Below the pieces are notes generated by a model, which worked only from the letters and a program-made list of their open reading frames with translations, was not told the DNA's origin and did no database searches. DNA of 64,000 nt, from contig NZ_CP032100.1 in assembly GCF_003544815.1 (NCBI RefSeq), forward strand, positions 1,364,001 to 1,428,000, read 5' to 3'. The DNA comes from Arcobacter suis CECT 7833 (GTDB lineage Bacteria; Campylobacterota; Campylobacteria; Campylobacterales; Arcobacteraceae). Made by a program: the position numbers and the translations under genes. Positions 1-64,000 of this stretch are shown here, in pieces (the stretch's first letter is position 1; every line of letters starts with the position of its first letter).

Positions 1-1
1 A

Positions 2-82
2 TCAATGTATATTAAAAACTTTAAAAAATACTTAACTTTAGAAAGTGAATTTGATTTCACAGCTGCAGGACCATCTTTATAA
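2..82 (+). CDS. C-terminal end of an unidentified protein (partial)
   Basis: An open frame enters from the left edge and stops at TAA at 80-82, leaving 26 residues that end in FTAAGPSL. A hairpin terminator follows about 30 bases later, which supports a real gene end. The fragment is too short for me to recognise the family, and I assign no function. Confidence 0.6.
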   Translation, partial: SMYIKNFKKYLTLESEFDFTAAGPSL

Positions 83-113
83 GATATAATTGTTTCTATA
101 AAGTGTATTATTT

Positions 114-141
114 AAGGAGTGAAAATTTTCACTCCTTTTTT
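114..141 (+). terminator. Rho-independent terminator
   Basis: The perfect inverted repeat AAGGAGTGAAAA/TTTTCACTCCTT is followed by a run of T. It ends the gene entering from the left and lies just upstream of the ribosome binding site of the next gene. Confidence 0.85.
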
Positions 142-163
142 AATATAAAAATAGGAGAAAATT

Positions 164-658
164 ATGAAATTGTCTAAATTTTTAGAAGATATAAAAAATA
201 ATCAAGAAGAAGTTGTATACTACTGTTGTAATCATGTACTATCAAAGAAATTTGATATAAATAATGATTCTATTGATAATGAAGTATTAAAAGGTTTATT
301 TATTAATTATGATAATTTTACAAAAGCTTTAAACGATTCTGCTGGTATAATTTATAAAAAATATGAAGCTGAATTAGATGATGTATATAAAACAATATGT
401 AAAGTTTTTAATGAAGAGTCAGATAATGCTTATTTATTCAACTATAGAATGGCAAGAATTGTAAATCAAGAACCTAGACAATTTTTAGATATTGAAGATA
501 AAGATACTCAAGAAACTGTAATACAAAAATTTGAAGATAAAATTAATGCTATTTTAGAATCAAAATATTATAAAGAAAATGAAGATAAACTATCTCAAAA
601 TTTAATTATTCCTCAAAAAACTTTAGAATTAATAAAATCTGCAGTTGGTATTTATTGA
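164..658 (+). CDS. Hypothetical protein, 164 residues
   Basis: The ATG start is preceded by a good Shine-Dalgarno sequence (AGGAGA) seven bases upstream. The product is acidic and appears mostly alpha-helical. It has a Cys pair (YYCC) near residue 20, no signal peptide and no membrane segment, so it is probably cytosolic. It is a single-gene unit between the terminator at 114-141 and a small hairpin at 672-687. I do not recognise the family. Codon use matches its neighbours, so it is likely a lineage-restricted but genuine gene. Confidence 0.8.
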   Translation: MKLSKFLEDIKNNQEEVVYYCCNHVLSKKFDINNDSIDNEVLKGLFINYDNFTKALNDSAGIIYKKYEAELDDVYKTICKVFNEESDNAYLFNYRMARIVNQEPRQFLDIEDKDTQETVIQKFEDKINAILESKYYKENEDKLSQNLIIPQKTLELIKSAVGIY

Positions 659-671
659 TTTATTTAAATAA

Positions 672-687
672 AGTGCTTTTTAGCACT
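672..687. terminator. Short hairpin between convergent genes
   Basis: AGTGCT and AGCACT form a six-pair stem with a four-base loop. It lies between the convergent hypothetical gene and ribBA and overlaps the ribBA stop codon. The T-runs on either side are weak, so it may be only a modest terminator. Confidence 0.45.
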
Positions 688-1711
688 CTATTTGAATTTC
701 TTCAACTATTTTAAGTCCAAAACCTTGTAAACCTACAAAAGAGTGTTTTCCTCCACTTGTCATAAGTTTAATTTGTTTTATACTTAAACAATTTAAAATT
801 TGAGCCCCTATTCCATAATCTTTTTGAGACTCTTTAGTTCTCATTTCATCACTTAAAAATATTAACACTCCACCTTTAGCTTGTAAAAAGTTTATAGTTT
901 TTAACATTGAATGTAATTTTTCATCATTTAAAAAAAGATTGATATCAGGAGTTATTGTATGAAATTTTATAGCACTAACTTCTTTTATTTCACCAAAAAC
1001 TATTGCTGTATGAATATTTCCTAAATGATCTTTAAACTCTTTTTGAATTACATCAGAAGAGAAGAATTTTTTATTTACACTTGAAATCTCTTCAACTAAT
1101 TTTTCATGAGATAATCTATATTCTACTAAATCTGAAATATATACTTGTTTCATATCATGTTTATTAGCAAAAATATCTAAATCATCACGTCTAGCCATTG
1201 TTCCATCTTCTTTCATGATTTCGCAAATAACTGCTTCCCCATTAAGTCCTGCAAGTTTACATAAATCAACGCTTCCTTCTGTATGTCCTGTTCGAACTAA
1301 TACTCCACCATCTTTTGCAATTAAAGGGAAGATATGTCCAGGTCTTACTAATTCAAGAGCATTAGAGATTGGATTTGAAAGAATTTTGATAGTATCATCT
1401 CTCTCTTTTGCACTAATTCCTGTACTTGCATCTGCCGCATCAACAGAAACTGTAAATGCTGTTTCATAAGATGAAGTATTAGAGCTAACCATAGGATTTA
1501 ATTGTAACCTATTTGCTGTTTCTTTAGTAACAGAAACACAAATTAAACCTTTTGCATGAGTAGCCATAAAATTAACTTTTTCAGGACTACTTAAAGGTGC
1601 TGCATAAACTAAATCTCCTTCGTTCTCTCTATCTTCATCATCCAACATTATTACCATATTACCTTTTTGAATCTCTTTTATAGCTTCTTGTACTCTTTGT
1701 ATTGCATTCAT
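680..1711 (-). CDS. ribBA: 3,4-dihydroxy-2-butanone 4-phosphate synthase with degenerate GTP cyclohydrolase II-like domain
   Basis: Residues 1 to about 200 are a complete RibB domain. It has the acidic loop DDEDRENEGD, the motif THAKGLICV, and the region from RPGHIFPL to GGVLVRTGHTEGSVDL. It converts ribulose 5-phosphate to dihydroxybutanone phosphate for riboflavin synthesis. Residues about 205-343 align in position with GTP cyclohydrolase II but lack the zinc-binding cysteine cluster (CLTGD...CDC) and the catalytic region. A separate intact ribA lies at 6326-6901, so this second domain is probably not a cyclohydrolase here. The 343-residue length matches two-domain RibBA proteins. Confidence 0.92.
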   Translation of the reverse strand: MNAIQRVQEAIKEIQKGNMVIMLDDEDRENEGDLVYAAPLSSPEKVNFMATHAKGLICVSVTKETANRLQLNPMVSSNTSSYETAFTVSVDAADASTGISAKERDDTIKILSNPISNALELVRPGHIFPLIAKDGGVLVRTGHTEGSVDLCKLAGLNGEAVICEIMKEDGTMARRDDLDIFANKHDMKQVYISDLVEYRLSHEKLVEEISSVNKKFFSSDVIQKEFKDHLGNIHTAIVFGEIKEVSAIKFHTITPDINLFLNDEKLHSMLKTINFLQAKGGVLIFLSDEMRTKESQKDYGIGAQILNCLSIKQIKLMTSGGKHSFVGLQGFGLKIVEEIQIEC

Positions 1712-1784
1712 ATTTCTTCTTTATTATTGATTATTTTTAATTAATTTATTATATCAAAAAATCCAAAAATTAATCTAAAAAGAC

Positions 1785-1813
1785 TTGACAATAGATACTT
1801 ATTTAACTATAAT
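1785..1813 (+). promoter_or_regulatory. Consensus sigma-70 promoter of the tRNA operon
   Basis: A perfect -35 box TTGACA (1785-1790) and a perfect -10 box TATAAT (1808-1813) are separated by exactly 17 bases. Transcription should start near 1820 and run through the leader and the three tRNA genes. Such a perfect promoter fits stable RNA expression. Confidence 0.9.
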
Positions 1814-1885
1814 TCCACCACTTAACTTAAGTGATAAAGTAATGGTTTTTAGTACCATTATTTGAGGGTTCAAGCCCTTATAAAT
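1814..1885 (+). other. tRNA-like leader (possible decayed tRNA)
   Basis: Between the promoter and the first tRNA lie three hairpins in tandem. An ACTT/AAGT pairing stands where a D-stem would be. A stem of up to seven pairs at 1840-1860 carries a seven-base loop TTTTAGT. A T-arm-like hairpin at 1864-1879 carries TTCAAG. The spacing between the second and third (TATTT) equals a normal variable loop. No acceptor stem can be formed, so this is not a functional tRNA by ordinary rules. It may be a remnant or a processing leader. Confidence 0.45.
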
Positions 1886-1962
<77 letters not shown>

Positions 1963-1993
1963 ATTTTAATATTTGTTTTAAAATGTTGTCTTA

Positions 1994-2071
1994 TGTCAAG
2001 GTAGCTCAGCTGGCTAGAGCGCTGGTCTCATAAGCCGGAGGTCGAGGGTTCGAGTCCCTCTCTTGACACCA
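1994..2071 (+). tRNA. tRNA with CAT anticodon (elongator Met, or Ile2)
   Basis: The cloverleaf has acceptor stem TGTCAAG/CTTGACA, discriminator A, encoded CCA and anticodon loop CTCATAA. It lacks initiator features. CAT tRNAs can be elongator Met, or Ile2 after lysidine modification by TilS. I cannot separate these from the sequence alone and lean slightly to Met. Confidence 0.93.
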
Positions 2072-2104
2072 TTTTAAAGCAAATATATGCTTTATTTTTT
2101 AGGT

Positions 2105-2181
2105 GCTGGTGTAGCTCAGTTGGCTAGAGCAGCTGATTTGTAATCAGCAGGTCGGGGGTTCGACTCCCTTCACCAGCTCCA
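2105..2181 (+). tRNA. tRNA-Thr (TGT)
   Basis: The cloverleaf has acceptor stem GCTGGTG/CACCAGC, a standard D-arm, anticodon loop TTTGTAA (anticodon TGT) and encoded CCA. It is the last tRNA of the three-gene operon. Confidence 0.96.
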
Positions 2182-2239
2182 CTAAAAAACTTCTTATTTA
2201 ACAATCAATATTTTATAAATTCACTTGAAAAATTAATTT

Positions 2240-2584
2240 TTAATTGTTTGGATTCTCGAAAAATATATAATTTGTAGAATAATCAGAAAACTCAAAATAA
2301 ACTTTTCTTTCATTTTCATCTTTTTTAAAATTTAGATTTTCATCAAGAAAACCATACCCATATCGATATGATCTTACTTCTTTGTCATCTGTCCCATTTG
2401 CAGTTGATAATTTATCAATAGCTATAAATCTTTTTATTAGCTTTTCTCCAGCATAAATTTCTAAAACACCATTTACACCAGTTCAATTTTGAACATATCT
2501 ACTTATTTTATTTTGTTTTTCCTCACAACCATTAATAAATAAAATTATTGCAATAAAGCTTGGAATTAATATTATTTTTTTCAT
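2240..2584 (-). pseudogene. Small lipoprotein gene interrupted by an in-frame TGA
   Basis: Starting one base after the glyS stop, a frame encodes a lipoprotein signal with lipobox FINGC near residue 20 and then EEKQNKISRYVQN. It then meets TGA (2485-2483, minus strand), after which the same frame runs on for 80 residues to TAA at 2242-2240. The part after the stop has normal composition and no further stops, so the lesion is a single point change, for example TGG to TGA. The product would be an outer- or inner-membrane lipoprotein of about 114 residues. I do not recognise the family. Recent decay, a sequencing error or readthrough are all possible. Confidence 0.7.
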
Positions 2585-2585
2585 A

Positions 2586-4601
2586 CTAAATTGTAATCTC
2601 TTTAATATCAGCAATTTTTCTAAATCCTTGATACACTAAACCTATTAAATTCTTTCTGTTTGTTTTTATTTTTTCATTTTCATGATTTACAAAAACATTA
2701 TCAAAAAAACTATCTAATTGTGGTTTTAAAGCAAACAGTGCTTCTAATTCTTCATCATAAGTTATAAAAGATTTGAAATTTACTTCATTATATTTTGTAT
2801 ATAACTCTTTTTCTTCACTATTTTCTAATAAATCTTCATCAATTGTAAGTTTAACCGTAGTATCGACATCTTTAATGATATTTGCAACTCTTTTAAATGT
2901 TGCAACATAATCTTTAAAATTGTCACTTTGTACTATTGGATTTAACGCACAAATCTTTTGAGAAATTTTGTAAATATCAGTTTCTCCACTTGCAAGAACG
3001 GCTTTTAATACAGTAGGATTTACTTCAAAAATTTTAAATAATCTTTCATTAAAGAACTCAATTAATACTTTTTTGTCTAAATTTTTGTAGTGATGTGATA
3101 ATTCATCAATAATTTTTGATAAATCTATTGATAATTTATGCTCCATTGCAATTTTTACAATTCCTGCTGCTGCTCTTCGTAAAGCAAATGGATCTTTTGA
3201 ACCTGTTGGAATTTTCCCAGCACTAAATAATCCCATTAAATTATCTAATTTATTTGATAAAGCAATTATTGAAGAAAATACATTTGATGGAAGTTCTGAA
3301 TCTTCACCATCTGGCAAATATTGTTCTTTTAAAGCTGTATAAACTAACTCATTTTCACCTGCAAGTTTTGCATAATAATATCCCATAAGTCCTTGTAATT
3401 CTGTAAACTCATAAACCATTTCAGACATTAAGTCAGCTTTTGAAAGCATTACAGCTTTTTCTAAAAGTTCTTTCTCTTTTACTTCAAAAATATCTGCTAA
3501 ATAAGAAGCAATTTTTGCTTCCCTTTCACATTTTTCATACATTGAACCAAGACCTTCAACAAAAACAAGTTTTTTAAGTCTTTCATTTGATAAACCATTT
3601 TTAATGTCATTTTTATAAAAAAACATTGCATCAGCAAGTCTTGGTCTTAATACTTTTTCATTTCCAGCGATTATATATCCAAAATCATCTGTTTTTGAGT
3701 TTGAAACAACAATAAAATTATTTGTTAAATTTCCATCTTTATAAACTGCGAAATATCTTTGGTTTTCTTTCATAGAAGTTACAATTACTTCTTCTGGTAA
3801 CTCTAAAAACTCAACATCAAATTTTCCAATTAAAGCTGTTGGGTATTCAGTGATTGCAACAACCTCTTCTAAAAGTTCTTTATCAATTTCGATTTTGATA
3901 TTATGTCTTTGTTCAATATCTTTCATTTGTGAAAGTATTTTTTCTCTTCTTTCATCTGGATATAAAATAACTCCATTTTTATCAAGTTTACAGAAATAAT
4001 CACCTGCAAAAGAGTAAGAGAATGGTTCATAAGAAACCATTCTATGAGCAAATGAAAAATTAGATGATTTAACTCCAAAAAGTTCAGCATCAACAATTTC
4101 TTCACCTAAAATTATAGATAAACTTCTAATTGGTCTAATAAAACTATCAGTTCTACTTGCCCATCTCATAGATTTTCCAAAATTTAATGAATGAACAAAT
4201 TCATTTACCATATCATTTAATAAATTCTTTGATTCAGTTCCAACAACTTCTTGTTTGAAATATAAAACTTCACCTTTCCCTAAATCTATCTTATCTAAAG
4301 CACTAACATCAACTCCACACTTAGCTGCAAAACTAATAGCAGCTCCGGTAGCAACACCATCTTTATAAGCTATTTTAACAGGTGCTCCAAATTGTTCAAC
4401 TGTTGAATCTTCTTGTTTTGCTTGAAATTCTCTATGCCATAATACTAATCTTCTTGGTGTATAAAAAAAATCAAAATCACAAAGTAATCTATTTTTTTCT
4501 AAAATTTCACTCCACTTTTTTTCAATATTTGGTAATTCATTTAAAAATGGAATCGCTGGTAATTCTTCTACACCAATCTCAATTAATAATGGTTTATTCA
4601 T
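2586..4601 (-). CDS. glyS: Glycyl-tRNA synthetase beta subunit
   Basis: 671 residues, typical of GlyS of the alpha2-beta2 glycyl-tRNA synthetase. The N-terminus LLIEIGVEELPA and internal blocks such as GSKDPFALRRAAAG are family signatures. The beta subunit carries the tRNA-binding and HD-like domains and works with GlyQ, which is not in this window. Its ATG overlaps the stop of a small upstream peptide gene (GATGAATAA), and a broken lipoprotein gene follows after one base, so the three appear co-transcribed. Confidence 0.97.
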   Translation of the reverse strand: MNKPLLIEIGVEELPAIPFLNELPNIEKKWSEILEKNRLLCDFDFFYTPRRLVLWHREFQAKQEDSTVEQFGAPVKIAYKDGVATGAAISFAAKCGVDVSALDKIDLGKGEVLYFKQEVVGTESKNLLNDMVNEFVHSLNFGKSMRWASRTDSFIRPIRSLSIILGEEIVDAELFGVKSSNFSFAHRMVSYEPFSYSFAGDYFCKLDKNGVILYPDERREKILSQMKDIEQRHNIKIEIDKELLEEVVAITEYPTALIGKFDVEFLELPEEVIVTSMKENQRYFAVYKDGNLTNNFIVVSNSKTDDFGYIIAGNEKVLRPRLADAMFFYKNDIKNGLSNERLKKLVFVEGLGSMYEKCEREAKIASYLADIFEVKEKELLEKAVMLSKADLMSEMVYEFTELQGLMGYYYAKLAGENELVYTALKEQYLPDGEDSELPSNVFSSIIALSNKLDNLMGLFSAGKIPTGSKDPFALRRAAAGIVKIAMEHKLSIDLSKIIDELSHHYKNLDKKVLIEFFNERLFKIFEVNPTVLKAVLASGETDIYKISQKICALNPIVQSDNFKDYVATFKRVANIIKDVDTTVKLTIDEDLLENSEEKELYTKYNEVNFKSFITYDEELEALFALKPQLDSFFDNVFVNHENEKIKTNRKNLIGLVYQGFRKIADIKEITI

Positions 4602-4749
4602 CTATTTTATCCTTGTTAGAGTTCTTTTTTTCATTTTCTTCAATCTTATCTGTATGTTTTTTTATTTGTTGTCTATTAAAGTTGATTATGAACATGGCAA
4701 CCATAATAACAAACATAATAAGTATTATTGTGTCTAATATATCTTTCAC
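4594..4749 (-). CDS. Small single-pass membrane peptide, 51 residues
   Basis: The GTG start at 4749 is preceded by AGGA at good spacing. The product begins VKDILDTIILIMFVIMVAMF, a strongly hydrophobic segment, and continues with a charged Lys/Glu/Asn-rich cytosolic tail. The last codons overlap the glyS start in a different frame, giving translational coupling. Genes this small are usually missed by annotation. I do not know its function. The clean overlap and amphipathic layout argue for a real gene. Confidence 0.65.
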   Translation of the reverse strand: MKDILDTIILIMFVIMVAMFIINFNRQQIKKHTDKIEENEKKNSNKDKIDE

Positions 4750-4797
4750 ATTTATCCTAAGTTTTATCTAATAAAAGGCTGTTATTTTAGCTAAAAG

Positions 4798-5139
4798 TCA
4801 CTTATTCTTAAGTAAATCCATAAGTCTAGAACCATTATTCATAGAAGGTGGATTAAATAAATCTTCTTTATTTATATGACACTCTTTACATGAAGCTAAA
4901 TTCTGATGTTCAATTCTATTTGACTTAATAAGAGTATTTTGAGAGTGACAAGCAAAACAATCTCCACCACACTCAACCATAGTTGTTGGAGTTTTAGTAT
5001 GACACGATACACAACTAACTAAAACTTGATGATGTTTTTCTTTTATGGATTCTTTTAAAACTGGATGACAAGCCATACAATCTCCACTACAGGCATATGA
5101 ATAGAGAGATAAAAGAATAAGGAATAAAAAAATTCTCAT
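4798..5139 (-). CDS. Periplasmic tetraheme cytochrome c-type protein
   Basis: 113 residues with an N-terminal signal (MRIFLFLILLSLYSYA) followed by four CXXCH heme motifs: CMACH, CVSCH, CFACH and CKECH. Extra His residues could supply distal ligands. It is therefore a small periplasmic multiheme electron carrier, matured by the cytochrome c system, a component of which may begin at the right edge of the window. Its start overlaps the preceding gene by four bases (ATGA), so it is translationally coupled to it. The redox partner cannot be told from context. Confidence 0.88.
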   Translation of the reverse strand: MRIFLFLILLSLYSYACSGDCMACHPVLKESIKEKHHQVLVSCVSCHTKTPTTMVECGGDCFACHSQNTLIKSNRIEHQNLASCKECHINKEDLFNPPSMNNGSRLMDLLKNK

Positions 5140-5513
5140 TTTTGATTAATTAACTCTTTAAAAATTGCTCCATCTATTTGAGCTTTTGCAGTTTGTTCAA
5201 ACTCTTCGTTTGAATTAATGATTACAAGATTTTTAGAATCATACATATAATTATCAGCAATTTTTTGTATTTGTGTCGCTAAATCATTTTCTGAAATTAT
5301 ATATTTCGCATTTAAATTATTACTATAAATTGCATCTTTTATTGATGTTACAATAACAGCTGATGAAAGTTCATTTTCGTAAGAATATTTTAATAATTCA
5401 AGATTATAAAAAAATAGAAGTGTTGAATTTGCTTTTGTATTTACTATTTCTTCTATACTTGAAACAAAAAAAATATTTTCATAAGGTAAATTTTTATCCC
5501 CTAAAATAATCAT
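5136..5513 (-). CDS. Conserved hypothetical protein, 125 residues
   Basis: A soluble alternating alpha/beta pattern with segments such as STLLFFYNLELL, AVIVTSIKDAI and NLVIINSNEEF resembles a Rossmann or receiver-like fold, but no phosphoacceptor or nucleotide motif is evident. It sits between the PP0621-like zinc protein and the tetraheme cytochrome on the same strand and overlaps the latter by four bases. Position in the rsmG operon suggests a housekeeping role. Function is unknown. Confidence 0.75.
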   Translation of the reverse strand: MIILGDKNLPYENIFFVSSIEEIVNTKANSTLLFFYNLELLKYSYENELSSAVIVTSIKDAIYSNNLNAKYIISENDLATQIQKIADNYMYDSKNLVIINSNEEFEQTAKAQIDGAIFKELINQK

Positions 5514-5523
5514 AAAAAGCCTT

Positions 5524-5742
5524 TTATTTATTCTCTAAACACTCTTTTGAGCAATAAAATTTTCCATTACTCAAAATAGCTTCTTTTTGTGAAACATAAG
5601 TTTTACAAGTTGGACACTCTACCATTTCATCTTCGATTTTTTCATTTTTTTTAGTGATAATATCTTTTTCTCTAGTTTTTTTAAAAAAAAGAATATAAGC
5701 TAAAAATGCCATTATTACAACTGCAATTATTTTTAAAACCAT
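5524..5742 (-). CDS. PP0621-like membrane-anchored zinc-ribbon protein
   Basis: 72 residues: one N-terminal membrane helix (IIAVVIMAFLAYILFF), a charged linker, then a metal-binding module with CPTC and YCSKEC. This is the architecture of the PP0621 family, small inner-membrane proteins of unknown role with a cytosolic zinc site. Its ATG shares one base with the rsmG stop (TAATG), indicating coupled translation. Confidence 0.82.
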   Translation of the reverse strand: MVLKIIAVVIMAFLAYILFFKKTREKDIITKKNEKIEDEMVECPTCKTYVSQKEAILSNGKFYCSKECLENK

Positions 5743-6326
5743 TATTTGCCTTTTATATAAAGATAATTTCTATCTTTTCTATTTACTATTTTATAATCAT
5801 TTATTTTTGCTATTTCTATTTCTGATTCAAGCATTGAACCTTTATAGAAAAGATATGAACTATTTTCTTTTTTAATATTTTTTGTAATATCTAAAAGTAA
5901 AGAAGTGTTTGTAACTGCTCTTGAAGTTATCAAATCAACTTGTAAATTTTTAACCTGCTCTACTCTACTACAAATAACTGTTAAATTATCTAGTTTTAAA
6001 GAAGCTTTTACAAAATTTAAAAAAGATACTCTTTTTATTCGAGGTTCTATTAAATATGATTTCATATCTCTTAAAGCCATTGCAAGTATAAGTCCTGGAT
6101 AACCAGCACCCGTACCAATATCTGCAAAACTTTCATATTTTTCTATAAAATTTAAAGGAAATAAAGAGTCCAAAATATTTTCTTCAATATCACTTCGTGT
6201 GAGTCTTCCACTAAGATTATGAACCATTCCCCATTGTTGAAGTAGTTTTATAAAAACATCACAATCTTCGTAGAATTTATCTTCAAAAAAGAGGTTGTTT
6301 TCTTCTAATAATTGTTTAAAAATCAT
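5742..6326 (-). CDS. rsmG: 16S rRNA (guanine527-N7)-methyltransferase
   Basis: 194 residues with the SAM-binding loop FADIGTGAGYPGL, the following acidic strand YLIEPRIKR, and the family motif LITSRAV. RsmG methylates G527 of 16S rRNA. The gene shares single-base TAATG junctions with ribA upstream and the PP0621-like gene downstream, forming a tight operon ribA-rsmG-PP0621-hypothetical-cytochrome. Confidence 0.95.
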   Translation of the reverse strand: MIFKQLLEENNLFFEDKFYEDCDVFIKLLQQWGMVHNLSGRLTRSDIEENILDSLFPLNFIEKYESFADIGTGAGYPGLILAMALRDMKSYLIEPRIKRVSFLNFVKASLKLDNLTVICSRVEQVKNLQVDLITSRAVTNTSLLLDITKNIKKENSSYLFYKGSMLESEIEIAKINDYKIVNRKDRNYLYIKGK

Positions 6327-6901
6327 TAAAGAATATGCCCCATTTGTTCTTTTTTAGTTAATAAATAACCTTCGTTATATTTATTTGATTTAGTGATTGC
6401 AGGAATTCTTTCCGCAATCTCTATTCCTAATGATTCAACATACTCAATTTTTTTAGGATTATTAGTTATTAGTTTTAACTTTTTCACACCTAAATCTTTA
6501 AAAATATGTCCAACTATAGAGTAATTCCTATCATCTTCACCAAAACCTAATTCTAAATTTGCTTGAATTGTGTTTCTTCCTTGGTCTTGAAGTGCATAAG
6601 CATTTACTTTATTTACTAAACCTATGTTTCTACCTTCTTGTCTATGGTAAATTACTAAACCACCCTGCTCTGCAATAAATTTTAATGATAAATCTAATTG
6701 ATTTTGACAATCACACTTTAAACTTCCAAGTGTATCGCCTGTTAGGCACTCTGAGTGAATTCTTACAAATGGAGAATCAATGTTTTCAAAATCTTGACTC
6801 ATAATTGCCAAATGTTCTTGATTGCCATCTTTGTAAGCTTTTATTTTGAATTTTCCGTATTTTGTAGGTAAGTTAGCTATATTTGATTGTATTATATTCA
6901 T
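6326..6901 (-). CDS. ribA: GTP cyclohydrolase II
   Basis: 191 residues. The zinc cluster CLTGDTLGSLKCDC and the following HRQEGRNIGL catalytic segment are intact, as are the substrate-binding GFGEDDRNY and LITNNPKKI blocks. RibA opens GTP to start riboflavin synthesis. It supplies the activity that the degraded second domain of RibBA (680-1711) lacks. It is divergent from hemB across a 59-base gap. Confidence 0.97.
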   Translation of the reverse strand: MNIIQSNIANLPTKYGKFKIKAYKDGNQEHLAIMSQDFENIDSPFVRIHSECLTGDTLGSLKCDCQNQLDLSLKFIAEQGGLVIYHRQEGRNIGLVNKVNAYALQDQGRNTIQANLELGFGEDDRNYSIVGHIFKDLGVKKLKLITNNPKKIEYVESLGIEIAERIPAITKSNKYNEGYLLTKKEQMGHIL

Positions 6902-6960
6902 TTGTATTTAAACCTTAAACTGTTAAAATCCTAGGATTATAACCAAAAGAGGTAAATAGA

Positions 6961-7935
6961 ATGTTTAAACGATTTAGAAGATTAAGAATAAATGAAACTT
7001 TAAGAAATTTAGTTCAAGAAACTACATTAACACCAGATGATTTCATATATCCATTATTTGTAAGAGAAGGAAGTGGTATAAAAACAGAAGTTTCTTCAAT
7101 GCCAGGTGTTTTTCAAATGAGTATTGATGAAATATTAAAAGAGTGTGAATATTTAATAAGTATTAATTTAAAAGCCATTATATTATTTGCCATTCCTGAT
7201 GTAAAAGATTCAGTTGGAAGTGAGTGTTTATGTAATGAAAGTATAATTGCAAGAACAATCAAAGCTATAAAAGCAAAATTTCCACAAATGTTTATTGTAA
7301 CTGATTTATGTTTTTGTGAATATACAGACCATGGACATTGTGGAATACTTGACCCAAAAACTGGAAGTGTTGATAATGATAAAACATTAGAGATTTCTGC
7401 TCAACAAGCACTTGTTCACGCTCGAGCTGGTGCTGATATGATTGCACCATCAGGTATGATGGATGGAATTATTACAACACTTAGAACTGCTTTAGATGAA
7501 AATGGATTTAGAAATCTGCCAATAATGGCTTATTCAACAAAATTTGCAAGTGGATATTATGGACCATTTAGAGATGTGGCTGAATCAACTCCATCATTTG
7601 GAGATAGAAGAACTTATCAAATGAATCCTGCAAATAGACTAGAAGCAATTGAAGAATCACTTGAAGATGAAAAAGAAGGTGCTGATATTTTAATGGTAAA
7701 ACCTGCCCTTGCATTTTTAGATATAGTAAGAGACATAAGAAATGCTTCAAATCTTCCTTTATGCGTTTATAATGTAAGTGGAGAATACGCTATGCTAAAA
7801 CACGCTGGAATTGCTGGATTGATTGATTATGAAAGAGTTATGATGGAAACAATGATTGCGTTTAAAAGAGCTGGTGCTAATATCATTATCTCTTACCATG
7901 CAAAAGAGGTTTGTGAACTTTTAAGAAAAGCTTAA
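6961..7935 (+). CDS. hemB: Delta-aminolevulinic acid dehydratase (porphobilinogen synthase)
   Basis: 324 residues of the HemB family. The metal-binding Cys-rich loop [14 protein letters not shown] is of the zinc type, and the two active-site lysines are seen in AYSTKFAS and [11 protein letters not shown]. It condenses two aminolevulinate molecules to porphobilinogen in the cytosol for haem synthesis. hemN, a later step, is in the same window at 15400. An RBS (AGAGG) precedes the ATG. The downstream region (7936-9426) looks like accessory sequence. Confidence 0.97.
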
Positions 7936-7984
7936 AATACTATTGCTCAAATTGAGAAAATAAGAGTTATTTGGAAATAAGAAG

Positions 7985-8049
7985 CTAGAGATAAAGGAAG
8001 AGGCTTTAATGAAATTTGCTTGTAAAATAGCAAAATATAAAGCCTCTAG
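7985..8049. repeat. Nested inverted repeat downstream of hemB
   Basis: GAGGCTTTA (8000-8008) pairs perfectly with TAAAGCCTC (8038-8046). An inner ATTTGCT/AGCAAAAT pairing extends the stem, and an outer CTAGAG (7985-7990)/CTCTAG (8044-8049) offers a competing arm. No T-run follows, so it does not look like an ordinary terminator. It lies at the left border of the accessory patch with the TIR gene and could be a hemB transcript end or an insertion scar. Confidence 0.5.
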
Positions 8050-8114
8050 GATAGATAATTTTAAGTTTGGTAAAGCTCAAAAATTATTGTCGCTCTTGAG
8101 AGGATGTATTAATA

Positions 8115-8909
8115 TTAAATATTATCTTTACTAACATTATATCCTGAAGCTCTTAATTCATCTACAAGCTTGTATTGCCAAGCTTTATGCTCATCCATCA
8201 GCGTATAAACTAAACCACTAATATCACCAGGAGTTTCAACACTTCCTTTTACTAAAGCCATAGTATTTTCTCTCCCTAGTTTAGCCATTAAATAGCCATG
8301 TTCTAGAACTACATTTTGTCTAGCTCTTGATTGAAGTGAATCTATAGTTTTTCCACCAACATCACATTCAGTGTATAAAATAACTCCAAATCCTACCTTA
8401 CTTGTATAATTTTCTATTTTTTCTATAACCGTATCACTTCTACTTACTTGATCTCTTAAAACAATTGGTTCTAAATTTAATTTTCTTAATAACTCAGAAA
8501 CTTGACTTATCGCTAATTCATCATGACCATGAACAATAAATACTTTATTTGAAGTAGTTATAGATATTTGTGAATTTTGAGTAGGTATAACACTTTCTGT
8601 AATATTATCTTTCCATTCTTCAACTTCTTCAATGAAAGCTTCAAAAAGTGCTTTACTATTTTCTATAGCTTTTTCATAAATTTTAATTAGATTACTTTGT
8701 TCAGTATGAAAAGGTACAATGGGTTCAAATTCTATGTCTTCAAAAGCGAAAGAATTTATTCTATGGATGAAAATTTCTTTTAAATACCTATTAGTTTTTA
8801 ATTTAAACTTTGTAAGCATAGAGTCTTTATTATAATCTATATATTTAGGTAATTTGTCTAAATCTTCTAATAATATATGTAATTTTTCAAGAGCTTTCTC
8901 TTTTGTCAT
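8115..8909 (-). CDS. TIR-like nucleotide-binding domain protein (possible anti-phage effector)
   Basis: 264 residues. Residues about 122-240 match the TIR-like fold of the CAP12/Pycsar-effector type (Pfam TIR-like PF10137 as I recall it): start VFIVHGHD, the loop LRDQVSRSDTVIEKIE, and LEHGYLMAKLGR, whose Glu (about residue 203) sits where these NAD-cleaving enzymes carry the catalytic glutamate. Residues 1-110 are an unrecognised charged helical domain, not the usual cyclic-nucleotide-binding or STING module. RBS AAAGGAT precedes the ATG. The gene stands alone in a gap between core genes, as expected of exchangeable defence cargo. No cyclase or sensor gene is adjacent. Confidence 0.8.
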   Translation of the reverse strand: MTKEKALEKLHILLEDLDKLPKYIDYNKDSMLTKFKLKTNRYLKEIFIHRINSFAFEDIEFEPIVPFHTEQSNLIKIYEKAIENSKALFEAFIEEVEEWKDNITESVIPTQNSQISITTSNKVFIVHGHDELAISQVSELLRKLNLEPIVLRDQVSRSDTVIEKIENYTSKVGFGVILYTECDVGGKTIDSLQSRARQNVVLEHGYLMAKLGRENTMALVKGSVETPGDISGLVYTLMDEHKAWQYKLVDELRASGYNVSKDNI

Positions 8910-9426
8910 TTATATCCTTTAAAATAAAAGTAATAATTCTATTCCAAAAACAATAAAGACATCATATGTAACAAATTGTAATGATCTTGCAAAATATTAT
9001 ATATTTGGACATAATCTTTTGAAAAAATATAAAGGAGGTTTTTATGTTTACTGTTGAAGATATTGCTGAAGCTGTAAAAGATGGTACACCTATTGAACAA
9101 CTTTATAAAAAGTTTGGTGTTTTTTTTATATATCCCTAAAGTAATAGCTGAATTCAACGGACTACAAAATACAATGTGAGTATGAATACTATTTAAAATT
9201 ATACGAGAGCATAAACCTAGACAAGCAACACTTTTTTAATTTTCACCTAATACATAATTCTAATAATTCATCTTTAATTTTATTAATTATAAATTAACAA
9301 AATTCTGAAAAAATGTTTAAAATCAAAGCTAACTATAAATAAAAAAAATTAAGGAGAAAGTAACACTAAAGGCTATACAATTTATTTTTAACAAAAACAT
9401 CTGCAACTTTTGGAACTAAATAAAAA
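8910..9426. other. Accessory intergenic stretch with decayed sequence
   Basis: 517 bases between the TIR-like gene and the PAS kinase hold no intact gene of normal length. The one structured item is a short frame with a strong RBS (9044-9179, listed separately). Around 9352-9360 an AAGGAGAAAG element stands with no open frame behind it. The rest is featureless AT-rich DNA. Confidence 0.6.
9044..9179 (+). pseudogene. Frameshifted short gene, possible Mor-like regulator remnant
   Basis: A perfect AAAGGAGG box lies eight bases before ATG at 9044. The frame encodes MFTVEDIAEAVKDGTPIEQL then YKKFGV and hits a stop at 9139, right after an eight-T run (9120-9127). Dropping one T joins it to FLYIPKVIAEFNGLQNTM, ending at TGA 9177-9179. 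The order helical region, KFG, then YIPK resembles the start of the phage Mor/C activator family, but the match is short and tentative. Confidence 0.4.
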
Positions 9427-10662
9427 ATGAACAAAACTTATCAAGAAGCAATTGAAAATTCAAATATTGTCTCAAAAACAGATATAAATGGAATTATCAC
9501 TTTTGTAAATGATGAGTTTTGCAAAATCTCTGGATACTCTTATGATGAACTGATTGGTCAAAATCATAATATCGTAAGACATCCAGAAGTTCCAACTTCA
9601 AATTTTGAAAATCTGTGGAATACAATACTTTTAAAAAAACCTTATAAAGCAACAGTTAAAAATCTTACAAAAGATGGAAAAACTGTATATTTAAACACTA
9701 CAATAACCCCTATTTTAGATGAATTTAAAAATATAATAGAGTTTATCGCTATTAGATATGATGTAACTGCTGAAGTTGAACTCAAAAAAAATCTTGAAAT
9801 TAAAGAAAAAGAACTTGAGCAGTTAAATCTAAATCTTGAACTAAAAATCCTTGAACAAACAAAACAATTAAAAGAGTTAAATAAAACATTAGAACAAAGA
9901 GTCGAAGAAGAGATTAAAAAAAATGAAGAGAAACAAAAACTTCTTTTTTGGCAATCAAGAATGGCAAGTCTTGGGCAAATGCTTGGAAATATTGCCCATC
10001 AATGGAGACAACCTTTAACTGAATTAAATCTAACTTTATTTAATATAAAAAAAGCCTCTATAAATCACAATGAAAAAAAAGTTGAAGAGTTATATAAAGA
10101 GAGTAAAGATTTGATTTTTAGTATGTCCACAACTATTGAAGATTTTACAAACTTTTTTAATCCTCTAAAAGAGAAAAAAAGCTTTGAAATAAAAGATGCA
10201 ATAAATGAAGCTTTGATAATTTTAAGAAAACTAATAGAAATTGAAAATATAAATATCAAAATAGATATACCAAATAACTATAAAATTTTAGGTGTATCAA
10301 ACGAACTATCACAAGTGATAATAAACTTAATTCAAAATGCTAAAGATGCCTTTATTCAAAATAATACAAAAGATAAAGAGATTTCAATAAGCCTAACGGA
10401 AGAACAAAATTTAGATAAAAAATACGCAATACTTGAAATAAAAGATAATGCAGGTGGAATATCAAATGAAAATCTTGAAAAAATCTTTGAACCCTACTTT
10501 ACAACCAAACATAAATCACAAGGAACAGGACTTGGACTTTTTATGTCTAAAATGATTATTGAAAAAAGTCTTGATGGAACTTTGAATCATAAAAATATTG
10601 ATGGTGGTTCAATTTTTTGTATTAGTATATTTTTAAATAATGATATGGATTTAACAAAATGA
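9427..10662 (+). CDS. PAS-domain sensor histidine kinase
   Basis: 411 residues, no membrane segment, so cytosolic. Residues about 8-112 are an Aer-like PAS domain (IVRHPEVP, LWNTI) that in relatives may bind a flavin. Residues 112-175 are a coiled coil. The phospho-acceptor His is in GNIAHQWRQPL (residue 191). The ATPase has NLIQNAKDAF, DNAGGI and GTGLGLFMSK. The gene overlaps its response regulator by four bases, so they are a cognate pair. A stop lies just before the ATG in frame, fixing the start, although its RBS is weak. Confidence 0.93.
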   Translation: MNKTYQEAIENSNIVSKTDINGIITFVNDEFCKISGYSYDELIGQNHNIVRHPEVPTSNFENLWNTILLKKPYKATVKNLTKDGKTVYLNTTITPILDEFKNIIEFIAIRYDVTAEVELKKNLEIKEKELEQLNLNLELKILEQTKQLKELNKTLEQRVEEEIKKNEEKQKLLFWQSRMASLGQMLGNIAHQWRQPLTELNLTLFNIKKASINHNEKKVEELYKESKDLIFSMSTTIEDFTNFFNPLKEKKSFEIKDAINEALIILRKLIEIENINIKIDIPNNYKILGVSNELSQVIINLIQNAKDAFIQNNTKDKEISISLTEEQNLDKKYAILEIKDNAGGISNENLEKIFEPYFTTKHKSQGTGLGLFMSKMIIEKSLDGTLNHKNIDGGSIFCISIFLNNDMDLTK

Positions 10663-11339
10663 AAAAAGAGTTGTTGAAAAACCTAAAAATCTTAATTGTA
10701 GAAGATGAAAAAAGATTAGCTCAATTGCTAAAAGATAGTATTTCTAACTCTTTCTTTTCTGTTATTATTGCTTCAAATGGAGAAGATGGTCTAAAAAAAT
10801 TTAAAAGCTTTAAACCTGATATTATAATAACAGATATTATGATGCCTTTTTGTGATGGATTGGAAATGACTTTACAAATAAAAGAGTTAGATGAATCTAT
10901 TCCAATTATAGTTTTAAGCGCCCATTCTGATAAGGAAAAACTTTTAAAAGCTATTGATTTGGGAATAAATAAATATTTTATCAAACCTTTTGATCCAGAA
11001 GAATTACTTGAACATATAAATAAATTAGCATTAAAACTAAATAAACAAAAACAATCAAAACTAAAAGAAGATTTTATTTTTGATAACAATTCTTTATCTT
11101 TGTACAAAAATAATAGTCTTATTAGTTTAACAAAAAGAGAAAAAGAGCTATTTTATCTTTTAATCAAACATAAAAATCAATTGGTTACTACTCAAGATAT
11201 AAAAGAAAATCTTTGGAACAGTGAAGTAAATGATGAAGCCTTAAGAACTTTTATAAAAAGAGTTAGAATAAAAACATCAAAAGATTTAATTGAAAATGTT
11301 TCAGGACAAGGATATTTAATTTCTGTATTGGATGTTTAA
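10659..11339 (+). CDS. OmpR-family response regulator
   Basis: 226 residues: a receiver domain with VEDEK, phospho-acceptor Asp in IIITDIMMPF and the conserved Lys in FIKPF, then a winged-helix DNA-binding domain (LTKREKELFYLLIKHK, GQGYLI). It is coupled to the PAS kinase at 9427-10662 by a four-base overlap. Its last 24 bases overlap the end of nrdG on the opposite strand, so the two transcripts converge. Confidence 0.94.
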   Translation: MKKELLKNLKILIVEDEKRLAQLLKDSISNSFFSVIIASNGEDGLKKFKSFKPDIIITDIMMPFCDGLEMTLQIKELDESIPIIVLSAHSDKEKLLKAIDLGINKYFIKPFDPEELLEHINKLALKLNKQKQSKLKEDFIFDNNSLSLYKNNSLISLTKREKELFYLLIKHKNQLVTTQDIKENLWNSEVNDEALRTFIKRVRIKTSKDLIENVSGQGYLISVLDV

Positions 11340-12008
11340 AATATTACTTTTTACTTTTTCTTTATTTATAGGTCTTGAAGATTGAATATTTCCTATATTT
11401 GATGAGGTTTCAAGGAAATTTTGTAAATAATATGTATTTTTATAACCCAAAGAAGAAATAGTTTCTATCATAGAATTTATATCATTTTCATCTAAAAGGG
11501 AAGTATTTATAGTAGTTCTTAACTCAAAATCAAAATCTATTTTTATTAAATATTTTATAGTATCTATAAATTTTTCATAAAAATCTGTTCCTGTTAAGTC
11601 TTTAAATTTATACTTTGGAGCTTTAAAATCAATAGCCATATAATCAATTAATTCCAAATCTATCATCTCTTTTATCTGTTTTTTATTTGTAGCATTTGTA
11701 TCAAGTTTGATTTTGAAACCTAAGTTTTTTATCTCTTTACAAAAAGGAATAAGATTGTGAATGGTAGCTTCTCCACCTGAAAGAACTACTGCATCAAGAA
11801 GACCAACTCTTGTTTTTAAAAAATCTAAAACATCTTTAAAACTATATTTCCCTTTTTTTGTATAAACTATATTATCATTATAGCAATACAAACATCTAAA
11901 ATTACAAGAAACAAACCAAATTATGCAAGATATTTGTCCTTCATAATCTGTTGTTGTAAATTTTGTTAAATCATATATTTTTTTTTCATTGGCAATTATT
12001 TGATTCAT
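11316..12008 (-). CDS. nrdG: Anaerobic ribonucleoside-triphosphate reductase activating enzyme (radical SAM)
   Basis: About 230 residues. The radical-SAM cluster motif CNFRCLYC, the SAM-binding VLSGGEAT and a later FKLDTNA-type strand (KIKLDTNATN) identify a NrdG-type activase. It uses SAM to install the glycyl radical on NrdD. I place the start at ATG 12008; an in-frame TTG lies one codon upstream. It begins inside the 3' end of the small glycyl-radical frame (11986-12153), so nrdD, the radical tip and nrdG are translated as a coupled set. Confidence 0.92.
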   Translation of the reverse strand: MNQIIANEKKIYDLTKFTTTDYEGQISCIIWFVSCNFRCLYCYNDNIVYTKKGKYSFKDVLDFLKTRVGLLDAVVLSGGEATIHNLIPFCKEIKNLGFKIKLDTNATNKKQIKEMIDLELIDYMAIDFKAPKYKFKDLTGTDFYEKFIDTIKYLIKIDFDFELRTTINTSLLDENDINSMIETISSLGYKNTYYLQNFLETSSNIGNIQSSRPINKEKVKSNILNIQYRN

Positions 12009-12153
12009 CAAACTTCACCCTTTGGATATGTTCACCTTTTTTTCCTATGTTAAAACTTTCAACTGGTCTATGGTAACCCATAACCCTAGTATAAACCATA
12101 CATTTAGTTCTTTTTCCGCTATTTTTTTCAAGCAATTCTTGTTTCTTTGTCAT
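11986..12153 (-). CDS. Separate glycyl-radical C-terminal piece of NrdD, 55 residues
   Basis: This short frame encodes KRTKCMVYTRVMGYHRPVES followed by FNIGKKGEHIQRVKF. That is the C-terminal radical loop of NrdD, with the radical Gly at residue 26 in RVMGY. In ordinary NrdD this segment follows the CPKC zinc ligands in one chain. Here it lies in the +1 frame relative to the main nrdD gene and overlaps it by 26 bases. It has its own Shine-Dalgarno GGAG with seven-base spacing. Removing one A from the six-A run at 12158-12153 would fuse the two frames. It could be a separate subunit, a slippage product, or a recent frameshift. Confidence 0.82.
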   Translation of the reverse strand: MTKKQELLEKNSGKRTKCMVYTRVMGYHRPVESFNIGKKGEHIQRVKFDESNNCQ

Positions 12154-14245
12154 TTTTTAGCTCCTTTTTTAAGATTTCTTCATCACATTTTGGACAATAT
12201 TCATGTTCACCTTGTAAATATCCATGTATTTGACAAACTGAAAATAAAGGCGTAACCGTAATATAGGGAAGTTTATAGTTTGTAATTACATTTTTAACAA
12301 AATTCCTACAAGCTTCTATGGATGAAATCTTTTCTTTCATATACAAGTGAAGTACCGTTCCACCAGTATATTTACACTGTAATTCATCTTGTAAATCAAG
12401 TGCTTCAAAAGGGTCATCTGTATAATCAACTGGTAATTGAGAAGAGTTTGTATAATATATATTACTATTAAAACCACCTTGAATAATATCTTTGTACCTT
12501 TTTTTATCCTCTTTTGCAAATCTGTAAGTTGTACCTTCTGCTGGTGTTGCTTCAAGATTATAAAGATTTCCAGTTTCTTCTTGAAATTTAATCATCTTAT
12601 CTCTCATAAAATCTAAAATTTCTATACAAAAATCATTTCCAATAGGTGAAGATAAATCTATATTTTCTCCGAAATAGTTTTTAAGCATTTCATTCATTCC
12701 ATTTACACCAATTGTTGAAAAATGGTTATTAAAGTTGGGTAAATACCTTTTTGTATATGGATAAAGACCTTTATCATACATATCTTTTACAAAAACTCTT
12801 TTTTTCTCCAATGTTGATTTAGCCAATTGCATTAGTTCTTCAAGTCTTAAAAGTAAAGCATTTGGATTGTTTTTGTATAAGTATCCAAGTCTTGCCATAT
12901 TTATAGTTACCACTCCAATACTTCCAGTCATTTCAGCACTTCCAAACAATCCACCACCTCGTTTTAAAAGCTCTCTTAAATCTAGTTGTAACCTACAACA
13001 CATACTTCTTACATGTCCTGGTTTATAAGCTTTTTCATTTTCGATTTTATTTCCATTTTCATCTTTTATATATTGACTTCCTATAAAATTCTGAAAATAA
13101 GAACTCCCTATTTTTGCTGTATTTTCAAATAAAATATCACTGTTTTCTCCATACCAATCAAAATCTTCTGTAATATTTACAGTTGGAATTGGAAAAGTAA
13201 AAGGTTGTCCGGTTTTATCACCTTGGGTCATAACTTCATAATATGCTTTATTTATTTGATTCATCTGTTTTTGAAAATCTTTGTAAGTTAATTGTTCAAA
13301 AGATTCATAACCTTTTTGTTTTATCAAAGCCAATAATTCTTCATCTTTGAAATCTTTGAATAAATGTTGTTGATTTCTTGTTGGAATTTGATCTTTTAAA
13401 TCAGCAGGAACCGTCCAATCAATAGTAATATTTGTAAAAGGACTTTGTCCCCAACGTGCAGGTACATTTAGATTATAAATAAAACTTCTTATGGCTTTTT
13501 TTATCTCTTTATATGATAATTTATCCTTAAAAACATAAGGTGCAAGATATGTATCAAAACTACTAAAAGCCTGAGCACCAGCCCATTCACTTTGAAGTAT
13601 TCCTAAAAAATTTGCCATTTGTCCTAAAGCTTCTCTAAAATGATTTGGAGCAGAACTTTCAACTCTTCCTCTAACTTCATTAAATCCCTCATCCAATAAA
13701 ACTCTCAAAGACCAACCTGCACAATAACCGCTTAAACAATCCAAATCATGGATATGATAATCAGCATTTCTGTGGGCATAACCCTCTTCTTTTGAATAAA
13801 CTAAATCAAGCCAATAGTTCGCTATTATTTTTCCTGCACTATTATTTATAAGTCCAGCGTGAGAATATCCAGTGTTTGAATTTGCTTTTATTCTCCAATC
13901 ACTTCCATTTATATATTCTTGAATAGTTTGAGTTGAATTAATATAAGTTGTATCTTTTTGAACTTGAAGCACAAGTTCTCTTTGGATTTTATGTAAATGT
14001 CTATATAAAATAAATGACTTCATAACATCAAAATATCTACTTTTGTAAAGCTCTTTTTCTATAATATCTTGAATATCTTCCACAGCAACCAATCTTTTTT
14101 GTTTTATTTCAAATAAAACATTAAAAAATACAGATATATCATATTTTGTATTTACACTTTTAAATGCTTTTTTTATTGCATCTTCTATTTTATAAGATTC
14201 AAATTCTTGTTTATTTCCATCTCTTTTTAAAATTGTTTCAATCAT
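12128..14245 (-). CDS. nrdD: Anaerobic ribonucleoside-triphosphate reductase, main chain without the radical loop
   Basis: 705 residues. An N-terminal ATP-cone (residues about 1-95, starting ETILKRDGNKQEFE) is followed by the ten-stranded barrel region with WGQSPFTNITIDW, RSMCCRLQLDL (candidate thiyl Cys) and GSAEMTGSIGVVTINMARLG. The chain ends with zinc ligands in CQIHGYLQGEHEYCPKC and a short tail. It lacks the glycyl-radical loop, which is encoded in the overlapping frame 11986-12153. It makes dNTPs without oxygen, with NrdG as activator. No class I reductase genes are in this window. Confidence 0.93.
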   Translation of the reverse strand: MIETILKRDGNKQEFESYKIEDAIKKAFKSVNTKYDISVFFNVLFEIKQKRLVAVEDIQDIIEKELYKSRYFDVMKSFILYRHLHKIQRELVLQVQKDTTYINSTQTIQEYINGSDWRIKANSNTGYSHAGLINNSAGKIIANYWLDLVYSKEEGYAHRNADYHIHDLDCLSGYCAGWSLRVLLDEGFNEVRGRVESSAPNHFREALGQMANFLGILQSEWAGAQAFSSFDTYLAPYVFKDKLSYKEIKKAIRSFIYNLNVPARWGQSPFTNITIDWTVPADLKDQIPTRNQQHLFKDFKDEELLALIKQKGYESFEQLTYKDFQKQMNQINKAYYEVMTQGDKTGQPFTFPIPTVNITEDFDWYGENSDILFENTAKIGSSYFQNFIGSQYIKDENGNKIENEKAYKPGHVRSMCCRLQLDLRELLKRGGGLFGSAEMTGSIGVVTINMARLGYLYKNNPNALLLRLEELMQLAKSTLEKKRVFVKDMYDKGLYPYTKRYLPNFNNHFSTIGVNGMNEMLKNYFGENIDLSSPIGNDFCIEILDFMRDKMIKFQEETGNLYNLEATPAEGTTYRFAKEDKKRYKDIIQGGFNSNIYYTNSSQLPVDYTDDPFEALDLQDELQCKYTGGTVLHLYMKEKISSIEACRNFVKNVITNYKLPYITVTPLFSVCQIHGYLQGEHEYCPKCDEEILKKELKNDKETRIA

Positions 14246-14469
14246 AGGCTAATCCTTTATAAAGATTTTGTAATTCTAGGAGAGTTTTTCTTAATTGTTT
14301 GTAAACATTTTTGTCACAAAAGTGTCATTTTCTCGAACTTTTTTGGTAATAAATCAATAAAAATCACATAATAAGAAATGAAATTAAATCGTAATCTTTT
14401 TAAATTTTAAGTAACTCTAAAGTTAAATTAAATAGAATGTTTGCTTTTATTAATTACAGAGGAAATAAA

Positions 14470-15399
14470 ATGAGACACTTCTTAACATTAGCTGACTACT
14501 CTAAAGAAGAAATTTTAGAGATACTTGATTTAGCTAAACAAATTAAAGATGAAACTAAACAAAGAGAATTCAAAGATTATATGCCTAAAAGAACATTAGG
14601 AATGATTTTTGAAAAAAGTTCAACAAGAACTAGAGTATCTTTTGAAACAGGTATTTATCAGTTAGGTGGTATTGGTTTATTTCTTTCATCAAATGATATT
14701 CAACTAGGTCGAGGTGAGCCAATGAGCGACACTGCAAGAGTAATATCAAGAATGGTAGATATGGTGATGATTAGAACTTTTGAACAAGCTAAAATTGAAG
14801 AATTTGCAAAATATTCAAAAGTTCCTGTAATAAATGGTTTAACAACAGAGTACCATCCAGTACAACTTATGGCTGATTATATGACTATTCAAGAAGCAGG
14901 ACTTGATAAAGATTTAGTTGCTGCTTATGTAGGTGATGGAAATAATATGGCTCATTCATGGCTTAATTTAGCTGCAAAACTTGGTTTTGAACTCCGAATT
15001 GCAACTCCAAAAGGTTATGAAGTTGATGCAGATATTCTTGCAAAATCTCTTGAAATGGCAAAATTAAGTGGTGCAAAAATCACTATTACAAATGATCCTA
15101 AAGAGGCAATCAAAGGTGCAACTGTTGTAACAACTGATACTTGGGTTTCTATGGGACAAGAAGCTGAAAAAGAGAGAAGAGTAAAAGATTTCACTGGTTA
15201 TATGGTTGATTCAAATATGATGAAGTTAGCTCAAGAAAAAGCTATTTTCCTACACTGTTTACCTGCATATAGAGGTTATGAAGTTAGTGATGAAGTTATG
15301 GAAAGTTCTCAAAGCTTAATTTTTGAAGAAGCAGAAAATAGACTTCATGCCCAAAAAGGTGTTATGGTTTGGCTTGATAGAAAAAGAGACGAAGTATAA
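14470..15399 (+). CDS. argF: Ornithine carbamoyltransferase
   Basis: 309 residues from ATG 14470, which has a GAGG RBS; an upstream in-frame ATG at 14437 lacks one. The carbamoyl-phosphate motif [19 protein letters not shown] and the ornithine loop [10 protein letters not shown] are all present. It makes citrulline for arginine synthesis, and argG (46763) does the next step. hemN starts immediately after its stop codon. The gap to the divergent nrdD (224 bases) must hold both promoters; a direct repeat TGTCA at about 14315-14330 is visible, but I assign no regulator. Confidence 0.96.
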
Positions 15400-16767
15400 A
15401 TGATAGATTTTAAAAAATTCGAGAAGTATTCTAGACCAGGACCTAGATATACTTCTTATCCAACTGCTCCTGAATTTAGCGAAACATTTACCCAAGAAGA
15501 TTTAAAACAATACTACAAAAATCAAAGTGATGATAGAGCAATATCTCTTTATATTCATATGCCATTTTGTAGAAGTGCTTGTTATTTTTGTGGTTGTAAT
15601 ACAATTTTTACTTCAAAAGAAGATAAAAAAACAAGCTATATTGAGTATTTAAAAAAAGAGTTAAATATTTTAAAAAATCATTTGAATACTAATAGAGTTG
15701 TAACTCAAATGCACTTTGGTGGAGGAACTCCAACATATTTTTCTCCTGAGCAACTTGAAGAGGTGATTAATTCTGTAAAAGAAATTTTTCCAAATTTCGC
15801 ATCTGATGCAGAAGTTTCATGTGAAGTGGATCCTAGATATTTCACAGTTGAACATATGAATGTTTTAAAAGCTGGTGGTTGTAACAGATTAAGTTTTGGA
15901 GTTCAAGATTTAGATGAAGAGGTTCAAAAAACAATTCATAGAATCCAACCATTTGAATTAACTCAAAATGTAATAAATATCGCAAGAAATGCTGGAATTC
16001 ACTCTGTAAATACAGATTTAATTTATGGACTTCCTCATCAAACAAGAGAGAGTTTCAAAAAAACTTTAGAAAAAATGCTTACATTAAATACTGATAGATT
16101 TGCAGTATTTAATTATGCCCATGTTCCTTGGCTTATGAAAACTATGAGAAAGTTCGATGAATCAACTTTTCCAGCACCACAAGAAAAACTTGAAATGTTA
16201 AAAGATACTATTGATTTTTTCACATCAAATGGCTATAAAATGGTAGGAATGGATCACTTTGCAAAACCTGAAGATGAGTTATTTAAAGCTATTGAAAAAG
16301 GTGAATTACATAGAAATTTCCAAGGTTACACAACAAAAGGTGGAGCTGATTTAATAGGAATTGGTTTAACATCTATTGGAAATGGTGTTGATTATTATGC
16401 ACAAAACTTTAAAGAATTGGAACCTTGGGAAAATGCTTTAGATAATGGAGATTTACCAGTATTTAAAGGTTATAGATTAAGTGATGATGACCAATTAAGA
16501 CAATTTGTAATTATGGAATTAATGAGTAATTTCTCTTTAAATATAAGAAGAGTTGAAAATGAATTCAAAATAAACTTTAAAGAGTACTTTGCAGATGCCA
16601 TACTTGCTCTTAAAGAGTTTGAAGAGGCTCAACTAATAGAAATTAGTGATGAAAAGATAAAAGTCTCACAAACAGGAACTATGCTAATTAGAAATATTTG
16701 TATGCCTTTTGATGCATATTTAAATAAAATCCCAGAAGATAAAAGAAGATTTTCTAAAACTATCTAA
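15400..16767 (+). CDS. hemN: Oxygen-independent coproporphyrinogen III oxidase
   Basis: 455 residues. The radical-SAM signature is the HemN type, CRSACYFCGC, preceded by the strand LYIHMPF. MHFGGGTPTYF and the C-terminal HemN domain follow. It decarboxylates coproporphyrinogen III during haem synthesis without oxygen. The start codon follows the argF stop directly, so the two are co-transcribed. It ends at a strong bidirectional terminator. Confidence 0.96.
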   Translation: MIDFKKFEKYSRPGPRYTSYPTAPEFSETFTQEDLKQYYKNQSDDRAISLYIHMPFCRSACYFCGCNTIFTSKEDKKTSYIEYLKKELNILKNHLNTNRVVTQMHFGGGTPTYFSPEQLEEVINSVKEIFPNFASDAEVSCEVDPRYFTVEHMNVLKAGGCNRLSFGVQDLDEEVQKTIHRIQPFELTQNVINIARNAGIHSVNTDLIYGLPHQTRESFKKTLEKMLTLNTDRFAVFNYAHVPWLMKTMRKFDESTFPAPQEKLEMLKDTIDFFTSNGYKMVGMDHFAKPEDELFKAIEKGELHRNFQGYTTKGGADLIGIGLTSIGNGVDYYAQNFKELEPWENALDNGDLPVFKGYRLSDDDQLRQFVIMELMSNFSLNIRRVENEFKINFKEYFADAILALKEFEEAQLIEISDEKIKVSQTGTMLIRNICMPFDAYLNKIPEDKRRFSKTI

Positions 16768-16795
16768 ATAAAGTAGCAATAACTGCTACTTTATT
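16767..16795. terminator. Bidirectional terminator between hemN and a small membrane gene
   Basis: A perfect 12-pair stem AATAAAGTAGCA/TGCTACTTTATT with loop ATAAC overlaps the hemN stop and the end of the opposing gene. A-tracts and T-tracts on both sides allow termination in both directions. Confidence 0.85.
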
Positions 16796-16986
16796 CTTTG
16801 AGACCTTCCAAAAACTAAATATAATAAAGCTCCTAAAATAGGAAAAAAAATAGTTACAAAAATCCAAATAATTTTGTAATAACCTATAAATTTGTGTTTT
16901 AAAATATCAATTACAACATAAATATATAAAACAAAAGAAAAAACAACAAATACCATTAAAAATGATGATAATAAAATTCCAGTCAT
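16786..16986 (-). CDS. PLDc_N-like small membrane protein
   Basis: 66 residues with two hydrophobic helices (FLMVFVVFSFVLYIYVVIDI and IIWIFVTIFFPILGALLYLV) and the ending VFGRSQRIK. This two-helix layout with a conserved FP...G.L.Y...G is that of the phospholipase D N-terminal transmembrane family, here as a stand-alone protein of unknown role. It lies downstream of lpxK on the same strand. Confidence 0.8.
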   Translation of the reverse strand: MTGILLSSFLMVFVVFSFVLYIYVVIDILKHKFIGYYKIIWIFVTIFFPILGALLYLVFGRSQRIK

Positions 16987-17000
16987 TTTAAATTTCCTTA

Positions 17001-17942
17001 TTAAAAACTATTTATATATTCTTCCATTAAAGAAAAATCTACTTTTTCATTAATTTCTATTTCTAAATCCATCAAATATAAATTTTTTATTTTAAACTCT
17101 TTTAATTTTACAAAATCTTTTCCTGTTGTGATTATTGAATAATCTTTATTTTCTTCTTGAATTTTTAAAATATCTTCTTTTGTAAAACTATAATGATCGG
17201 GAAACGAAATCATTTTTATATCTTTTGGTAAATATTCCAATAATCTTTTTGGTTTTGAAATAGCTGTTATTAAAATAGTTTTAGCTGGAAGTTCAGATAT
17301 TTTTCCATCTTTTTTTATATTAATAACTCTTTTAAAATCCGTTCCTTCTAAAAGTTCAATATCAGCTTGGGCATAAAAACCTTTTGGTTCTCTATATCCA
17401 CCACTTGGCAGACAAAAAATATTTGTAGGTTCATCTTTTGGTCGAAGTAAAATATTAAATTTTGATATTTTATATTTTGAAAAACCATCATCTAAAAATA
17501 TGATTTTACATTCCAACTCTTTTGCTTTTAAAATGGCTTTTATTCTATCTTCGCTTACAAGGATTGTGGCTTTTGGTAAAGAGTTTGCTAAAAGCATCGC
17601 TTCATCACCAGAAGTTTTTACATCAAGTTGAATTTTTCCATTTATTGAAACTATTTGTAAACCTTTTGAAGCTCTTCCATAACCTCGCAAGATAATGCAA
17701 ACATTTTCATATTTTGAAGCCAATTTTATAGTAACTGGAGTTTTTCCACTTCCACCAACGATAATATTTCCAACTGAAATAATAGGAATTCCAAACTCTA
17801 TTGGTTTTGCCATTGCTCTTTTTGTAAGGATTATTAACATATAAATAAAAGTTAGAGGAAGAAGTAAAAATGAGATTATCTTTTGAAAAGTATTAGGAAA
17901 GAAGAGGTAATCTTCAATCCATAAATGTAGTTTTTGTTTCAA
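17001..17942 (-). CDS. lpxK: Tetraacyldisaccharide 4'-kinase
   Basis: 313 residues with an N-terminal membrane-anchoring hydrophobic segment and the LpxK Walker motif SVGNIIVGGSGKTP, followed by VCIILRGYGR and the DDGFSKYKI block. It phosphorylates the lipid A precursor at the inner membrane. It begins six bases after the DegT-family gene. The other LPS genes here, kdsB (40106) and lptB (44250), are scattered. Confidence 0.95.
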   Translation of the reverse strand: MKQKLHLWIEDYLFFPNTFQKIISFLLLPLTFIYMLIILTKRAMAKPIEFGIPIISVGNIIVGGSGKTPVTIKLASKYENVCIILRGYGRASKGLQIVSINGKIQLDVKTSGDEAMLLANSLPKATILVSEDRIKAILKAKELECKIIFLDDGFSKYKISKFNILLRPKDEPTNIFCLPSGGYREPKGFYAQADIELLEGTDFKRVINIKKDGKISELPAKTILITAISKPKRLLEYLPKDIKMISFPDHYSFTKEDILKIQEENKDYSIITTGKDFVKLKEFKIKNLYLMDLEIEINEKVDFSLMEEYINSF

Positions 17943-17948
17943 GTTATT

Positions 17949-19088
17949 TTATATCCACTCAGATGCAACACTAATTACTTGATCACAAACATAATTTACT
18001 TCTTCATCTGTAAGACCTGCATACATAGGAAGTGAAAGTATTTGTTGATAATTATTTAAAGCATTTGAAAATGCCGTGATTTTAATAGAATATTTTGTTT
18101 TATAATAAGATAAAAGATGTAAAGGAATATAGTTAAGTCCTGTTGAAACACCTCTTTCTTTTAAAGCTCTTGCAAAAGCATCCCTATTTCTTGAAACTTT
18201 TATAATAAACTGAGTAAAAATATGTTCATCTTTGTGGGGTAAAACTGTTATATGTTTTACACCTGCCAATCTTTTTTCATAAAGTTTTGCTATCTCTTTT
18301 CTTCTTTTTATAAACTTTTCTGTTTTATTTAATTGTGCTAATGCATAAGCAGCATCAAGTTCTGATAAGTCATATTTATGTCCAATATCAACAACATCAT
18401 AAACATAATCTAAATTTCCATAACTATCATAAGTAGTTGTAAGTGCGTGAGTTCTAAGAAGTTTTGCACGTGCAGCTATATCTTCATTATTAGTTACAAT
18501 TATTCCTGAACGACTAATTGCATATTTAGAATTTGATGGATTTGTAGAAAAAATTGTCATATCAGCTCTTAGATTTCCAACTTTTTTACCTTTATAAGTT
18601 GCTCCTAAAGATGATCGGCAATCTTCAATTAAAATAATTCCGTATTTTTGAGCAATGTCATAAATTCTATCTAAATCAGGAGATTGACCAGCTACAAAAG
18701 TGATTATTGCTCCTCTTAATTTTTTTGAGTCATTCTCAGCTAAAGCTTCTTCAAATTTATTTACATCAATATTCATATCTTCCATATTTATATCAATAAA
18801 AATAGGTTCTGCATCAAAATGTCTTACAACTTCAGGTAAATTTACAAAAGAGTTAACAGACATCAATATCTTATCACCTCTTTTTAATTTTATAGCACTT
18901 AAAGCTAAATGAATAGCAGCTGTCGAAGTTGCTGCTGCAATTGCATATTTTGCACCAATAAATTTTTTCATACTATCTTCAAATTCTATTACTTTTGATA
19001 AATCATTTTTTGATTCCAAAACTGATCTAATTTGATTCAATTCTTCACTATCTATAGATGCTTTGTATATTGCAATATTTTTAGCCAT
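17949..19088 (-). CDS. DegT/DnrJ/EryC1/StrS-family PLP aminotransferase
   Basis: 379 residues with the family's TSTAAIHLAL phosphate-binding start, a PLP-anchoring Asp in LIEDCRSSLGATYKGKKVG, and a C-terminal domain ending GLTDEEVNYVCDQV. These enzymes aminate sugar nucleotides. In place of the usual FSFHPTKN lysine loop it reads FSTNPSNSKYAISRSG, so the candidate Schiff-base Lys is displaced by two residues. It resembles the single DegT protein kept outside glycosylation loci in Campylobacter (Cj0505c-like, from memory). It sits between nadE and lpxK; the substrate is unknown. Confidence 0.88.
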   Translation of the reverse strand: MAKNIAIYKASIDSEELNQIRSVLESKNDLSKVIEFEDSMKKFIGAKYAIAAATSTAAIHLALSAIKLKRGDKILMSVNSFVNLPEVVRHFDAEPIFIDINMEDMNIDVNKFEEALAENDSKKLRGAIITFVAGQSPDLDRIYDIAQKYGIILIEDCRSSLGATYKGKKVGNLRADMTIFSTNPSNSKYAISRSGIIVTNNEDIAARAKLLRTHALTTTYDSYGNLDYVYDVVDIGHKYDLSELDAAYALAQLNKTEKFIKRRKEIAKLYEKRLAGVKHITVLPHKDEHIFTQFIIKVSRNRDAFARALKERGVSTGLNYIPLHLLSYYKTKYSIKITAFSNALNNYQQILSLPMYAGLTDEEVNYVCDQVISVASEWI

Positions 19089-19091
19089 TAA

Positions 19092-19853
19092 TTAATTCCA
19101 CCTTATTTTTGCTATTGTTGGTAATTTACCTTTAAAAGCATTTGCTTTTATTCTATATTCTAATCTTTCAATTAAATCTTTTTCAAAACCTAATTTTATT
19201 AACTCTTCTTTTGATTTATTTTCATCAACCATAACTTTTAAAACTTCATCCATGTGTTTATACGAGTAACCAAGTTCTTCTTCATCACTTTGACCTTCCC
19301 ATAAATCAGCACTTGGAGCTTTATTTAAAATATTTTCAGGAACGCCTAACATTCTTGCAAATTCAAATTCATCACTTTTATAAATTTCACCTATTGGATT
19401 AATAGCACAAGCAATATCTCCAAAAATAGTTCCATATCCTAAAAGTATTTCACTTCTATTTGAAGTTCCAACAACTAATGATTTTTCTCGTGAAGATACA
19501 TCGTATAATACAGACATTCGCATTCTTGCAGAAAAATTTCCAATTCTAAGTTTATCATCATCCATATTTTTTATAAAACCACTAACCATAGGCTCTATTG
19601 AGATAATTTCATATTTAATATGAAATTTTTCACAAACTTCAATGGCATGTTCAATTGAACTTTTTGAAGAAAACTGTGAAGGCATTAATACACAATTTAA
19701 GTTATCTCCAAAAGCTTCTTTGCATAAAATTGCTACAACTGCTGAATCTAAGCCACCAGAGAGTCCAACTGTAACTTTTTTTAGTCCAGCTTTTTCAACT
19801 TCTGTTTTTAAAAAATAAATTAAATCTTCCTTAATTTTTTTCCAATTTTTCAC
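19092..19853 (-). CDS. nadE: NH3-dependent NAD+ synthetase
   Basis: 253 residues with the ATP pyrophosphatase loop GLSGGLDSAVV, the region GTSNRSEILLGYGT and KAPSADLWEGQSDEEELG. There is no N-terminal glutaminase domain, so it uses free ammonia. It amidates deamido-NAD as the last step of NAD synthesis. It is spaced three bases from the DegT gene downstream. Confidence 0.97.
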   Translation of the reverse strand: MKNWKKIKEDLIYFLKTEVEKAGLKKVTVGLSGGLDSAVVAILCKEAFGDNLNCVLMPSQFSSKSSIEHAIEVCEKFHIKYEIISIEPMVSGFIKNMDDDKLRIGNFSARMRMSVLYDVSSREKSLVVGTSNRSEILLGYGTIFGDIACAINPIGEIYKSDEFEFARMLGVPENILNKAPSADLWEGQSDEEELGYSYKHMDEVLKVMVDENKSKEELIKLGFEKDLIERLEYRIKANAFKGKLPTIAKIRWN

Positions 19854-19874
19854 TCTTAATCCTTTATTAAGTAA

Positions 19875-20087
19875 TTATATCTCATCTTTTTTTGTTTTTT
19901 GATAAATTTCATCTAAATAGTTATTGCTTATTTTAGAAATATTCTCTTTTTTATACTCTAATTGTTTTTGAATATCTAAAAGTTCTTCTTCATCAAAATA
20001 CTCTAAATAATTTGGATTTATTTCTATAGTTTCTTCAGGATTTATTTTTATAAGTTTTTTTATATTTTCTATAATTTCATTTTTCAT
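19875..20087 (-). CDS. Hypothetical acidic coiled-coil protein, 70 residues
   Basis: A soluble helical protein with an acidic centre (EYFDEEELLDIQKQLEYKKE). It lies between the twin BFD-like genes and nadE on one strand, with only two bases to the upstream gene. No family was recognised. Start and spacing look genuine. Confidence 0.7.
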   Translation of the reverse strand: MKNEIIENIKKLIKINPEETIEINPNYLEYFDEEELLDIQKQLEYKKENISKISNNYLDEIYQKTKKDEI

Positions 20088-20089
20088 TT

Positions 20090-20320
20090 TTATTCTTTAT
20101 TAAATTTATTTAGTATTTCTTCTAGATATAGTTCCATTTTTTCTACACCTATATCACTTTCTTTGTTTTTACAAGATTTACAACAAGTTCCAGCATCTGT
20201 TAAATCTCCTAATTTTTCCAAAGTTTTAGCACCTTTTTCTTTTATAGCATAAATTATTTCACCCAAAGTTACATGTTTACAACTACAAACTTCAAAAGAG
20301 TGTGGAAAATTTCTAGCCAT
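20090..20320 (-). CDS. BFD-like [2Fe-2S]-binding small protein (second copy)
   Basis: 76 residues with the BFD-type pattern VCSCKHVT...AGTCCKSC: a CxC pair, a helical region and a second Cys group. Such modules bind a 2Fe-2S cluster and transfer electrons, for example to bacterioferritin or in nitrite reductase. It overlaps the upstream paralogue (20313-20552) by eight bases and shares its layout, so the pair arose by tandem duplication. Partner unknown. Confidence 0.8.
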   Translation of the reverse strand: MARNFPHSFEVCSCKHVTLGEIIYAIKEKGAKTLEKLGDLTDAGTCCKSCKNKESDIGVEKMELYLEEILNKFNKE

Positions 20321-20552
20321 TTTCTAATCCTTTTTTAACTTTATTTAAAATATCTTTACAATAAATTTTCTTTTTAATTTTTCCAAAATCCCCTTCTGGG
20401 AAAATACAGTGTCTACATTCAGTTCCTGCTGTTGTAAAATCCTGAATTTCCCTAAGAGTTGAAGCATTTTGATTTATTATAGTATTTGTTATATCGTGTA
20501 TTGTAACTTTTTTACAATTACATACTTCATAATTTTCCCCAAAATCAAACAA
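20313..20552 (-). CDS. BFD-like [2Fe-2S]-binding small protein (first copy)
   Basis: 79 residues with VCNCKKVT...AGTECRHC, the BFD-like cysteine pattern (CxC and CxxC). It is the paralogue of the gene at 20090-20320 but diverged in the tail (FPEGDFGKIKKKIYC, with an additional Cys). Its ATG follows the J-domain gene's stop directly. The set J-domain protein, two Fe-S proteins, small acidic protein and nadE reads as one operon. Confidence 0.8.
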   Translation of the reverse strand: MFDFGENYEVCNCKKVTIHDITNTIINQNASTLREIQDFTTAGTECRHCIFPEGDFGKIKKKIYCKDILNKVKKGLENG

Positions 20553-21308
20553 TTATAAACCTTTATCTTTTTTGATAAGTTCATAAGCTTCATTTATTTC
20601 TTGAAGTTTTTTTGTTGCTTCATCAATAATATTTTGAGCAGCTCCCTGCCCTGAAATAATATCAGGATGATGTTTTTTAACTAAACTTCTATAATTTTTC
20701 TTTAAAGTTACTGCATCATCGCTAGGATTTGATTCTAAAATCTCATAAGCTTTATCTAAACTAATAGCTTTATTTGAAGCTTGTTGGGCATAAAAAGTTT
20801 CAAAAGTATTAATTAGATTATTAAAATCTTCTATTTTGATTTTTAATGCATTTGAAATATCCTCAGTAATCATTTTTTCAGCAGAAGAAAAATCTTTATC
20901 AATAAATGCTAAATTTAATAAATACTCCATGATTTTAACACGTTTATGATATTCATTTTTTGTCAAATTGTATAATTTATTACAAATATCAATTAAATTA
21001 TCAAAACTATGTTTTTCATTTTCATATAAAACTTTTAGTTTTTCTCTGATTTCTTCTGCATTTTCAAAATGACTAGAAATATCATTAAAAGTATGTTTTA
21101 AAACTTCAGCTTCTAATTCACAAACTTTCCCATCTGCTTTTGATACTTTTGCCATAAGTGCTACTAAAAGCCCTGCTTCGTGGTGTAATAAATCACCATC
21201 AAATCTATCTTTTCTTTTCAAATTTATATTTTTAAACTCTTCAGTTTTATAGTTTTTTCCAATAAAAAACAAAATTGCTATAACAACTAATAAAACAACT
21301 ATTTCCAT
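20553..21308 (-). CDS. Membrane-anchored TerB/J-domain protein, DjlA-like
   Basis: 251 residues: an N-terminal helix (IVVLLVVIAILFFIG), a TerB-like helical domain (residues about 40-160, with SKADGKV and AFIDKDFS acidic repeats), and a C-terminal J-domain with the HPD motif in KKHHPDII. This is the DjlA arrangement, a co-chaperone recruiting DnaK at the inner membrane. It is divergent from tatB across a shared promoter region. The full-length DnaJ is separate, at 55873. Confidence 0.88.
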   Translation of the reverse strand: MEIVVLLVVIAILFFIGKNYKTEEFKNINLKRKDRFDGDLLHHEAGLLVALMAKVSKADGKVCELEAEVLKHTFNDISSHFENAEEIREKLKVLYENEKHSFDNLIDICNKLYNLTKNEYHKRVKIMEYLLNLAFIDKDFSSAEKMITEDISNALKIKIEDFNNLINTFETFYAQQASNKAISLDKAYEILESNPSDDAVTLKKNYRSLVKKHHPDIISGQGAAQNIIDEATKKLQEINEAYELIKKDKGL

Positions 21309-21345
21309 ATTTACCCTTCATATCACTATATTTTAGATTTGGTTG

Positions 21346-21371
21346 GATTTTATCAAATTTTAGATAAAATC
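21346..21371. promoter_or_regulatory. Symmetric promoter element between the J-domain gene and tatB
   Basis: GATTTTATC (21346-21354) and GATAAAATC (21363-21371) form an inverted repeat, placing a TAAAAT-type -10 box on each strand for the two divergent genes. Positions 21351-21371 match 20 of 21 bases at 55811-55831 upstream of dnaJ. Confidence 0.55.
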
Positions 21372-21401
21372 ATTTCCTTTAATTATACAATGGAGTTATA
21401 A

Positions 21402-21809
21402 ATGTTTGGAATGGGTTTTATGGAAATTTTACTAATTGCAATAGTTGCAATTATCGCGTTGGGACCTGAAAAACTTCCTGGTACAATGGTACAAATTGCA
21501 AAGTTTATCAACAAATTTAAAACAGGTCTTGAAGATGCAAAAGCAACTTTAGATAATGAACTTAATATTTCTGAATTAAAAGCAGAAGCAAGTAAATTTA
21601 AATCTCAGATTGAAGAAACAAAAGCCTCATTGACAGTTGATTCAAAAATAGATTTGGGTTTAAATGATCTTATGAAAGATAATTTAAATAATGATTCTTC
21701 TATTGAAACTAAAAAAGTTGAAGAACAACCAAAACAAGAAAAAGTCTCTTTTAAAAAAGAAGATAAATTCAAAGTTAAATTAGATGAAAAAAAAGAGGAT
21801 AATATTTAA
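21402..21809 (+). CDS. tatB: Sec-independent protein translocase TatB
   Basis: 135 residues: an N-terminal membrane helix (MEILLIAIVAIIALGPEKLP) with the TatB-type GPEKLP hinge, an amphipathic helix and a long charged tail. It recognises twin-arginine substrates with TatC, whose start overlaps its stop by one base (TAATG). TatA is not in this window. Confidence 0.95.
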   Translation: MFGMGFMEILLIAIVAIIALGPEKLPGTMVQIAKFINKFKTGLEDAKATLDNELNISELKAEASKFKSQIEETKASLTVDSKIDLGLNDLMKDNLNNDSSIETKKVEEQPKQEKVSFKKEDKFKVKLDEKKEDNI

Positions 21810-22543
21810 TGTTTGAAGATTTAAAACCCCATATTGCAGACTTGCGAAAAAGATTAGTAATATCATCTATCACTCTTGTAGTTATGTTTTTTGTTTGTTT
21901 TTCTTTTTACGAACCTATTTTAAATTGGATGATGGTTCCAGTTGAAGCAGCACTTCCTCAAAATTCACAAATGGTTGCAGTTGAAATTCAAGAAACATTC
22001 TTTACAGCTTTAAAAGTTGCTTTTTTTGCTGGTTTTATTGCTTCTTTACCCGTAATATTTTGGCAATTATGGTTGTTTTTAGCACCAGGTCTTTATGATC
22101 ATGAAAAAAAACTAGTTATACCTTTTGTATTTTTTGGAACTTTAATGTTTTTAGTTGGATCTTCATTTGCTTATTATGTAGTTGTACCTTTAGGTTTTGA
22201 CTTTTTAATTGCATTTGGTTCAACTGTAGTTACTGTATTACCAAGTATTGGTAAATATGTTGATTTTTTTACAAAACTATTATTTGGTTTTGGAATTGCT
22301 TTTGAATTACCTGTTATCACTTTTTTCCTTGCAAAAATTGGTCTTGTTGATGATAGAATGCTAAAAGATTTCTTTAGATATGCAATTGTAATTATTTTTA
22401 TCGTTGCTGCTATTTTAACTCCACCTGATGTTTTAAGTCAACTTTTAATGGCTGCTCCACTAATTTTACTTTATGGGATTTCTATTTATATAGCAAAAGT
22501 GTTTAATCCAGCACCAAAAGAAAATGAAGAAGAGGAAGAGTAA
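21809..22543 (+). CDS. tatC: Sec-independent protein translocase TatC
   Basis: 244 residues with about six membrane helices, the conserved N-terminal HIADLRKRL and the ETFFTALKVAFFAG region used to bind the Tat signal peptide. It is the integral membrane core of the folded-protein export machine. The C-terminal tail is acidic (NEEEEE). The downstream queA uses its GAGGAAGAG-coding end as a ribosome binding site. Confidence 0.97.
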   Translation: MFEDLKPHIADLRKRLVISSITLVVMFFVCFSFYEPILNWMMVPVEAALPQNSQMVAVEIQETFFTALKVAFFAGFIASLPVIFWQLWLFLAPGLYDHEKKLVIPFVFFGTLMFLVGSSFAYYVVVPLGFDFLIAFGSTVVTVLPSIGKYVDFFTKLLFGFGIAFELPVITFFLAKIGLVDDRMLKDFFRYAIVIIFIVAAILTPPDVLSQLLMAAPLILLYGISIYIAKVFNPAPKENEEEEE

Positions 22544-22545
22544 AA

Positions 22546-23568
22546 TTGCTTGACCCACTAAAGACCTCAAGCTATGATTATGATTTACCAAAAGAACTCA
22601 TAGCAACCCATCCTGTAAGCCCAGCAGATTCAGCTAGGCTTTTGGTTTATAATAGAACTACAAATTCAATAACACATACAACTTTTAAAAATCTTATGGA
22701 TTTTTTACCATCTAATTTGTCTGTTTTTCTAAATGATACAAAAGTTATCAAAGCTAGAATTTTTGGAATAAAAGAAACGGGTGGAAAAATAGAATTATTA
22801 CTAAATAAACCCTTATTTATGGATAGATACCTAGTAATGATAGGTGGAAAAGTAAGAATTGGTACTAAACTATTTTTTGATGAAAACTTAATTGCTGAAG
22901 TTTTAGAAGTAAATGAAGATGGAAGTCGTGTTGTACAATTTTTTCAAAATGATAAAAAACTTGATTTTTTAACACTTGTAGATATTTTAAATAAAATTGG
23001 GCATTTACCACTTCCTCCTTATATGAATAGAGCTGATGAAAAAGAAGATGAAAAAGATTATCAAACTTTGTTTGCAAAAAACTATGGAGCGGTTGCAGCA
23101 CCTACGGCATCACTACATTTTACACCTGAACTTTTAGAAAAAATAAATGCTAGATATGATGTAAATTATCTAACTTTACATGTGGGAGCTGGAACTTTTA
23201 AACCAGTTGATGTTGATGATATTTTAAATCATCCAATGCACAGTGAATATTTTGAGATTGGCATTGAAGCTAAAAAGGCTTTAGACAATGCACCAAAAGT
23301 TCTTGCAGTTGGAACAACGGTTACAAGAACAGTTGAATATTATGCACGAACAAATAAAATCCAAGGTGAATGTGACTTGTTTTTAAATCCAGCAAATAAA
23401 CCAATAAAAGTGGATTATTTACTAACAAATTTTCACTTACCAAAATCTACACTTATTATGCTTGTTGCATCATTTGTAGGACTTGAAAAAACACTTGAAA
23501 TTTACCATGAAGCCATCAAAGAGAACTATAGATTTTACTCTTATGGCGATGGTATGTTAATTATATAA
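22546..23568 (+). CDS. queA: S-adenosylmethionine:tRNA ribosyltransferase-isomerase
   Basis: 340 residues with YDLPKELIATHP, LPLPPYMNR, GAVAAPTASLHFT and LHVGAGTFKPV, all QueA signatures. It makes epoxyqueuosine in tRNA anticodons from SAM. The start is TTG at 22546, chosen because the GAGGAAGAG of the tatC end lies at ideal distance and the N-terminus LDPLKTSSYDYDLP fits the family. Confidence 0.96.
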   Translation: MLDPLKTSSYDYDLPKELIATHPVSPADSARLLVYNRTTNSITHTTFKNLMDFLPSNLSVFLNDTKVIKARIFGIKETGGKIELLLNKPLFMDRYLVMIGGKVRIGTKLFFDENLIAEVLEVNEDGSRVVQFFQNDKKLDFLTLVDILNKIGHLPLPPYMNRADEKEDEKDYQTLFAKNYGAVAAPTASLHFTPELLEKINARYDVNYLTLHVGAGTFKPVDVDDILNHPMHSEYFEIGIEAKKALDNAPKVLAVGTTVTRTVEYYARTNKIQGECDLFLNPANKPIKVDYLLTNFHLPKSTLIMLVASFVGLEKTLEIYHEAIKENYRFYSYGDGMLII

Positions 23569-23580
23569 AAAAGGCAAAAG

Positions 23581-24321
23581 ATGGCATATTATGTATTATT
23601 TGATACAGAAACTACAGGAAATCAAGATGATGACAAAGTTATCCAATTTGGAGCAATGATTGTTGATCAAAAAGGAAAAGTTGAGGCTTTTGATGAGTTA
23701 TGCTCAACTGATGTTGCTATAAAACTTGAAGCTATGGAAGTTCACAATATTACACCTGATTTATTAGTTGGAAAACCAAAAGCAGTTGAAACCAGTTTTT
23801 ATAAAAAACTTGAAGAGTTAAATTCAAATGAAAATTATTTAATAGCTCACAATATATCTTTTGATATGGGAATGATCAAAAAAGAAGGTTTCGTAAATCA
23901 ATATCAACTAATTGATACTTTAAGATGCGCAAAACACTTATTTCCAGAACTTCCATACCACAGACTTCAATATATAAGATACGCCCTTGAACTTTACAAA
24001 ATTGAAGAAATAGAAGCAGCAAAACACAACATCACTATAAAAGCTCATGATGCAATTGGTGATGTACTTGTAATGAAGCTATTTTTATCAAAACTTGTAG
24101 GAAAATCTAGAGAAATTTATCCTGATTATAATCCAATAGAAAAATTAGCAGAGCTAACAAAAACTCCTGTATTTATTCAAACTTTTAAATTTGGGAAATA
24201 TAAAGGTAAAGATGTTGAAGTTGTGGCTAAAGAAGACCCTAGTTATTTAAACTGGATGAGAAGTAATATGGAACTTGATGAAGATTTAAAATATACTTTA
24301 GATAAGGTTTTAAAATCTTAA
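23581..24321 (+). CDS. DEDDh 3'-5' exonuclease (DnaQ-like) with C-terminal DUF3820-like domain
   Basis: 246 residues. The exonuclease I motif FDTETTG, motif II NISFDMGM and motif III HDAIGDV give a DEDD family nuclease of the Pol III epsilon type. The last 60 residues (FKFGKYKGKDVEVVA, PSYLNWM) are the small DUF3820-type domain often fused to such nucleases. It is likely a stand-alone DNA or RNA exonuclease rather than the replicative proofreader. It is the last gene of the tat-queA operon and is followed by a hairpin. Confidence 0.87.
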   Translation: MAYYVLFDTETTGNQDDDKVIQFGAMIVDQKGKVEAFDELCSTDVAIKLEAMEVHNITPDLLVGKPKAVETSFYKKLEELNSNENYLIAHNISFDMGMIKKEGFVNQYQLIDTLRCAKHLFPELPYHRLQYIRYALELYKIEEIEAAKHNITIKAHDAIGDVLVMKLFLSKLVGKSREIYPDYNPIEKLAELTKTPVFIQTFKFGKYKGKDVEVVAKEDPSYLNWMRSNMELDEDLKYTLDKVLKS

Positions 24322-24322
24322 T

Positions 24323-24353
24323 CTAATTATTTCTTTATTGAACTAATAATTAG
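24323..24353 (+). terminator. Putative terminator after the exonuclease gene
   Basis: CTAATTATT and AATAATTAG form a nine-pair AT-rich stem two bases after the stop codon. There is only a weak T-run after it. Confidence 0.5.
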
Positions 24354-24450
24354 GAAATTGTTATATCAGTTGCCATTAATCGGCTACTGATACTAATTAA
24401 AAATGCGCTTGTAACCCATGAAACAAATTCTCTTCTACTACTTATAAAAA

Positions 24451-25468
24451 TTAAAACTTAACATTAAAATTAACTAAATATGTTCTTTCCATTCCAGCTG
24501 TTACTCTTCCACCATAATAATCTAGTCTTTCATAATAATCTCTATTGGTTAAATTTTTAACTACAAAAGATGTTTCATATGATTTATGAGCATATGCAAT
24601 TTTCGCATCATATGTATGATAACTTGGCACTTCATATTTATTTGTACCATCTATCATTGTCTCTGATTGTGCATAAATTCCTGCCTCTGCACTGAATCCT
24701 TTTAAAATAGGCTCGCTAAATTTATAATTTGCCCAAATTCTTCCTGAATGTTCTGGAACTCCACCAAGTTTATTACCATCAAATATTGTACTTGATGCAT
24801 CTTTTGTATATTCTGCATGTGTATTTGTATAATTACTTAATAGACTCAGGTTTGTTGTTGGTTGCCAAACTAAATCTAATTCTACTCCTTTACTTTCTTC
24901 TTCTCCATTTGGTATAGTTGTTAATCCAGTAGTAGCAGGATTTGCAACACTAATATTTTTTCTTTCTATTTTGAATGCAGCCAAAGAACCTGATAATTGA
25001 CTATTTGCATCAAATTTCACACCTGCTTCATATTGTGCAGATTCCATAGGTTTTTGGGCACTCTCATAATTAGCCCACCCAGGAGCTTTCATTCCCTCAC
25101 TATAGCTTGTAAATAATGTAATATTATCATCTATATCGTATGCTATTCCACCTTGTAATAATAATTTTGTTTTATCTGTTGTATTATCACCAATAAATAA
25201 ATTCCTATCAATTTTAAAATCTCCAGCGATTTCAACAGCTGGTAAACCTTGATAATCTTGACCTTCCCATCTTGGAGTTTTTCCTTGTAATGTTACAGCT
25301 GTATCATCTTTTATTTTTAATTTAACTGTTGGACTAACATTATAATTATTTTTTTCAATTACATCATTTTGACTTTCAGTTTTTGTATACTCGCCTGTAA
25401 CTCTTACTAATAGGCTGATTAACATCAAATGATGGCTTAACTAAATTATTACTTCCAGAGGTGTTAAT
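24451..25468 (-). pseudogene. TonB-dependent siderophore receptor, C-terminal remnant
   Basis: The open frame 24451-25428 encodes about 320 residues of outer-membrane beta-barrel: TSYSEGMKAPGW, a barrel ending VVKNLTNRDYYERL and the C-terminal Phe (NVKF). Full receptors are roughly 650-800 residues with signal, TonB box and plug, all absent. Just upstream another frame (25468-25395) encodes SGSNNLVKPSFDVNQPIS before a frameshift into the barrel frame, and a stop precedes that. comEC ends 21 bases further on. So the gene lost its 5' half by deletion and is dead. Confidence 0.85.
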
Positions 25469-25489
25469 TTAGTATTAAGTTCAAAAATC

Positions 25490-26722
25490 TTAGCTATAAA
25501 GAAATAAATTAAAAAAAATCATTAAAATATTCATAATCAAAAAAATGTTTTTATTAAAAATAGAAGCAAATGAAACAAATATATAAATTAGTAAAAAATA
25601 AAAAGGTGTTTTCACAATAAAAACATTCATTTCATAAGATAAAAAATCCTTTATAAAACTATCAAAATATATTGCAAAGCCAAAGATATGAGCAATTATT
25701 TCAAATACATAAAAAATTGCAAAAAGTATATTAATAATTATTGATAAAAATTGTTCATAAGTAGTTTGAGGGAAATAAAAATGCACTATTGGATTAAAAA
25801 CTAAAAACATCCAAACATTAAAAAATATAATTTGAAAATATTTATTTAGATTTTTAAAATATTGTATAAATAAAAATATATAAAAAACAGCAATAATCGA
25901 AAACCAAAAACCTAAAGAGAAAAGAAATTTTGGGAAAAGTGCAATAACAATTAAAAAAGTATAAAAAAGATTTATATATGAGACGATTTTTATATTTGAG
26001 CGAAGAAAATAAATAGTTAAAACGAGCATTACAAAAGCTCGTAAAAGTGAGGGAATAATATCTGTTAAAATCAAATAATAAAAAAGAAAAACTAAAGAAA
26101 TCAAAATCAAATCATATTTTTTGTTTCGATATGAAAAATATCGTTGATGAAAAAATGAATATGGAAAATATAAAACCCAATAAATAGTAAACGATAAAAC
26201 AGCTAAATGAAAACCTGAGAGTGCTATTACATGACTAATTCCATAGTTTGTACAAATATCTCTTAGTTCTTTAGAAATAGTTGTTCCTAAAAAAAGAGTT
26301 TGGAATAACTCTTTTATCATTTCATCTTCGTGGTTTGAGTTGATTTTTTCTATAATTTTATCTATAAATTTTGGAGTTTTTTCTATTTTATCAAAATATA
26401 TAATTGTGGTGTAAAAACCTTTTAAATAATCCCAAAAACTAATATTCAAAGATACGATTGCTATATTTAGCATATCTGATTTTTTAATTTCTTCGGATTT
26501 ATCAATATTTGCAAAAAAATCAAAGTCTTGAGCTTTTAGTCTTAATATATTATTTGTTGGTTTTTCATATATATTTAAAATTTCAACCTTTGTTTCATAA
26601 ATTTCTTCATCTATAAAATCCAGATATTTACTATATTCTATAGAAATATTTATCAAAAAGATTAAAATTAAAAGAATAATTGATACAATTCGTTTACTAT
26701 AATTTTTTATTTTAATAATCAT
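25490..26722 (-). CDS. ComEC/Rec2-family DNA uptake channel
   Basis: 410 residues, highly hydrophobic with about eight or more membrane helices. The Competence-domain motif ISHVIALSGFHLAVLSF is clear near residue 165. The N-terminal half has a soluble OB-like part after one helix. It lacks the C-terminal metallo-beta-lactamase domain of long ComEC proteins, as I expect for Campylobacterota. It likely forms the inner-membrane channel for transforming DNA. It is downstream of no obvious competence operon. Confidence 0.88.
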   Translation of the reverse strand: MIIKIKNYSKRIVSIILLILIFLINISIEYSKYLDFIDEEIYETKVEILNIYEKPTNNILRLKAQDFDFFANIDKSEEIKKSDMLNIAIVSLNISFWDYLKGFYTTIIYFDKIEKTPKFIDKIIEKINSNHEDEMIKELFQTLFLGTTISKELRDICTNYGISHVIALSGFHLAVLSFTIYWVLYFPYSFFHQRYFSYRNKKYDLILISLVFLFYYLILTDIIPSLLRAFVMLVLTIYFLRSNIKIVSYINLFYTFLIVIALFPKFLFSLGFWFSIIAVFYIFLFIQYFKNLNKYFQIIFFNVWMFLVFNPIVHFYFPQTTYEQFLSIIINILFAIFYVFEIIAHIFGFAIYFDSFIKDFLSYEMNVFIVKTPFYFLLIYIFVSFASIFNKNIFLIMNILMIFFNLFLYS

Positions 26723-26781
26723 ACTAATTATTATACAAAAAATTAATACAATATCAAGTCATTTCATAAAAAGGATAAAAT

Positions 26782-27339
26782 ATGCAAATATCGTCAACCA
26801 CTTCAACATCATTATTTAATACTTCAAGTGAAAATCTTTTAACAAACAAAACAAATGAAACAGAAGGTTCTTCTTTTGATTCTTTACTAAAAAAAGAAGA
26901 AGATTCATCAGTAATAATACATAAAGAAACAACAGAAAATCTAGTAAAAGACTTAATGTCATTATTAAAAACTGGATTTACAGAACAAGAATTAAAAGAT
27001 ATTGAAGAGATTTTAAGAAAACTAGAAGCATTAAATAAAGACAAATCTTCAGGAAAATCTGATTCATTAACAGATATTGAAAATCGAATTAAACAACTTC
27101 GAGAACATTTAAAAGAAGCCCAAGAAAAAGCTACTGGAAGATCAGCTAGAAATTTAGATACCGATACTATTTTAGATAATACTTTTTCATTACACCAAGA
27201 ACCTGAAAAAATTTTGAATTCTAAAGAAAATTTAAATAATATAAAAGATGGTTCTGTATTAAAAGAAAATCAACTGTTAGTTGCAAGCGCTGGTGAGCAA
27301 TTAAGATTATTAGAACAATTAAAACAATCGAAAAAATAG
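26782..27339 (+). CDS. Hypothetical Ser/Thr-rich protein, 185 residues
   Basis: The N-terminus (residues 1-45) is rich in Ser, Thr and Asn with no Sec signal. It is followed by a charged coiled-coil region (EQELKDIEEILRKLEALNKD, then IKQLREHLKEAQEKA). An RBS (AAAGGATAAA) precedes the ATG. The disordered Ser/Thr head resembles substrates of flagellar-type secretion, but that is only inference. A protein of similar style lies at 58841-59509. Family not recognised. Confidence 0.75.
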   Translation: MQISSTTSTSLFNTSSENLLTNKTNETEGSSFDSLLKKEEDSSVIIHKETTENLVKDLMSLLKTGFTEQELKDIEEILRKLEALNKDKSSGKSDSLTDIENRIKQLREHLKEAQEKATGRSARNLDTDTILDNTFSLHQEPEKILNSKENLNNIKDGSVLKENQLLVASAGEQLRLLEQLKQSKK

Positions 27340-27360
27340 AGTTTTAAACCCTATTTTTTC
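27330..27360. terminator. Bidirectional terminator between the hypothetical gene and ovoA
   Basis: GAAAAAATAG (27330-27339) pairs with CTATTTTTTC (27351-27360), with inner GTTT/AAAC pairs. The ends of both convergent genes lie within the stem. Confidence 0.75.
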
Positions 27361-29441
27361 TTCCAAATACTCATTTGAGAAAGTGTATATTGATATTTTC
27401 TCGAAGTCTCTTTTATAACAAATGGAACATCTATTGTTTCTAAAAGTTCGAAATTACCTAAAAGATTATCTTTTAAAGTATCTAAAGTTTTTACTTCTTT
27501 ATTATCTTTTATATATCCACCAAGCCAATTTTCTTTTGGTGTATAATCTTCCATCCAAGTATAAGGGCTCAAAAGAACTAATAATCCATTTTTATTTATT
27601 CTCAAAGGAATATCATCTAAAAATTTTTGAGGATAATATAATCTATCTATTAGATTTGAACAAAATACTAAATCAAAATCTGTATAAATGTCTTTTAAAT
27701 TACAAGCATCACCTTGCATAAATGTAACTTTTTCTTTTATTTGCTCTAAGCCTAAACTTTTTAGGGAAACAGATTTTTCTTCAAAAATATCGCCCTCTTT
27801 TTTAACCTTATAAATTAAAGAATCATAAATTTTAAGTTTAACTCCAACATTTATAAAATTTGCACTAAAATCAATCCCAACAACTTCATCAAATATTTTC
27901 GCTAACTCAAAAGTAGACCTACCAACAGAACAACCCAAATCTAAAGCTTTTTTTGTTTTACCATCTTTCAAATATGTTTTAATAAGTTCAACTGAATTTA
28001 AACAGAAATTTTTAACTCCGAAATTTTCACTTCCATAATGAAATTCACAATATTGAGCGATTAATTCATCTGTTTCATAAACATTGTCATTTAGTTTTGT
28101 TCTATATTCATTTGAAGACTTAACATATCTAAAACCCGCATGTTGAAAAAAGTGTTTTCTAAAGGCATATCTTGATTCTTTTAAAGTTTCATTTCCTAAA
28201 GATATAAATGAGCCACCTTTCATTAAAGCATGTCTATCATCAAAAGTTGGAGTTGTAAAATCATCATAAATAGGATGTGTTTCAAAATCATCAAAAGGAT
28301 AAATTGGTGTTAAACTCCATTGCCAAACGTTACCAATTACATCAAAAAAATCTTCAAATGCATATTTATCAACACCACTTTGATTAAACTGTTTTAAACC
28401 TATATTTGCTTCTTTTTGCCCTGCATTTGTGTGTTCATATAAAGCGTAATATTCATCTTCACTAGGAAGTCTTACTTCAAATCCTAATTTTAAAGATTTA
28501 TATTTACAAAAAGCTTCTGCTTCATAAATATTTATATCAACTGGATAGTTTAAAGGAAGAGGAACTATTCTATTTATTTCTCTCAAAAAATAACTATCTT
28601 CTTTTTTTATCCAAAAAGTTGGATATTTAGCTTGGGTAAAGTCCAGCCACTCTTTTCCTTCAGATGAAAAAAATTCAGGTTTATTATAACCGCCCTCTTT
28701 TACAAACTCTAAAAACTCTCCATTTGAAACAAGATATTTTGATGCTTGAAAATCTTTTACTAAAGCTTTATGAAAAGAAAATTCATTATCCCAACCATAA
28801 TAAATAGGATTTGTTCTATCTTTTTGTAAAATTACAGTTGAACCTTTTGCTTCTAATAATTCATTTTTAGGATAAGTATTTAAAGCTTCATTTTTATAAG
28901 AAAAAATTTCCTCAGATTTTAAGAACTTAATATCAAGTTCTCGAAGTAAAACAGATGAAGTTTCAATATGTATATTTTCATGTTCTATTCCCATTAAAAT
29001 AATCCACATAGGAGAATTCCAATTTATAGGCATTGTAAACGTCAAAGTATCAATCAAATTTAAAATTATCTGTTTTACTTCGTCTCTATAGGCTTTTGTT
29101 TCTTCATAAGTTGGCCAAGTATAATGTTTATGATTTAAATCATCCCAAGACATTTCATCAACACCGATAGCAAAAATTGATTCAAACTTAGAATTAACCC
29201 TTTGTTTTATTATATTTGCAAGAATCAATTTATTTATAAAAAATGTTGCAGTATGTCCATAATAAAAAATTAATGGATGTCTTAATCTATTTGGTTGTTC
29301 ATATAAATATTTTTTATCTTCTAATAAATCAAAAAGTTTTTCATCCAATTCATAAGTTTGTAAAAACTGTTTTTTTATCTCTAATCTTTTTTCTTCTATC
29401 GTACCTGTTGTTAAATTTACGCTATTTTTTATATAATTCAT
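27351..29441 (-). CDS. ovoA: 5-histidylcysteine sulfoxide synthase / 4-mercaptohistidine N1-methyltransferase
   Basis: 696 residues with the three OvoA parts. First is a DinB-like N-terminus (YGHTATFFINKL, VDEMSWDDLN) with the iron triad in EHENIHIETSS. Second is a formylglycine-enzyme-like sulfoxide synthase domain (about 200-440, with DVIGNVWQWS, MKGGSF, FFQHAGFRYV). Third is a SAM methyltransferase (about 470-696, LDLGCSVGRST). It joins Cys and His oxidatively and then N-methylates mercaptohistidine, giving ovothiol A after C-S lyase cleavage. No OvoB lyase is adjacent. Its start overlaps a large membrane/TPR gene by 20 bases, so the two are coupled. Confidence 0.94.
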   Translation of the reverse strand: MNYIKNSVNLTTGTIEEKRLEIKKQFLQTYELDEKLFDLLEDKKYLYEQPNRLRHPLIFYYGHTATFFINKLILANIIKQRVNSKFESIFAIGVDEMSWDDLNHKHYTWPTYEETKAYRDEVKQIILNLIDTLTFTMPINWNSPMWIILMGIEHENIHIETSSVLLRELDIKFLKSEEIFSYKNEALNTYPKNELLEAKGSTVILQKDRTNPIYYGWDNEFSFHKALVKDFQASKYLVSNGEFLEFVKEGGYNKPEFFSSEGKEWLDFTQAKYPTFWIKKEDSYFLREINRIVPLPLNYPVDINIYEAEAFCKYKSLKLGFEVRLPSEDEYYALYEHTNAGQKEANIGLKQFNQSGVDKYAFEDFFDVIGNVWQWSLTPIYPFDDFETHPIYDDFTTPTFDDRHALMKGGSFISLGNETLKESRYAFRKHFFQHAGFRYVKSSNEYRTKLNDNVYETDELIAQYCEFHYGSENFGVKNFCLNSVELIKTYLKDGKTKKALDLGCSVGRSTFELAKIFDEVVGIDFSANFINVGVKLKIYDSLIYKVKKEGDIFEEKSVSLKSLGLEQIKEKVTFMQGDACNLKDIYTDFDLVFCSNLIDRLYYPQKFLDDIPLRINKNGLLVLLSPYTWMEDYTPKENWLGGYIKDNKEVKTLDTLKDNLLGNFELLETIDVPFVIKETSRKYQYTLSQMSIWKKK

Positions 29442-31662
29442 TAAATTCCTTATCTAAAAATTCTAATTTTTTTATTTTATTGTTTTTTTCAAACTCTTTG
29501 TATATGTTTAATAGTTGGTTCAGCTCACTTTGACCTAAATTTGTCAAATGATTTTCAAGTTTTATAACTATATCTTTTGTATCAATTTTTAATAAACTTT
29601 TTACTATGTAATTTTCAATTAAAACCATTCCTAATCTTTTTATAGATTTCGTTTTATCAAGTATCGATAAAGCTTCATTTGTAGTTTCTAAAACTTCATT
29701 ACATAAAGATAAATCCATAATATTTGAGATTTTATATAAAACATTTAATGCAAAATTATGTAAAACAACTGGCATTTCATCCCTATCACCAACTGATTGT
29801 TTTAAAATCATTCCCAGTCGTCCAAGTTTTATGGATTTATCAATCGTTTTTTCATCTTTTGAAGTTTGCAAAATATATTTACATCTATAAGAAATAGCGA
29901 TATTTACAAAAGTTGCTCCATATTCAAATGCACCCAAAGTTGGTATTGATAAACATTTTTTATAATATTTTATAGCTTCATCAAAATTTTCATTCCACTC
30001 TTGTAAATTTGCTTTTATATTATAAAAATGCCATAACCATAAAGGATTATTATCTTCACCATGTGAAAACAATAAGTTTTCTAATTTGTTTAAAGATTCA
30101 GTTCCTTCTTCTTTTAAATCCTCATTTCTTTGAGAAATTATAACCCAAGCAGCTTTTCTTTGGTAATATCTAACTTCAATATCAGAAGGTTTAGGATTTT
30201 TTCCTAAGTTTAACTCTTTTGGTAAACTATTATATGCTTGATCAAATTGTCCCATTCTTTCATATAATGAACAAATATTTAAAGCGTATTTATTTGGATT
30301 TATTTCATATAAATATTGATTTAAAAGTATTGCTTGTTCAAAATGCCCATTTCTTTCAAATAAAAATGCTAAATCATTTAAAGCTTCAATGGAAACCTTT
30401 CTATAATAAGAGTTGTTTGAACTTTCAAAGGTATTAACATCGTTAAAATCAAACATAAATCCAGCTATTTCAAACCAATAAAAATTGATTAATTCATATT
30501 GCTGTTTTTGTTTAATTGAACTAATAAATTTTTCTAAAATTTTTATAGTTCTTCTTTGATCAAGTACAATATCTTTTACATAATAATATAAAATCAAAAA
30601 TGATATTGGGTTCTCAAAAGTTGCAACACACTCTTCAATATGATTTCGTAAGTAATAAGCTAATCTTCTTTCTTCATCACTTAAATCTTTAAAAGTAACA
30701 TTTGCAGTAAAAAAGACTTGTAATGATTTTTCTTGAGCTAAAAATTTAAAATCATCAAAACTTCTATTTATAAAGTTTTGAAACCCAAAAATAAGTTGAT
30801 TTTTAGAATCTTGTTCATCTTTAGTGAAGTTTTTACCACAATATTCAAAAAGTTCTAAAGATATAAAAGTTTTTTTATCCCTTTGTTTTAAAATAACAGT
30901 AGAACAAAGTTGCATCAAAGAATACAATTTTTGCTCTTTTGCTGATAATAAAATTTCAATATCACACTTTTTAAAACTATTTTCATCTCTAATTATTTCT
31001 ATATCTAACATACCAAGTTTTTTTAATCTTTTAGTAATATTTTGCAATTTATCATTTCTAACATAAAAATTTATAGTTAAAAATCTATTTAAAATCGTAT
31101 TTGTAAATATCTTCCAAAGCCAATGATTTGAATCTTCTAAATCAAAATTGTAAAGATGAATATTTATTTTTTTATCAAAATTAAAAAGTGTTAATTCTAA
31201 TTTTTTTAATTTTCTAATATCTTTGTTAAACCAAGAAGATATTAGATTTTTAAACTCATTTCCTTCACCATCTAAAATTGATGGCATCATCAATAAACCA
31301 AAGAAAAAAATAAGAACAAAACTAAAAGCTATATAGTCATTTGTTTCCCAAGAAAAAGGCATTTCAAAAATAATCTTTTTCAAAAAATCTTCATATACAG
31401 AAACCGATAAAAACGCTATTAAAATTACAAAAACAGAAATTACAGAAATAAAAGTTGTTGAAAATCTTTTTTTAAAAAAATAAAAAAAAGATGAACTTCC
31501 AGCTAATAAATTTATATCATGCTCAAACTTATCTAAACTATCATTTTCGCAATATGTTACATGTAAATCATCATTTTTTTTAATAACACAACTCTCATCT
31601 AGGGTTTTTCTCTTTGAATTACAAAGTTTTGAAACATGGATAAAACAATTAGGTTGATTCAT
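29422..31662 (-). CDS. Large two-helix membrane protein with TPR-like C-terminal half, 746 residues
   Basis: I do not recognise this family. Residues about 1-60 are soluble and cysteine-containing. Two membrane helices follow (about 68-92, TFISVISVFVILIAFLSVSV, and about 108-128, YIAFSFVLIFFFGLLMMP). The rest is cytosolic: about 140-360 mixed, about 400-620 with TPR-like helical hairpins (ALNDLAFLFERNGHFEQAIL, LCSLYERMGQFDQAYNSL, FDEAIKYYKKCLS). It overlaps ovoA and follows the cyclotransferase-like gene after one base, so it is a candidate partner in ovothiol metabolism or a stress sensor. There is no enzymatic motif I can name. Confidence 0.8.
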   Translation of the reverse strand: MNQPNCFIHVSKLCNSKRKTLDESCVIKKNDDLHVTYCENDSLDKFEHDINLLAGSSSFFYFFKKRFSTTFISVISVFVILIAFLSVSVYEDFLKKIIFEMPFSWETNDYIAFSFVLIFFFGLLMMPSILDGEGNEFKNLISSWFNKDIRKLKKLELTLFNFDKKINIHLYNFDLEDSNHWLWKIFTNTILNRFLTINFYVRNDKLQNITKRLKKLGMLDIEIIRDENSFKKCDIEILLSAKEQKLYSLMQLCSTVILKQRDKKTFISLELFEYCGKNFTKDEQDSKNQLIFGFQNFINRSFDDFKFLAQEKSLQVFFTANVTFKDLSDEERRLAYYLRNHIEECVATFENPISFLILYYYVKDIVLDQRRTIKILEKFISSIKQKQQYELINFYWFEIAGFMFDFNDVNTFESSNNSYYRKVSIEALNDLAFLFERNGHFEQAILLNQYLYEINPNKYALNICSLYERMGQFDQAYNSLPKELNLGKNPKPSDIEVRYYQRKAAWVIISQRNEDLKEEGTESLNKLENLLFSHGEDNNPLWLWHFYNIKANLQEWNENFDEAIKYYKKCLSIPTLGAFEYGATFVNIAISYRCKYILQTSKDEKTIDKSIKLGRLGMILKQSVGDRDEMPVVLHNFALNVLYKISNIMDLSLCNEVLETTNEALSILDKTKSIKRLGMVLIENYIVKSLLKIDTKDIVIKLENHLTNLGQSELNQLLNIYKEFEKNNKIKKLEFLDKEFNELYKK

Positions 31663-31663
31663 T

Positions 31664-32224
31664 TTAGTTTTTTATTCCTTCTCTTGCTACTTTATTTTGA
31701 ATAGGATCTGTAAATGTATAAAAACCTTCTTTTAAAGGAAAGGGATAATTTTCAAAAGTTTTTTCAAAAGCTTTTTTAAAATTCTCATCATAGTTTTTTA
31801 AAGCTTCTTTTACTACTTCTATATATTTACTTGGTATAAAACTATTTTCTTGTCCACTAAAAGCTATTTTTTCTTTATTTGTTGTCATAAAAGCTATTAA
31901 ATCACTATTTATAGTTTCATCCAAAACATCAACAGATTTTATAACTATACAACTATAATTCTTTTCTCTTAATTTTAAAACTTCTAACTCTTCATTTGAA
32001 ATTTCGATTACAACACCATTTAAAATTGAATCTTTATTTTTTTGAATATTTAAAAAAACTCCATTTACAATCTCTTCTTCAAAAGCAATAGATTCAATGG
32101 CATTCCAAACTCTTTCGTAACCTTTTATTTTTACAGGTTTTAAATCATTTTGAGTTAAAACCCTTTTGAAAGATTTTTGAGCAGATGCTAAATTTATTAA
32201 AGAACCAAAACCAAAAAGATACAT
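31664..32224 (-). CDS. Gamma-glutamylcyclotransferase-like protein
   Basis: 186 residues. The start YLFGFGSLIN matches the substrate loop of the GGCT/AIG2 fold, and NGVVIEISNEELEVLKLRE carries the region with the catalytic Glu. Such enzymes release cysteine-containing products from gamma-glutamyl compounds as 5-oxoproline. It is one base from the TPR gene and one base from rraA, in the ovoA block. Supplying cysteine for thiol synthesis is an attractive but unproven link. Confidence 0.8.
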   Translation of the reverse strand: MYLFGFGSLINLASAQKSFKRVLTQNDLKPVKIKGYERVWNAIESIAFEEEIVNGVFLNIQKNKDSILNGVVIEISNEELEVLKLREKNYSCIVIKSVDVLDETINSDLIAFMTTNKEKIAFSGQENSFIPSKYIEVVKEALKNYDENFKKAFEKTFENYPFPLKEGFYTFTDPIQNKVAREGIKN

Positions 32225-32225
32225 T

Positions 32226-32705
32226 TTAAACCAGTTTTTCTTTACAAATTACTATTCCATCAGGATCAACATATACATAATCACCTGAATTAATCTCAAC
32301 ATCATCAATAATAAGAGGAACTCCAACTTGTCCATCTTGAACAGGAATATATTTTCTAGGGCAAGTTCCTTTTGCGATTAATCCAATTTCAAAATCTTTA
32401 GTTGTAACCGTATCTCTTACATAACCATTTACAATAATTCCTTCATATTTATTATCACTTGCAAATTTCATTAAATTATCACCAACAACAGCAAAATATC
32501 TCATATTCACATCAACAATTATAACTTTTCCTGTTCCATCATTGTTTTTTAAGAACGCTGCTAAATCTTTATTGTTTTTATCAAGTTTTATAGTTATTAC
32601 TTCACCTTTAAATTTTCTATTTCCACCATAAGATTGAAAATCAGGTCCTAAAACTTCTGTTTTATCACTAAAGTTATCGCATAAATCTGCTGTAAAAAAT
32701 CCCAT
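32226..32705 (-). CDS. rraA: RraA-family protein (RNase E regulator / hydroxymethyl-oxoglutarate aldolase fold)
   Basis: 159 residues from ATG 32705, preferred over an upstream ATG at 32732 because AAAGGAAAT precedes it and the family starts at FFTADLCDNF. GDNLMKFASDNKYEGIIVNGYVRD and FEIGLIAKGTCPRK are RraA signatures. In E. coli RraA inhibits RNase E; other members are aldolases. Epsilon-type bacteria often lack RNase E, so the aldolase or another role is possible. It heads the ovoA block. Confidence 0.9.
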   Translation of the reverse strand: MGFFTADLCDNFSDKTEVLGPDFQSYGGNRKFKGEVITIKLDKNNKDLAAFLKNNDGTGKVIIVDVNMRYFAVVGDNLMKFASDNKYEGIIVNGYVRDTVTTKDFEIGLIAKGTCPRKYIPVQDGQVGVPLIIDDVEINSGDYVYVDPDGIVICKEKLV

Positions 32706-32819
32706 AATATATTTCCTTTTATTTAAATTCATTAGAATACATTATTATCTCATTTTAGTATTAAATTATTCTTATTATTCACACAAATTAGCTACAATAC
32801 AATTTTTTAAAGGAATTAT

Positions 32820-33803
32820 ATGAAACTAATTTTTAATACATTTTTAGTGCTTTTTATTTTATTTATCAGCGGTTGCAGTTCAAAAAAATTAACAATAAAA
32901 TCTCTTCAACCATCAAAAATAGAAAATGAGAAAATTCATACAATAAGAGTTGATAGATTTTATAGAGATGATGTAAATCAGACTGAAAGTATTACAAATA
33001 AAATAGCAAATAAAATAATTGATAACCAAAGAGTATTTGAATTAAAATACAATGATTTTGGAACAGATGCTGTATTAACAGGTGATGTTTTAAATTCATC
33101 ATTAAATACTTATGTATATTATAGAAGTGAAATAGATTACACAAGATGTAGATTTTATAGGTATGATGAAAGAAGTAGAACAAGAGAGTGTATAGAATAT
33201 CAAATTAGAAATATTCCTTGTGAAAAAAGAGAATACAATGTTACAACAAGTATAAAATTAATAAAACCAATAACAAATGCTTTAATATTTTCAAAAACAT
33301 ATGATAAATCAAGCTTTGATGATATGTGTCATGATAGACATCCTTATTATCCTATTTATCCAGATTCAAGGGATAAATATAGAGTAAATACACAAATTGC
33401 GAATGATATTGCAAATGATATTTTAGATGATATTTCACCACATTATGTTTATTATGATATTGAAATAATAGAAGAACTTGATAAAGAAACTCTTGCTTTC
33501 TCAAAAGAACAAGAAAAAAGATTTGAAAAAATAGTTGAATTGATTGAAACAAAAAACCTTGATTTTGCAAAAACTGAACTAGAAAAGTTAGACAAAGAAT
33601 TCAATCAAAAAAGTTTTGAAGTTATTTATAATTTAGCATTAATACATGAAGCATATAATCATCTTCAAATAGCAAATGAACTTTATAATGAAGCAAAAAT
33701 GTTGACTTTAAATGTAAAATATTTAGATTTAGCTAATTTTGGAATAAGTAGAACAAGTAGAAATTTAGAACAAAAAATAAAAGCTAAATCACAATTGCCA
33801 TAG
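32820..33803 (+). CDS. Lipoprotein with TPR-like C-terminus
   Basis: 327 residues. The signal ends with lipobox LFISGC, so it is lipid-modified (lgt lies nearby at 35202). The middle part has four Cys (YTRCRFYRY, RECIEYQ, IPCEKRE, DMCHDRHP) and beta-type repeats resembling a periplasmic assembly or CsgG-like domain. The last 100 residues form helical repeats (FEKIVELIETKNLDFAKTEL, FEVIYNLALIHEAYNHLQIA). It may be a cell-envelope assembly factor. It is monocistronic and divergent from rraA. Confidence 0.82.
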   Translation: MKLIFNTFLVLFILFISGCSSKKLTIKSLQPSKIENEKIHTIRVDRFYRDDVNQTESITNKIANKIIDNQRVFELKYNDFGTDAVLTGDVLNSSLNTYVYYRSEIDYTRCRFYRYDERSRTRECIEYQIRNIPCEKREYNVTTSIKLIKPITNALIFSKTYDKSSFDDMCHDRHPYYPIYPDSRDKYRVNTQIANDIANDILDDISPHYVYYDIEIIEELDKETLAFSKEQEKRFEKIVELIETKNLDFAKTELEKLDKEFNQKSFEVIYNLALIHEAYNHLQIANELYNEAKMLTLNVKYLDLANFGISRTSRNLEQKIKAKSQLP

Positions 33804-33899
33804 CTTGTGAAATCGCTATTTACCAACTTTTAACCATTATTTTTGTATATTAAATTTTTATTATAAATATTAAAATTTTTAATTTAGAAGGTTATAAAG

Positions 33900-35198
33900 G
33901 TGTCAATGAATAAATTTAATTATACAGCTATTTCTGATGACTGTGTAAAATGTGGAAAATGTAAACCTGTTTGTACAATCTTTAATATAAATCAAGATGA
34001 AGCGACAAGTCCGAGAGGATTTATTGATTTATTAGGAGCTTATGAAAGAAATGAATTAGAGCTTGACAAAACAGCAAAAGATATATTTGAATCATGTTTT
34101 TTATGTACAAACTGCGTAGAAGTTTGTCCAAATGACTTGCCAACAGATATGATAATTGAGCAAGTAAGAAGCGATATTGCAAAAAAATTTGGAATCGCTT
34201 GGTATAAAAGACTATTCTTCTTTTTATTAAGACATAGAAAAACTATGGACTTTTTATCAAAACTTGGTTGGGTATTTCAAACATGTGCTTTAAAAATAGA
34301 TGAAAAAAAACAATCAGCACTGCCTAGATTTTCACTTCCAATAGTTAAAAAAGGAAGAGTTTTACCCTTTGCAGATGCCAGAAGTTTTTTAAATAAATAT
34401 CCAGCAAATATTGTAGCAATTAATAAAAAAGTTGAAGAGACTAAAAAAAATAAAGTTGCAATTTTTATAGGTTGTATGAGTAATTATACGTACACAAATA
34501 CAGGAGATTCTTTAGTTAAAATCCTAAAAAAACTTGAGCTTGATATTATGATTCCAAAAAAACAACTTTGTTGTGGGGCACCTGCATATTTTACAGGAGC
34601 TTTTGATACGGTTGATTATCTTGCGAAAAAGAATATTGAATATTTTGAAACTTGGATTGATGAAGTAGATGCTGTTATTATTCCAGAAGCAACATGTAGC
34701 GCAATGATAAAACAAGATTGGGAACATTATTTTCACAATCAGCCTGAATGGAAAGAAAGAGCTATAAAACTATCTAAAAAAATATTTATGGCTACAAAAT
34801 GGCTTGAAAATAGTACAGATTTAAAAAACTTATTAGCAACTAGTGGCAAAAAATTTGATGAATTAGTAACTTACCATGATCCTTGCCATGCTAAAAAAAT
34901 GCAAGGTGTTTGGCAAGAACCTAGAACTTTATTAAAACAAAACTATGTTTTAAAAGAAATGAGTGATTCAAATAGATGCTGTGGATTCGGTGGAGTTACT
35001 ATGCAAACTGAAAAATATGATTTTGCAAAAGCAGCAGGTGCTCCAAAGGCTGCTATGATAAAAGAAACAAAAGCACAAATTGTAAGTGCTGAATGTAGTG
35101 CATGTAGAATGCAAATTACAAACTCTTTATATTTAGCAAATGTTGATGTTCAATTTAAAAACCCAATTGAACTAATAGCGCAAGCGTTGGAGGATTAA
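33900..35198 (+). CDS. Glycolate oxidase iron-sulfur subunit-like protein (GlcF/LutA-like)
   Basis: 432 residues. Two ferredoxin-type 4Fe-4S motifs (CVKCGKCKPVC and CFLCTNCVEVCP) are followed by two CCG domains (QLCCGAPAYFTGA, NRCCGFGGVTM), the layout of GlcF and related hydroxyacid oxidase electron-transfer subunits. It passes electrons from a flavin subunit to the quinone pool at the inner membrane. The partner GlcD is not adjacent. The start is GTG 33900 or ATG 33906, both behind AGAAGG. Confidence 0.88.
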   Translation: MSMNKFNYTAISDDCVKCGKCKPVCTIFNINQDEATSPRGFIDLLGAYERNELELDKTAKDIFESCFLCTNCVEVCPNDLPTDMIIEQVRSDIAKKFGIAWYKRLFFFLLRHRKTMDFLSKLGWVFQTCALKIDEKKQSALPRFSLPIVKKGRVLPFADARSFLNKYPANIVAINKKVEETKKNKVAIFIGCMSNYTYTNTGDSLVKILKKLELDIMIPKKQLCCGAPAYFTGAFDTVDYLAKKNIEYFETWIDEVDAVIIPEATCSAMIKQDWEHYFHNQPEWKERAIKLSKKIFMATKWLENSTDLKNLLATSGKKFDELVTYHDPCHAKKMQGVWQEPRTLLKQNYVLKEMSDSNRCCGFGGVTMQTEKYDFAKAAGAPKAAMIKETKAQIVSAECSACRMQITNSLYLANVDVQFKNPIELIAQALED

Positions 35199-35201
35199 TA
35201 A

Positions 35202-36014
35202 ATGGAATTTTGGCAAAATATATACTCACATTTTAATCCTGTTGCTTTTAATTTAGGACCCGTTGCTGTTCATTGGTATGGACTTATGTATGCACTTGCT
35301 TTATTAACTGCAATTTTTGTAGCTAAATGGTTTATAAAACATGATAAGTTACCAATTTCAAATGAATTATTTGATTCATATATTTGGTGGGCAGAAATTG
35401 GTGTAATTTTAGGAGCAAGATTAGGTTATATTCTATTTTATGATACTCATACTATGTATTATTTAACTCATCCTTGGCAAATATTTAATCCTTACATAGA
35501 TGGTGTTTATGCAGGAATTTCTGGAATGAGTTATCATGGGGCATTTTTTGGATTTATAATAGCATCATATCTATTTTGTAGAAAAAATAAAATATCTTTT
35601 TGGTTTATAACAGATATTGCAGTAATTGGAATTTCAGCAGCTTATGTATTTGGAAGAATTGGAAATTTTTTCAATCAAGAATTAGTTGGACGAGTAACAG
35701 ATGTTCCTTGGGGAATTTATGTAGGACAAGTATTAAGACATCCATCACAAATTTATGAAGCTATATTAGAAGGCTTATTAGTTTTTGTTATATTAGTTTA
35801 CATAAGAAAAAGAAAAAGTTTTGATGGACAATTGGCTTTAATGTATGGAATTTTATATTCAATTACAAGAATAATTGCAGAATTCTTTAGACAACCTGAT
35901 ACTCAATTAGGATTTATCTATAGTAATTGGCTTACAATGGGTATTTTACAATCTCTTATTGTTTTGGGAATTTGTGTAATTTTATATGGAAAAATAAGAA
36001 AAATAAATAGTTAA
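35202..36014 (+). CDS. lgt: Prolipoprotein diacylglyceryl transferase
   Basis: 270 residues with seven or so membrane helices. The signature GRIGNFFNQELVGRVTDVPW and the HWYGLMYALA, GARLGYILFY and HPSQIYEA blocks are present. It attaches diacylglycerol to the lipobox Cys of secreted lipoproteins at the inner membrane. It follows the GlcF-like gene after three bases. Confidence 0.97.
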   Translation: MEFWQNIYSHFNPVAFNLGPVAVHWYGLMYALALLTAIFVAKWFIKHDKLPISNELFDSYIWWAEIGVILGARLGYILFYDTHTMYYLTHPWQIFNPYIDGVYAGISGMSYHGAFFGFIIASYLFCRKNKISFWFITDIAVIGISAAYVFGRIGNFFNQELVGRVTDVPWGIYVGQVLRHPSQIYEAILEGLLVFVILVYIRKRKSFDGQLALMYGILYSITRIIAEFFRQPDTQLGFIYSNWLTMGILQSLIVLGICVILYGKIRKINS

Positions 36015-36029
36015 ATTTTAACTATTTAT
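36003..36029. terminator. Bidirectional terminator after lgt
   Basis: A perfect 13-pair AT-rich palindrome ATAAATAGTTAAA/TTTAACTATTTAT spans the lgt stop and the end of the opposing gene, with a T-rich tail on the plus strand. Confidence 0.7.
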
Positions 36030-36290
36030 CTTTATTTCTTTAGTGTAACCAGCATCAATAGCCAGCTCTGCAATTTTATTTCTTAATAAATCTAATCTCC
36101 AACCATGCCTACTTGCAAAGTTTTCTATTTCAGCATCTCTTTGTTCAGGAGTACAAAACACAAAAATTCTCTTTAAAAAAGGTTTTGGTACTTGAATAGC
36201 TATTAATTGAAAATAATTTTCTTTACAGCTTCTTGAGCAAAAAGCCTTACTCATAGCAATCTTTTTTTTGCAGAATGGGCAATGCGACAT
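36018..36290 (-). CDS. Small zinc-ribbon protein, 90 residues
   Basis: The N-terminus has CPFC and CSRSC, a four-Cys zinc ribbon, followed by a positively charged helical part (RDAEIENFASRHGWRLDLLR). It could bind nucleic acid or protein. Its start shares a base with the stop of the 64-residue gene upstream (36290), so the two are coupled. I do not recognise the family. Confidence 0.72.
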   Translation of the reverse strand: MSHCPFCKKKIAMSKAFCSRSCKENYFQLIAIQVPKPFLKRIFVFCTPEQRDAEIENFASRHGWRLDLLRNKIAELAIDAGYTKEIKINS

Positions 36291-36484
36291 TATTTATTAC
36301 CTTTGATTATTAGTTTGTAGAACTTTGCATTAGTAACATCTTGAAGAAATTTTGGTTCTATATCATGTAAAGCTATAATATCAACAACTTTACCATCTTT
36401 TAACCAACCGCGACCTGTATCTTCTATGATTTGGTTTTCAAACAATTGGATTAATTCTTCTTTAGAAACAATCTGTTCTTCCAT
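36290..36484 (-). CDS. Hypothetical protein, 64 residues
   Basis: A small acidic soluble protein (EELIQLFENQIIEDTGRGWL, then KDGKVVDIIALHDIEP). It is translationally coupled to the zinc-ribbon gene downstream. No family recognised. The overlap supports a real pair. Confidence 0.68.
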   Translation of the reverse strand: MEEQIVSKEELIQLFENQIIEDTGRGWLKDGKVVDIIALHDIEPKFLQDVTNAKFYKLIIKGNK

Positions 36485-36523
36485 ATTATAACTTTTTTAT
36501 TAAGATTTTGCAAATAGACACTT

Positions 36524-37228
36524 TTAATTTGACTTTAGAATATCTATCGTATAGCCCTTGTTTGAGTGGTTTTTGATAATTTCATAATAAGTTTTTTGTC
36601 TAATTTTATTTACTATATTTCTCATAGTATAAATAGACATATCTTTACCTTTCCAAACAACGTCTTTTATTGTATCATAATCTGTTATATCATTTCGCTT
36701 AGTAATTAATAACTTTAAAAAAGATTTTTCTAATCTTGTAAAGTCAATTAAAACTCCACCTGCTTTAAAAAATTGATCTCGATATTCATCAAAATAAATA
36801 CCATTTTCAAATTCTATTTTATCGCCTCTTTTTGTTTGATTTAAACACATAATAACTGCTAGTTTTAAATCTTTAGCTCTTAAAGGTTTTGATAAAAAAG
36901 TATATGCACCTGAATTCACAGCTGTAACAATATTTTCATTATTATCAATTTCTGAAATAATAATTTTTGGTAAAGTTGGAGCTAAACTTGATAATTCAGA
37001 ACATAATTCAGAAAAAGGAACATCTTGAATATCTGTATCTATGATAGCCATATCATAATTATTTGAACATGCTAATGCTAAGGCATCTTTTAAATTTGAA
37101 GCTACTTTTAATTCTTTAAAATAGTCATCAAACTCATTTCCAATTACTTCATTGATTTTTTCATCGCTACTTACAAAAAGTAGCTTTGCATTATATAGTT
37201 TTCTAATATTTTTTACTGTTTTTAACAT
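36524..37228 (-). CDS. Orphan response regulator with winged-helix-like output domain
   Basis: 234 residues. The receiver (residues about 13-130) keeps the phospho-acceptor Asp in MAIIDTDIQD and the Lys in FLSKPLRAKD, but the usual acidic pair near the N-terminus is weak (FVSSDEK), so phosphorylation is uncertain. The C-terminal region (LIDFTRLEKSFLKLLITKRN, then NKGYTIDIL) is an OmpR-like DNA-binding fold. No histidine kinase is adjacent. Confidence 0.85.
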   Translation of the reverse strand: MLKTVKNIRKLYNAKLLFVSSDEKINEVIGNEFDDYFKELKVASNLKDALALACSNNYDMAIIDTDIQDVPFSELCSELSSLAPTLPKIIISEIDNNENIVTAVNSGAYTFLSKPLRAKDLKLAVIMCLNQTKRGDKIEFENGIYFDEYRDQFFKAGGVLIDFTRLEKSFLKLLITKRNDITDYDTIKDVVWKGKDMSIYTMRNIVNKIRQKTYYEIIKNHSNKGYTIDILKSN

Positions 37229-37333
37229 AATAATTCTCTTTATAATATTGGTTTGAATTATAATAGTAACTAAAATTTAATAATTTGTCAAAATATTATT
37301 AATAAAACATTCAATATTTTATTAAATTTAAGT

Positions 37334-40018
37334 TTACTTCAATTCTTGCCAAGAATTTCCTATAGAAACAGATACTTTTAAAGGTATATTTAATTTATAC
37401 ACATTTTCCATTATTTCTTTTAAATCAATTGTTATTTCTTCTACGATATCTTCTTTAATTTCAAAAATAAGTTCGTCATGTATTTGCAATAACATTCTCA
37501 CATTATTATTATTTTTATATTTTTTATATATTTCAACCATAGATAATTTTATTAAATCAGCAGCACTTCCTTGAAATAAAGTATTAACTGCTTCTCTTAG
37601 GTATGCAGCCTTTAACATTGCATTTACTGAATCAAAATCAAATAATCTTTTTCTATTTAATAACGTTTTAATGTAGCCATTAACATGCGCGAAATCTTCA
37701 ATTGATTTAAGATAATCTTTTACACTTTTAAATGCTTCAAAATATGAATCAATATAAGTTTTAGCTTCTTTTGATGGAATTCCTAAAGTATCTCCAAGTT
37801 TTTTACTTCCCATTCCATACAATAATCCAAAATTTATAGATTTTGCAATATTTCTTTTCTCTTTTGCTTGATCTTGTCCAAAAATTTTAACAGCAGTTTG
37901 GTAGTGAATATCTAAATCATTTTTAAAGGCATCAACTAAAGCATCATCACCACTAAAATGAGCCAATAATCTTAACTCTATTTGAGAATAATCTATCCCA
38001 ACAAGTTTATAACCCTCTTTTGGAATAAATGCTTCTCTTATTTTTGCTCCTGCTCCTGAGCGAACCGGAATATTTTGTAAGTTTGGATTTTTTGAACTTA
38101 ATCTTCCAGTTGCTGTTCCTGTATGTAAAAAAGAAGTATGAATTCTATTATCAAGATTTTTTAAACCAAGTTCTAATAATGGTTCAATATAAGTAGATTG
38201 AAGTTTATAAGCTTCTCTATATTTTAAAAGCCATGAGATAACTTCATGTTCATCTATTAAACCACTCAAAACTGCTTCATCAGTACTATAACCTGTTTTT
38301 GTTTTTTTAGCAGTTGCAAGTCCTAAAGTTTCAAATAAAACAACACCTAATTGTTTTGGTGAATTTATATTAAATTCAACACCTGAAATTTCATAGATTT
38401 TAGAAGTTAGTTCTTGAATATATTTATTGTTTGTTTCTTTTAGTTCTTTTAATAAATTTACATCAACTTTTATTCCATTATTTTCCATATCGGCTATTAC
38501 ATAAATAAAATCAAATTCTAAATCAAAGGCAAGTTTTAATAAATTTTCATCCTCTTTTTCTTTAAAAATCTCTAATTGTTTATTAAATAGTTTTAAAGTC
38601 ATCAACGCATCTTCAGCAGCATATTCACAAGCTTTATAAACATCTACATTTGAGAAGTTTTCGCCTTTTTTTACCACATCTTTAAAAGCTATCATTTTAT
38701 GGTCAAAATATTTATCTATTTGATAATCAAGCCCTACTTTTTCATTTGTATCTAAAAGCCAAGATAAAATCATAGTATCAGCATAAAGTTTTAATTCTAT
38801 ATCAAAATTATTTCTAATAATTTCATAATCATATTTGAAATTTTGTAAAACTAATTTATGTCTATTTAATTGAACTATCGCTTGAGCTGCTGCATCTTTA
38901 GTGATTTGTTCAGGAACTCCTAAATATGAGTGAGAAATTGGAACATAATAAGCTTTGTTTTTTTCATACGCAAAAGAGAATCCTACAATTTGAGCTTTTT
39001 GAGTATCTATATCTGTTGTTTCTGTATCAAAAGCAACTATTGCATCTCTTGGAATTGAGTTTATAACCAATGATAATTTATTTTCATCATTTAATAAAAC
39101 AAATTCCATTTCATCATTTTTTTCTTTTTCTATTGGAATTTCAGTTTTAAAACTCATTCCATTTTTATTTATTCTATCAAGTATTTTTGCCATATCATAT
39201 TGATGCAAGATATCACTAATTTTTAAAATAGGATTTTCAACGGGTAATAAAAAATTGTTTAAATCATCAATCACATGACAATCTCTTGATAAAGTTACAA
39301 GTTGTTTTGAGATAAATGCCATTTCTTTGCTCTCTTCTAAAAGAGTTTTCCATCTTTTTTTCTCAATATTTTCAAGATTTGCATAAATATTTTCTAAAGT
39401 TCCAAATTGTTGAATTAAAGCTTCTGCTGTTTTAGCCCCTATTCCTTTTACACCTGGAATATTATCAGCACTATCACCTAAAAGTGATTGATAATCTGTA
39501 AATTGTGATGGATGAACTCCATATTTTTCTATACATTTTGCTTCATTTATAACAACTTTTTTTGTTGGGTCAAATAAATAAATTGTATCATCATCTATTA
39601 ATTGATATAAATCTTTATCGTGAGAAACTATTCTAACTTCCAAACCTTTTAATTTTGCATCATGGGCAATTGATGCCACAATATCATCAGCTTCAAAACC
39701 AGTTCTAATTGCTGTTTTAAATCCCATTAATTCAATCCAAGAAATTGCAATTGGAAGTTGTTTTAATAAATCTTCTGGAACATCGGGTCTATGAGCTTTG
39801 TAATTATCATAAAGTTCATTTCTAAATGTATTTCCTTTTGCATCAAGTGCAAAAACTATATAATCTGTTTGAAAATCTTTTCCAATATTTGCTATGAAAT
39901 TTATAAAACCTGTTAATAAACCTGTAGGAAAACCATCTTTTGATTTTAGTGGTGGAAGGGCAAAATAACTTCTAAATAAAAAGCCGAATGTGTCGATTAC
40001 TGTAATTGTTTTTTTCAT
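37334..40018 (-). CDS. polA: DNA polymerase I
   Basis: 894 residues with all three parts: 5' nuclease (1 to about 290, with ALDAKGNTFR, SHDKDLYQL and GVKGIGAKTA), proofreading 3'-5' exonuclease (about 310-480, intact VAFDTETTD), and the A-family polymerase (motif A VGIDYSQIELR, motif B RNIAKSINFGLLYG, motif C QIHDELIFE). It works in Okazaki fragment maturation and repair. It is monocistronic and divergent from kdsB. Confidence 0.98.
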   Translation of the reverse strand: MKKTITVIDTFGFLFRSYFALPPLKSKDGFPTGLLTGFINFIANIGKDFQTDYIVFALDAKGNTFRNELYDNYKAHRPDVPEDLLKQLPIAISWIELMGFKTAIRTGFEADDIVASIAHDAKLKGLEVRIVSHDKDLYQLIDDDTIYLFDPTKKVVINEAKCIEKYGVHPSQFTDYQSLLGDSADNIPGVKGIGAKTAEALIQQFGTLENIYANLENIEKKRWKTLLEESKEMAFISKQLVTLSRDCHVIDDLNNFLLPVENPILKISDILHQYDMAKILDRINKNGMSFKTEIPIEKEKNDEMEFVLLNDENKLSLVINSIPRDAIVAFDTETTDIDTQKAQIVGFSFAYEKNKAYYVPISHSYLGVPEQITKDAAAQAIVQLNRHKLVLQNFKYDYEIIRNNFDIELKLYADTMILSWLLDTNEKVGLDYQIDKYFDHKMIAFKDVVKKGENFSNVDVYKACEYAAEDALMTLKLFNKQLEIFKEKEDENLLKLAFDLEFDFIYVIADMENNGIKVDVNLLKELKETNNKYIQELTSKIYEISGVEFNINSPKQLGVVLFETLGLATAKKTKTGYSTDEAVLSGLIDEHEVISWLLKYREAYKLQSTYIEPLLELGLKNLDNRIHTSFLHTGTATGRLSSKNPNLQNIPVRSGAGAKIREAFIPKEGYKLVGIDYSQIELRLLAHFSGDDALVDAFKNDLDIHYQTAVKIFGQDQAKEKRNIAKSINFGLLYGMGSKKLGDTLGIPSKEAKTYIDSYFEAFKSVKDYLKSIEDFAHVNGYIKTLLNRKRLFDFDSVNAMLKAAYLREAVNTLFQGSAADLIKLSMVEIYKKYKNNNNVRMLLQIHDELIFEIKEDIVEEITIDLKEIMENVYKLNIPLKVSVSIGNSWQELK

Positions 40019-40105
40019 AAAAATTCTCTTTTGTTTACTTGTTTAAAGATTTTATATTATAATAATGTCACTAAAAATAAGGTTTTACATAAAAAAGGGA
40101 CATAA

Positions 40106-40831
40106 ATGATAATAATACCAGCAAGATTAAATTCAAGTAGATTTGCAAATAAAATAATGGTTGATATTTTAGGATTACCAATGGTAATTAGAACAGCCAA
40201 ACAAGTAAGCAGTTTAGATAAAGTTGTAATCGCAACTGATAGCCAAGAAGTTATGGATTTGGCTTCACAATATGGTTTTGATGCAGTTATGACTTCAAGT
40301 TCTCACAATAGTGGAACAGATAGAATAAACGAAGCTGTAAATATCTTAAATTTAAGTGAAGATGAAATTATTGTAAATGTTCAAGGTGATGAACCTTTTA
40401 TTGAAGTTGAAGTTGTAGAAGCTGTAATAAATAGAGTAAAACAAATAAAAGAAAACAATGAAGATATTATGATAACCTCTTGTTACAAAGAGATAAGTTC
40501 AAGTTTAGCTGATGATCCAAATCATGTAAAAGTAGTTCTTGATGAACACTCAAATGCTATTTATTTCTCAAGAGCAAAAGTTCCATATCACAGAGATCAC
40601 CATGAAAATGCAATATATAGTGGACATTTAGGGATTTATGGATTTACTAAAAAATCGTTAAATGCTTTTTGTAAATTACCATCATCTAAACTTGAAAACA
40701 TTGAAAAATTAGAACAATTAAGAGCTATAGATAATGGACATAAAATTGCAATGGTAAAAGTTGTTTCTAAATCTTTTGGTATTGATACTCAAGAGGATTT
40801 AAATAATGCTATAAGAATTTTTGGAAAATAA
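40106..40831 (+). CDS. kdsB: 3-deoxy-manno-octulosonate cytidylyltransferase (CMP-KDO synthetase)
   Basis: 241 residues starting IIIPARLNSSRFANKIM, the nucleotidyltransferase loop, with VVIATDSQEV, NVQGDEPFIE and SRAKVPYHRD. It activates KDO for the LPS inner core. A nine-pair hairpin follows. It forms a single-gene unit. Confidence 0.95.
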   Translation: MIIIPARLNSSRFANKIMVDILGLPMVIRTAKQVSSLDKVVIATDSQEVMDLASQYGFDAVMTSSSHNSGTDRINEAVNILNLSEDEIIVNVQGDEPFIEVEVVEAVINRVKQIKENNEDIMITSCYKEISSSLADDPNHVKVVLDEHSNAIYFSRAKVPYHRDHHENAIYSGHLGIYGFTKKSLNAFCKLPSSKLENIEKLEQLRAIDNGHKIAMVKVVSKSFGIDTQEDLNNAIRIFGK

Positions 40832-40843
40832 TTTTTTTAGTAG

Positions 40844-40871
40844 CTTTATTATGACCATCTAGATAATAAAG
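40844..40871 (+). terminator. Terminator after kdsB
   Basis: CTTTATTAT (40844-40852) pairs with ATAATAAAG (40863-40871), followed by TAATTTT. Confidence 0.55.
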
Positions 40872-40930
40872 TAATTTTAAAGTAATTTTATGGAAAACTA
40901 AAAGATTAAAAACATAAAATAAGGTAGTTA

Positions 40931-42922
40931 ATGCGTTATGATGTACTAATAATAAGTGATGAACAGCAACAATTTAAAGATTTTAAAAAATACGCTTCTA
41001 AAATAATGAAAAATATAAATATTACACTCTCTTTTGAGTGTGATGATATACATGATGCAATTGAATATACAGATATATTGATTATAGACATAAATGTACA
41101 TAATTATTTTAATCCTTTGGAAGATTATTTAGAAAAAAAAATTCACACAATATTTTTGATTGATGATAGTTTACATTTAGAAAAATACTCAATTATTGAA
41201 GAAAATAATATTTTATATAAACCTTTAGATTTAGATAAATTAATTTTAAAAATAAAACATTATACAAATTTAGTTCATACAAATATTGTTTTAAAAAAAG
41301 AAGAAGAATTCTCAAACTCTATAATAAATAACATAGACTATCCTATTTTTTCGATAGATAGTGAAAAAGTAATTTTTTCAAACGATCACTTTTTTAAACT
41401 TTTAAATTGTTCATCTTTGGAAGAAATAAATAGTAAATATAAAAATATTGCTGATATTTTTGAAAAAGAGAGTGGTTGTATTACTAACTTTGACAATAAA
41501 ATATTTGAAAAATGTGAAAACAAAAATATAAAAGTTTGTATTAATAGCAATAATGTTAAAAAATATTTTTCATTACAAAAAATTGCTTTAACCCACAATA
41601 ATACTTCTATTATTATACTACACGACATTAGTCATGAAATTGAACATAAACATGAGTTGTATAAACTCTTATATACTGATAATTTAACAGCATTTCCAAA
41701 TAGAGCAAAATTAATTGAAGAGTTACAAACTAATAATTTAGTTTTAGAAGCTGTTTGTCTTTTAAATATTAATTCTTTCAAAGAAGTAAATGATTTTTTT
41801 GGTCATAAAGTTGGGGATGCAATATTGATTGATGTAGCAAAATTAATTCAAGAAAAAATCAAAAATGAAGGAGAACATTTTAAATTATATAAATTTCCTT
41901 CGGATAATTATTGTATTACAAATACAAAAGATTGCCAAGAGAGTTTTATAAATTTGATAAAAAATATTCTTGAATCAGTTTATAAAAAAGTATTTGTTTA
42001 TGAATTGTATGAAATTGATATTAGAATAACAGCGGGAATCTCTTTTTCAAATAAAAATAACAAATTAATTACAGCAGATATTGCTTTACAATCAGCGAAA
42101 AAAGACCATAAAGATTATATAGTTTTTTATGATGAATTAGATAAGTTTAGAGAATATGAAAATAATATGCTTTGGACTAAAAAACTAAAATCTGCATTTA
42201 TAAATGATAATATAGAAGTATATTTCCAACCACTTGTAAATAATAGAACTTTAAAAGTTGATAAATACGAGTGTTTAGTAAGATTAATTGAAGAAGATGG
42301 GAAAGTTGTTGCACCTTATTTTTTCTTAGATATTTCAAAAAAATCTAATCAATATACAAAACTTACAAAAATTGTTTTAGAAAAATCTTTCCAAAAATTT
42401 GAAAATCTTCCATTTGAATTTTCTGTAAATATTTCTTATGAAGATATTGAAAATCCAGATTTTCTAGATTTTATAAAAGAATTATTAAACAAATATAATG
42501 TTACAAATAGAGTTGTATTTGAAATTTTAGAAGATGAAAGTATAAAAAATTATAATCTTTTAATCTCGTTTGTTGATGAAGTTAAAGCTTTAGGATGTAA
42601 AGTTGCTATTGATGATTTTGGTAGTGGATATTCAAATTTTGAGCATCTTTTAAAAATGAATATTGACTATCTAAAAATTGATGCTTCACTTATTAAAAAT
42701 ATTGCAACAAATGAGAATTCTTATAAAATTACTAAAACAATAATTGAATTTGCAAAAAACCTGAATCTAAAAACAATTGCTGAATTTGTTGAAAATGAAG
42801 AGATATTTAATATTGTTAGAAAATTAGGTGCAGATTATTCACAAGGATATTTCTTTTCAGCACCAATATCAGCACCAAATGTGATAGAATATAATGAAAA
42901 TGGAGAGAAAAACAATGAATAA
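40931..42922 (+). CDS. Receiver-like/PAS protein with degenerate GGDEF and intact EAL domain
   Basis: 663 residues. Residues about 1-120 are a receiver-like domain, 130-230 a PAS-like domain, about 240-400 a GGDEF domain whose signature is lost (FPSDNYCI), and about 410-655 an EAL domain. The EAL keeps the key acidic and basic residues: YECLVRL, FSVNIS, FEILED, AIDDFGSGYS, YLKIDAS, IAEFVENEE and QGYFFSAPI. It is therefore a likely cyclic-di-GMP phosphodiesterase with a regulatory cyclase relic. It overlaps the downstream receiver-GGDEF gene by eight bases. Confidence 0.88.
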   Translation: MRYDVLIISDEQQQFKDFKKYASKIMKNINITLSFECDDIHDAIEYTDILIIDINVHNYFNPLEDYLEKKIHTIFLIDDSLHLEKYSIIEENNILYKPLDLDKLILKIKHYTNLVHTNIVLKKEEEFSNSIINNIDYPIFSIDSEKVIFSNDHFFKLLNCSSLEEINSKYKNIADIFEKESGCITNFDNKIFEKCENKNIKVCINSNNVKKYFSLQKIALTHNNTSIIILHDISHEIEHKHELYKLLYTDNLTAFPNRAKLIEELQTNNLVLEAVCLLNINSFKEVNDFFGHKVGDAILIDVAKLIQEKIKNEGEHFKLYKFPSDNYCITNTKDCQESFINLIKNILESVYKKVFVYELYEIDIRITAGISFSNKNNKLITADIALQSAKKDHKDYIVFYDELDKFREYENNMLWTKKLKSAFINDNIEVYFQPLVNNRTLKVDKYECLVRLIEEDGKVVAPYFFLDISKKSNQYTKLTKIVLEKSFQKFENLPFEFSVNISYEDIENPDFLDFIKELLNKYNVTNRVVFEILEDESIKNYNLLISFVDEVKALGCKVAIDDFGSGYSNFEHLLKMNIDYLKIDASLIKNIATNENSYKITKTIIEFAKNLNLKTIAEFVENEEIFNIVRKLGADYSQGYFFSAPISAPNVIEYNENGEKNNE

Positions 42923-44231
42923 AGAAATTTTAAAAACAATCTCTGTTTTATATGTTGAAGATGAAAATGATGTTAGAGAATTTACAGCTAAATTACTTAC
43001 TTCTTTACTAAGAAAAGTTTATGTTGCACAAGATGGGCAAGAAGGTTTAAACATATATGAAGAAAATAAAGATGATATAGATTTAATAATTTCTGATATA
43101 AATATGCCTAAAATGGATGGTTTATCTATGTGTGAAGCCATCAAAAAAATAAGCCCTGAAATTCCTCTTGTTATTACAAGCGCTCACAATGATACAAATT
43201 TTTTAAGAAAATCTATTGAAATAGGAGTTACTACTTATGCTATGAAACCTATTGATTTATATCAGTTAATGGAAAGTATCATAAAAGCAATGGAACCTAT
43301 TCTTTTAAAAAAACAATTAATAGAATTAAATCTATCGCTTGAAAGTAAAATAGAACAAGAAATAAATAAAATAAAATCTATTTTAGATGCTCAAGACAAT
43401 ATTATAATTGTTACAAATAAAGAAGAAATTACAAATGTAAATAAAAAATTCTTAGACTTTTTTGGAGTAGTTAATTTTGATGAATTTATAAAAAGTAAAA
43501 AAAATATTTTTGATTTTTTTCAAGAAGAATTTGGTTTTATAACAAAAGAACAAATTAACAAACAAGAATCTTGGATTAAATATATTAAAGAACTACATGA
43601 AATTGACAGAATAGTTAAAATAAAAAGTGCTTTAGAAGAAGAAAAAATTTTTGCAATAAATGTAGATTATTATGAAAATAAAGATGATTATTATGTATTT
43701 TCATTAACTGATATTACAAAATTGAAAGAGAAATCTAATCTTTTAGAATACCAAGCAAGTCACGATAAATTAACAGGTTTATTTAATAGAAATAGATTTG
43801 ATGAAATCTATTCAAAAGAGATAAAACGATCAAAAAGATATAATAATGAATTATCAATTATAATTTTTGATATTGATAATTTTAAAATGGTGAATGATAC
43901 TTATGGTCATCAAATTGGAGATGAAGTTTTAAAAGAGATTGCAAAAATCACTGTTAATGGAGTAAGAGAACAAGATATAAATGTAAGATGGGGAGGGGAA
44001 GAATTTTTGATACTTTTACCACATACAAATCTAACAGGAGCAGTTACTGTTGCTTCAAAAATAAAAACAAATATTAAAGAGCATATTTTTACAGATAAAT
44101 CTTTAAAAATTACTGCTAGTTTTGGAGTTAGTCAACTTTTAGATGAAGATAATGAAGCTACGCTTATCTCAAGAAGTGATAAACTTTTATATGAGGCAAA
44201 AAAAACAGGAAAAGATAAAGTAATAGCATAA
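42915..44231 (+). CDS. Receiver-PAS-GGDEF diguanylate cyclase
   Basis: About 439 residues from ATG 42915 (GGAGAG upstream, preferred over ATG 42894). The receiver has LYVEDEND, LIISDINMPKMDG and AMKPID. A PAS-like middle follows, and the C-terminal GGDEF domain has an active GGEEF signature (RWGGEEFLILLP) and ASFGVSQL. It makes cyclic-di-GMP. Its overlap with the upstream EAL gene puts opposing enzymes in one transcript. Confidence 0.93.
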   Translation: MNKEILKTISVLYVEDENDVREFTAKLLTSLLRKVYVAQDGQEGLNIYEENKDDIDLIISDINMPKMDGLSMCEAIKKISPEIPLVITSAHNDTNFLRKSIEIGVTTYAMKPIDLYQLMESIIKAMEPILLKKQLIELNLSLESKIEQEINKIKSILDAQDNIIIVTNKEEITNVNKKFLDFFGVVNFDEFIKSKKNIFDFFQEEFGFITKEQINKQESWIKYIKELHEIDRIVKIKSALEEEKIFAINVDYYENKDDYYVFSLTDITKLKEKSNLLEYQASHDKLTGLFNRNRFDEIYSKEIKRSKRYNNELSIIIFDIDNFKMVNDTYGHQIGDEVLKEIAKITVNGVREQDINVRWGGEEFLILLPHTNLTGAVTVASKIKTNIKEHIFTDKSLKITASFGVSQLLDEDNEATLISRSDKLLYEAKKTGKDKVIA

Positions 44232-44247
44232 GTATTACTTTATCTTT
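44211..44247. terminator. Strong bidirectional terminator between the GGDEF gene and lptB
   Basis: A perfect 15-pair stem AAAGATAAAGTAATA/TATTACTTTATCTTT with loop GCATAAG. Part of the upstream stem encodes the last residues of the GGDEF protein. It sits three bases from the lptB end. Confidence 0.85.
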
Positions 44248-44249
44248 AA

Positions 44250-44972
44250 TTAGAAATTGAAATCTTCACCTAAATAGTGCTCTCGCACTTTTACATCATT
44301 TTTAATTTCTTCACTTGTTCCACTTGATAATAAAGCCCCTGCTTTCATAACATAAGCTCTATCACAAATCTGTAAAGTTTCTCTAACATTATGATCTGTT
44401 ATTAAAACTCCAATATTTATTTTTGTTAATTGATGAATTATCTCTTGAATATCTTTTACAGCAATTGGATCAACTCCTGCAAATGGTTCATCAAGAAGTA
44501 GGAATTTTGGTTGAGAAACTAATGCTCTTGCTATTTCAGTTCTTCTTCTCTCCCCTCCTGAAAGTGAAACTCCCAATCTTTGACGAATTGGTTCTATATT
44601 AAAAAGTTCAAGTAACTCTTCTACTCTTTTATATTGTTCTTCTTTATCATCTGTAACAATTTGAGCAGCTAACATTAGATTATCTTCAACTGATAATTCT
44701 TTAAAAATTGATGATTCTTGAGGTAAATAACCTATTCCTTTTAAAGCTCTTTTGTGTAAAGGAAGTTCTGTAATATCTTTATCATCAAAAAAAACTTTAC
44801 CACTTGTAGGTTTTACTAATCCACAAACTGTATAAAATGTTGTAGTTTTTCCAGCTCCATTTGGTCCTAATAATCCAACAATTTCACCTGATTTTACTTC
44901 TATAGAAATACCATGAAGAATTTGTGTTTTTTTGATAGTTTTTGTTATATCTTTTATATGTAGTTTATGCAT
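44250..44972 (-). CDS. lptB: LPS export ABC transporter ATP-binding protein
   Basis: 240 residues with Walker A GPNGAGKTT, the signature LSGGERRRTEIARAL and Walker B FLLLDEPFAGVDP, typical of LptB. It powers LPS movement from the inner membrane with LptF and LptG. It overlaps tsaE by eight bases. Confidence 0.95.
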   Translation of the reverse strand: MHKLHIKDITKTIKKTQILHGISIEVKSGEIVGLLGPNGAGKTTTFYTVCGLVKPTSGKVFFDDKDITELPLHKRALKGIGYLPQESSIFKELSVEDNLMLAAQIVTDDKEEQYKRVEELLELFNIEPIRQRLGVSLSGGERRRTEIARALVSQPKFLLLDEPFAGVDPIAVKDIQEIIHQLTKINIGVLITDHNVRETLQICDRAYVMKAGALLSSGTSEEIKNDVKVREHYLGEDFNF

Positions 44973-45378
44973 TTATTTTATATAGCCTTTTATTATCTTT
45001 TTTTTCTATTTCAATTAAAATTACTTTATATCCATAATCATTTAAAATCTCTTCAAGTTTTTCATCGCCCCACTCTACAAAATGAACACCTTGTTTTTCA
45101 AACTCTTCAAGCATTCCAAGTGAGATAAATTCACCTAATGTTTTATTGTAAACATCATAATGAAAAATATTATCTGAATAAATTGCTTGTAATGAAAAAG
45201 TTGGAGATGTTACTAAATCAGTCAAACCCAAAGCTTTTACATAATTTTTTACAAGTGTAGTTTTACCACTTGCTAAATCACCTCTTAAGATTACAATACA
45301 ATCTTCATTAATAATCTCTTTTAGATATTTTATTAAAATATCCAATTGGTTTAATTCTAATTCAAACTCTTTTTGCAA
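44965..45378 (-). CDS. tsaE: tRNA threonylcarbamoyladenosine biosynthesis ATPase TsaE
   Basis: 137 residues with Walker A RGDLASGKTTLVK, the following SPTFSLQ and the FVEWGDE block. It is the ATPase of the TsaBDE complex that makes t6A37 in ANN-decoding tRNAs. It is in an operon S4 protein-trpD-tsaE-lptB. Confidence 0.95.
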   Translation of the reverse strand: MQKEFELELNQLDILIKYLKEIINEDCIVILRGDLASGKTTLVKNYVKALGLTDLVTSPTFSLQAIYSDNIFHYDVYNKTLGEFISLGMLEEFEKQGVHFVEWGDEKLEEILNDYGYKVILIEIEKKDNKRLYKINA

Positions 45379-45386
45379 ACTAAACC

Positions 45387-46370
45387 TTAACTTAATTGAT
45401 TAGATACTTTTATTATTTGTTCTAATTTTGCTTGGGCTGCACCACTTATGATTGCTTCTTTTGCCATATCAATACCATCTTTAAAATCTCTAGCTTTTTC
45501 ATCTATAATTAAGGCTGCTGCTGTGTTTAATAAAACAATATCAAGTTTAGCTCCAACTATTTTTTTAGATAAGATATCCCTTGTAAGTTTAGCATTAAAC
45601 TCTGGACCTTCACCAATAATATCATCTTTTGAAGCCATTGCAATGCCATAATGTTCTGGATTTATTTCAATATCTGTAATTTTTCCATTTATTAAAAGTG
45701 TTGCATAAGTTATGTCAGAAACCGAAATTTCATCCATTCCATCATTTGAAGATAAAATCATCGCCCTTTTACTATCTAACATATCTAAAGCCGCTGCAAT
45801 TCTATTTATATAACTTTTATCAAATACTCCAATTACTTGTTTTGTAACTCCAGCTGGATTACATAAAGGTCCTAAAATATTCATAATAGTTCTATGAGGA
45901 ATTGTTTTTCTAACAGGAGTTATATATTTCATGCATGGATGATGATTATTTGCAAACATAAAAGCAAAACCTGTTTCTTCAAGCATTTTTGCAGTACTTT
46001 CTAAATCTAAATTTAGATTAATTCCTAAAACTTCAAGCATATCAGCACTTCCTGATTTACTTGTTACACTTCTATTTCCATGTTTGGCAACATAACATCC
46101 ACAAGCACTAAGTAAAATAGAAACTGTACTTGAGATATTAAAACTATAACTTTTATCTCCACCAGTTCCCACAACATCAATAGCTTTTGCTCTTAAATCT
46201 TCATGAATTGGAAGTGCAATAAGATGATCTCTCATGGCACTAGCTGCACCTGCAATTTCAGCTGCTGTTTCGCCTCTCTCGTAAAGTTCAAGTAAATATT
46301 CTCTAACTTCTTCTTGTGATAATCTGTTTTCAAAAATATCATCAAATTTTAATTTAGCTGCATTAAACAT
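45387..46370 (-). CDS. trpD: Anthranilate phosphoribosyltransferase
   Basis: 327 residues with the PRPP loop DVVGTGGDKSYSFNISS, KHGNRSVTSKSGSAD and HPCMKYITPVRKTI. It catalyses the second committed step of tryptophan synthesis. It is not next to other trp genes; trpB is at 57024, so the pathway is scattered. It overlaps the S4 gene end-to-end with no gap. Confidence 0.96.
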   Translation of the reverse strand: MFNAAKLKFDDIFENRLSQEEVREYLLELYERGETAAEIAGAASAMRDHLIALPIHEDLRAKAIDVVGTGGDKSYSFNISSTVSILLSACGCYVAKHGNRSVTSKSGSADMLEVLGINLNLDLESTAKMLEETGFAFMFANNHHPCMKYITPVRKTIPHRTIMNILGPLCNPAGVTKQVIGVFDKSYINRIAAALDMLDSKRAMILSSNDGMDEISVSDITYATLLINGKITDIEINPEHYGIAMASKDDIIGEGPEFNAKLTRDILSKKIVGAKLDIVLLNTAAALIIDEKARDFKDGIDMAKEAIISGAAQAKLEQIIKVSNQLS

Positions 46371-46619
46371 TTAGTCGATCCTTTGTACATATTCTTCTAT
46401 TTTTGATTTTGGAGTTGATTTAGTGTTTGGTATTTGTAATACTTTGAATTTGTCAGTTTTTTCTAAATACCTAATTTCGATTATATCTCCCACTTTAACC
46501 TCTTTTGCTTTTTTTACAGCTTGATCATTTATAAAAACAACCTTGTGTTCAAGCATATCCTCAGCTACTGCTCTTCGTTTAGTAATATTAACGGCATTTA
46601 AAAATTTATCTATTCTCAT
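46371..46619 (-). CDS. S4-domain RNA-binding protein
   Basis: 82 residues beginning MRIDKFLNAVNITKRRAVAE, an S4 RNA-binding motif, with the VKVGDIIEIRYLEK continuation. It resembles the Hsp15/RqcP family that binds ribosomal RNA during stalled-ribosome rescue. It heads the trpD-tsaE-lptB transcript and is divergent from argG. Confidence 0.85.
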   Translation of the reverse strand: MRIDKFLNAVNITKRRAVAEDMLEHKVVFINDQAVKKAKEVKVGDIIEIRYLEKTDKFKVLQIPNTKSTPKSKIEEYVQRID

Positions 46620-46762
46620 AGAATAAATTATAGCTAAAATTAATTAAAATCCTATTTTAAGTAGTTTTAGAAACAATAAAATATTCCTTAGCTTAAATTT
46701 GTTTATAGTAAAAATTCGTTAAAATAACACCCTTAAAAATAACGTAACCATAGGATAAATTT

Positions 46763-48001
46763 ATGAGTAAAAAAGATGTTAAAAAAGTAGTTTTAGCTTA
46801 TAGTGGTGGGCTTGATACTTCAATTATTTTAAAATGGCTTCAAGACGAATACAATGCTGAAGTTATCACTTTCACAGCTGATTTAGGTCAAGGTGAAGAA
46901 GTAGAACCTGCACGAACTAAAGCAATAGCTTGTGGGATTAAACCTGAAAATGTATTTATATTAGATATTAAAGAAGAGTTTGTAAAAGATTATGTTTTCC
47001 CTATGTTTAGAGCAAATGCTATTTATGAAGGTGAATATTTACTTGGAACTTCGATTGCTAGACCACTTATTGCAAAAAAATTAATTGATATTGCAAACCA
47101 AACAGGAGCTGATGCAGTTTCACACGGAGCAACAGGAAAAGGAAATGACCAAGTTAGATTTGAATTAGGTGCATTAGCATTAAGACCTGATATTAAAGTT
47201 ATTGCTCCTTGGAGAGAGTGGGAATTAAATTCAAGAGAGAGTTTACTTGAATATGCAAGAAAAAATGGAATTGAAATTGCTCAAAAACATGTTGATGAAA
47301 ATGGAAATCCAAAAGCAAGTCCTTATTCTATGGATGCAAATTTATTACATATCTCTTATGAGGGATTACACTTAGAAAATCCAGCAAATGAGCCAGAAGA
47401 ATCTATGTGGTTATGGACAACAGCTCCTGAAAAAGCTCCAGATGTTGAAGAATATTTAACTTTAACATACAAAAATGGTGATCCAATTGCATTAAATGGT
47501 GTTGAAATGTCACCAGCAACATTACTTGCAAAACTAAACGAATATGGAAATAGAAACGGTATTGGAAGAGTTGATATTGTTGAAAATAGATATGTTGGTA
47601 TGAAAGCAAGAGGTTGTTATGAAACTCCAGGTGGAACTATTTTATTAAAAGCTCACAGAGCAATTGAATCAATTACCCTTGATAGAGAAGCTGCTCACTT
47701 AAAAGATGAGTTAATGCCAAGATATGCTAAGTTAATTTACCAAGGATATTGGTTCTCTCCTGAAAGAGAAATGTTACAAGCTGCTATTGATGCAAGCCAA
47801 AAACATGTTGAAGGTAATGTAAAAATCAAACTTTACAAAGGTAATGTAACTGTTGTTGGAAGAGAATCTAAAAAATCTTTATACAACGATGCTTATTCAA
47901 CTTTTGAAAAAGATGAAGTTTACAACCAAAAAGATGCAGAAGGATTTATTAGATTAAATGCTTTAAGATTTATCATCGCTGGTAAAAATCAAAATAGATA
48001 G
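46763..48001 (+). CDS. argG: Argininosuccinate synthase
   Basis: 412 residues. [13 protein letters not shown] is the ATP pyrophosphatase loop, [15 protein letters not shown] the citrulline/aspartate site. It joins citrulline and aspartate for arginine synthesis, following argF (14470). A TAAAAT-type -10 (about 46722) precedes the RBS AGGAT. It ends at a strong terminator. Confidence 0.97.
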
Positions 48002-48022
48002 TAATTTTTATGAAATTATTTT

Positions 48023-48058
48023 AAAAAAAGGTGGCTCTTTTTGGGGTCACCTTTTTTT
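48023..48058 (+). terminator. Terminator after argG
   Basis: AAAAAAAGGTG pairs perfectly with CACCTTTTTTT in an 11-pair stem with a U-tract, 22 bases after the argG stop. Confidence 0.88.
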
Positions 48059-48114
48059 ATTGCTACTTTTTATTGTTATAATATTTTAATGAAATAAAGC
48101 TAAGGAGAAAAGCT

Positions 48115-48615
48115 GTGATTTTAAAATTTAAAGAGTTTTACCCAAATATTCACGCCAGTGCTTGGATTGCACCAAGTGCCGATTTAATAGGAAATATTGA
48201 AATTGGTGAGGATTCATCAGTTTGGTTTGGTTGTGTTATTAGATCTGATGTAAATGAAGTTAGAATTGGTAAAAATACAAATATTCAAGATTTATCATGT
48301 ATTCATACAGATACAAATACAAAAACAATTATTGGAAATAATGTAACAATTGGACATAAAGTTATGCTTCATGGCTGTAAAATTGAAGATAATTGTCTAA
48401 TTGGAATGAGTGCAACCATTCTTGATGATGCTGTTATTGGAGAAGGAAGTATTGTTGGAGCAAATTCACTTGTAACTTCTGGAAAAGTATTTCCACCAAG
48501 AAGTATGATTATGGGAAGTCCTGCTAAAGTTGTAAAAGAGTTAACACAAGAAGATGTTGATAAATTAATAGCTCATGCAGCTCATTATGTAGAATATAAA
48601 AATGATTATAGATAA
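48115..48615 (+). CDS. Gamma-carbonic anhydrase family protein
   Basis: 166 residues from GTG 48115 (AAGGAG upstream). The left-handed beta-helix repeats (ADLIGNIEIGEDSSVWFGCV, then IRSDVNEVRIG) and the zinc His ligands in SCIHTD, TIGHKVMLHG mark the PaaY/YrdA-type gamma-CA family. Some are real carbonic anhydrases, others have unknown activity. It is monocistronic, flanked by terminators. Confidence 0.9.
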   Translation: MILKFKEFYPNIHASAWIAPSADLIGNIEIGEDSSVWFGCVIRSDVNEVRIGKNTNIQDLSCIHTDTNTKTIIGNNVTIGHKVMLHGCKIEDNCLIGMSATILDDAVIGEGSIVGANSLVTSGKVFPPRSMIMGSPAKVVKELTQEDVDKLIAHAAHYVEYKNDYR

Positions 48616-48619
48616 AATA

Positions 48620-48648
48620 AAAAGAATAGGTTTTAAACCTATTCTTTT
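48620..48648. terminator. Bidirectional terminator between the gamma-CA gene and ktrA
   Basis: AAAAGAATAGGTTT pairs with AAACCTATTCTTTT in a perfect 14-pair stem. Confidence 0.85.
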
Positions 48649-48669
48649 ACAATTTAATTATCTTTTCTT

Positions 48670-49317
48670 TCAAATATGTTTATAAAAATCTTTAATATAT
48701 TTTGATTCACCAAGAAAGACCAATAAATCGTCTTTTTTTACTTTATGAGAAGGATCAATCTCCATTCTCCAAATGCCCTCGGTTTTATACGATATAATTT
48801 TTAAATCTTTAAATTCTGCTTCAATTTCAGAGATTTTTTTATATATAAAATTTTCATTTGCAACTAGTTTTATCATTTTTATAGTATTACTAACATCTAT
48901 TTCTTCAACTGTCATATTATCAATAAGTTTTTTTACCAACATTCTTCCTGCAATCTTTTCAGGATAAATAACTTTAAAAGCTCCTATTTTTGTGAGAATT
49001 TCTCCATGTGTAGAGTTTATAGCTTTTGCAATAATTCTTTTATTATTCAAATCTTTTAACGCCATAACAGTTAAAATACTAGCTTCTATATTTTCCCCAA
49101 TACTTACAATTACTGTATCTAAATTATAAACACCTATCTCTTCTAAAGCTTGTTTATTTATACTATCCACAATATAAGCATCATCAATATATTCACTTAT
49201 TTCTTGAACTCTTTTTTCATCATTATCAACTGCAATTACATTTACATCTAATCTTGATAAACTTTTAGCAATATAAAATCCAAATCTTCCTAAACCAATA
49301 ACTGCAATCGTTTTCAT
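48670..49317 (-). CDS. ktrA: Potassium uptake regulatory subunit, TrkA/KtrA type
   Basis: 215 residues: one RCK nucleotide-binding domain (VIGLGRFGFYIAKSL, VIAVDNDEKR) and one C-terminal RCK_C domain. The single-RCK length fits KtrA rather than two-domain TrkA. It gates the KtrB channel in response to nucleotides. Its ATG overlaps the ktrB stop by four bases. Confidence 0.93.
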   Translation of the reverse strand: MKTIAVIGLGRFGFYIAKSLSRLDVNVIAVDNDEKRVQEISEYIDDAYIVDSINKQALEEIGVYNLDTVIVSIGENIEASILTVMALKDLNNKRIIAKAINSTHGEILTKIGAFKVIYPEKIAGRMLVKKLIDNMTVEEIDVSNTIKMIKLVANENFIYKKISEIEAEFKDLKIISYKTEGIWRMEIDPSHKVKKDDLLVFLGESKYIKDFYKHI

Positions 49318-50639
49318 ATAACAATCCTTCCAACGGGGTATTTAAAATGTTTTGTTTTTGCTTTTCCAAATAATATTAATCCAAAAGCAAAAACACCTAA
49401 TCTTCCAGCAATCATTAAAATAATCATGATACTTTTTCCAAAATCATCAAATTGTTGGGAGAAACTTAAAATATCACCATTTCCAGTTGAAACTCCAACT
49501 GTTCCAAATGCTGAAACTACTTCAAACAAAATTTTCAAAAAAGGTAAATTTTGTGTTTCAACTAATACTAAAGTAGTAAAAAGAACAAGAAAAGATGAAA
49601 AAATTATAATTGCCAATGCTTTATTTATAACTTTTTGTTCTATTGTTCTTTTAAAAATATTTGGTTCTTGATTACTTCCTTTTAAAATATAAATAACTGT
49701 AATTATCAAAATAGCAACAGTAGTAATTTTCATCCCTCCTGCTGTACCACCTTGTCCAGCACCTATCATCATAAATAATGTGGAAAAGAACAGTGAAGAT
49801 TCTTTTAATGAAGCTAAATCAATGCTATTAAATCCACTTGTTCTAAAGTTTACTGATAAAAAGAAAGCATTTAATATTTTGTCATAAAAACTTAATTCTC
49901 CAAAAGTTTTTGGATTATTCCACTCTATTGATAAAAATAACAACATACCAGAAACTATTAAAATAATAGTTCCATAAATCATAATTCTTGTATGTATAGT
50001 AAATCTTTTTGAGAATTTCCTATTTTCATAAATTTCAATTAAAACAAAATATCCTAAACCTCCAAAAATTATTAAAAAACAGATTGTCAATAAAGAAAGA
50101 GAATCACTTTGATATGAGATTAAACTATCCGTAAAAAGTGAAAAACCAGCATTATTAAAAGCACTTATACTATGAAATATTCCGAACCAAAAAGCATCGA
50201 TAAATTCATATTTATCAAGAAACTGAACAGTTAAAATAATTGCTCCAATAAATTCTATAAATAATACAAATAATAAAATTCTTTTTACAAAACTTATAAC
50301 ATGAAGATTTGGTAAATCTAAAGATTGTTTCATTGCCCTTTTTTCATCTATATTCAATTTTTGTTTAATAAATAAAAAAAAGATTATTACTAAAGTCATA
50401 TACCCTATTCCACCCATTTGAATAAGAGCTAAAATAATAAATTCTCCAAAAAAAGTGAAGTTTTCTGAAGTACTTGTTACTATTAATCCAGTAACAGTGG
50501 TTGCACTAGCTGCTGTAAAAAGAGCGTCTATAAATTTTAATTCACCAATATGACAAATAGGTAATGATAAAATTATTGCTCCAATAAAAATAATTAAAAT
50601 ATAACCTAAAAATATTGATTTTACATATTTATGTTGCAT
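49314..50639 (-). CDS. ktrB: Potassium channel subunit, KtrB/TrkH type
   Basis: 441 residues with four repeated membrane-pore-membrane units. The selectivity regions TTVTGLIV, NNAGFSLF, RTSGFNS and GTVGVSTG each keep the central Gly. It takes up K+ (possibly Na+-coupled) at the inner membrane. It is followed by ktrA and preceded by the KdpE-like regulator, so uptake and regulation are encoded together. Confidence 0.94.
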   Translation of the reverse strand: MQHKYVKSIFLGYILIIFIGAIILSLPICHIGELKFIDALFTAASATTVTGLIVTSTSENFTFFGEFIILALIQMGGIGYMTLVIIFFLFIKQKLNIDEKRAMKQSLDLPNLHVISFVKRILLFVLFIEFIGAIILTVQFLDKYEFIDAFWFGIFHSISAFNNAGFSLFTDSLISYQSDSLSLLTICFLIIFGGLGYFVLIEIYENRKFSKRFTIHTRIMIYGTIILIVSGMLLFLSIEWNNPKTFGELSFYDKILNAFFLSVNFRTSGFNSIDLASLKESSLFFSTLFMMIGAGQGGTAGGMKITTVAILIITVIYILKGSNQEPNIFKRTIEQKVINKALAIIIFSSFLVLFTTLVLVETQNLPFLKILFEVVSAFGTVGVSTGNGDILSFSQQFDDFGKSIMIILMIAGRLGVFAFGLILFGKAKTKHFKYPVGRIVI

Positions 50640-50650
50640 AAAACTTCCTA

Positions 50651-51346
50651 CTATTCTTGATTACAGCTAAATCTATAACCAATACCAGATTCAGTTTTTA
50701 TATATTTTGGTCTTGTAGAATTTTCTTCAATCTTTTTTCTTAAAGTATTTACGTAAGTTCTTAAATATTGCATTTCATTTTGATAGCCTGTTCCCCAAAC
50801 TTCTTGAAGTATTTGTTTATGTGTCAAAGTTTTATTTGTATGTAACATAAAATATTTTAGTAATTCGTATTCTATTGGAGTTAATTTTAGATTTTCACCT
50901 TTTAATAATATATTTCTTGAAGTAATATCAAGTTCTAATTCATTACAAACAAATTTACTATTAAGTTCCGTTTCATCACTAATTTTTCTTCTTAAATTTG
51001 CTCTAATTCTTGCTAATAATTCATTTACAGAAAAAGGTTTAGTAATATAATCATCAGCTCCTGCATCTAAAGCAGCAACTATCTCTTTTTCATCATGTCT
51101 TGCTGTTAAAACGATAATTGGAAGTTTTGAAATTTCTCTAATTTGTTTTATTAAATCCTTTCCATCTCCATCACTTAAACCTAAATCTACTATTAATAAA
51201 TCAGGATTGTGGCTTAAAAACATCATTAATGCATTTTTTTTGCTTTCACTTGAAATATAATTAAATTCATACTCTTTAAAAGTAATTTCCAATAATTTTT
51301 TAACAGATAAATCATCTTCTATTATATGTATTAAATGTTGTTTCAT
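50651..51346 (-). CDS. kdpE: KdpE-like response regulator
   Basis: 231 residues: receiver with IIEDD, phospho-acceptor Asp in LLIVDLGLSDGDG, and TKPF, then an OmpR winged helix (LTPIEYELLKYF, GIGYRFSC). The KdpE-type signature ARHDEKEIVAALDAGADDY is close to E. coli KdpE. No kdpABC genes are present here; its likely target is this operon's Ktr system. It overlaps the kinase gene by four bases. Confidence 0.92.
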   Translation of the reverse strand: MKQHLIHIIEDDLSVKKLLEITFKEYEFNYISSESKKNALMMFLSHNPDLLIVDLGLSDGDGKDLIKQIREISKLPIIVLTARHDEKEIVAALDAGADDYITKPFSVNELLARIRANLRRKISDETELNSKFVCNELELDITSRNILLKGENLKLTPIEYELLKYFMLHTNKTLTHKQILQEVWGTGYQNEMQYLRTYVNTLRKKIEENSTRPKYIKTESGIGYRFSCNQE

Positions 51347-52374
51347 AATAATTTTGCTCTCTTTACAATTGGTAATTCTATTTCTATCAAAATGCCATTA
51401 TGTTCAGGAATTGCTTTAATATCGCCATTGTGAAGTTTAACAATACTTTTACAAATAGCTAAACCTATTCCACTTCCTGAAATGTCATTTGTATCTTCAA
51501 ATCTATAAAACTTATCAAAAATATTTTTTATTTTCTTTTTATCAATATATTCTGTTTCATTAAAGATTTTAATTTTAATAAAATTGTTTAAATTTATTAT
51601 TTCAAAATGAATTTTTGTTTGATTTTTTGAGTATTTAAATGCATTATCAAGTAAATTTATGATTAATTGGGTCAAAAGTGTATTATCACCCCAAAATAAA
51701 CTAAGTTCATCAATTTTCATATCAAGTTTTTCATCATTTTGTATTTGAGAAAATTCATTTAAAGCAACACCTACAATATCTTCAAAATCACACCATTCTA
51801 ATTTTAAATCAATATTTCCACTTGATAATCTTGCACTATCTAAAATATTAGTAATAAGTCTTTTCATTCTTAAAGATGCATAATTTATATCTTCATAAAG
51901 ATTATATTTGCTTTTTTCATCAAGATTATCATTTGATAATATTAAATTTATACTTCCATGAATCGAAGAAAGTGGAGTTCTCAAATCGTGAGAAATAATA
52001 TGTAATAAACTCTCTCTGAGTTCGTTTTGTTTTGTTTGTGTATTTAAATTTTTTGCTTGAATAGTAATAATCCAACCAACAATTCCAAATATAAAAAAAC
52101 TCCAAACATAAAGTTCATTATGAACTGAAAAACTGTAAAGAGGAGGAATATATAAAAAATTTAAAAAAATTACACTTAATAAAGTCATAACCAAAGTAGC
52201 TTTAATATTTCCATGAATTGCCACAACAATAACTGGAATTATGTGTATCAACGTGATATTTATAATATCTAAAGAACCTCTAAAAATGTGACTAATAAAT
52301 GTAATTATTAGTAATATTCCTAAAGCTTTTAATATATAGTTATATTGTTTGTATTTTATTAGAAAATTTTTCAT
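51343..52374 (-). CDS. kdpD: KdpD-like histidine kinase lacking the N-terminal sensor domains
   Basis: 343 residues. The four-helix DUF4118 membrane region (about 10-105) typical of KdpD is followed directly by HisKA (HIISHDLRTPLSSIHGS) and the ATPase (NLLDNAFKYS, SGSGIGLAICKS). Full KdpD is about 890 residues with cytosolic KdpD and UspA-like domains, which are missing. So this is a short KdpD that must sense through the membrane part. It is coupled to KdpE by four bases and preceded after one base by a 27-residue peptide gene. Confidence 0.9.
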   Translation of the reverse strand: MKNFLIKYKQYNYILKALGILLIITFISHIFRGSLDIINITLIHIIPVIVVAIHGNIKATLVMTLLSVIFLNFLYIPPLYSFSVHNELYVWSFFIFGIVGWIITIQAKNLNTQTKQNELRESLLHIISHDLRTPLSSIHGSINLILSNDNLDEKSKYNLYEDINYASLRMKRLITNILDSARLSSGNIDLKLEWCDFEDIVGVALNEFSQIQNDEKLDMKIDELSLFWGDNTLLTQLIINLLDNAFKYSKNQTKIHFEIINLNNFIKIKIFNETEYIDKKKIKNIFDKFYRFEDTNDISGSGIGLAICKSIVKLHNGDIKAIPEHNGILIEIELPIVKRAKLL

Positions 52375-52375
52375 A

Positions 52376-52459
52376 TCAGGCTTTTGGTAATTTAATTAAT
52401 AAAATTAGAGTTAATATGCCTAAAATAGTCAGCATAATAATGTTAGCAATGGACATCAT
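52376..52459 (-). CDS. 27-residue hydrophobic membrane micropeptide (KdpF-like in size)
   Basis: ATG at 52459 follows AGGAGAG at ideal spacing. The product MMSIANIIMLTILGILTLIL ends LIKLPKA, a single membrane helix. The stop is one base before the kdpD start, so the two are co-translated. Size and context recall KdpF, the small stabilising subunit of KdpFABC, but there are no kdpABC genes. It might act on the short kinase or on KtrB. Peptides this small are easily missed. Confidence 0.62.
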   Translation of the reverse strand: MMSIANIIMLTILGILTLILLIKLPKA

Positions 52460-52552
52460 ACTCTCCTATGAGATATTTTGTCCATTATATTAGAAGTTTT
52501 GTAAAGACGGAATCAAAATTTTAGAAAAATAATCAAAATTTTATAAAGACCA

Positions 52553-53479
52553 TTATTTGTTTTTACTATACTCTTCTTTTAATTTAGAATATAAATCATC
52601 AAAACTTACATCGTCCATTTTTTCTAATAAATCAACCATAACAACATTATCTTCATTTCCATTCCAAACTTTGATGTAATGTCCTTCTTTGTATCCATTA
52701 TCTTGTCTAAATTGATTTAAACAGTTTTTACCAATATAAAGTTTTTGTAACCACATAAAAGATAATCCAGAAATTTTACAACATCTAAAGAATTGGTCAA
52801 TAAATCTTTCAATTCCACTAAATGATGGCATATTTCCTGTATCAATTGCTAATGAAATATAAGATAATTTTTCAGCTTCTTTTACCATAAGATTTACATC
52901 TACATCTTGTAATGCTTCATAAATACAATGTGTATTTACAAGAGAAACAGCTTTTGGAACATTTGTTTCTTGTAAAATATATGACATTAAAAAGTGCCAA
53001 ATATCCACAAGTTCCACATGAATATTATTCATATCTGGTTCAGAGTTTATATTTTTCCAATGTTTCCAAGGAGTCGATTCTATAAGTTCAGCAACTTCCA
53101 TATGAATACATCTAAGCCAATTTATTTCTTTGCCAAATTTATTTACACCAAGTTCCCAGTTATTACCATTTGTTGAGTCATTTAGTTTTTTTTGTAATAA
53201 AAACATCTCTTCAAGTTTGTGGGGAAATGAAGAAACCTCTTCAAGTAATGAAGCAAGAGGTAAACACTCTTCAATTACATTATCTAAAGCAGAATTAGTT
53301 ACTAATAACTCTTTTTCACCTTTTAATATGTGTAAAATCAATGAAACCAAATATGGAACTTCATTTTTTTCTTCCCAAGATAAAACATCATCTGATGTAA
53401 CACCAGCATATTGCATAAAATCTTCAATAGTTCCAAAACCTAATGACTTAATATTTTCTTTAAAATCTTTATATAACAA
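52553..53479 (-). CDS. dut: Dimeric all-alpha dUTPase with N-terminal HTH-like extension
   Basis: 308 residues from TTG 53479 (AGGAG upstream). Residues about 95-300 are the dimeric dUTPase fold with EVAELIESTPWKHWK and ELVDIWHFLMS, the two Mg-binding helices. It hydrolyses dUTP to dUMP. Residues 1-65 (LGFGTIEDFMQYAGVTSDDV, then SWEEKN) look like an XRE-type helix-turn-helix seen in small Campylobacterota proteins. Typical relatives are about 230 residues, so this head is an addition. It is downstream of the PAS kinase. Confidence 0.88.
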   Translation of the reverse strand: MLYKDFKENIKSLGFGTIEDFMQYAGVTSDDVLSWEEKNEVPYLVSLILHILKGEKELLVTNSALDNVIEECLPLASLLEEVSSFPHKLEEMFLLQKKLNDSTNGNNWELGVNKFGKEINWLRCIHMEVAELIESTPWKHWKNINSEPDMNNIHVELVDIWHFLMSYILQETNVPKAVSLVNTHCIYEALQDVDVNLMVKEAEKLSYISLAIDTGNMPSFSGIERFIDQFFRCCKISGLSFMWLQKLYIGKNCLNQFRQDNGYKEGHYIKVWNGNEDNVVMVDLLEKMDDVSFDDLYSKLKEEYSKNK

Positions 53480-53488
53480 CTCTAACTC

Positions 53489-54976
53489 CTATTTTAATGG
53501 TAATTTTATTACGAATTTTGTTCCAAAATCTGTATTATATACATTTATTTTTCCACCACTATGTTCTTCGATAATAGTTTTACTCATATATAATCCTAAT
53601 CCTGTTCCATTTTTATTATTTTTAGTTGAAAAATATGGGTCAAATATTTTACCAATAACTGTATCTTTTATTCCACCAGCATTATCTTCAAACTCAATAA
53701 ATAAACTACTATTTTTTTCATAAGTACTAATATTTATAAGCCTATTTTGAATATTTTTTTCAATCATTGCATCAGAAGAATTTTTTGCCAAATTTATAAA
53801 AACTTGAACTATTTCATTTAAATATATTTCTAAACTAGAATCTGAACTATTTTGATAGTTTATTTTAATAGAATTTAGTTTAAATGAATATGCTAAAAAA
53901 TCCATAGATTTTTCAATAACATTTTTTATATACACTTTTTCTTTTTTCTTATTTGGTTTAAAATAATCCCTAAAATCATCTATTGTTTTTGACATGTAAT
54001 CAAGTTGAGAACTAACTTGAGAAACTACATCTTCTAGTAATTCATCTGAAATTTGTCCATCAACCATTTTTATTAAAGGTAACTTTTGAATCAAAATAGA
54101 AACAGCTTGTAAAGGTTGTCTCCATTGATGAGCAATCATACTTATCATTTCACCCATAGCTGCTGATTTTGATTGTTCTACTAATAAATTTTGTTGATTC
54201 TTTAACTCAATTTGAGAACTTATATTTTCACCTATTGCATCATAACTTATAATATTCCCAATATTGTCAAAATTTGGATGAATTGTAGTTCTCACCCAAT
54301 AAACTTCACCATTTTTTTTACAGTTTTGAATTTCACCTTGCCACATATTTCCAGATTTTATAGTTTCCCATAGATTCTCAAAAACTTTTTTTGGCATATC
54401 TGGATGTCTTAAAATATTATGTGTTTTTCCAATTAACTCAAAAGACTCAAAACCTGATATTCTACAAAATGCACTTGATACACTTATCATAATACCGTTT
54501 ATATCGGTTCTCGACATAATTACATATTTATCAACTATATCAATAGATTTATTTAAAGCACTCTCTATTTGAGCTATTGATTTTGAATAAATATCTAAAA
54601 TACCAGAAAAAATCTCTTCAAAATAAAAAACTATTTTTTCTATTAATTCAACAGATTGAATATTTAATTTAAAAGCAAAATCAATCAAAGCATTTTTAAA
54701 AGAAGAACACAATAAAAAAAGTTCACTTGATTTAATATTTTGTTTTTTTAAATACTTAATAAAATCCATAATAACAACAGAATTTTCAACTTTTTCTTGA
54801 TTTCTTACAACTTGAATGTAGTGTTCAATAACACCAAAAGCATATCTTTTAATAAATAAATCTTTATCAATTGAATAATCATTTATTATTTTCATAACAG
54901 CAGGTGAACTTATCCAAGTTCTAATAATTGATATTTTATCTTTTTCTATTTTTTCTATAAAATTATCTATTTGCAT
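53489..54976 (-). CDS. PAS-domain histidine kinase with helical N-terminal domain (orphan)
   Basis: 495 residues, no membrane segment. Residues 1-155 form a helical bundle (ending SIAQIESALNKSIDIVDKYV) that resembles a sensor-globin-like or RsbR-like head, but I cannot name it. An Aer-like PAS domain follows (NILRHPDMPK, LWETI), then HisKA with SMIAHQWRQPLQAV, and an ATPase with NLAKNSSDAM, DNAGGI and GTGLGLYMSK. No response regulator is adjacent. It is similar in plan to the kinase at 9427. Confidence 0.9.
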   Translation of the reverse strand: MQIDNFIEKIEKDKISIIRTWISSPAVMKIINDYSIDKDLFIKRYAFGVIEHYIQVVRNQEKVENSVVIMDFIKYLKKQNIKSSELFLLCSSFKNALIDFAFKLNIQSVELIEKIVFYFEEIFSGILDIYSKSIAQIESALNKSIDIVDKYVIMSRTDINGIMISVSSAFCRISGFESFELIGKTHNILRHPDMPKKVFENLWETIKSGNMWQGEIQNCKKNGEVYWVRTTIHPNFDNIGNIISYDAIGENISSQIELKNQQNLLVEQSKSAAMGEMISMIAHQWRQPLQAVSILIQKLPLIKMVDGQISDELLEDVVSQVSSQLDYMSKTIDDFRDYFKPNKKKEKVYIKNVIEKSMDFLAYSFKLNSIKINYQNSSDSSLEIYLNEIVQVFINLAKNSSDAMIEKNIQNRLINISTYEKNSSLFIEFEDNAGGIKDTVIGKIFDPYFSTKNNKNGTGLGLYMSKTIIEEHSGGKINVYNTDFGTKFVIKLPLK

Positions 54977-54981
54977 AGTTC

Positions 54982-55158
54982 CTACTGTTTTTTATTTTTT
55001 TCTTCAAAAAAATTACAAGCTTGTCCACTTGAATTTTTTACTACGATTGAGGGAAGATATTTTGACTTAAACCCATAAGATTTACAACCATGAGGCTGAC
55101 TGGCCTCCCAGGTAACAAAATAATAAATACATTTTTGACAAGCTATTCTTTTTTCCAT
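54982..55158 (-). CDS. Small four-Cys protein, 58 residues
   Basis: The sequence starts MEKRIACQKCIYYFVTWEAS and continues with PHGCKSYGFKSKYLPS and SGQACNFF. The four Cys (CxxC, C, C) suggest metal or cluster binding. Its ATG lies ten bases from recR on the same strand. I recall similar proteins among Campylobacterota but know no function. Confidence 0.72.
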   Translation of the reverse strand: MEKRIACQKCIYYFVTWEASQPHGCKSYGFKSKYLPSIVVKNSSGQACNFFEEKNKKQ

Positions 55159-55168
55159 TTAAACTATC

Positions 55169-55741
55169 TTATATTTCAACTTTACTTTGTATCGCTTTTG
55201 AAAGAGATAAAATATCTACATTTTCTAAACTAACTCCCGTTGGGACACCTTGAGCAATTTTTGTAAACTTTATGTTGTGATTTTTTAATTTATCTTCAAT
55301 AAATAAAATAAATGCATCATTTGCAATAGATGGAGTTATTGCAAATAAAATATTTTCAACTTCATTATCATTTATAAATTTATGTAAAGAATCTAATACC
55401 TCTTGGTCTAACTCTTCAATTACAAAATATTTTCCATCAAATTGCCTTGAATCCTCAATAACAAAAATATCTTTTGCACTTTGAACAATACACAATTTTG
55501 TGTTATCCCTTGACTCATCCAAACAAACTTCACAAATTTCATGTTCACTCATAGAACCGCAACGAACGCATTTAGTGATGTTTTTTAGGGCATTTTCAAT
55601 ACTATGGGCGATTTTAATCCCACAATAATTGTCATTCATAACAATATGATATGCAAGTCTAAGAGCTGATTTTTTACCAATAGTAGGCAAAGATTCAAAA
55701 GCTTCAACAAGTTCGTAAAATTTTTCTAGTCCTTTATTCAT
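55169..55741 (-). CDS. recR: Recombination mediator RecR
   Basis: 190 residues. LPTIGKKSALRLAYH is the helix-hairpin-helix, CVRCGSMSEHEICEVC the zinc finger, and LCIVQSAKDIFVIE the start of the Toprim domain. It helps load RecA on gapped DNA. It may be the first gene of a run through the Cys protein, the PAS kinase and dut. Confidence 0.96.
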   Translation of the reverse strand: MNKGLEKFYELVEAFESLPTIGKKSALRLAYHIVMNDNYCGIKIAHSIENALKNITKCVRCGSMSEHEICEVCLDESRDNTKLCIVQSAKDIFVIEDSRQFDGKYFVIEELDQEVLDSLHKFINDNEVENILFAITPSIANDAFILFIEDKLKNHNIKFTKIAQGVPTGVSLENVDILSLSKAIQSKVEI

Positions 55742-55810
55742 AGGCGGATTATATCTAAGATTTTTTATAAATTATATAAAACCATAATAGTTGTAAATTC
55801 AATAAAAATT

Positions 55811-55831
55811 TATCAACTTTTAGATAAAATC
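55811..55831 (+). promoter_or_regulatory. dnaJ promoter element shared with tatB
   Basis: TATCAAC followed by TTTTAGATAAAATC. It matches 20 of 21 bases of 21351-21371 upstream of tatB. TAAAAT is a good -10 box about 40 bases before the dnaJ start. Confidence 0.5.
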
Positions 55832-55872
55832 GCGACTTGCATTAATTTAAATATTTTTTAAGGAGATAGAAA

Positions 55873-56994
55873 TTGACTGAAATAGATTATTATGAACTAC
55901 TAGAAGTTAGTAAAGGTTCAGATAAAAGTACAATTAAAAAAGCTTATAGACAAATGGCTATGAAATATCATCCTGATAAAAATCCAGGTGATAACGAAGC
56001 TGAAGAAAGATTCAAAGCTATAAACGAAGCTTATCAAGTATTAAGTGATGAAGAAAAAAGAGCTATTTATGATAGACATGGAAAAGCAGGACTTGAAGGT
56101 CATGGACAAAGAGGTGGTTTCTCTGGTGGTTTTGATGACTTAAGTTCTGTTTTTGAAGAGATGTTTGGAAGTGCTTTTGGTGGAAGTTCACGAGGAAGAA
56201 AACAAAGAAAAACTTACAACTATAATCTTGATGTTACAGTTGAAGTTAAACTTGAATTTAATGAAGCTGTTTTTGGTTGCAAAAAAGAGATAAATTATAA
56301 ATACAAAACAGCTTGTAAATCTTGTTCTGGAACGGGTGCAAAAGATGGGAAACTAGCAACTTGTAATACTTGTAACGGACACGGTCAAGTTCATGCAAGA
56401 CAAGGATTTATGACTTTTGCTCAAACTTGTCCAAAATGTGGTGGAACTGGTCAAGCAGCGGCAGCTTCTTGTAAATCATGTGGTGGAACAGGATACGATG
56501 AAGTAAAAGAGAATTTCAAAGTTGATATTCCAGAAGGTGTAAATGATGGAATGAGAATCAGAGTTTCTCATAAAGGAAATATTGCACCTGATGGCTCAAG
56601 GGGAGATTTATATTTACAAGTTAAAGTAAAAGAAGATTCACATTTTGTAAGACATGATGATGATATTTATTATGAAGCTCCAATATTCTTTACACAAATT
56701 GCACTTGGTGGTAAAATTACTGTTCCCACTTTAAGAGGTGAGATTGAACTTGAAATTCCAAAAGGCGCAAAAGATAAACAACAATTTACTTTTAAAGGTG
56801 AAGGTGTAAAATCTGTTCAAGGTTATGGAAAAGGTAATTTAGTTGTTCAAATCAAAATTGAATATCCAAAAGAACTAAACAGCGAACAAATCGAATTATT
56901 AGAAAAACTTCAAGAAAGTTTTGGAATAGAAAGTAAACCTCACGAATCAAGTTTTGAATCAATGTTTGATAAAGTTAAAAAGTGGTTTGCATAA
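55873..56994 (+). CDS. dnaJ: Chaperone protein DnaJ
   Basis: 373 residues from TTG 55873, set by AAGGAGATAG upstream and by the family start TEIDYYELLEV. J-domain with HPDKN, a Gly/Phe-rich region (HGQRGGFSGGFDD), four zinc-finger repeats (CKSCSGTG, CNTCNGHG, CPKCGGTG, CKSCGGTG) and the C-terminal substrate domains are all intact. It delivers unfolded clients to DnaK. trpB follows after about 30 bases. Confidence 0.97.
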   Translation: MTEIDYYELLEVSKGSDKSTIKKAYRQMAMKYHPDKNPGDNEAEERFKAINEAYQVLSDEEKRAIYDRHGKAGLEGHGQRGGFSGGFDDLSSVFEEMFGSAFGGSSRGRKQRKTYNYNLDVTVEVKLEFNEAVFGCKKEINYKYKTACKSCSGTGAKDGKLATCNTCNGHGQVHARQGFMTFAQTCPKCGGTGQAAAASCKSCGGTGYDEVKENFKVDIPEGVNDGMRIRVSHKGNIAPDGSRGDLYLQVKVKEDSHFVRHDDDIYYEAPIFFTQIALGGKITVPTLRGEIELEIPKGAKDKQQFTFKGEGVKSVQGYGKGNLVVQIKIEYPKELNSEQIELLEKLQESFGIESKPHESSFESMFDKVKKWFA

Positions 56995-57023
56995 AAAATC
57001 AAAATTAAGAAAAAAGGAAATAA

Positions 57024-58241
57024 ATGAATAAATCATATTTAGAATCAATGCCAGATATTAATGGATTTTTTGGAAAATTTGGAGGTTCATTTATTCCCCC
57101 TATTTTGGAAAAACCTTTTGCTGACATTACAAAAGCTTATGCTGAATTAAAAAACTCTCCTGAATTTATAAAAGAATTAAAATATGTTAGAAAACATTAT
57201 CAAGGTCGACCTACTCCTATTTCTTATGCAAAAAATCTTACAGAATTTTGTGGTGGAGCAAAAATCTATCTAAAAAGAGAAGATTTAAATCATACTGGTG
57301 CGCATAAATTAAACCACTGTATGGCTGAAGTTATTCTTGCTAAATATCTTGGAAAGAAAAAAGTAATCGCAGAAACAGGAGCTGGACAACATGGAGTTGC
57401 ACTAGCAACAGCTGCTGCATATTTTGGATTGGAATGTGAAATTCACATGGGTGAAGTTGATATTGCGAAAGAACATCCAAATGTTGTAAGAATGAAAATA
57501 CTTGGAGCTAAAGTAGTTCCAGCAACTCATGGTTTAAAAACTTTAAAAGAAGCTGTTGATTCAGCTTTTGAAGCATATTTAGCTGACACTGAAAACTCAA
57601 TTTATTGTATTGGTTCTGTGGTTGGTCCGCATCCATTTCCTATGATGGTGAGAGATTTTCAAAGTATAATTGGATTTGAATCAAGGGAACAATTTTTTGA
57701 ACATGAACCAAATCTACCTGATAATGTAGTTGCTTGTGTTGGTGGAGGAAGTAATGCTATGGGAATTTTTGCTGGTTTCATTGATGAAAAGCAAGTAAAT
57801 CTTTATGGTGTTGAACCAATGGGAAAAGGTGAAAAAATCGGTGAACATAGTGCCACTTTGACTTATGGACAAGAGGGAATTATGCATGGATTTAACTCTA
57901 TTATGTTAAAAGATGAAGAAGGAAATCCAGCACCTGTTTATTCTATTGGAAGTGGAATTGATTATCCAGGAATTGGTCCAGAACATGCTTATTTAAAAGA
58001 GTCAGGAAGAAGCAAAGTTGGACTTTGTGATGATGATGAAGCGGTTGATGCTTTTTATAAGTTATCACAACTAGAAGGAATTATTCCAGCACTTGAATCA
58101 GCTCATGCTGTTGGATTTGCGATGAAACTTGCATCTACACTTCCAAAAGATAAAACTATTTTAGTAAGTCTTAGTGGTCGCGGAGATAAAGATATTGATT
58201 TTGTGATAGAAAACTATCCCATTCCAAATAGTAAATTTTAA
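57024..58241 (+). CDS. trpB: Tryptophan synthase beta subunit
   Basis: 405 residues. The PLP Lys lies in [10 protein letters not shown], the catalytic Glu in [11 protein letters not shown], the phosphate loop in [10 protein letters not shown]. It joins indole and serine. The Lys motif reads HKLNHCMAE where most TrpB1 proteins have HKINN, marking a divergent branch. trpA is not adjacent. Confidence 0.94.
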
Positions 58242-58250
58242 AGGAAAAAT

Positions 58251-58844
58251 ATGAAACTTGAATATGCAGGATTAAAACCAGTTATAACTGAACATGGAAT
58301 ATCTTTTAAAGAAGGAAAAGACGATAAGTTTTCTTATTTTCCTTTTGTTTTTGAAGTTTTAAATGCTCTAGATAATAACTATGAAAGTATTAAAACTCAC
58401 TCTCATCAAATTAAAATAGAAAATTTTAATTTTTCTCAAACAATAAATAAACTTTTGGCAATTAATCCAAATATTCAAGTTTCTATAGATAAAGAAATAG
58501 AAAATTATTTAATTCATTTAGAAAATGAAGAAAATGAGATAAAAAGTAGAACAAATTTATCAGATATTGAAAAAGAAATATATCTTACAAATTTAAAACT
58601 AATGAGAGATTATAAAATTCAAAGAGCAACAAATAAAATATTTTATTTTAATTGTATTGAAGCAATAGTTGAAATAATTAAAAAAAATAAAATAAAAAAA
58701 ATTGATACAATCTTTAATGAAAAATTTTGGCATATTTTAAAAACTATTCAAAATAGACTTTTACACTACAAATTAACTTCAACTTTAAAAACAGATGAAA
58801 ATAATGGTGTTTTAAAAATCAGTTTATCAATGAATATTTTTTAA
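58251..58844 (+). CDS. Hypothetical protein, 197 residues
   Basis: A soluble protein with a short beta N-terminal part (EYAGLKPVITEHGISF) and a long Lys/Glu-rich helical body (NYLIHLENEENEIKSRTNLS). An RBS (AAAGGAAAA) precedes its ATG ten bases after trpB. Its end overlaps the opposite gene by four bases. Not recognised. Confidence 0.75.
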   Translation: MKLEYAGLKPVITEHGISFKEGKDDKFSYFPFVFEVLNALDNNYESIKTHSHQIKIENFNFSQTINKLLAINPNIQVSIDKEIENYLIHLENEENEIKSRTNLSDIEKEIYLTNLKLMRDYKIQRATNKIFYFNCIEAIVEIIKKNKIKKIDTIFNEKFWHILKTIQNRLLHYKLTSTLKTDENNGVLKISLSMNIF

Positions 58845-59509
58845 AACTGTTTTATCATAGTTTTATTTATATCTTCAAGTTCTTGGTATTTATAAACTAA
58901 CTCTTGATATTTTAGATTATAGTCATTATATAAAAATGAATAATCGTTTTTTTCATCTTTATATTTATCATAACCTCTTTTTGAGGTATTTGATAAAGCA
59001 CTTATAAAATTAAAAGAATTAACTTTTGTTAAAATCTCATCTAGTCTATCTTGAGATATTACATCTGTTGAATTAGCATTTGGATTATTTACTTTTTGAG
59101 TTATAGATTCATGGAGTAAATCAGCTAAACTATTATTACTTGAAGATAAAAAAATGTTTTTATCTTCATAACTACTACTTAAATATGAAAATCCCACATT
59201 AAAAGGTTCTCCTAAAACTGTATTAAACAAAGCTTTTGATAGATAATCATCACTTGAAAAAAGCGTTGCAAGTCTAAGATTTTTTGCCATACTTTTATCA
59301 TCTTCATTTACAAATAAAGTATCAATCTCTTCTAATGTTATTCCTTTTATATTTTCATAACTTAAAGAGTTTGTTTTTGTTGATGGAGTTGTGTTTGTAG
59401 TTGAATTATTAACCAAAGTAGTTAAAAATGAATTTGAGTTTGTTGTAGTATTTGAATTATTAGAAGCCGAAATTTGCGCTATTATTGAATCTATATTTGA
59501 AGTTATCAT
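58841..59509 (-). CDS. Hypothetical Ser/Thr/Asn-rich protein, 222 residues
   Basis: The first 50 residues are low-complexity Asn/Ser/Thr (NNSNTTTNSNSFLTTLVNNS) with no Sec signal. A mixed middle region (about 75-135) and a Tyr-rich coiled-coil end (KYQELVYKYQELED) follow. It shares style, not clear homology, with the 26782 gene. Its start overlaps the DUF455 stop by one base. Flagellar-type secretion is an untested guess. Confidence 0.72.
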   Translation of the reverse strand: MITSNIDSIIAQISASNNSNTTTNSNSFLTTLVNNSTTNTTPSTKTNSLSYENIKGITLEEIDTLFVNEDDKSMAKNLRLATLFSSDDYLSKALFNTVLGEPFNVGFSYLSSSYEDKNIFLSSSNNSLADLLHESITQKVNNPNANSTDVISQDRLDEILTKVNSFNFISALSNTSKRGYDKYKDEKNDYSFLYNDYNLKYQELVYKYQELEDINKTMIKQF

Positions 59510-60327
59510 TAGTTACAATCCTCTTTTTTTGATAAAAACTTTAGTTCATTACAAGAAAATCCTGCTTCTTTTCTAGCAATAAAGTTTAAATCCATTTTTC
59601 TTTTTGTACTTCCAGGAAATACTTCTTCTATTATTTTTAAATATGTAGATTCTGGTTCTAAGTTTAATCTATCACATTCATACTTAAACCAAAAATCACC
59701 TTTTTTTACATGATCAACTTCTTCATCTAAAATAATTTTTAAAGCTTTTAAAAATTTATTATTAAATTCATCCCTATTTGAGTTTAATTTTTCCATAATT
59801 TTTGGATTCTGATCAAGTCCATTTGCTTCAAGATATCGTGGAACTGCTGCCATTCTTCGTAAAAAATCTGGTGTTTGCTCCATTGCTTCAAAAAGATTTT
59901 TATGAACAGGGAAATCTCCATAAACTCCTTCTAGTTCAGTTAATAACTCTTCAAGCATTAAAAAATGTCTTATTTCATCATTTGCCACTTCAAGCCAATC
60001 TTCATAATATTTTTTTGGCATATCTTTAAATCTAAGTGCAGCATCTAAAGCCAAATCAATAGCTGAATATTCTATATGCAAAATAGTATGAACAAGATAT
60101 TTTTTTCCTTCAATAGATTTGAAATTTTTTATTACTGGAAGTGCGGTTGGTTTAATTATTTCTAAAAAAGTATAGTACGAAGGTTTATCAAAAGTATAAG
60201 GTATATAAGATTCTTTCATAATATATTTATCATTTAAAAAATTATTATAAAAAACTTTGAACTTTTCAATTTTATCTTTTGGAACACTTGTATGTAAAAT
60301 ATCCTCTAATACTGAAAAATAATCCAT
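59509..60327 (-). CDS. DUF455-family ferritin-like protein
   Basis: 272 residues, mostly helical, with iron-type motifs NDEIRHFLML (Glu and His) and DEEVDHVKKGDFW, spaced like a two-helix diiron site. This matches the DUF455 family, which belongs to the ferritin-like superfamily that includes MiaE; its reaction is unknown. It is divergent from the metallo-hydrolase gene with a short shared promoter. Confidence 0.85.
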   Translation of the reverse strand: MDYFSVLEDILHTSVPKDKIEKFKVFYNNFLNDKYIMKESYIPYTFDKPSYYTFLEIIKPTALPVIKNFKSIEGKKYLVHTILHIEYSAIDLALDAALRFKDMPKKYYEDWLEVANDEIRHFLMLEELLTELEGVYGDFPVHKNLFEAMEQTPDFLRRMAAVPRYLEANGLDQNPKIMEKLNSNRDEFNNKFLKALKIILDEEVDHVKKGDFWFKYECDRLNLEPESTYLKIIEEVFPGSTKRKMDLNFIARKEAGFSCNELKFLSKKEDCN

Positions 60328-60345
60328 AAATAACCTCTTTTTTGA

Positions 60346-60351
60346 TATAAT
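60346..60351 (+). promoter_or_regulatory. Probable -10 box of the metallo-hydrolase gene
   Basis: TATAAT preceded by TGA (TGATATAAT) gives an extended-looking -10 motif 30 bases before the gene start at 60382. Confidence 0.45.
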
Positions 60352-60381
60352 TTAATGAATTTTAGCAAAGTAAGGTTAAAA

Positions 60382-60975
60382 ATGGATATAAAAGTTCAAC
60401 CAATGGGTGATTATCAAACAAATTGTTATATTGTTACAATAAATGATAAAGATTTAATTATAGACCCAGGTGTAAATGCATTTTCATGGATAAAAAGAAA
60501 TGTAAAAAATCCTATTGCTATTTTAAATACCCATGGACATTTTGATCATGTTTGGTCAAATCAAGAGGTAAAAGATAACTATAAAATAAAATTATTTATT
60601 CCCAAAGATGATGAATTTATGTTAACACTTGATCCTTATGGTTTTGGAATGCCACCATCTTATGCAGATATTTTAGTAAATCCTGATGAAGAAATAGAAA
60701 TTGAAGGAATAAAAATAAAGTTCCATCATTTTCCAGGGCATACTCCTGGATGTAGTGCTATTCAAATTAATAAACATTTATTTACAGGTGACTTTATTTT
60801 TAAAGGTACTATTGGTAGATTTGATTTTCCTAATTCAAATGCTACACTAATGAAACGAAGTTTAAATAAAATATTACAATGGAATGAAGATTTTCATATT
60901 TATCCTGGGCATGGCGATAAAACAACCTTAAAAAGTGAGATACAAACACTAAAACAATGGGAAAAACATATTTAA
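60382..60975 (+). CDS. MBL-fold metallo-hydrolase (glyoxalase II-like)
   Basis: About 197 residues from ATG 60382 (AAGG upstream; an earlier ATG at 60355 is less likely). Zinc motif THGHFDH, then HFPGHTPG, FTGDFIFKGTIGR and YPGHGDKTT are all present. It resembles YcbL-type hydroxyacylglutathione hydrolases; the substrate is not certain. The first of three genes leading into the GGDEF pair. Confidence 0.9.
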   Translation: MDIKVQPMGDYQTNCYIVTINDKDLIIDPGVNAFSWIKRNVKNPIAILNTHGHFDHVWSNQEVKDNYKIKLFIPKDDEFMLTLDPYGFGMPPSYADILVNPDEEIEIEGIKIKFHHFPGHTPGCSAIQINKHLFTGDFIFKGTIGRFDFPNSNATLMKRSLNKILQWNEDFHIYPGHGDKTTLKSEIQTLKQWEKHI

Positions 60976-60991
60976 ATAAAGGCTTTAGTTC

Positions 60992-61894
60992 ATGAATTTT
61001 TCTTGTGAGACGATTATTAATGAGAATGAAAAATTAAAATTAACAGATTTAGAAAAAAGTTGTTTAAATATATTTGATTATTTAAAATTACATCATCATA
61101 TCAATTTTTTACAAATTGATATAAAAAAAAATGACCATATTCAAAATCTTTTTTTATATACAAATAAAAACGAAGATTATTTGGTTAATACTTTAGAATT
61201 CCAACAAAATTGTGATACGACAATTATTTTTCATTTTTTATCAAAAGATGAAGAAGATTATGAATCAGTTAAAAATCATTTAGATTCAATCCAAATGTCA
61301 TTATTAATATTTTCTCAATCTTTATTTAATAAATATATGGAAAGAACTTTAAATGAAATGTCTTTAGTTGATCATTTAACAGGTTCTTATAATAGATGTT
61401 ATTTAGATAATTATGCTGCTAATTTATTAAGTCTTTCAAATAGAGAACAAAAAAAGATCGCTTTTGTAAAAGTGGGAATTGATCAATTTAAAGCAGTAAT
61501 TGATGAATTTGATTATGAAGTTGGGGATAAAGTTTTAAAAGCACTTGCACAAACTTTAAAAGAAAGCGTGAGAGAATCAGATTTAGTTATTAAAATTTCC
61601 AATGATGAATTTTTGGTTATTTTATTAAATATAATTAATGAAAACAATGCTATACTAATATCTCAAAAACTTATTAATAATTTTAGTAAACAAGAAGTTA
61701 TTATAAATGAAAAAACAAAACAAACACTAATGAAAACTATTTGTAGTGGAGTTTCGATATATCCAGACAATGCTACAACTATAGATGAAATTATAAAAAA
61801 ATCTGATATTGCTTTATATGAAGCTAGAAATAGAGGAAGAAGTCAAGTTTTTATGTTTAGTGAAGAAGATACAAATAAAATAGATTTCTTTTAG
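60992..61894 (+). CDS. GGDEF-domain protein with altered signature (first twin)
   Basis: 300 residues. An N-terminal soluble sensor-like domain (1-125) precedes a GGDEF domain whose signature reads ISNDEFLVIL: two of the glycines are replaced (S-N-D-E-F). It keeps DHLTGSYNR and ALYEARNRGR. Without the GG turn, cyclase activity is doubtful; it may bind GTP or c-di-GMP, or dimerise with its neighbour. It is adjacent to a paralogue (61903-62877) with shared stretches such as FKAVIDEFDY. Confidence 0.87.
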   Translation: MNFSCETIINENEKLKLTDLEKSCLNIFDYLKLHHHINFLQIDIKKNDHIQNLFLYTNKNEDYLVNTLEFQQNCDTTIIFHFLSKDEEDYESVKNHLDSIQMSLLIFSQSLFNKYMERTLNEMSLVDHLTGSYNRCYLDNYAANLLSLSNREQKKIAFVKVGIDQFKAVIDEFDYEVGDKVLKALAQTLKESVRESDLVIKISNDEFLVILLNIINENNAILISQKLINNFSKQEVIINEKTKQTLMKTICSGVSIYPDNATTIDEIIKKSDIALYEARNRGRSQVFMFSEEDTNKIDFF

Positions 61895-61902
61895 GTGTTT
61901 AT

Positions 61903-62877
61903 ATGAAAAATAAGATTTTAGAGTTAATTAAATCATCAGCTACAAAGGAAGAAGATTATAAAGCTTTAGTAAGTATTTTTAATCTTCATGAACAATTACA
62001 ATATGCTACAAATATTAAGCAAATGGCAGAAGATATATTCTCTTGGTTAAATAAAGAATTTAATATAGATAATCTTACTTTTTCATTATTTGATGTAAAT
62101 AAAAACTATAAAGAAAAAATTTTAGTAAAAGGCGAAGAATTTTATTTAGATGATGAATTATCTTACTTTTTTATTATAAATACTCATACAAGTTTAAATG
62201 CTACTGTTTCATTCAGCACTACTTCAAAAGTACACTTTAAAGTTCTTGAGGCAAAATACAGCACTATAGAAGCAGCATTTTTTCAAGTTTCTCCAATAAT
62301 TCAAAGTGGTATTCTAAAAAAGAATTTTATAGAATCTTCATCTTTAGATTCTGTTACAAATGTATACAATAGAAATTATCTAATCGAAAATTTAAATACA
62401 CATTTAAGACTTTCAAATAATACTCAAAATGAAATCTATTTTTTAATGATAGGAATAGACCATTTCAAAGCCGTAATTGACGAATTTGATTATGATATTG
62501 CGGACAAAGTTTTGATTGAACTTGCAAAAATAATCCACTCAAATATAAATGAATTTGATATGGTTGGAAGATTAAATGGAGATGAGTTTTTAGTTTCAAT
62601 TTTAAATAATGCAAGTGAATATCAAGCAGAAGAAGTTGCAAAAAAAATTATTTCTGATTTTGCTGAAGTTAGCATTTTAGTCAACGAAGAAAAAAAACAT
62701 TCATTGAAAAAAACTATTTGTATTGGATTTGAAGTTTATAGATTATATGAAGATACTACAATAACAGACTGTATTAAAAATGCTGATATTGCACTTTATG
62801 AAGCAAAAAATAAAGGACGAAGTCAACTATTTAAATTTAGTGATTTAAGTGTGGAAGATACTATTGATTTATTTTAA
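61903..62877 (+). CDS. GGDEF-domain protein with altered signature (second twin)
   Basis: 324 residues. N-terminal domain (1-155) not alike in detail, then a GGDEF domain reading LNGDEFLVSIL (N-G-D-E-F), so one of two glycines is retained. DSVTNVYNRNYL, HFKAVIDEFDYDI and ALYEAKNKGRSQLFKFS mirror the upstream gene, showing tandem duplication. Activity is uncertain. The transcript ends in a strong terminator just after the stop. Confidence 0.87.
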   Translation: MKNKILELIKSSATKEEDYKALVSIFNLHEQLQYATNIKQMAEDIFSWLNKEFNIDNLTFSLFDVNKNYKEKILVKGEEFYLDDELSYFFIINTHTSLNATVSFSTTSKVHFKVLEAKYSTIEAAFFQVSPIIQSGILKKNFIESSSLDSVTNVYNRNYLIENLNTHLRLSNNTQNEIYFLMIGIDHFKAVIDEFDYDIADKVLIELAKIIHSNINEFDMVGRLNGDEFLVSILNNASEYQAEEVAKKIISDFAEVSILVNEEKKHSLKKTICIGFEVYRLYEDTTITDCIKNADIALYEAKNKGRSQLFKFSDLSVEDTIDLF

Positions 62878-62895
62878 TCAATAGTATCTTTTTTT
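62855..62895 (+). terminator. Terminator after the GGDEF twins
   Basis: AAGATACTATTGAT (62855-62868) pairs with ATCAATAGTATCTT (62877-62890), a 14-pair stem followed by a T-run. Confidence 0.87.
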
Positions 62896-63808
62896 ATAAA
62901 ACTTTTCTAGCTTTTACATAAACTCTTTTGGGAGCGGGATAACCTTCCACTGTTTTAGTTTTATCATTTTCATCTAAAAAATCTTCCAAACTTTGATCGA
63001 AAGACCATTCCGTTTTTCTTTGTTCTTCTGATGTTGTTACAGTTGTTGCCAGAACTTCAATATCTTCAAACCCTGCTCTTTCAAGCCAATTTTTCAAAGC
63101 TGGAATTGTTGGTATAAAATAAATATTTGGAATTTTTGAATATCTTTTATTTGGAGTTAAACATAACTCTTCATCCCCATCAATCATAAAAGTATCTATT
63201 AAAATCTCACCTTTAGAATTTAATCCACGAGCAAGTGATTTTAAAGTTCCAACTGGATCTGGTCTGTGGTATAAAACACCTAACATAAAAATAAAATCAA
63301 ATTTATGATTATAATATTCTAAATGTTCAACACCCAACATTTCATAAACAATATCTGATTTTACAAAATGATTTATAAATTCAAATTGATGTAAAGTAAG
63401 TGGTGAAGGATCAAATCCAATTAATTTTTTTGGTTTATCTTCCAGCATTCTAAACATATAATAACCATTATTGCACCCAATATCTGCAACTATCTTATCT
63501 TTTAAATTAAAATGTGGTCTTATTAAATTATATTTAATATTACTTTGCCACTCACTATCTATTTCTAAATCAAAGATTTTAAAAGGACCTTTTCTCCAAG
63601 GTATTAATGATTTTGCTGTTTGTAAAATAATCTCTTGTTCTTCTGAAGTCAGATTTTCTTTAATACCAACACTAAACCAATCTCCATAATCTATATCTAA
63701 ATTATTTTTTTCTATTTTACAGGCTTTTTGGAGCTGTAAATACCAAGGTTCAACATTTTTCCAAGTTCTGCATTCGCTTTTTTTATTTTGTAATATTTCT
63801 AAATTCAT
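62894..63808 (-). CDS. cmoB: tRNA U34 carboxymethyltransferase
   Basis: About 304 residues from ATG 63808; an upstream ATG at 63865 is possible but its extra residues do not look family-like. PWRKGPFKIFDLEIDSEWQS and the SAM loop VADIGCNNGYYM are CmoB signatures. It uses carboxy-SAM to make cmo5U34 in tRNA. Neither candidate start has a strong RBS. Confidence 0.92.
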   Translation of the reverse strand: MNLEILQNKKSECRTWKNVEPWYLQLQKACKIEKNNLDIDYGDWFSVGIKENLTSEEQEIILQTAKSLIPWRKGPFKIFDLEIDSEWQSNIKYNLIRPHFNLKDKIVADIGCNNGYYMFRMLEDKPKKLIGFDPSPLTLHQFEFINHFVKSDIVYEMLGVEHLEYYNHKFDFIFMLGVLYHRPDPVGTLKSLARGLNSKGEILIDTFMIDGDEELCLTPNKRYSKIPNIYFIPTIPALKNWLERAGFEDIEVLATTVTTSEEQRKTEWSFDQSLEDFLDENDKTKTVEGYPAPKRVYVKARKVL

Positions 63809-63941
63809 GTTGCAATTATAGATATTTAAGTTAAAATTCCATCTTAAATTAAATGTAATTGACAAAAAAACGCCAATTCATTAACTAGGGATTAACTTCT
63901 TATGAATATAATTCCTAAAATAAAAAATTAAAGGATATTTT

Positions 63942-64000
63942 TTGAATCTTTCAAATGTCTTATTCTCTTTTAGGACTACATTAATCTTACTTGCAATTTT
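63942..64000 (+). CDS. Start of a probable cytochrome c biogenesis protein (ResB/CcsB type), partial
   Basis: TTG 63942 follows AAAGGAT. The 19 residues seen (start LNLSNVLFSFRTTLILLAI) have the short amphipathic head and hydrophobic helix typical of ResB/CcsB N-termini. The gene runs off the window, so this is a tentative call. It would fit the tetraheme cytochrome at 4798 needing haem attachment. Confidence 0.45.
   Translation, partial: MNLSNVLFSFRTTLILLAI

Follow-up and report, generated by a model that had tools for sequence, protein, structure and literature searches.

The window analysed here, a stretch of 64,000 nucleotides from Arcobacter suis CECT 7833, belongs to a complete 2.64-Mb genome and carries on its minus strand an operon with the gene order nrdD, a gene for a 55-residue protein (the "tip"), and nrdG. 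The nrdD gene (12128..14245) encodes a 705-residue body with an ATP-cone, a catalytic barrel, an MCCR motif (residues 415-418; 12992..13003) and, at its C-terminal end, the zinc-ribbon ligands C671, H674, C684 and C687 (12185..12235), recognized from the sequence and the alignment. As the original prediction held, this chain ends after its zinc ligands, its C-terminus being ...CQIHGYLQGEHEYCPKCDEEILKKELKNDKETRIA, and it contains no glycyl-radical loop. The loop lies in the next reading frame (11986..12153, also on the minus strand), which contains YTRVMGYHRPVESFNIGKKGEH, and the codon of the expected radical glycine, G26 in the motif RVMGY, is found at 12076..12078. The tip gene has its own GGAG ribosome-binding site (12161..12164), seven bases upstream of the ATG at 12153, a run of six A at its start (12158-12153), and an overlap of 26 bases with nrdD (12128-12153). 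It is in turn overlapped by nrdG (11316..12011, minus strand), which encodes a radical-SAM activase of the NrdG2 type and starts at TTG 12011 or ATG 12008, giving an overlap of 26 or 23 bases, respectively, and ends at 11316. Every number that the original prediction gave for this arrangement was reproduced.

Profile searches show how the two pieces relate to each other. The NRDD model PF13597 is matched by the body at positions 2-529 of 562 (536 bits, over the cut-off) and by the tip at positions 528-562 (E 4e-7, over the curated cut-off). Since the two pieces cover neighbouring stretches of a single model, the split is not a product of chance. The body is also matched by PF03477 (ATP-cone), by NF006126 (1080 bits, positions 2-661 of 684) and by TIGR02487 (405 bits), and the product of nrdG by the NrdG2 model TIGR02495 (187 bits), the last three all over their cut-offs. 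The locus shows the catalytic-domain profile, the zinc ribbon and the adjoining radical-SAM activase NrdG of a class III NrdD; the loop, which in such an enzyme is joined to the barrel within one chain, is here encoded on the second of two chains. Both RSMCCR and GGGLFGSAE occur in the body, which places it with the NrdDh4 subgroup, distinguished by MCCR for SCCR and by a finger-loop Phe (Aurelius et al. 2015; PMC4493059), an assignment made by motifs alone and with a putative finger-loop Phe. PF13597 is the sole Pfam match of the tip, which does not match the Gly_radical family PF01228, and a profile search for the PF01228 domain found none in the window genome, so that the tip is probably the only glycyl-radical piece there. 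A class I/II ribonucleotide reductase large subunit (PF02867) is also encoded in this genome, and the cell need therefore not depend on the class III enzyme.

The split is a property of the whole family. PF13597 is matched in 87 of the 104 genomes of the window's family, and body and tip of this type (tip E 1e-18 or better) are both encoded in 84 of them, leaving out one genome (G052) with a body cut by a contig edge. No continuous body-tip frame of this NrdD type was seen among these 84, a count in which the junctions of contig-split genomes such as G025 and G039 lie outside the view. Within the 84, body and tip of G044 and G060 are in frame with stops in between. An 85th genome (G013) has a weak tip match only, two (G036 and G069) encode a different, fused NrdD type with 24-25% identity to the window body, and in G098, which looks decayed, the tip has lost its radical loop. 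The search at the level of the order gave matches in 219 of 398 genomes; among the matches listed these are mostly bodies ending near position 530, together with pairs in one frame interrupted by one to three stops, and with fused NrdDs of a different type. The original prediction had named a split shared by most relatives, with a conserved ribosome-binding site, as the mark of a fixed arrangement, and this is the state in which the nrdD-nrdG junction is found. The residues concerned are likewise retained: C671 and C684 are conserved in all 75 aligned rows and H674 and C687 in 74, and at the position of tip G26, which corresponds in the alignment to the loop glycine of fused NrdDs, 50 of 51 rows have a glycine. 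The nine residues most conserved in the tails of fused NrdDs (R720, G723, Y724, R726, N732, G734, K735, E738 and R742, numbered along the joined chain) all recur in the separate tip. Over 94 distinct tip sequences, compared in pairs that are not independent, pS is 0.56 and pN 0.135, a pattern that is reversed in the other two frames and indicates that the tip is under purifying selection. Relatives are not independent either, and the counts given here overstate the evidence to that extent.

Split forms are found again beyond the family, in members of Campylobacterota, Bacteroidota, Balneolota and Pseudomonadota. Among the best 80 of 585 loci from a scan with a tip pattern, which favours split forms and says nothing on the frequency of fused ones, 77 are split pairs and three have no body in reach; these 80 come from Campylobacterota, Bacteroidota (Flavobacterium, Algoriphagus, Cecembia and Marivirga) and one Balneolaceae genome. 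A few odd MAG labels also occur among them. In Bacteroidota, 15 of 247 genomes exceed the NF006126 cut-off, seven with a split and eight with a fused form. Plasmids carry both forms as well. The 14 loci obtained from 30 plasmid records with a body match comprise ten split loci (Sulfuricurvum, Cereibacter, Cupriavidus necator, Paracoccus, Bradyrhizobium, Thiothrix, Sulfuricystis, Azospira, Shinella and Aquabacterium), three fused ones (Actinomyces, Acidiphilium and Geoalkalibacter) and one that was not classed, while a fifteenth plasmid locus, from Allochromatium, is a lone tip. On plasmid pHG1 of C. necator H16 the body (H16_RS32680; 676 residues, 76,191 Da) has a 66-residue tip (H16_RS32675) downstream of it at a distance of 142 nt, and the glycine at body position 650 belongs to the zinc region and not to a radical loop. 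A 1999 paper on nrdD of Alcaligenes eutrophus pHG1 reportedly described a 76.2-kDa NrdD and discussed G650. The organisms with a split NrdD are largely microaerophiles and denitrifiers.

A survey of the junctions bears directly on whether the two pieces are ever joined in translation. Examination of 245 loci gave 165 distinct split junctions, the remainder being duplicates (23), loci without the exact motif (45), loci without a visible body end (9) and fused loci (3). One possibility raised at the outset was slippage at the A run, and more generally the pieces could be connected by programmed frameshifting, transcript slippage or read-through of the stop codon, with a fused chain as the real enzyme. 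The run of six A at the start of the window tip would suit such a process, a run of this kind is present near the tip start in 62 of the 165 junctions, and in certain loci of Campylobacter and Flavobacterium nothing but a stop separates two pieces that share a frame. However, the run is absent from the other 103 junctions, and the offset and slippery site that programmed frameshifting would conserve are not seen: relative to nrdD, the tip lies at offset 1 in 103 junctions, offset 2 in 41 and offset 0 in 21, and within the window's family alone at the same three offsets in 56, 16 and 6 of 78. The body ends with TAA (80), TGA (72) or TAG (13), and the spacing from body to tip ranges from an overlap of 47 nt to a gap of 852 nt, the overlaps being approximate as start codons were picked by rule (Shine-Dalgarno, then distance), a choice that leaves the frame offsets unaffected. 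At three loci (L015, L017 and L018) two other open reading frames, one of them NifU-like on our reading, stand between body and tip. As frame, distance and interposed genes all vary, no single recoding event could serve all junctions. In 92 of 94 distinct Campylobacterales junctions, moreover, the tip has a strong Shine-Dalgarno sequence ahead of it, against 21 of 71 in a mostly Bacteroidota set (L175-L299); few strong Shine-Dalgarno sites are expected in Bacteroidota. With tips also standing alone on viral records (see below), recoding of any of these kinds is very improbable. A recent frameshift, a sequencing error in a fused gene or a decaying gene is more improbable still. Fused relatives do exist, and the family genome with a loop-less tip shows that decay can be suspected in a single case, but a split common to the whole family and recurrent in four phyla, with a tip under purifying selection and small separate nrdD genes annotated independently in RefSeq (e.g. 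SULKU_RS15355 and H16_RS32675), is not what a local accident would leave. There remains the first of the explanations originally offered, a split two-subunit enzyme comparable to GrcA/YfiD and its partner, which is strongly supported by a split that is fixed across the family and independent of frame.

The history of the split was approached with a tree of 63 bodies, built by a quick method only and with long branches flagged, in which 51 split and three fused rows stand on one side and eight fused rows together with Geoalkalibacter (unlabelled in the tree, its fused loop being seen in its sequence) on the other. The fused rows inside the split clade are L045 (genome G335), Acidiphilium (L263) and Actinomyces (L261). 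The tree requires at least four changes between the split and the fused state, and a reduced tree agrees. In AU tests, a tree in which one branch sets all split rows apart is rejected (p 0.0023), as is a grouping of L045 with the outside fused rows (p 5e-6). One old fission followed by three re-fusions would fit these data with a root placed among the fused forms, the direction from fission to re-fusion resting on that assumed root. Re-fusion would be expected of partners that work together.

A structure predicted for body and tip joined in one chain, with 75 alignment rows, reached a pLDDT of 88.7 and a pTM of 0.84, with values of 85-91 for the blocks of the tip and 63 for the joint. The model superposes on the NrdD of P. 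copri (8p2s_B) over model residues 88-746 (rmsd 2.5 A, 549 residues) and on that of T. maritima (4u3e_B) over 96-750 (rmsd 2.9 A, 543 residues). In the P. copri enzyme the glycyl-radical domain is 676-739, with Gly711 (PMC11226230), and the tip is predicted to fill the place of this domain. Since the two pieces were modelled as one chain, from an alignment that included fused NrdDs, the result speaks for their fit, not for their association. A model of the same chain from 29 rows was poor (pLDDT 68, tip 42-50), and a second alignment (A2), in which the tip rows were scattered, was discarded. A Foldseek search with the joined-chain model listed 36 class III ribonucleotide reductases among 50 rows, most of the others being class I, while a PDB profile search with the tip alone gave no match at E up to 1. 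In the split pairs, the body tail (median 17 residues) and the tip lead before YTRVMGY (median 19) compare with a linker from zinc ribbon to loop of 2-14 residues by motif match in fused forms, where the value of 2 (L267) is an artefact of the motif and 6 is likelier. These additional residues may form a docking interface between body and tip.

Tips are also found in viral sequences. A scan of IMG/VR gave 53 tip loci, of which 51 have no body inside the locus. When viral records were searched whole, 46 of 48 were without an NrdD body, although as fragments such records do not prove its absence and the tip of one (G475) is itself below the profile threshold; the other two (G461 and G491) carry a split pair. 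Genes for holin, endolysin, tail sheath, head closure and DNA polymerase are among the neighbours of viral tips, and one genome of the window's family (G051) has, besides the tip of its operon, a second tip in a prophage-like stretch. Tips match positions 110-157 of the 179 of phrog_4132, a PHROG of unknown function, which suggests that the C-terminal part of phrog_4132 is an NrdD tip and gives these phage proteins a likely identity. Viral NrdDs themselves, surveyed by a crude motif rule at 89 loci, are fused in 57 cases, split in 21 (four of them, L335, L358, L369 and L381, doubtful), without a visible tip in six and not classed in five.

Taken together, the locus very probably encodes a class III anaerobic ribonucleotide reductase that is made in two translated pieces, with the radical tip docking into the body. 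The cone that binds nucleotides, the catalytic barrel and the zinc ribbon all belong to the 705-residue body, and the radical glycine belongs to the 55-residue tip, whose translation starts from a separate ribosome-binding site within the operon. NrdG would place the radical on Gly26 of the tip, which would then dock into the body so that its loop enters the barrel near the CCR active-site cysteines, as in fused NrdDs, the two chains presumably associating without a covalent link. Cleavage by oxygen at the glycine that bears the radical is, to our knowledge, common to all glycyl radical enzymes. In a two-piece enzyme oxygen would cut only the tip, and the damaged tip could be swapped for a fresh one without the body having to be remade. 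On the best reading the radical-bearing piece is exchangeable; its repair in trans, like the role of the phage copies, is inferred. The free-standing phage tips suggest a replaceable radical cartridge, and we tentatively put forward, as quite possible, that the tip is a disposable one: oxygen would destroy only the 6-kDa tip while the 80-kDa body is kept, and phages would bring tips to reload the enzyme of their host. Such exchange would pay in microaerophiles and denitrifiers. It is rather doubtful, though by no means far-fetched, that the tip is instead a fixed, dedicated subunit, folded once with the body and never exchanged, with no role in repair and with the phage copies as mere cargo. 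The nearly invariable position of the tip between nrdD and nrdG, with overlapping genes, suits a 1:1 co-assembly of this kind, but the single tips without a body on nearly all viral records searched whole, the lone tip on the Allochromatium plasmid and the second, prophage-like tip in an operon-bearing genome of the family argue against it.

The two-piece enzyme resembles several known systems without being identical to any of them. With NrdDh4 it shares the catalytic barrel, the ATP-cone, MCCR, the zinc ribbon, the adjoining NrdG and, in the tip, the conserved loop; it differs in that the loop is on a separate 55-residue protein, whereas the relevant passages of PMC4493059 place it C-terminally in NrdD and mention no split. 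The class II pair NrdJa/NrdJb is likewise a two-gene ribonucleotide reductase, with a C-terminal zinc-finger part set apart, but it is B12-dependent, has no glycyl radical and is split elsewhere (PMC9669993). The small nrdD genes of RefSeq are the same tip gene under the name anaerobic ribonucleoside-triphosphate reductase, an automatic name that states no role as a radical subunit, and NrdD annotation in these phyla overlooks that subunit or gives it a wrong name. Searches of open-licence literature turned up no account of an NrdD whose glycyl radical sits on a subunit of its own; other papers or RNRdb may mention one. A further parallel is offered by two autonomous glycyl radical cofactors that serve pyruvate formate-lyase, E. 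coli GrcA/YfiD and Y06I from phage T4 (PMC8683613, PMC12338860). The tip shares with them its small size, its occurrence as a separate protein with a glycyl-radical loop, its presumed part in completing a large enzyme, and its presence in both bacteria and phages. Unlike GrcA/YfiD, it matches NRDD and not Gly_radical PF01228 and, as the NrdD body is without a loop of its own, the tip would be a normal part of the enzyme and not only a spare. The best reading is that the tip works like the spare part GrcA/YfiD while standing outside its Pfam family. A natural two-piece ribonucleotide reductase in microaerophiles and denitrifiers, together with the phage tips, makes the spare-part question testable. 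According to the passages of PMC8683613 on such proteins, the only spare parts validated are YfiD and Y06I, and further ones may serve different glycyl radical enzymes; if true, the cartridge would be a spare-part system of the kind anticipated there, serving a glycyl radical enzyme beyond pyruvate formate-lyase.

In one genome of the Arcobacter suis family (G098), the locus comprising nrdD, the gene for the separate small glycyl-radical protein (the tip) and the activase gene nrdG appears to be decaying (locus L119): the tip has lost its radical loop, and nrdD and nrdG are both fragmentary.

Tip genes are also found on plasmids. On Azospira plasmid pAZI09 (L296), an nrdD-tip-nrdG set is flanked by two class I reductase genes, alpha and beta (1-2441 and 5380-6537). 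Allochromatium tepidum plasmid pAt1 (L256) carries a lone tip gene, annotated as nrdD (2460-2645), which lies between genes for a zinc-finger protein and a DUF4942 protein and has no NrdD body beside it.

Among the phage NrdDs, those on two large contigs (L301 and L310) are interrupted by an intein-like insert directly after the conserved LTGYC cysteine, the former within a 967-aa frame (L301, 3971-6871), and no tip was seen adjoining either interrupted gene. Other phage NrdDs (L342, L346, L347, L351, L353-L357, L359, L360, L364-L366 and L368) bear a thioredoxin-like C-terminal extension with a QAPTLV motif, recognized by eye.

The phage tips themselves recur in particular gene neighbourhoods, as judged partly by profile tests and partly by eye: one group (L163, L165, L169, L172-L174) repeatedly adjoins apparent scaffold and capsid genes, and another (L122, L127, L136, L141, L145) endolysin or lysozyme genes. 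In five phage tips (L161, L164, L167, L168 and L171) the invariant glycine preceding the lysine of the GK motif has TGA as its codon, which would fit translation of this codon as glycine, as in phages using genetic code 25.
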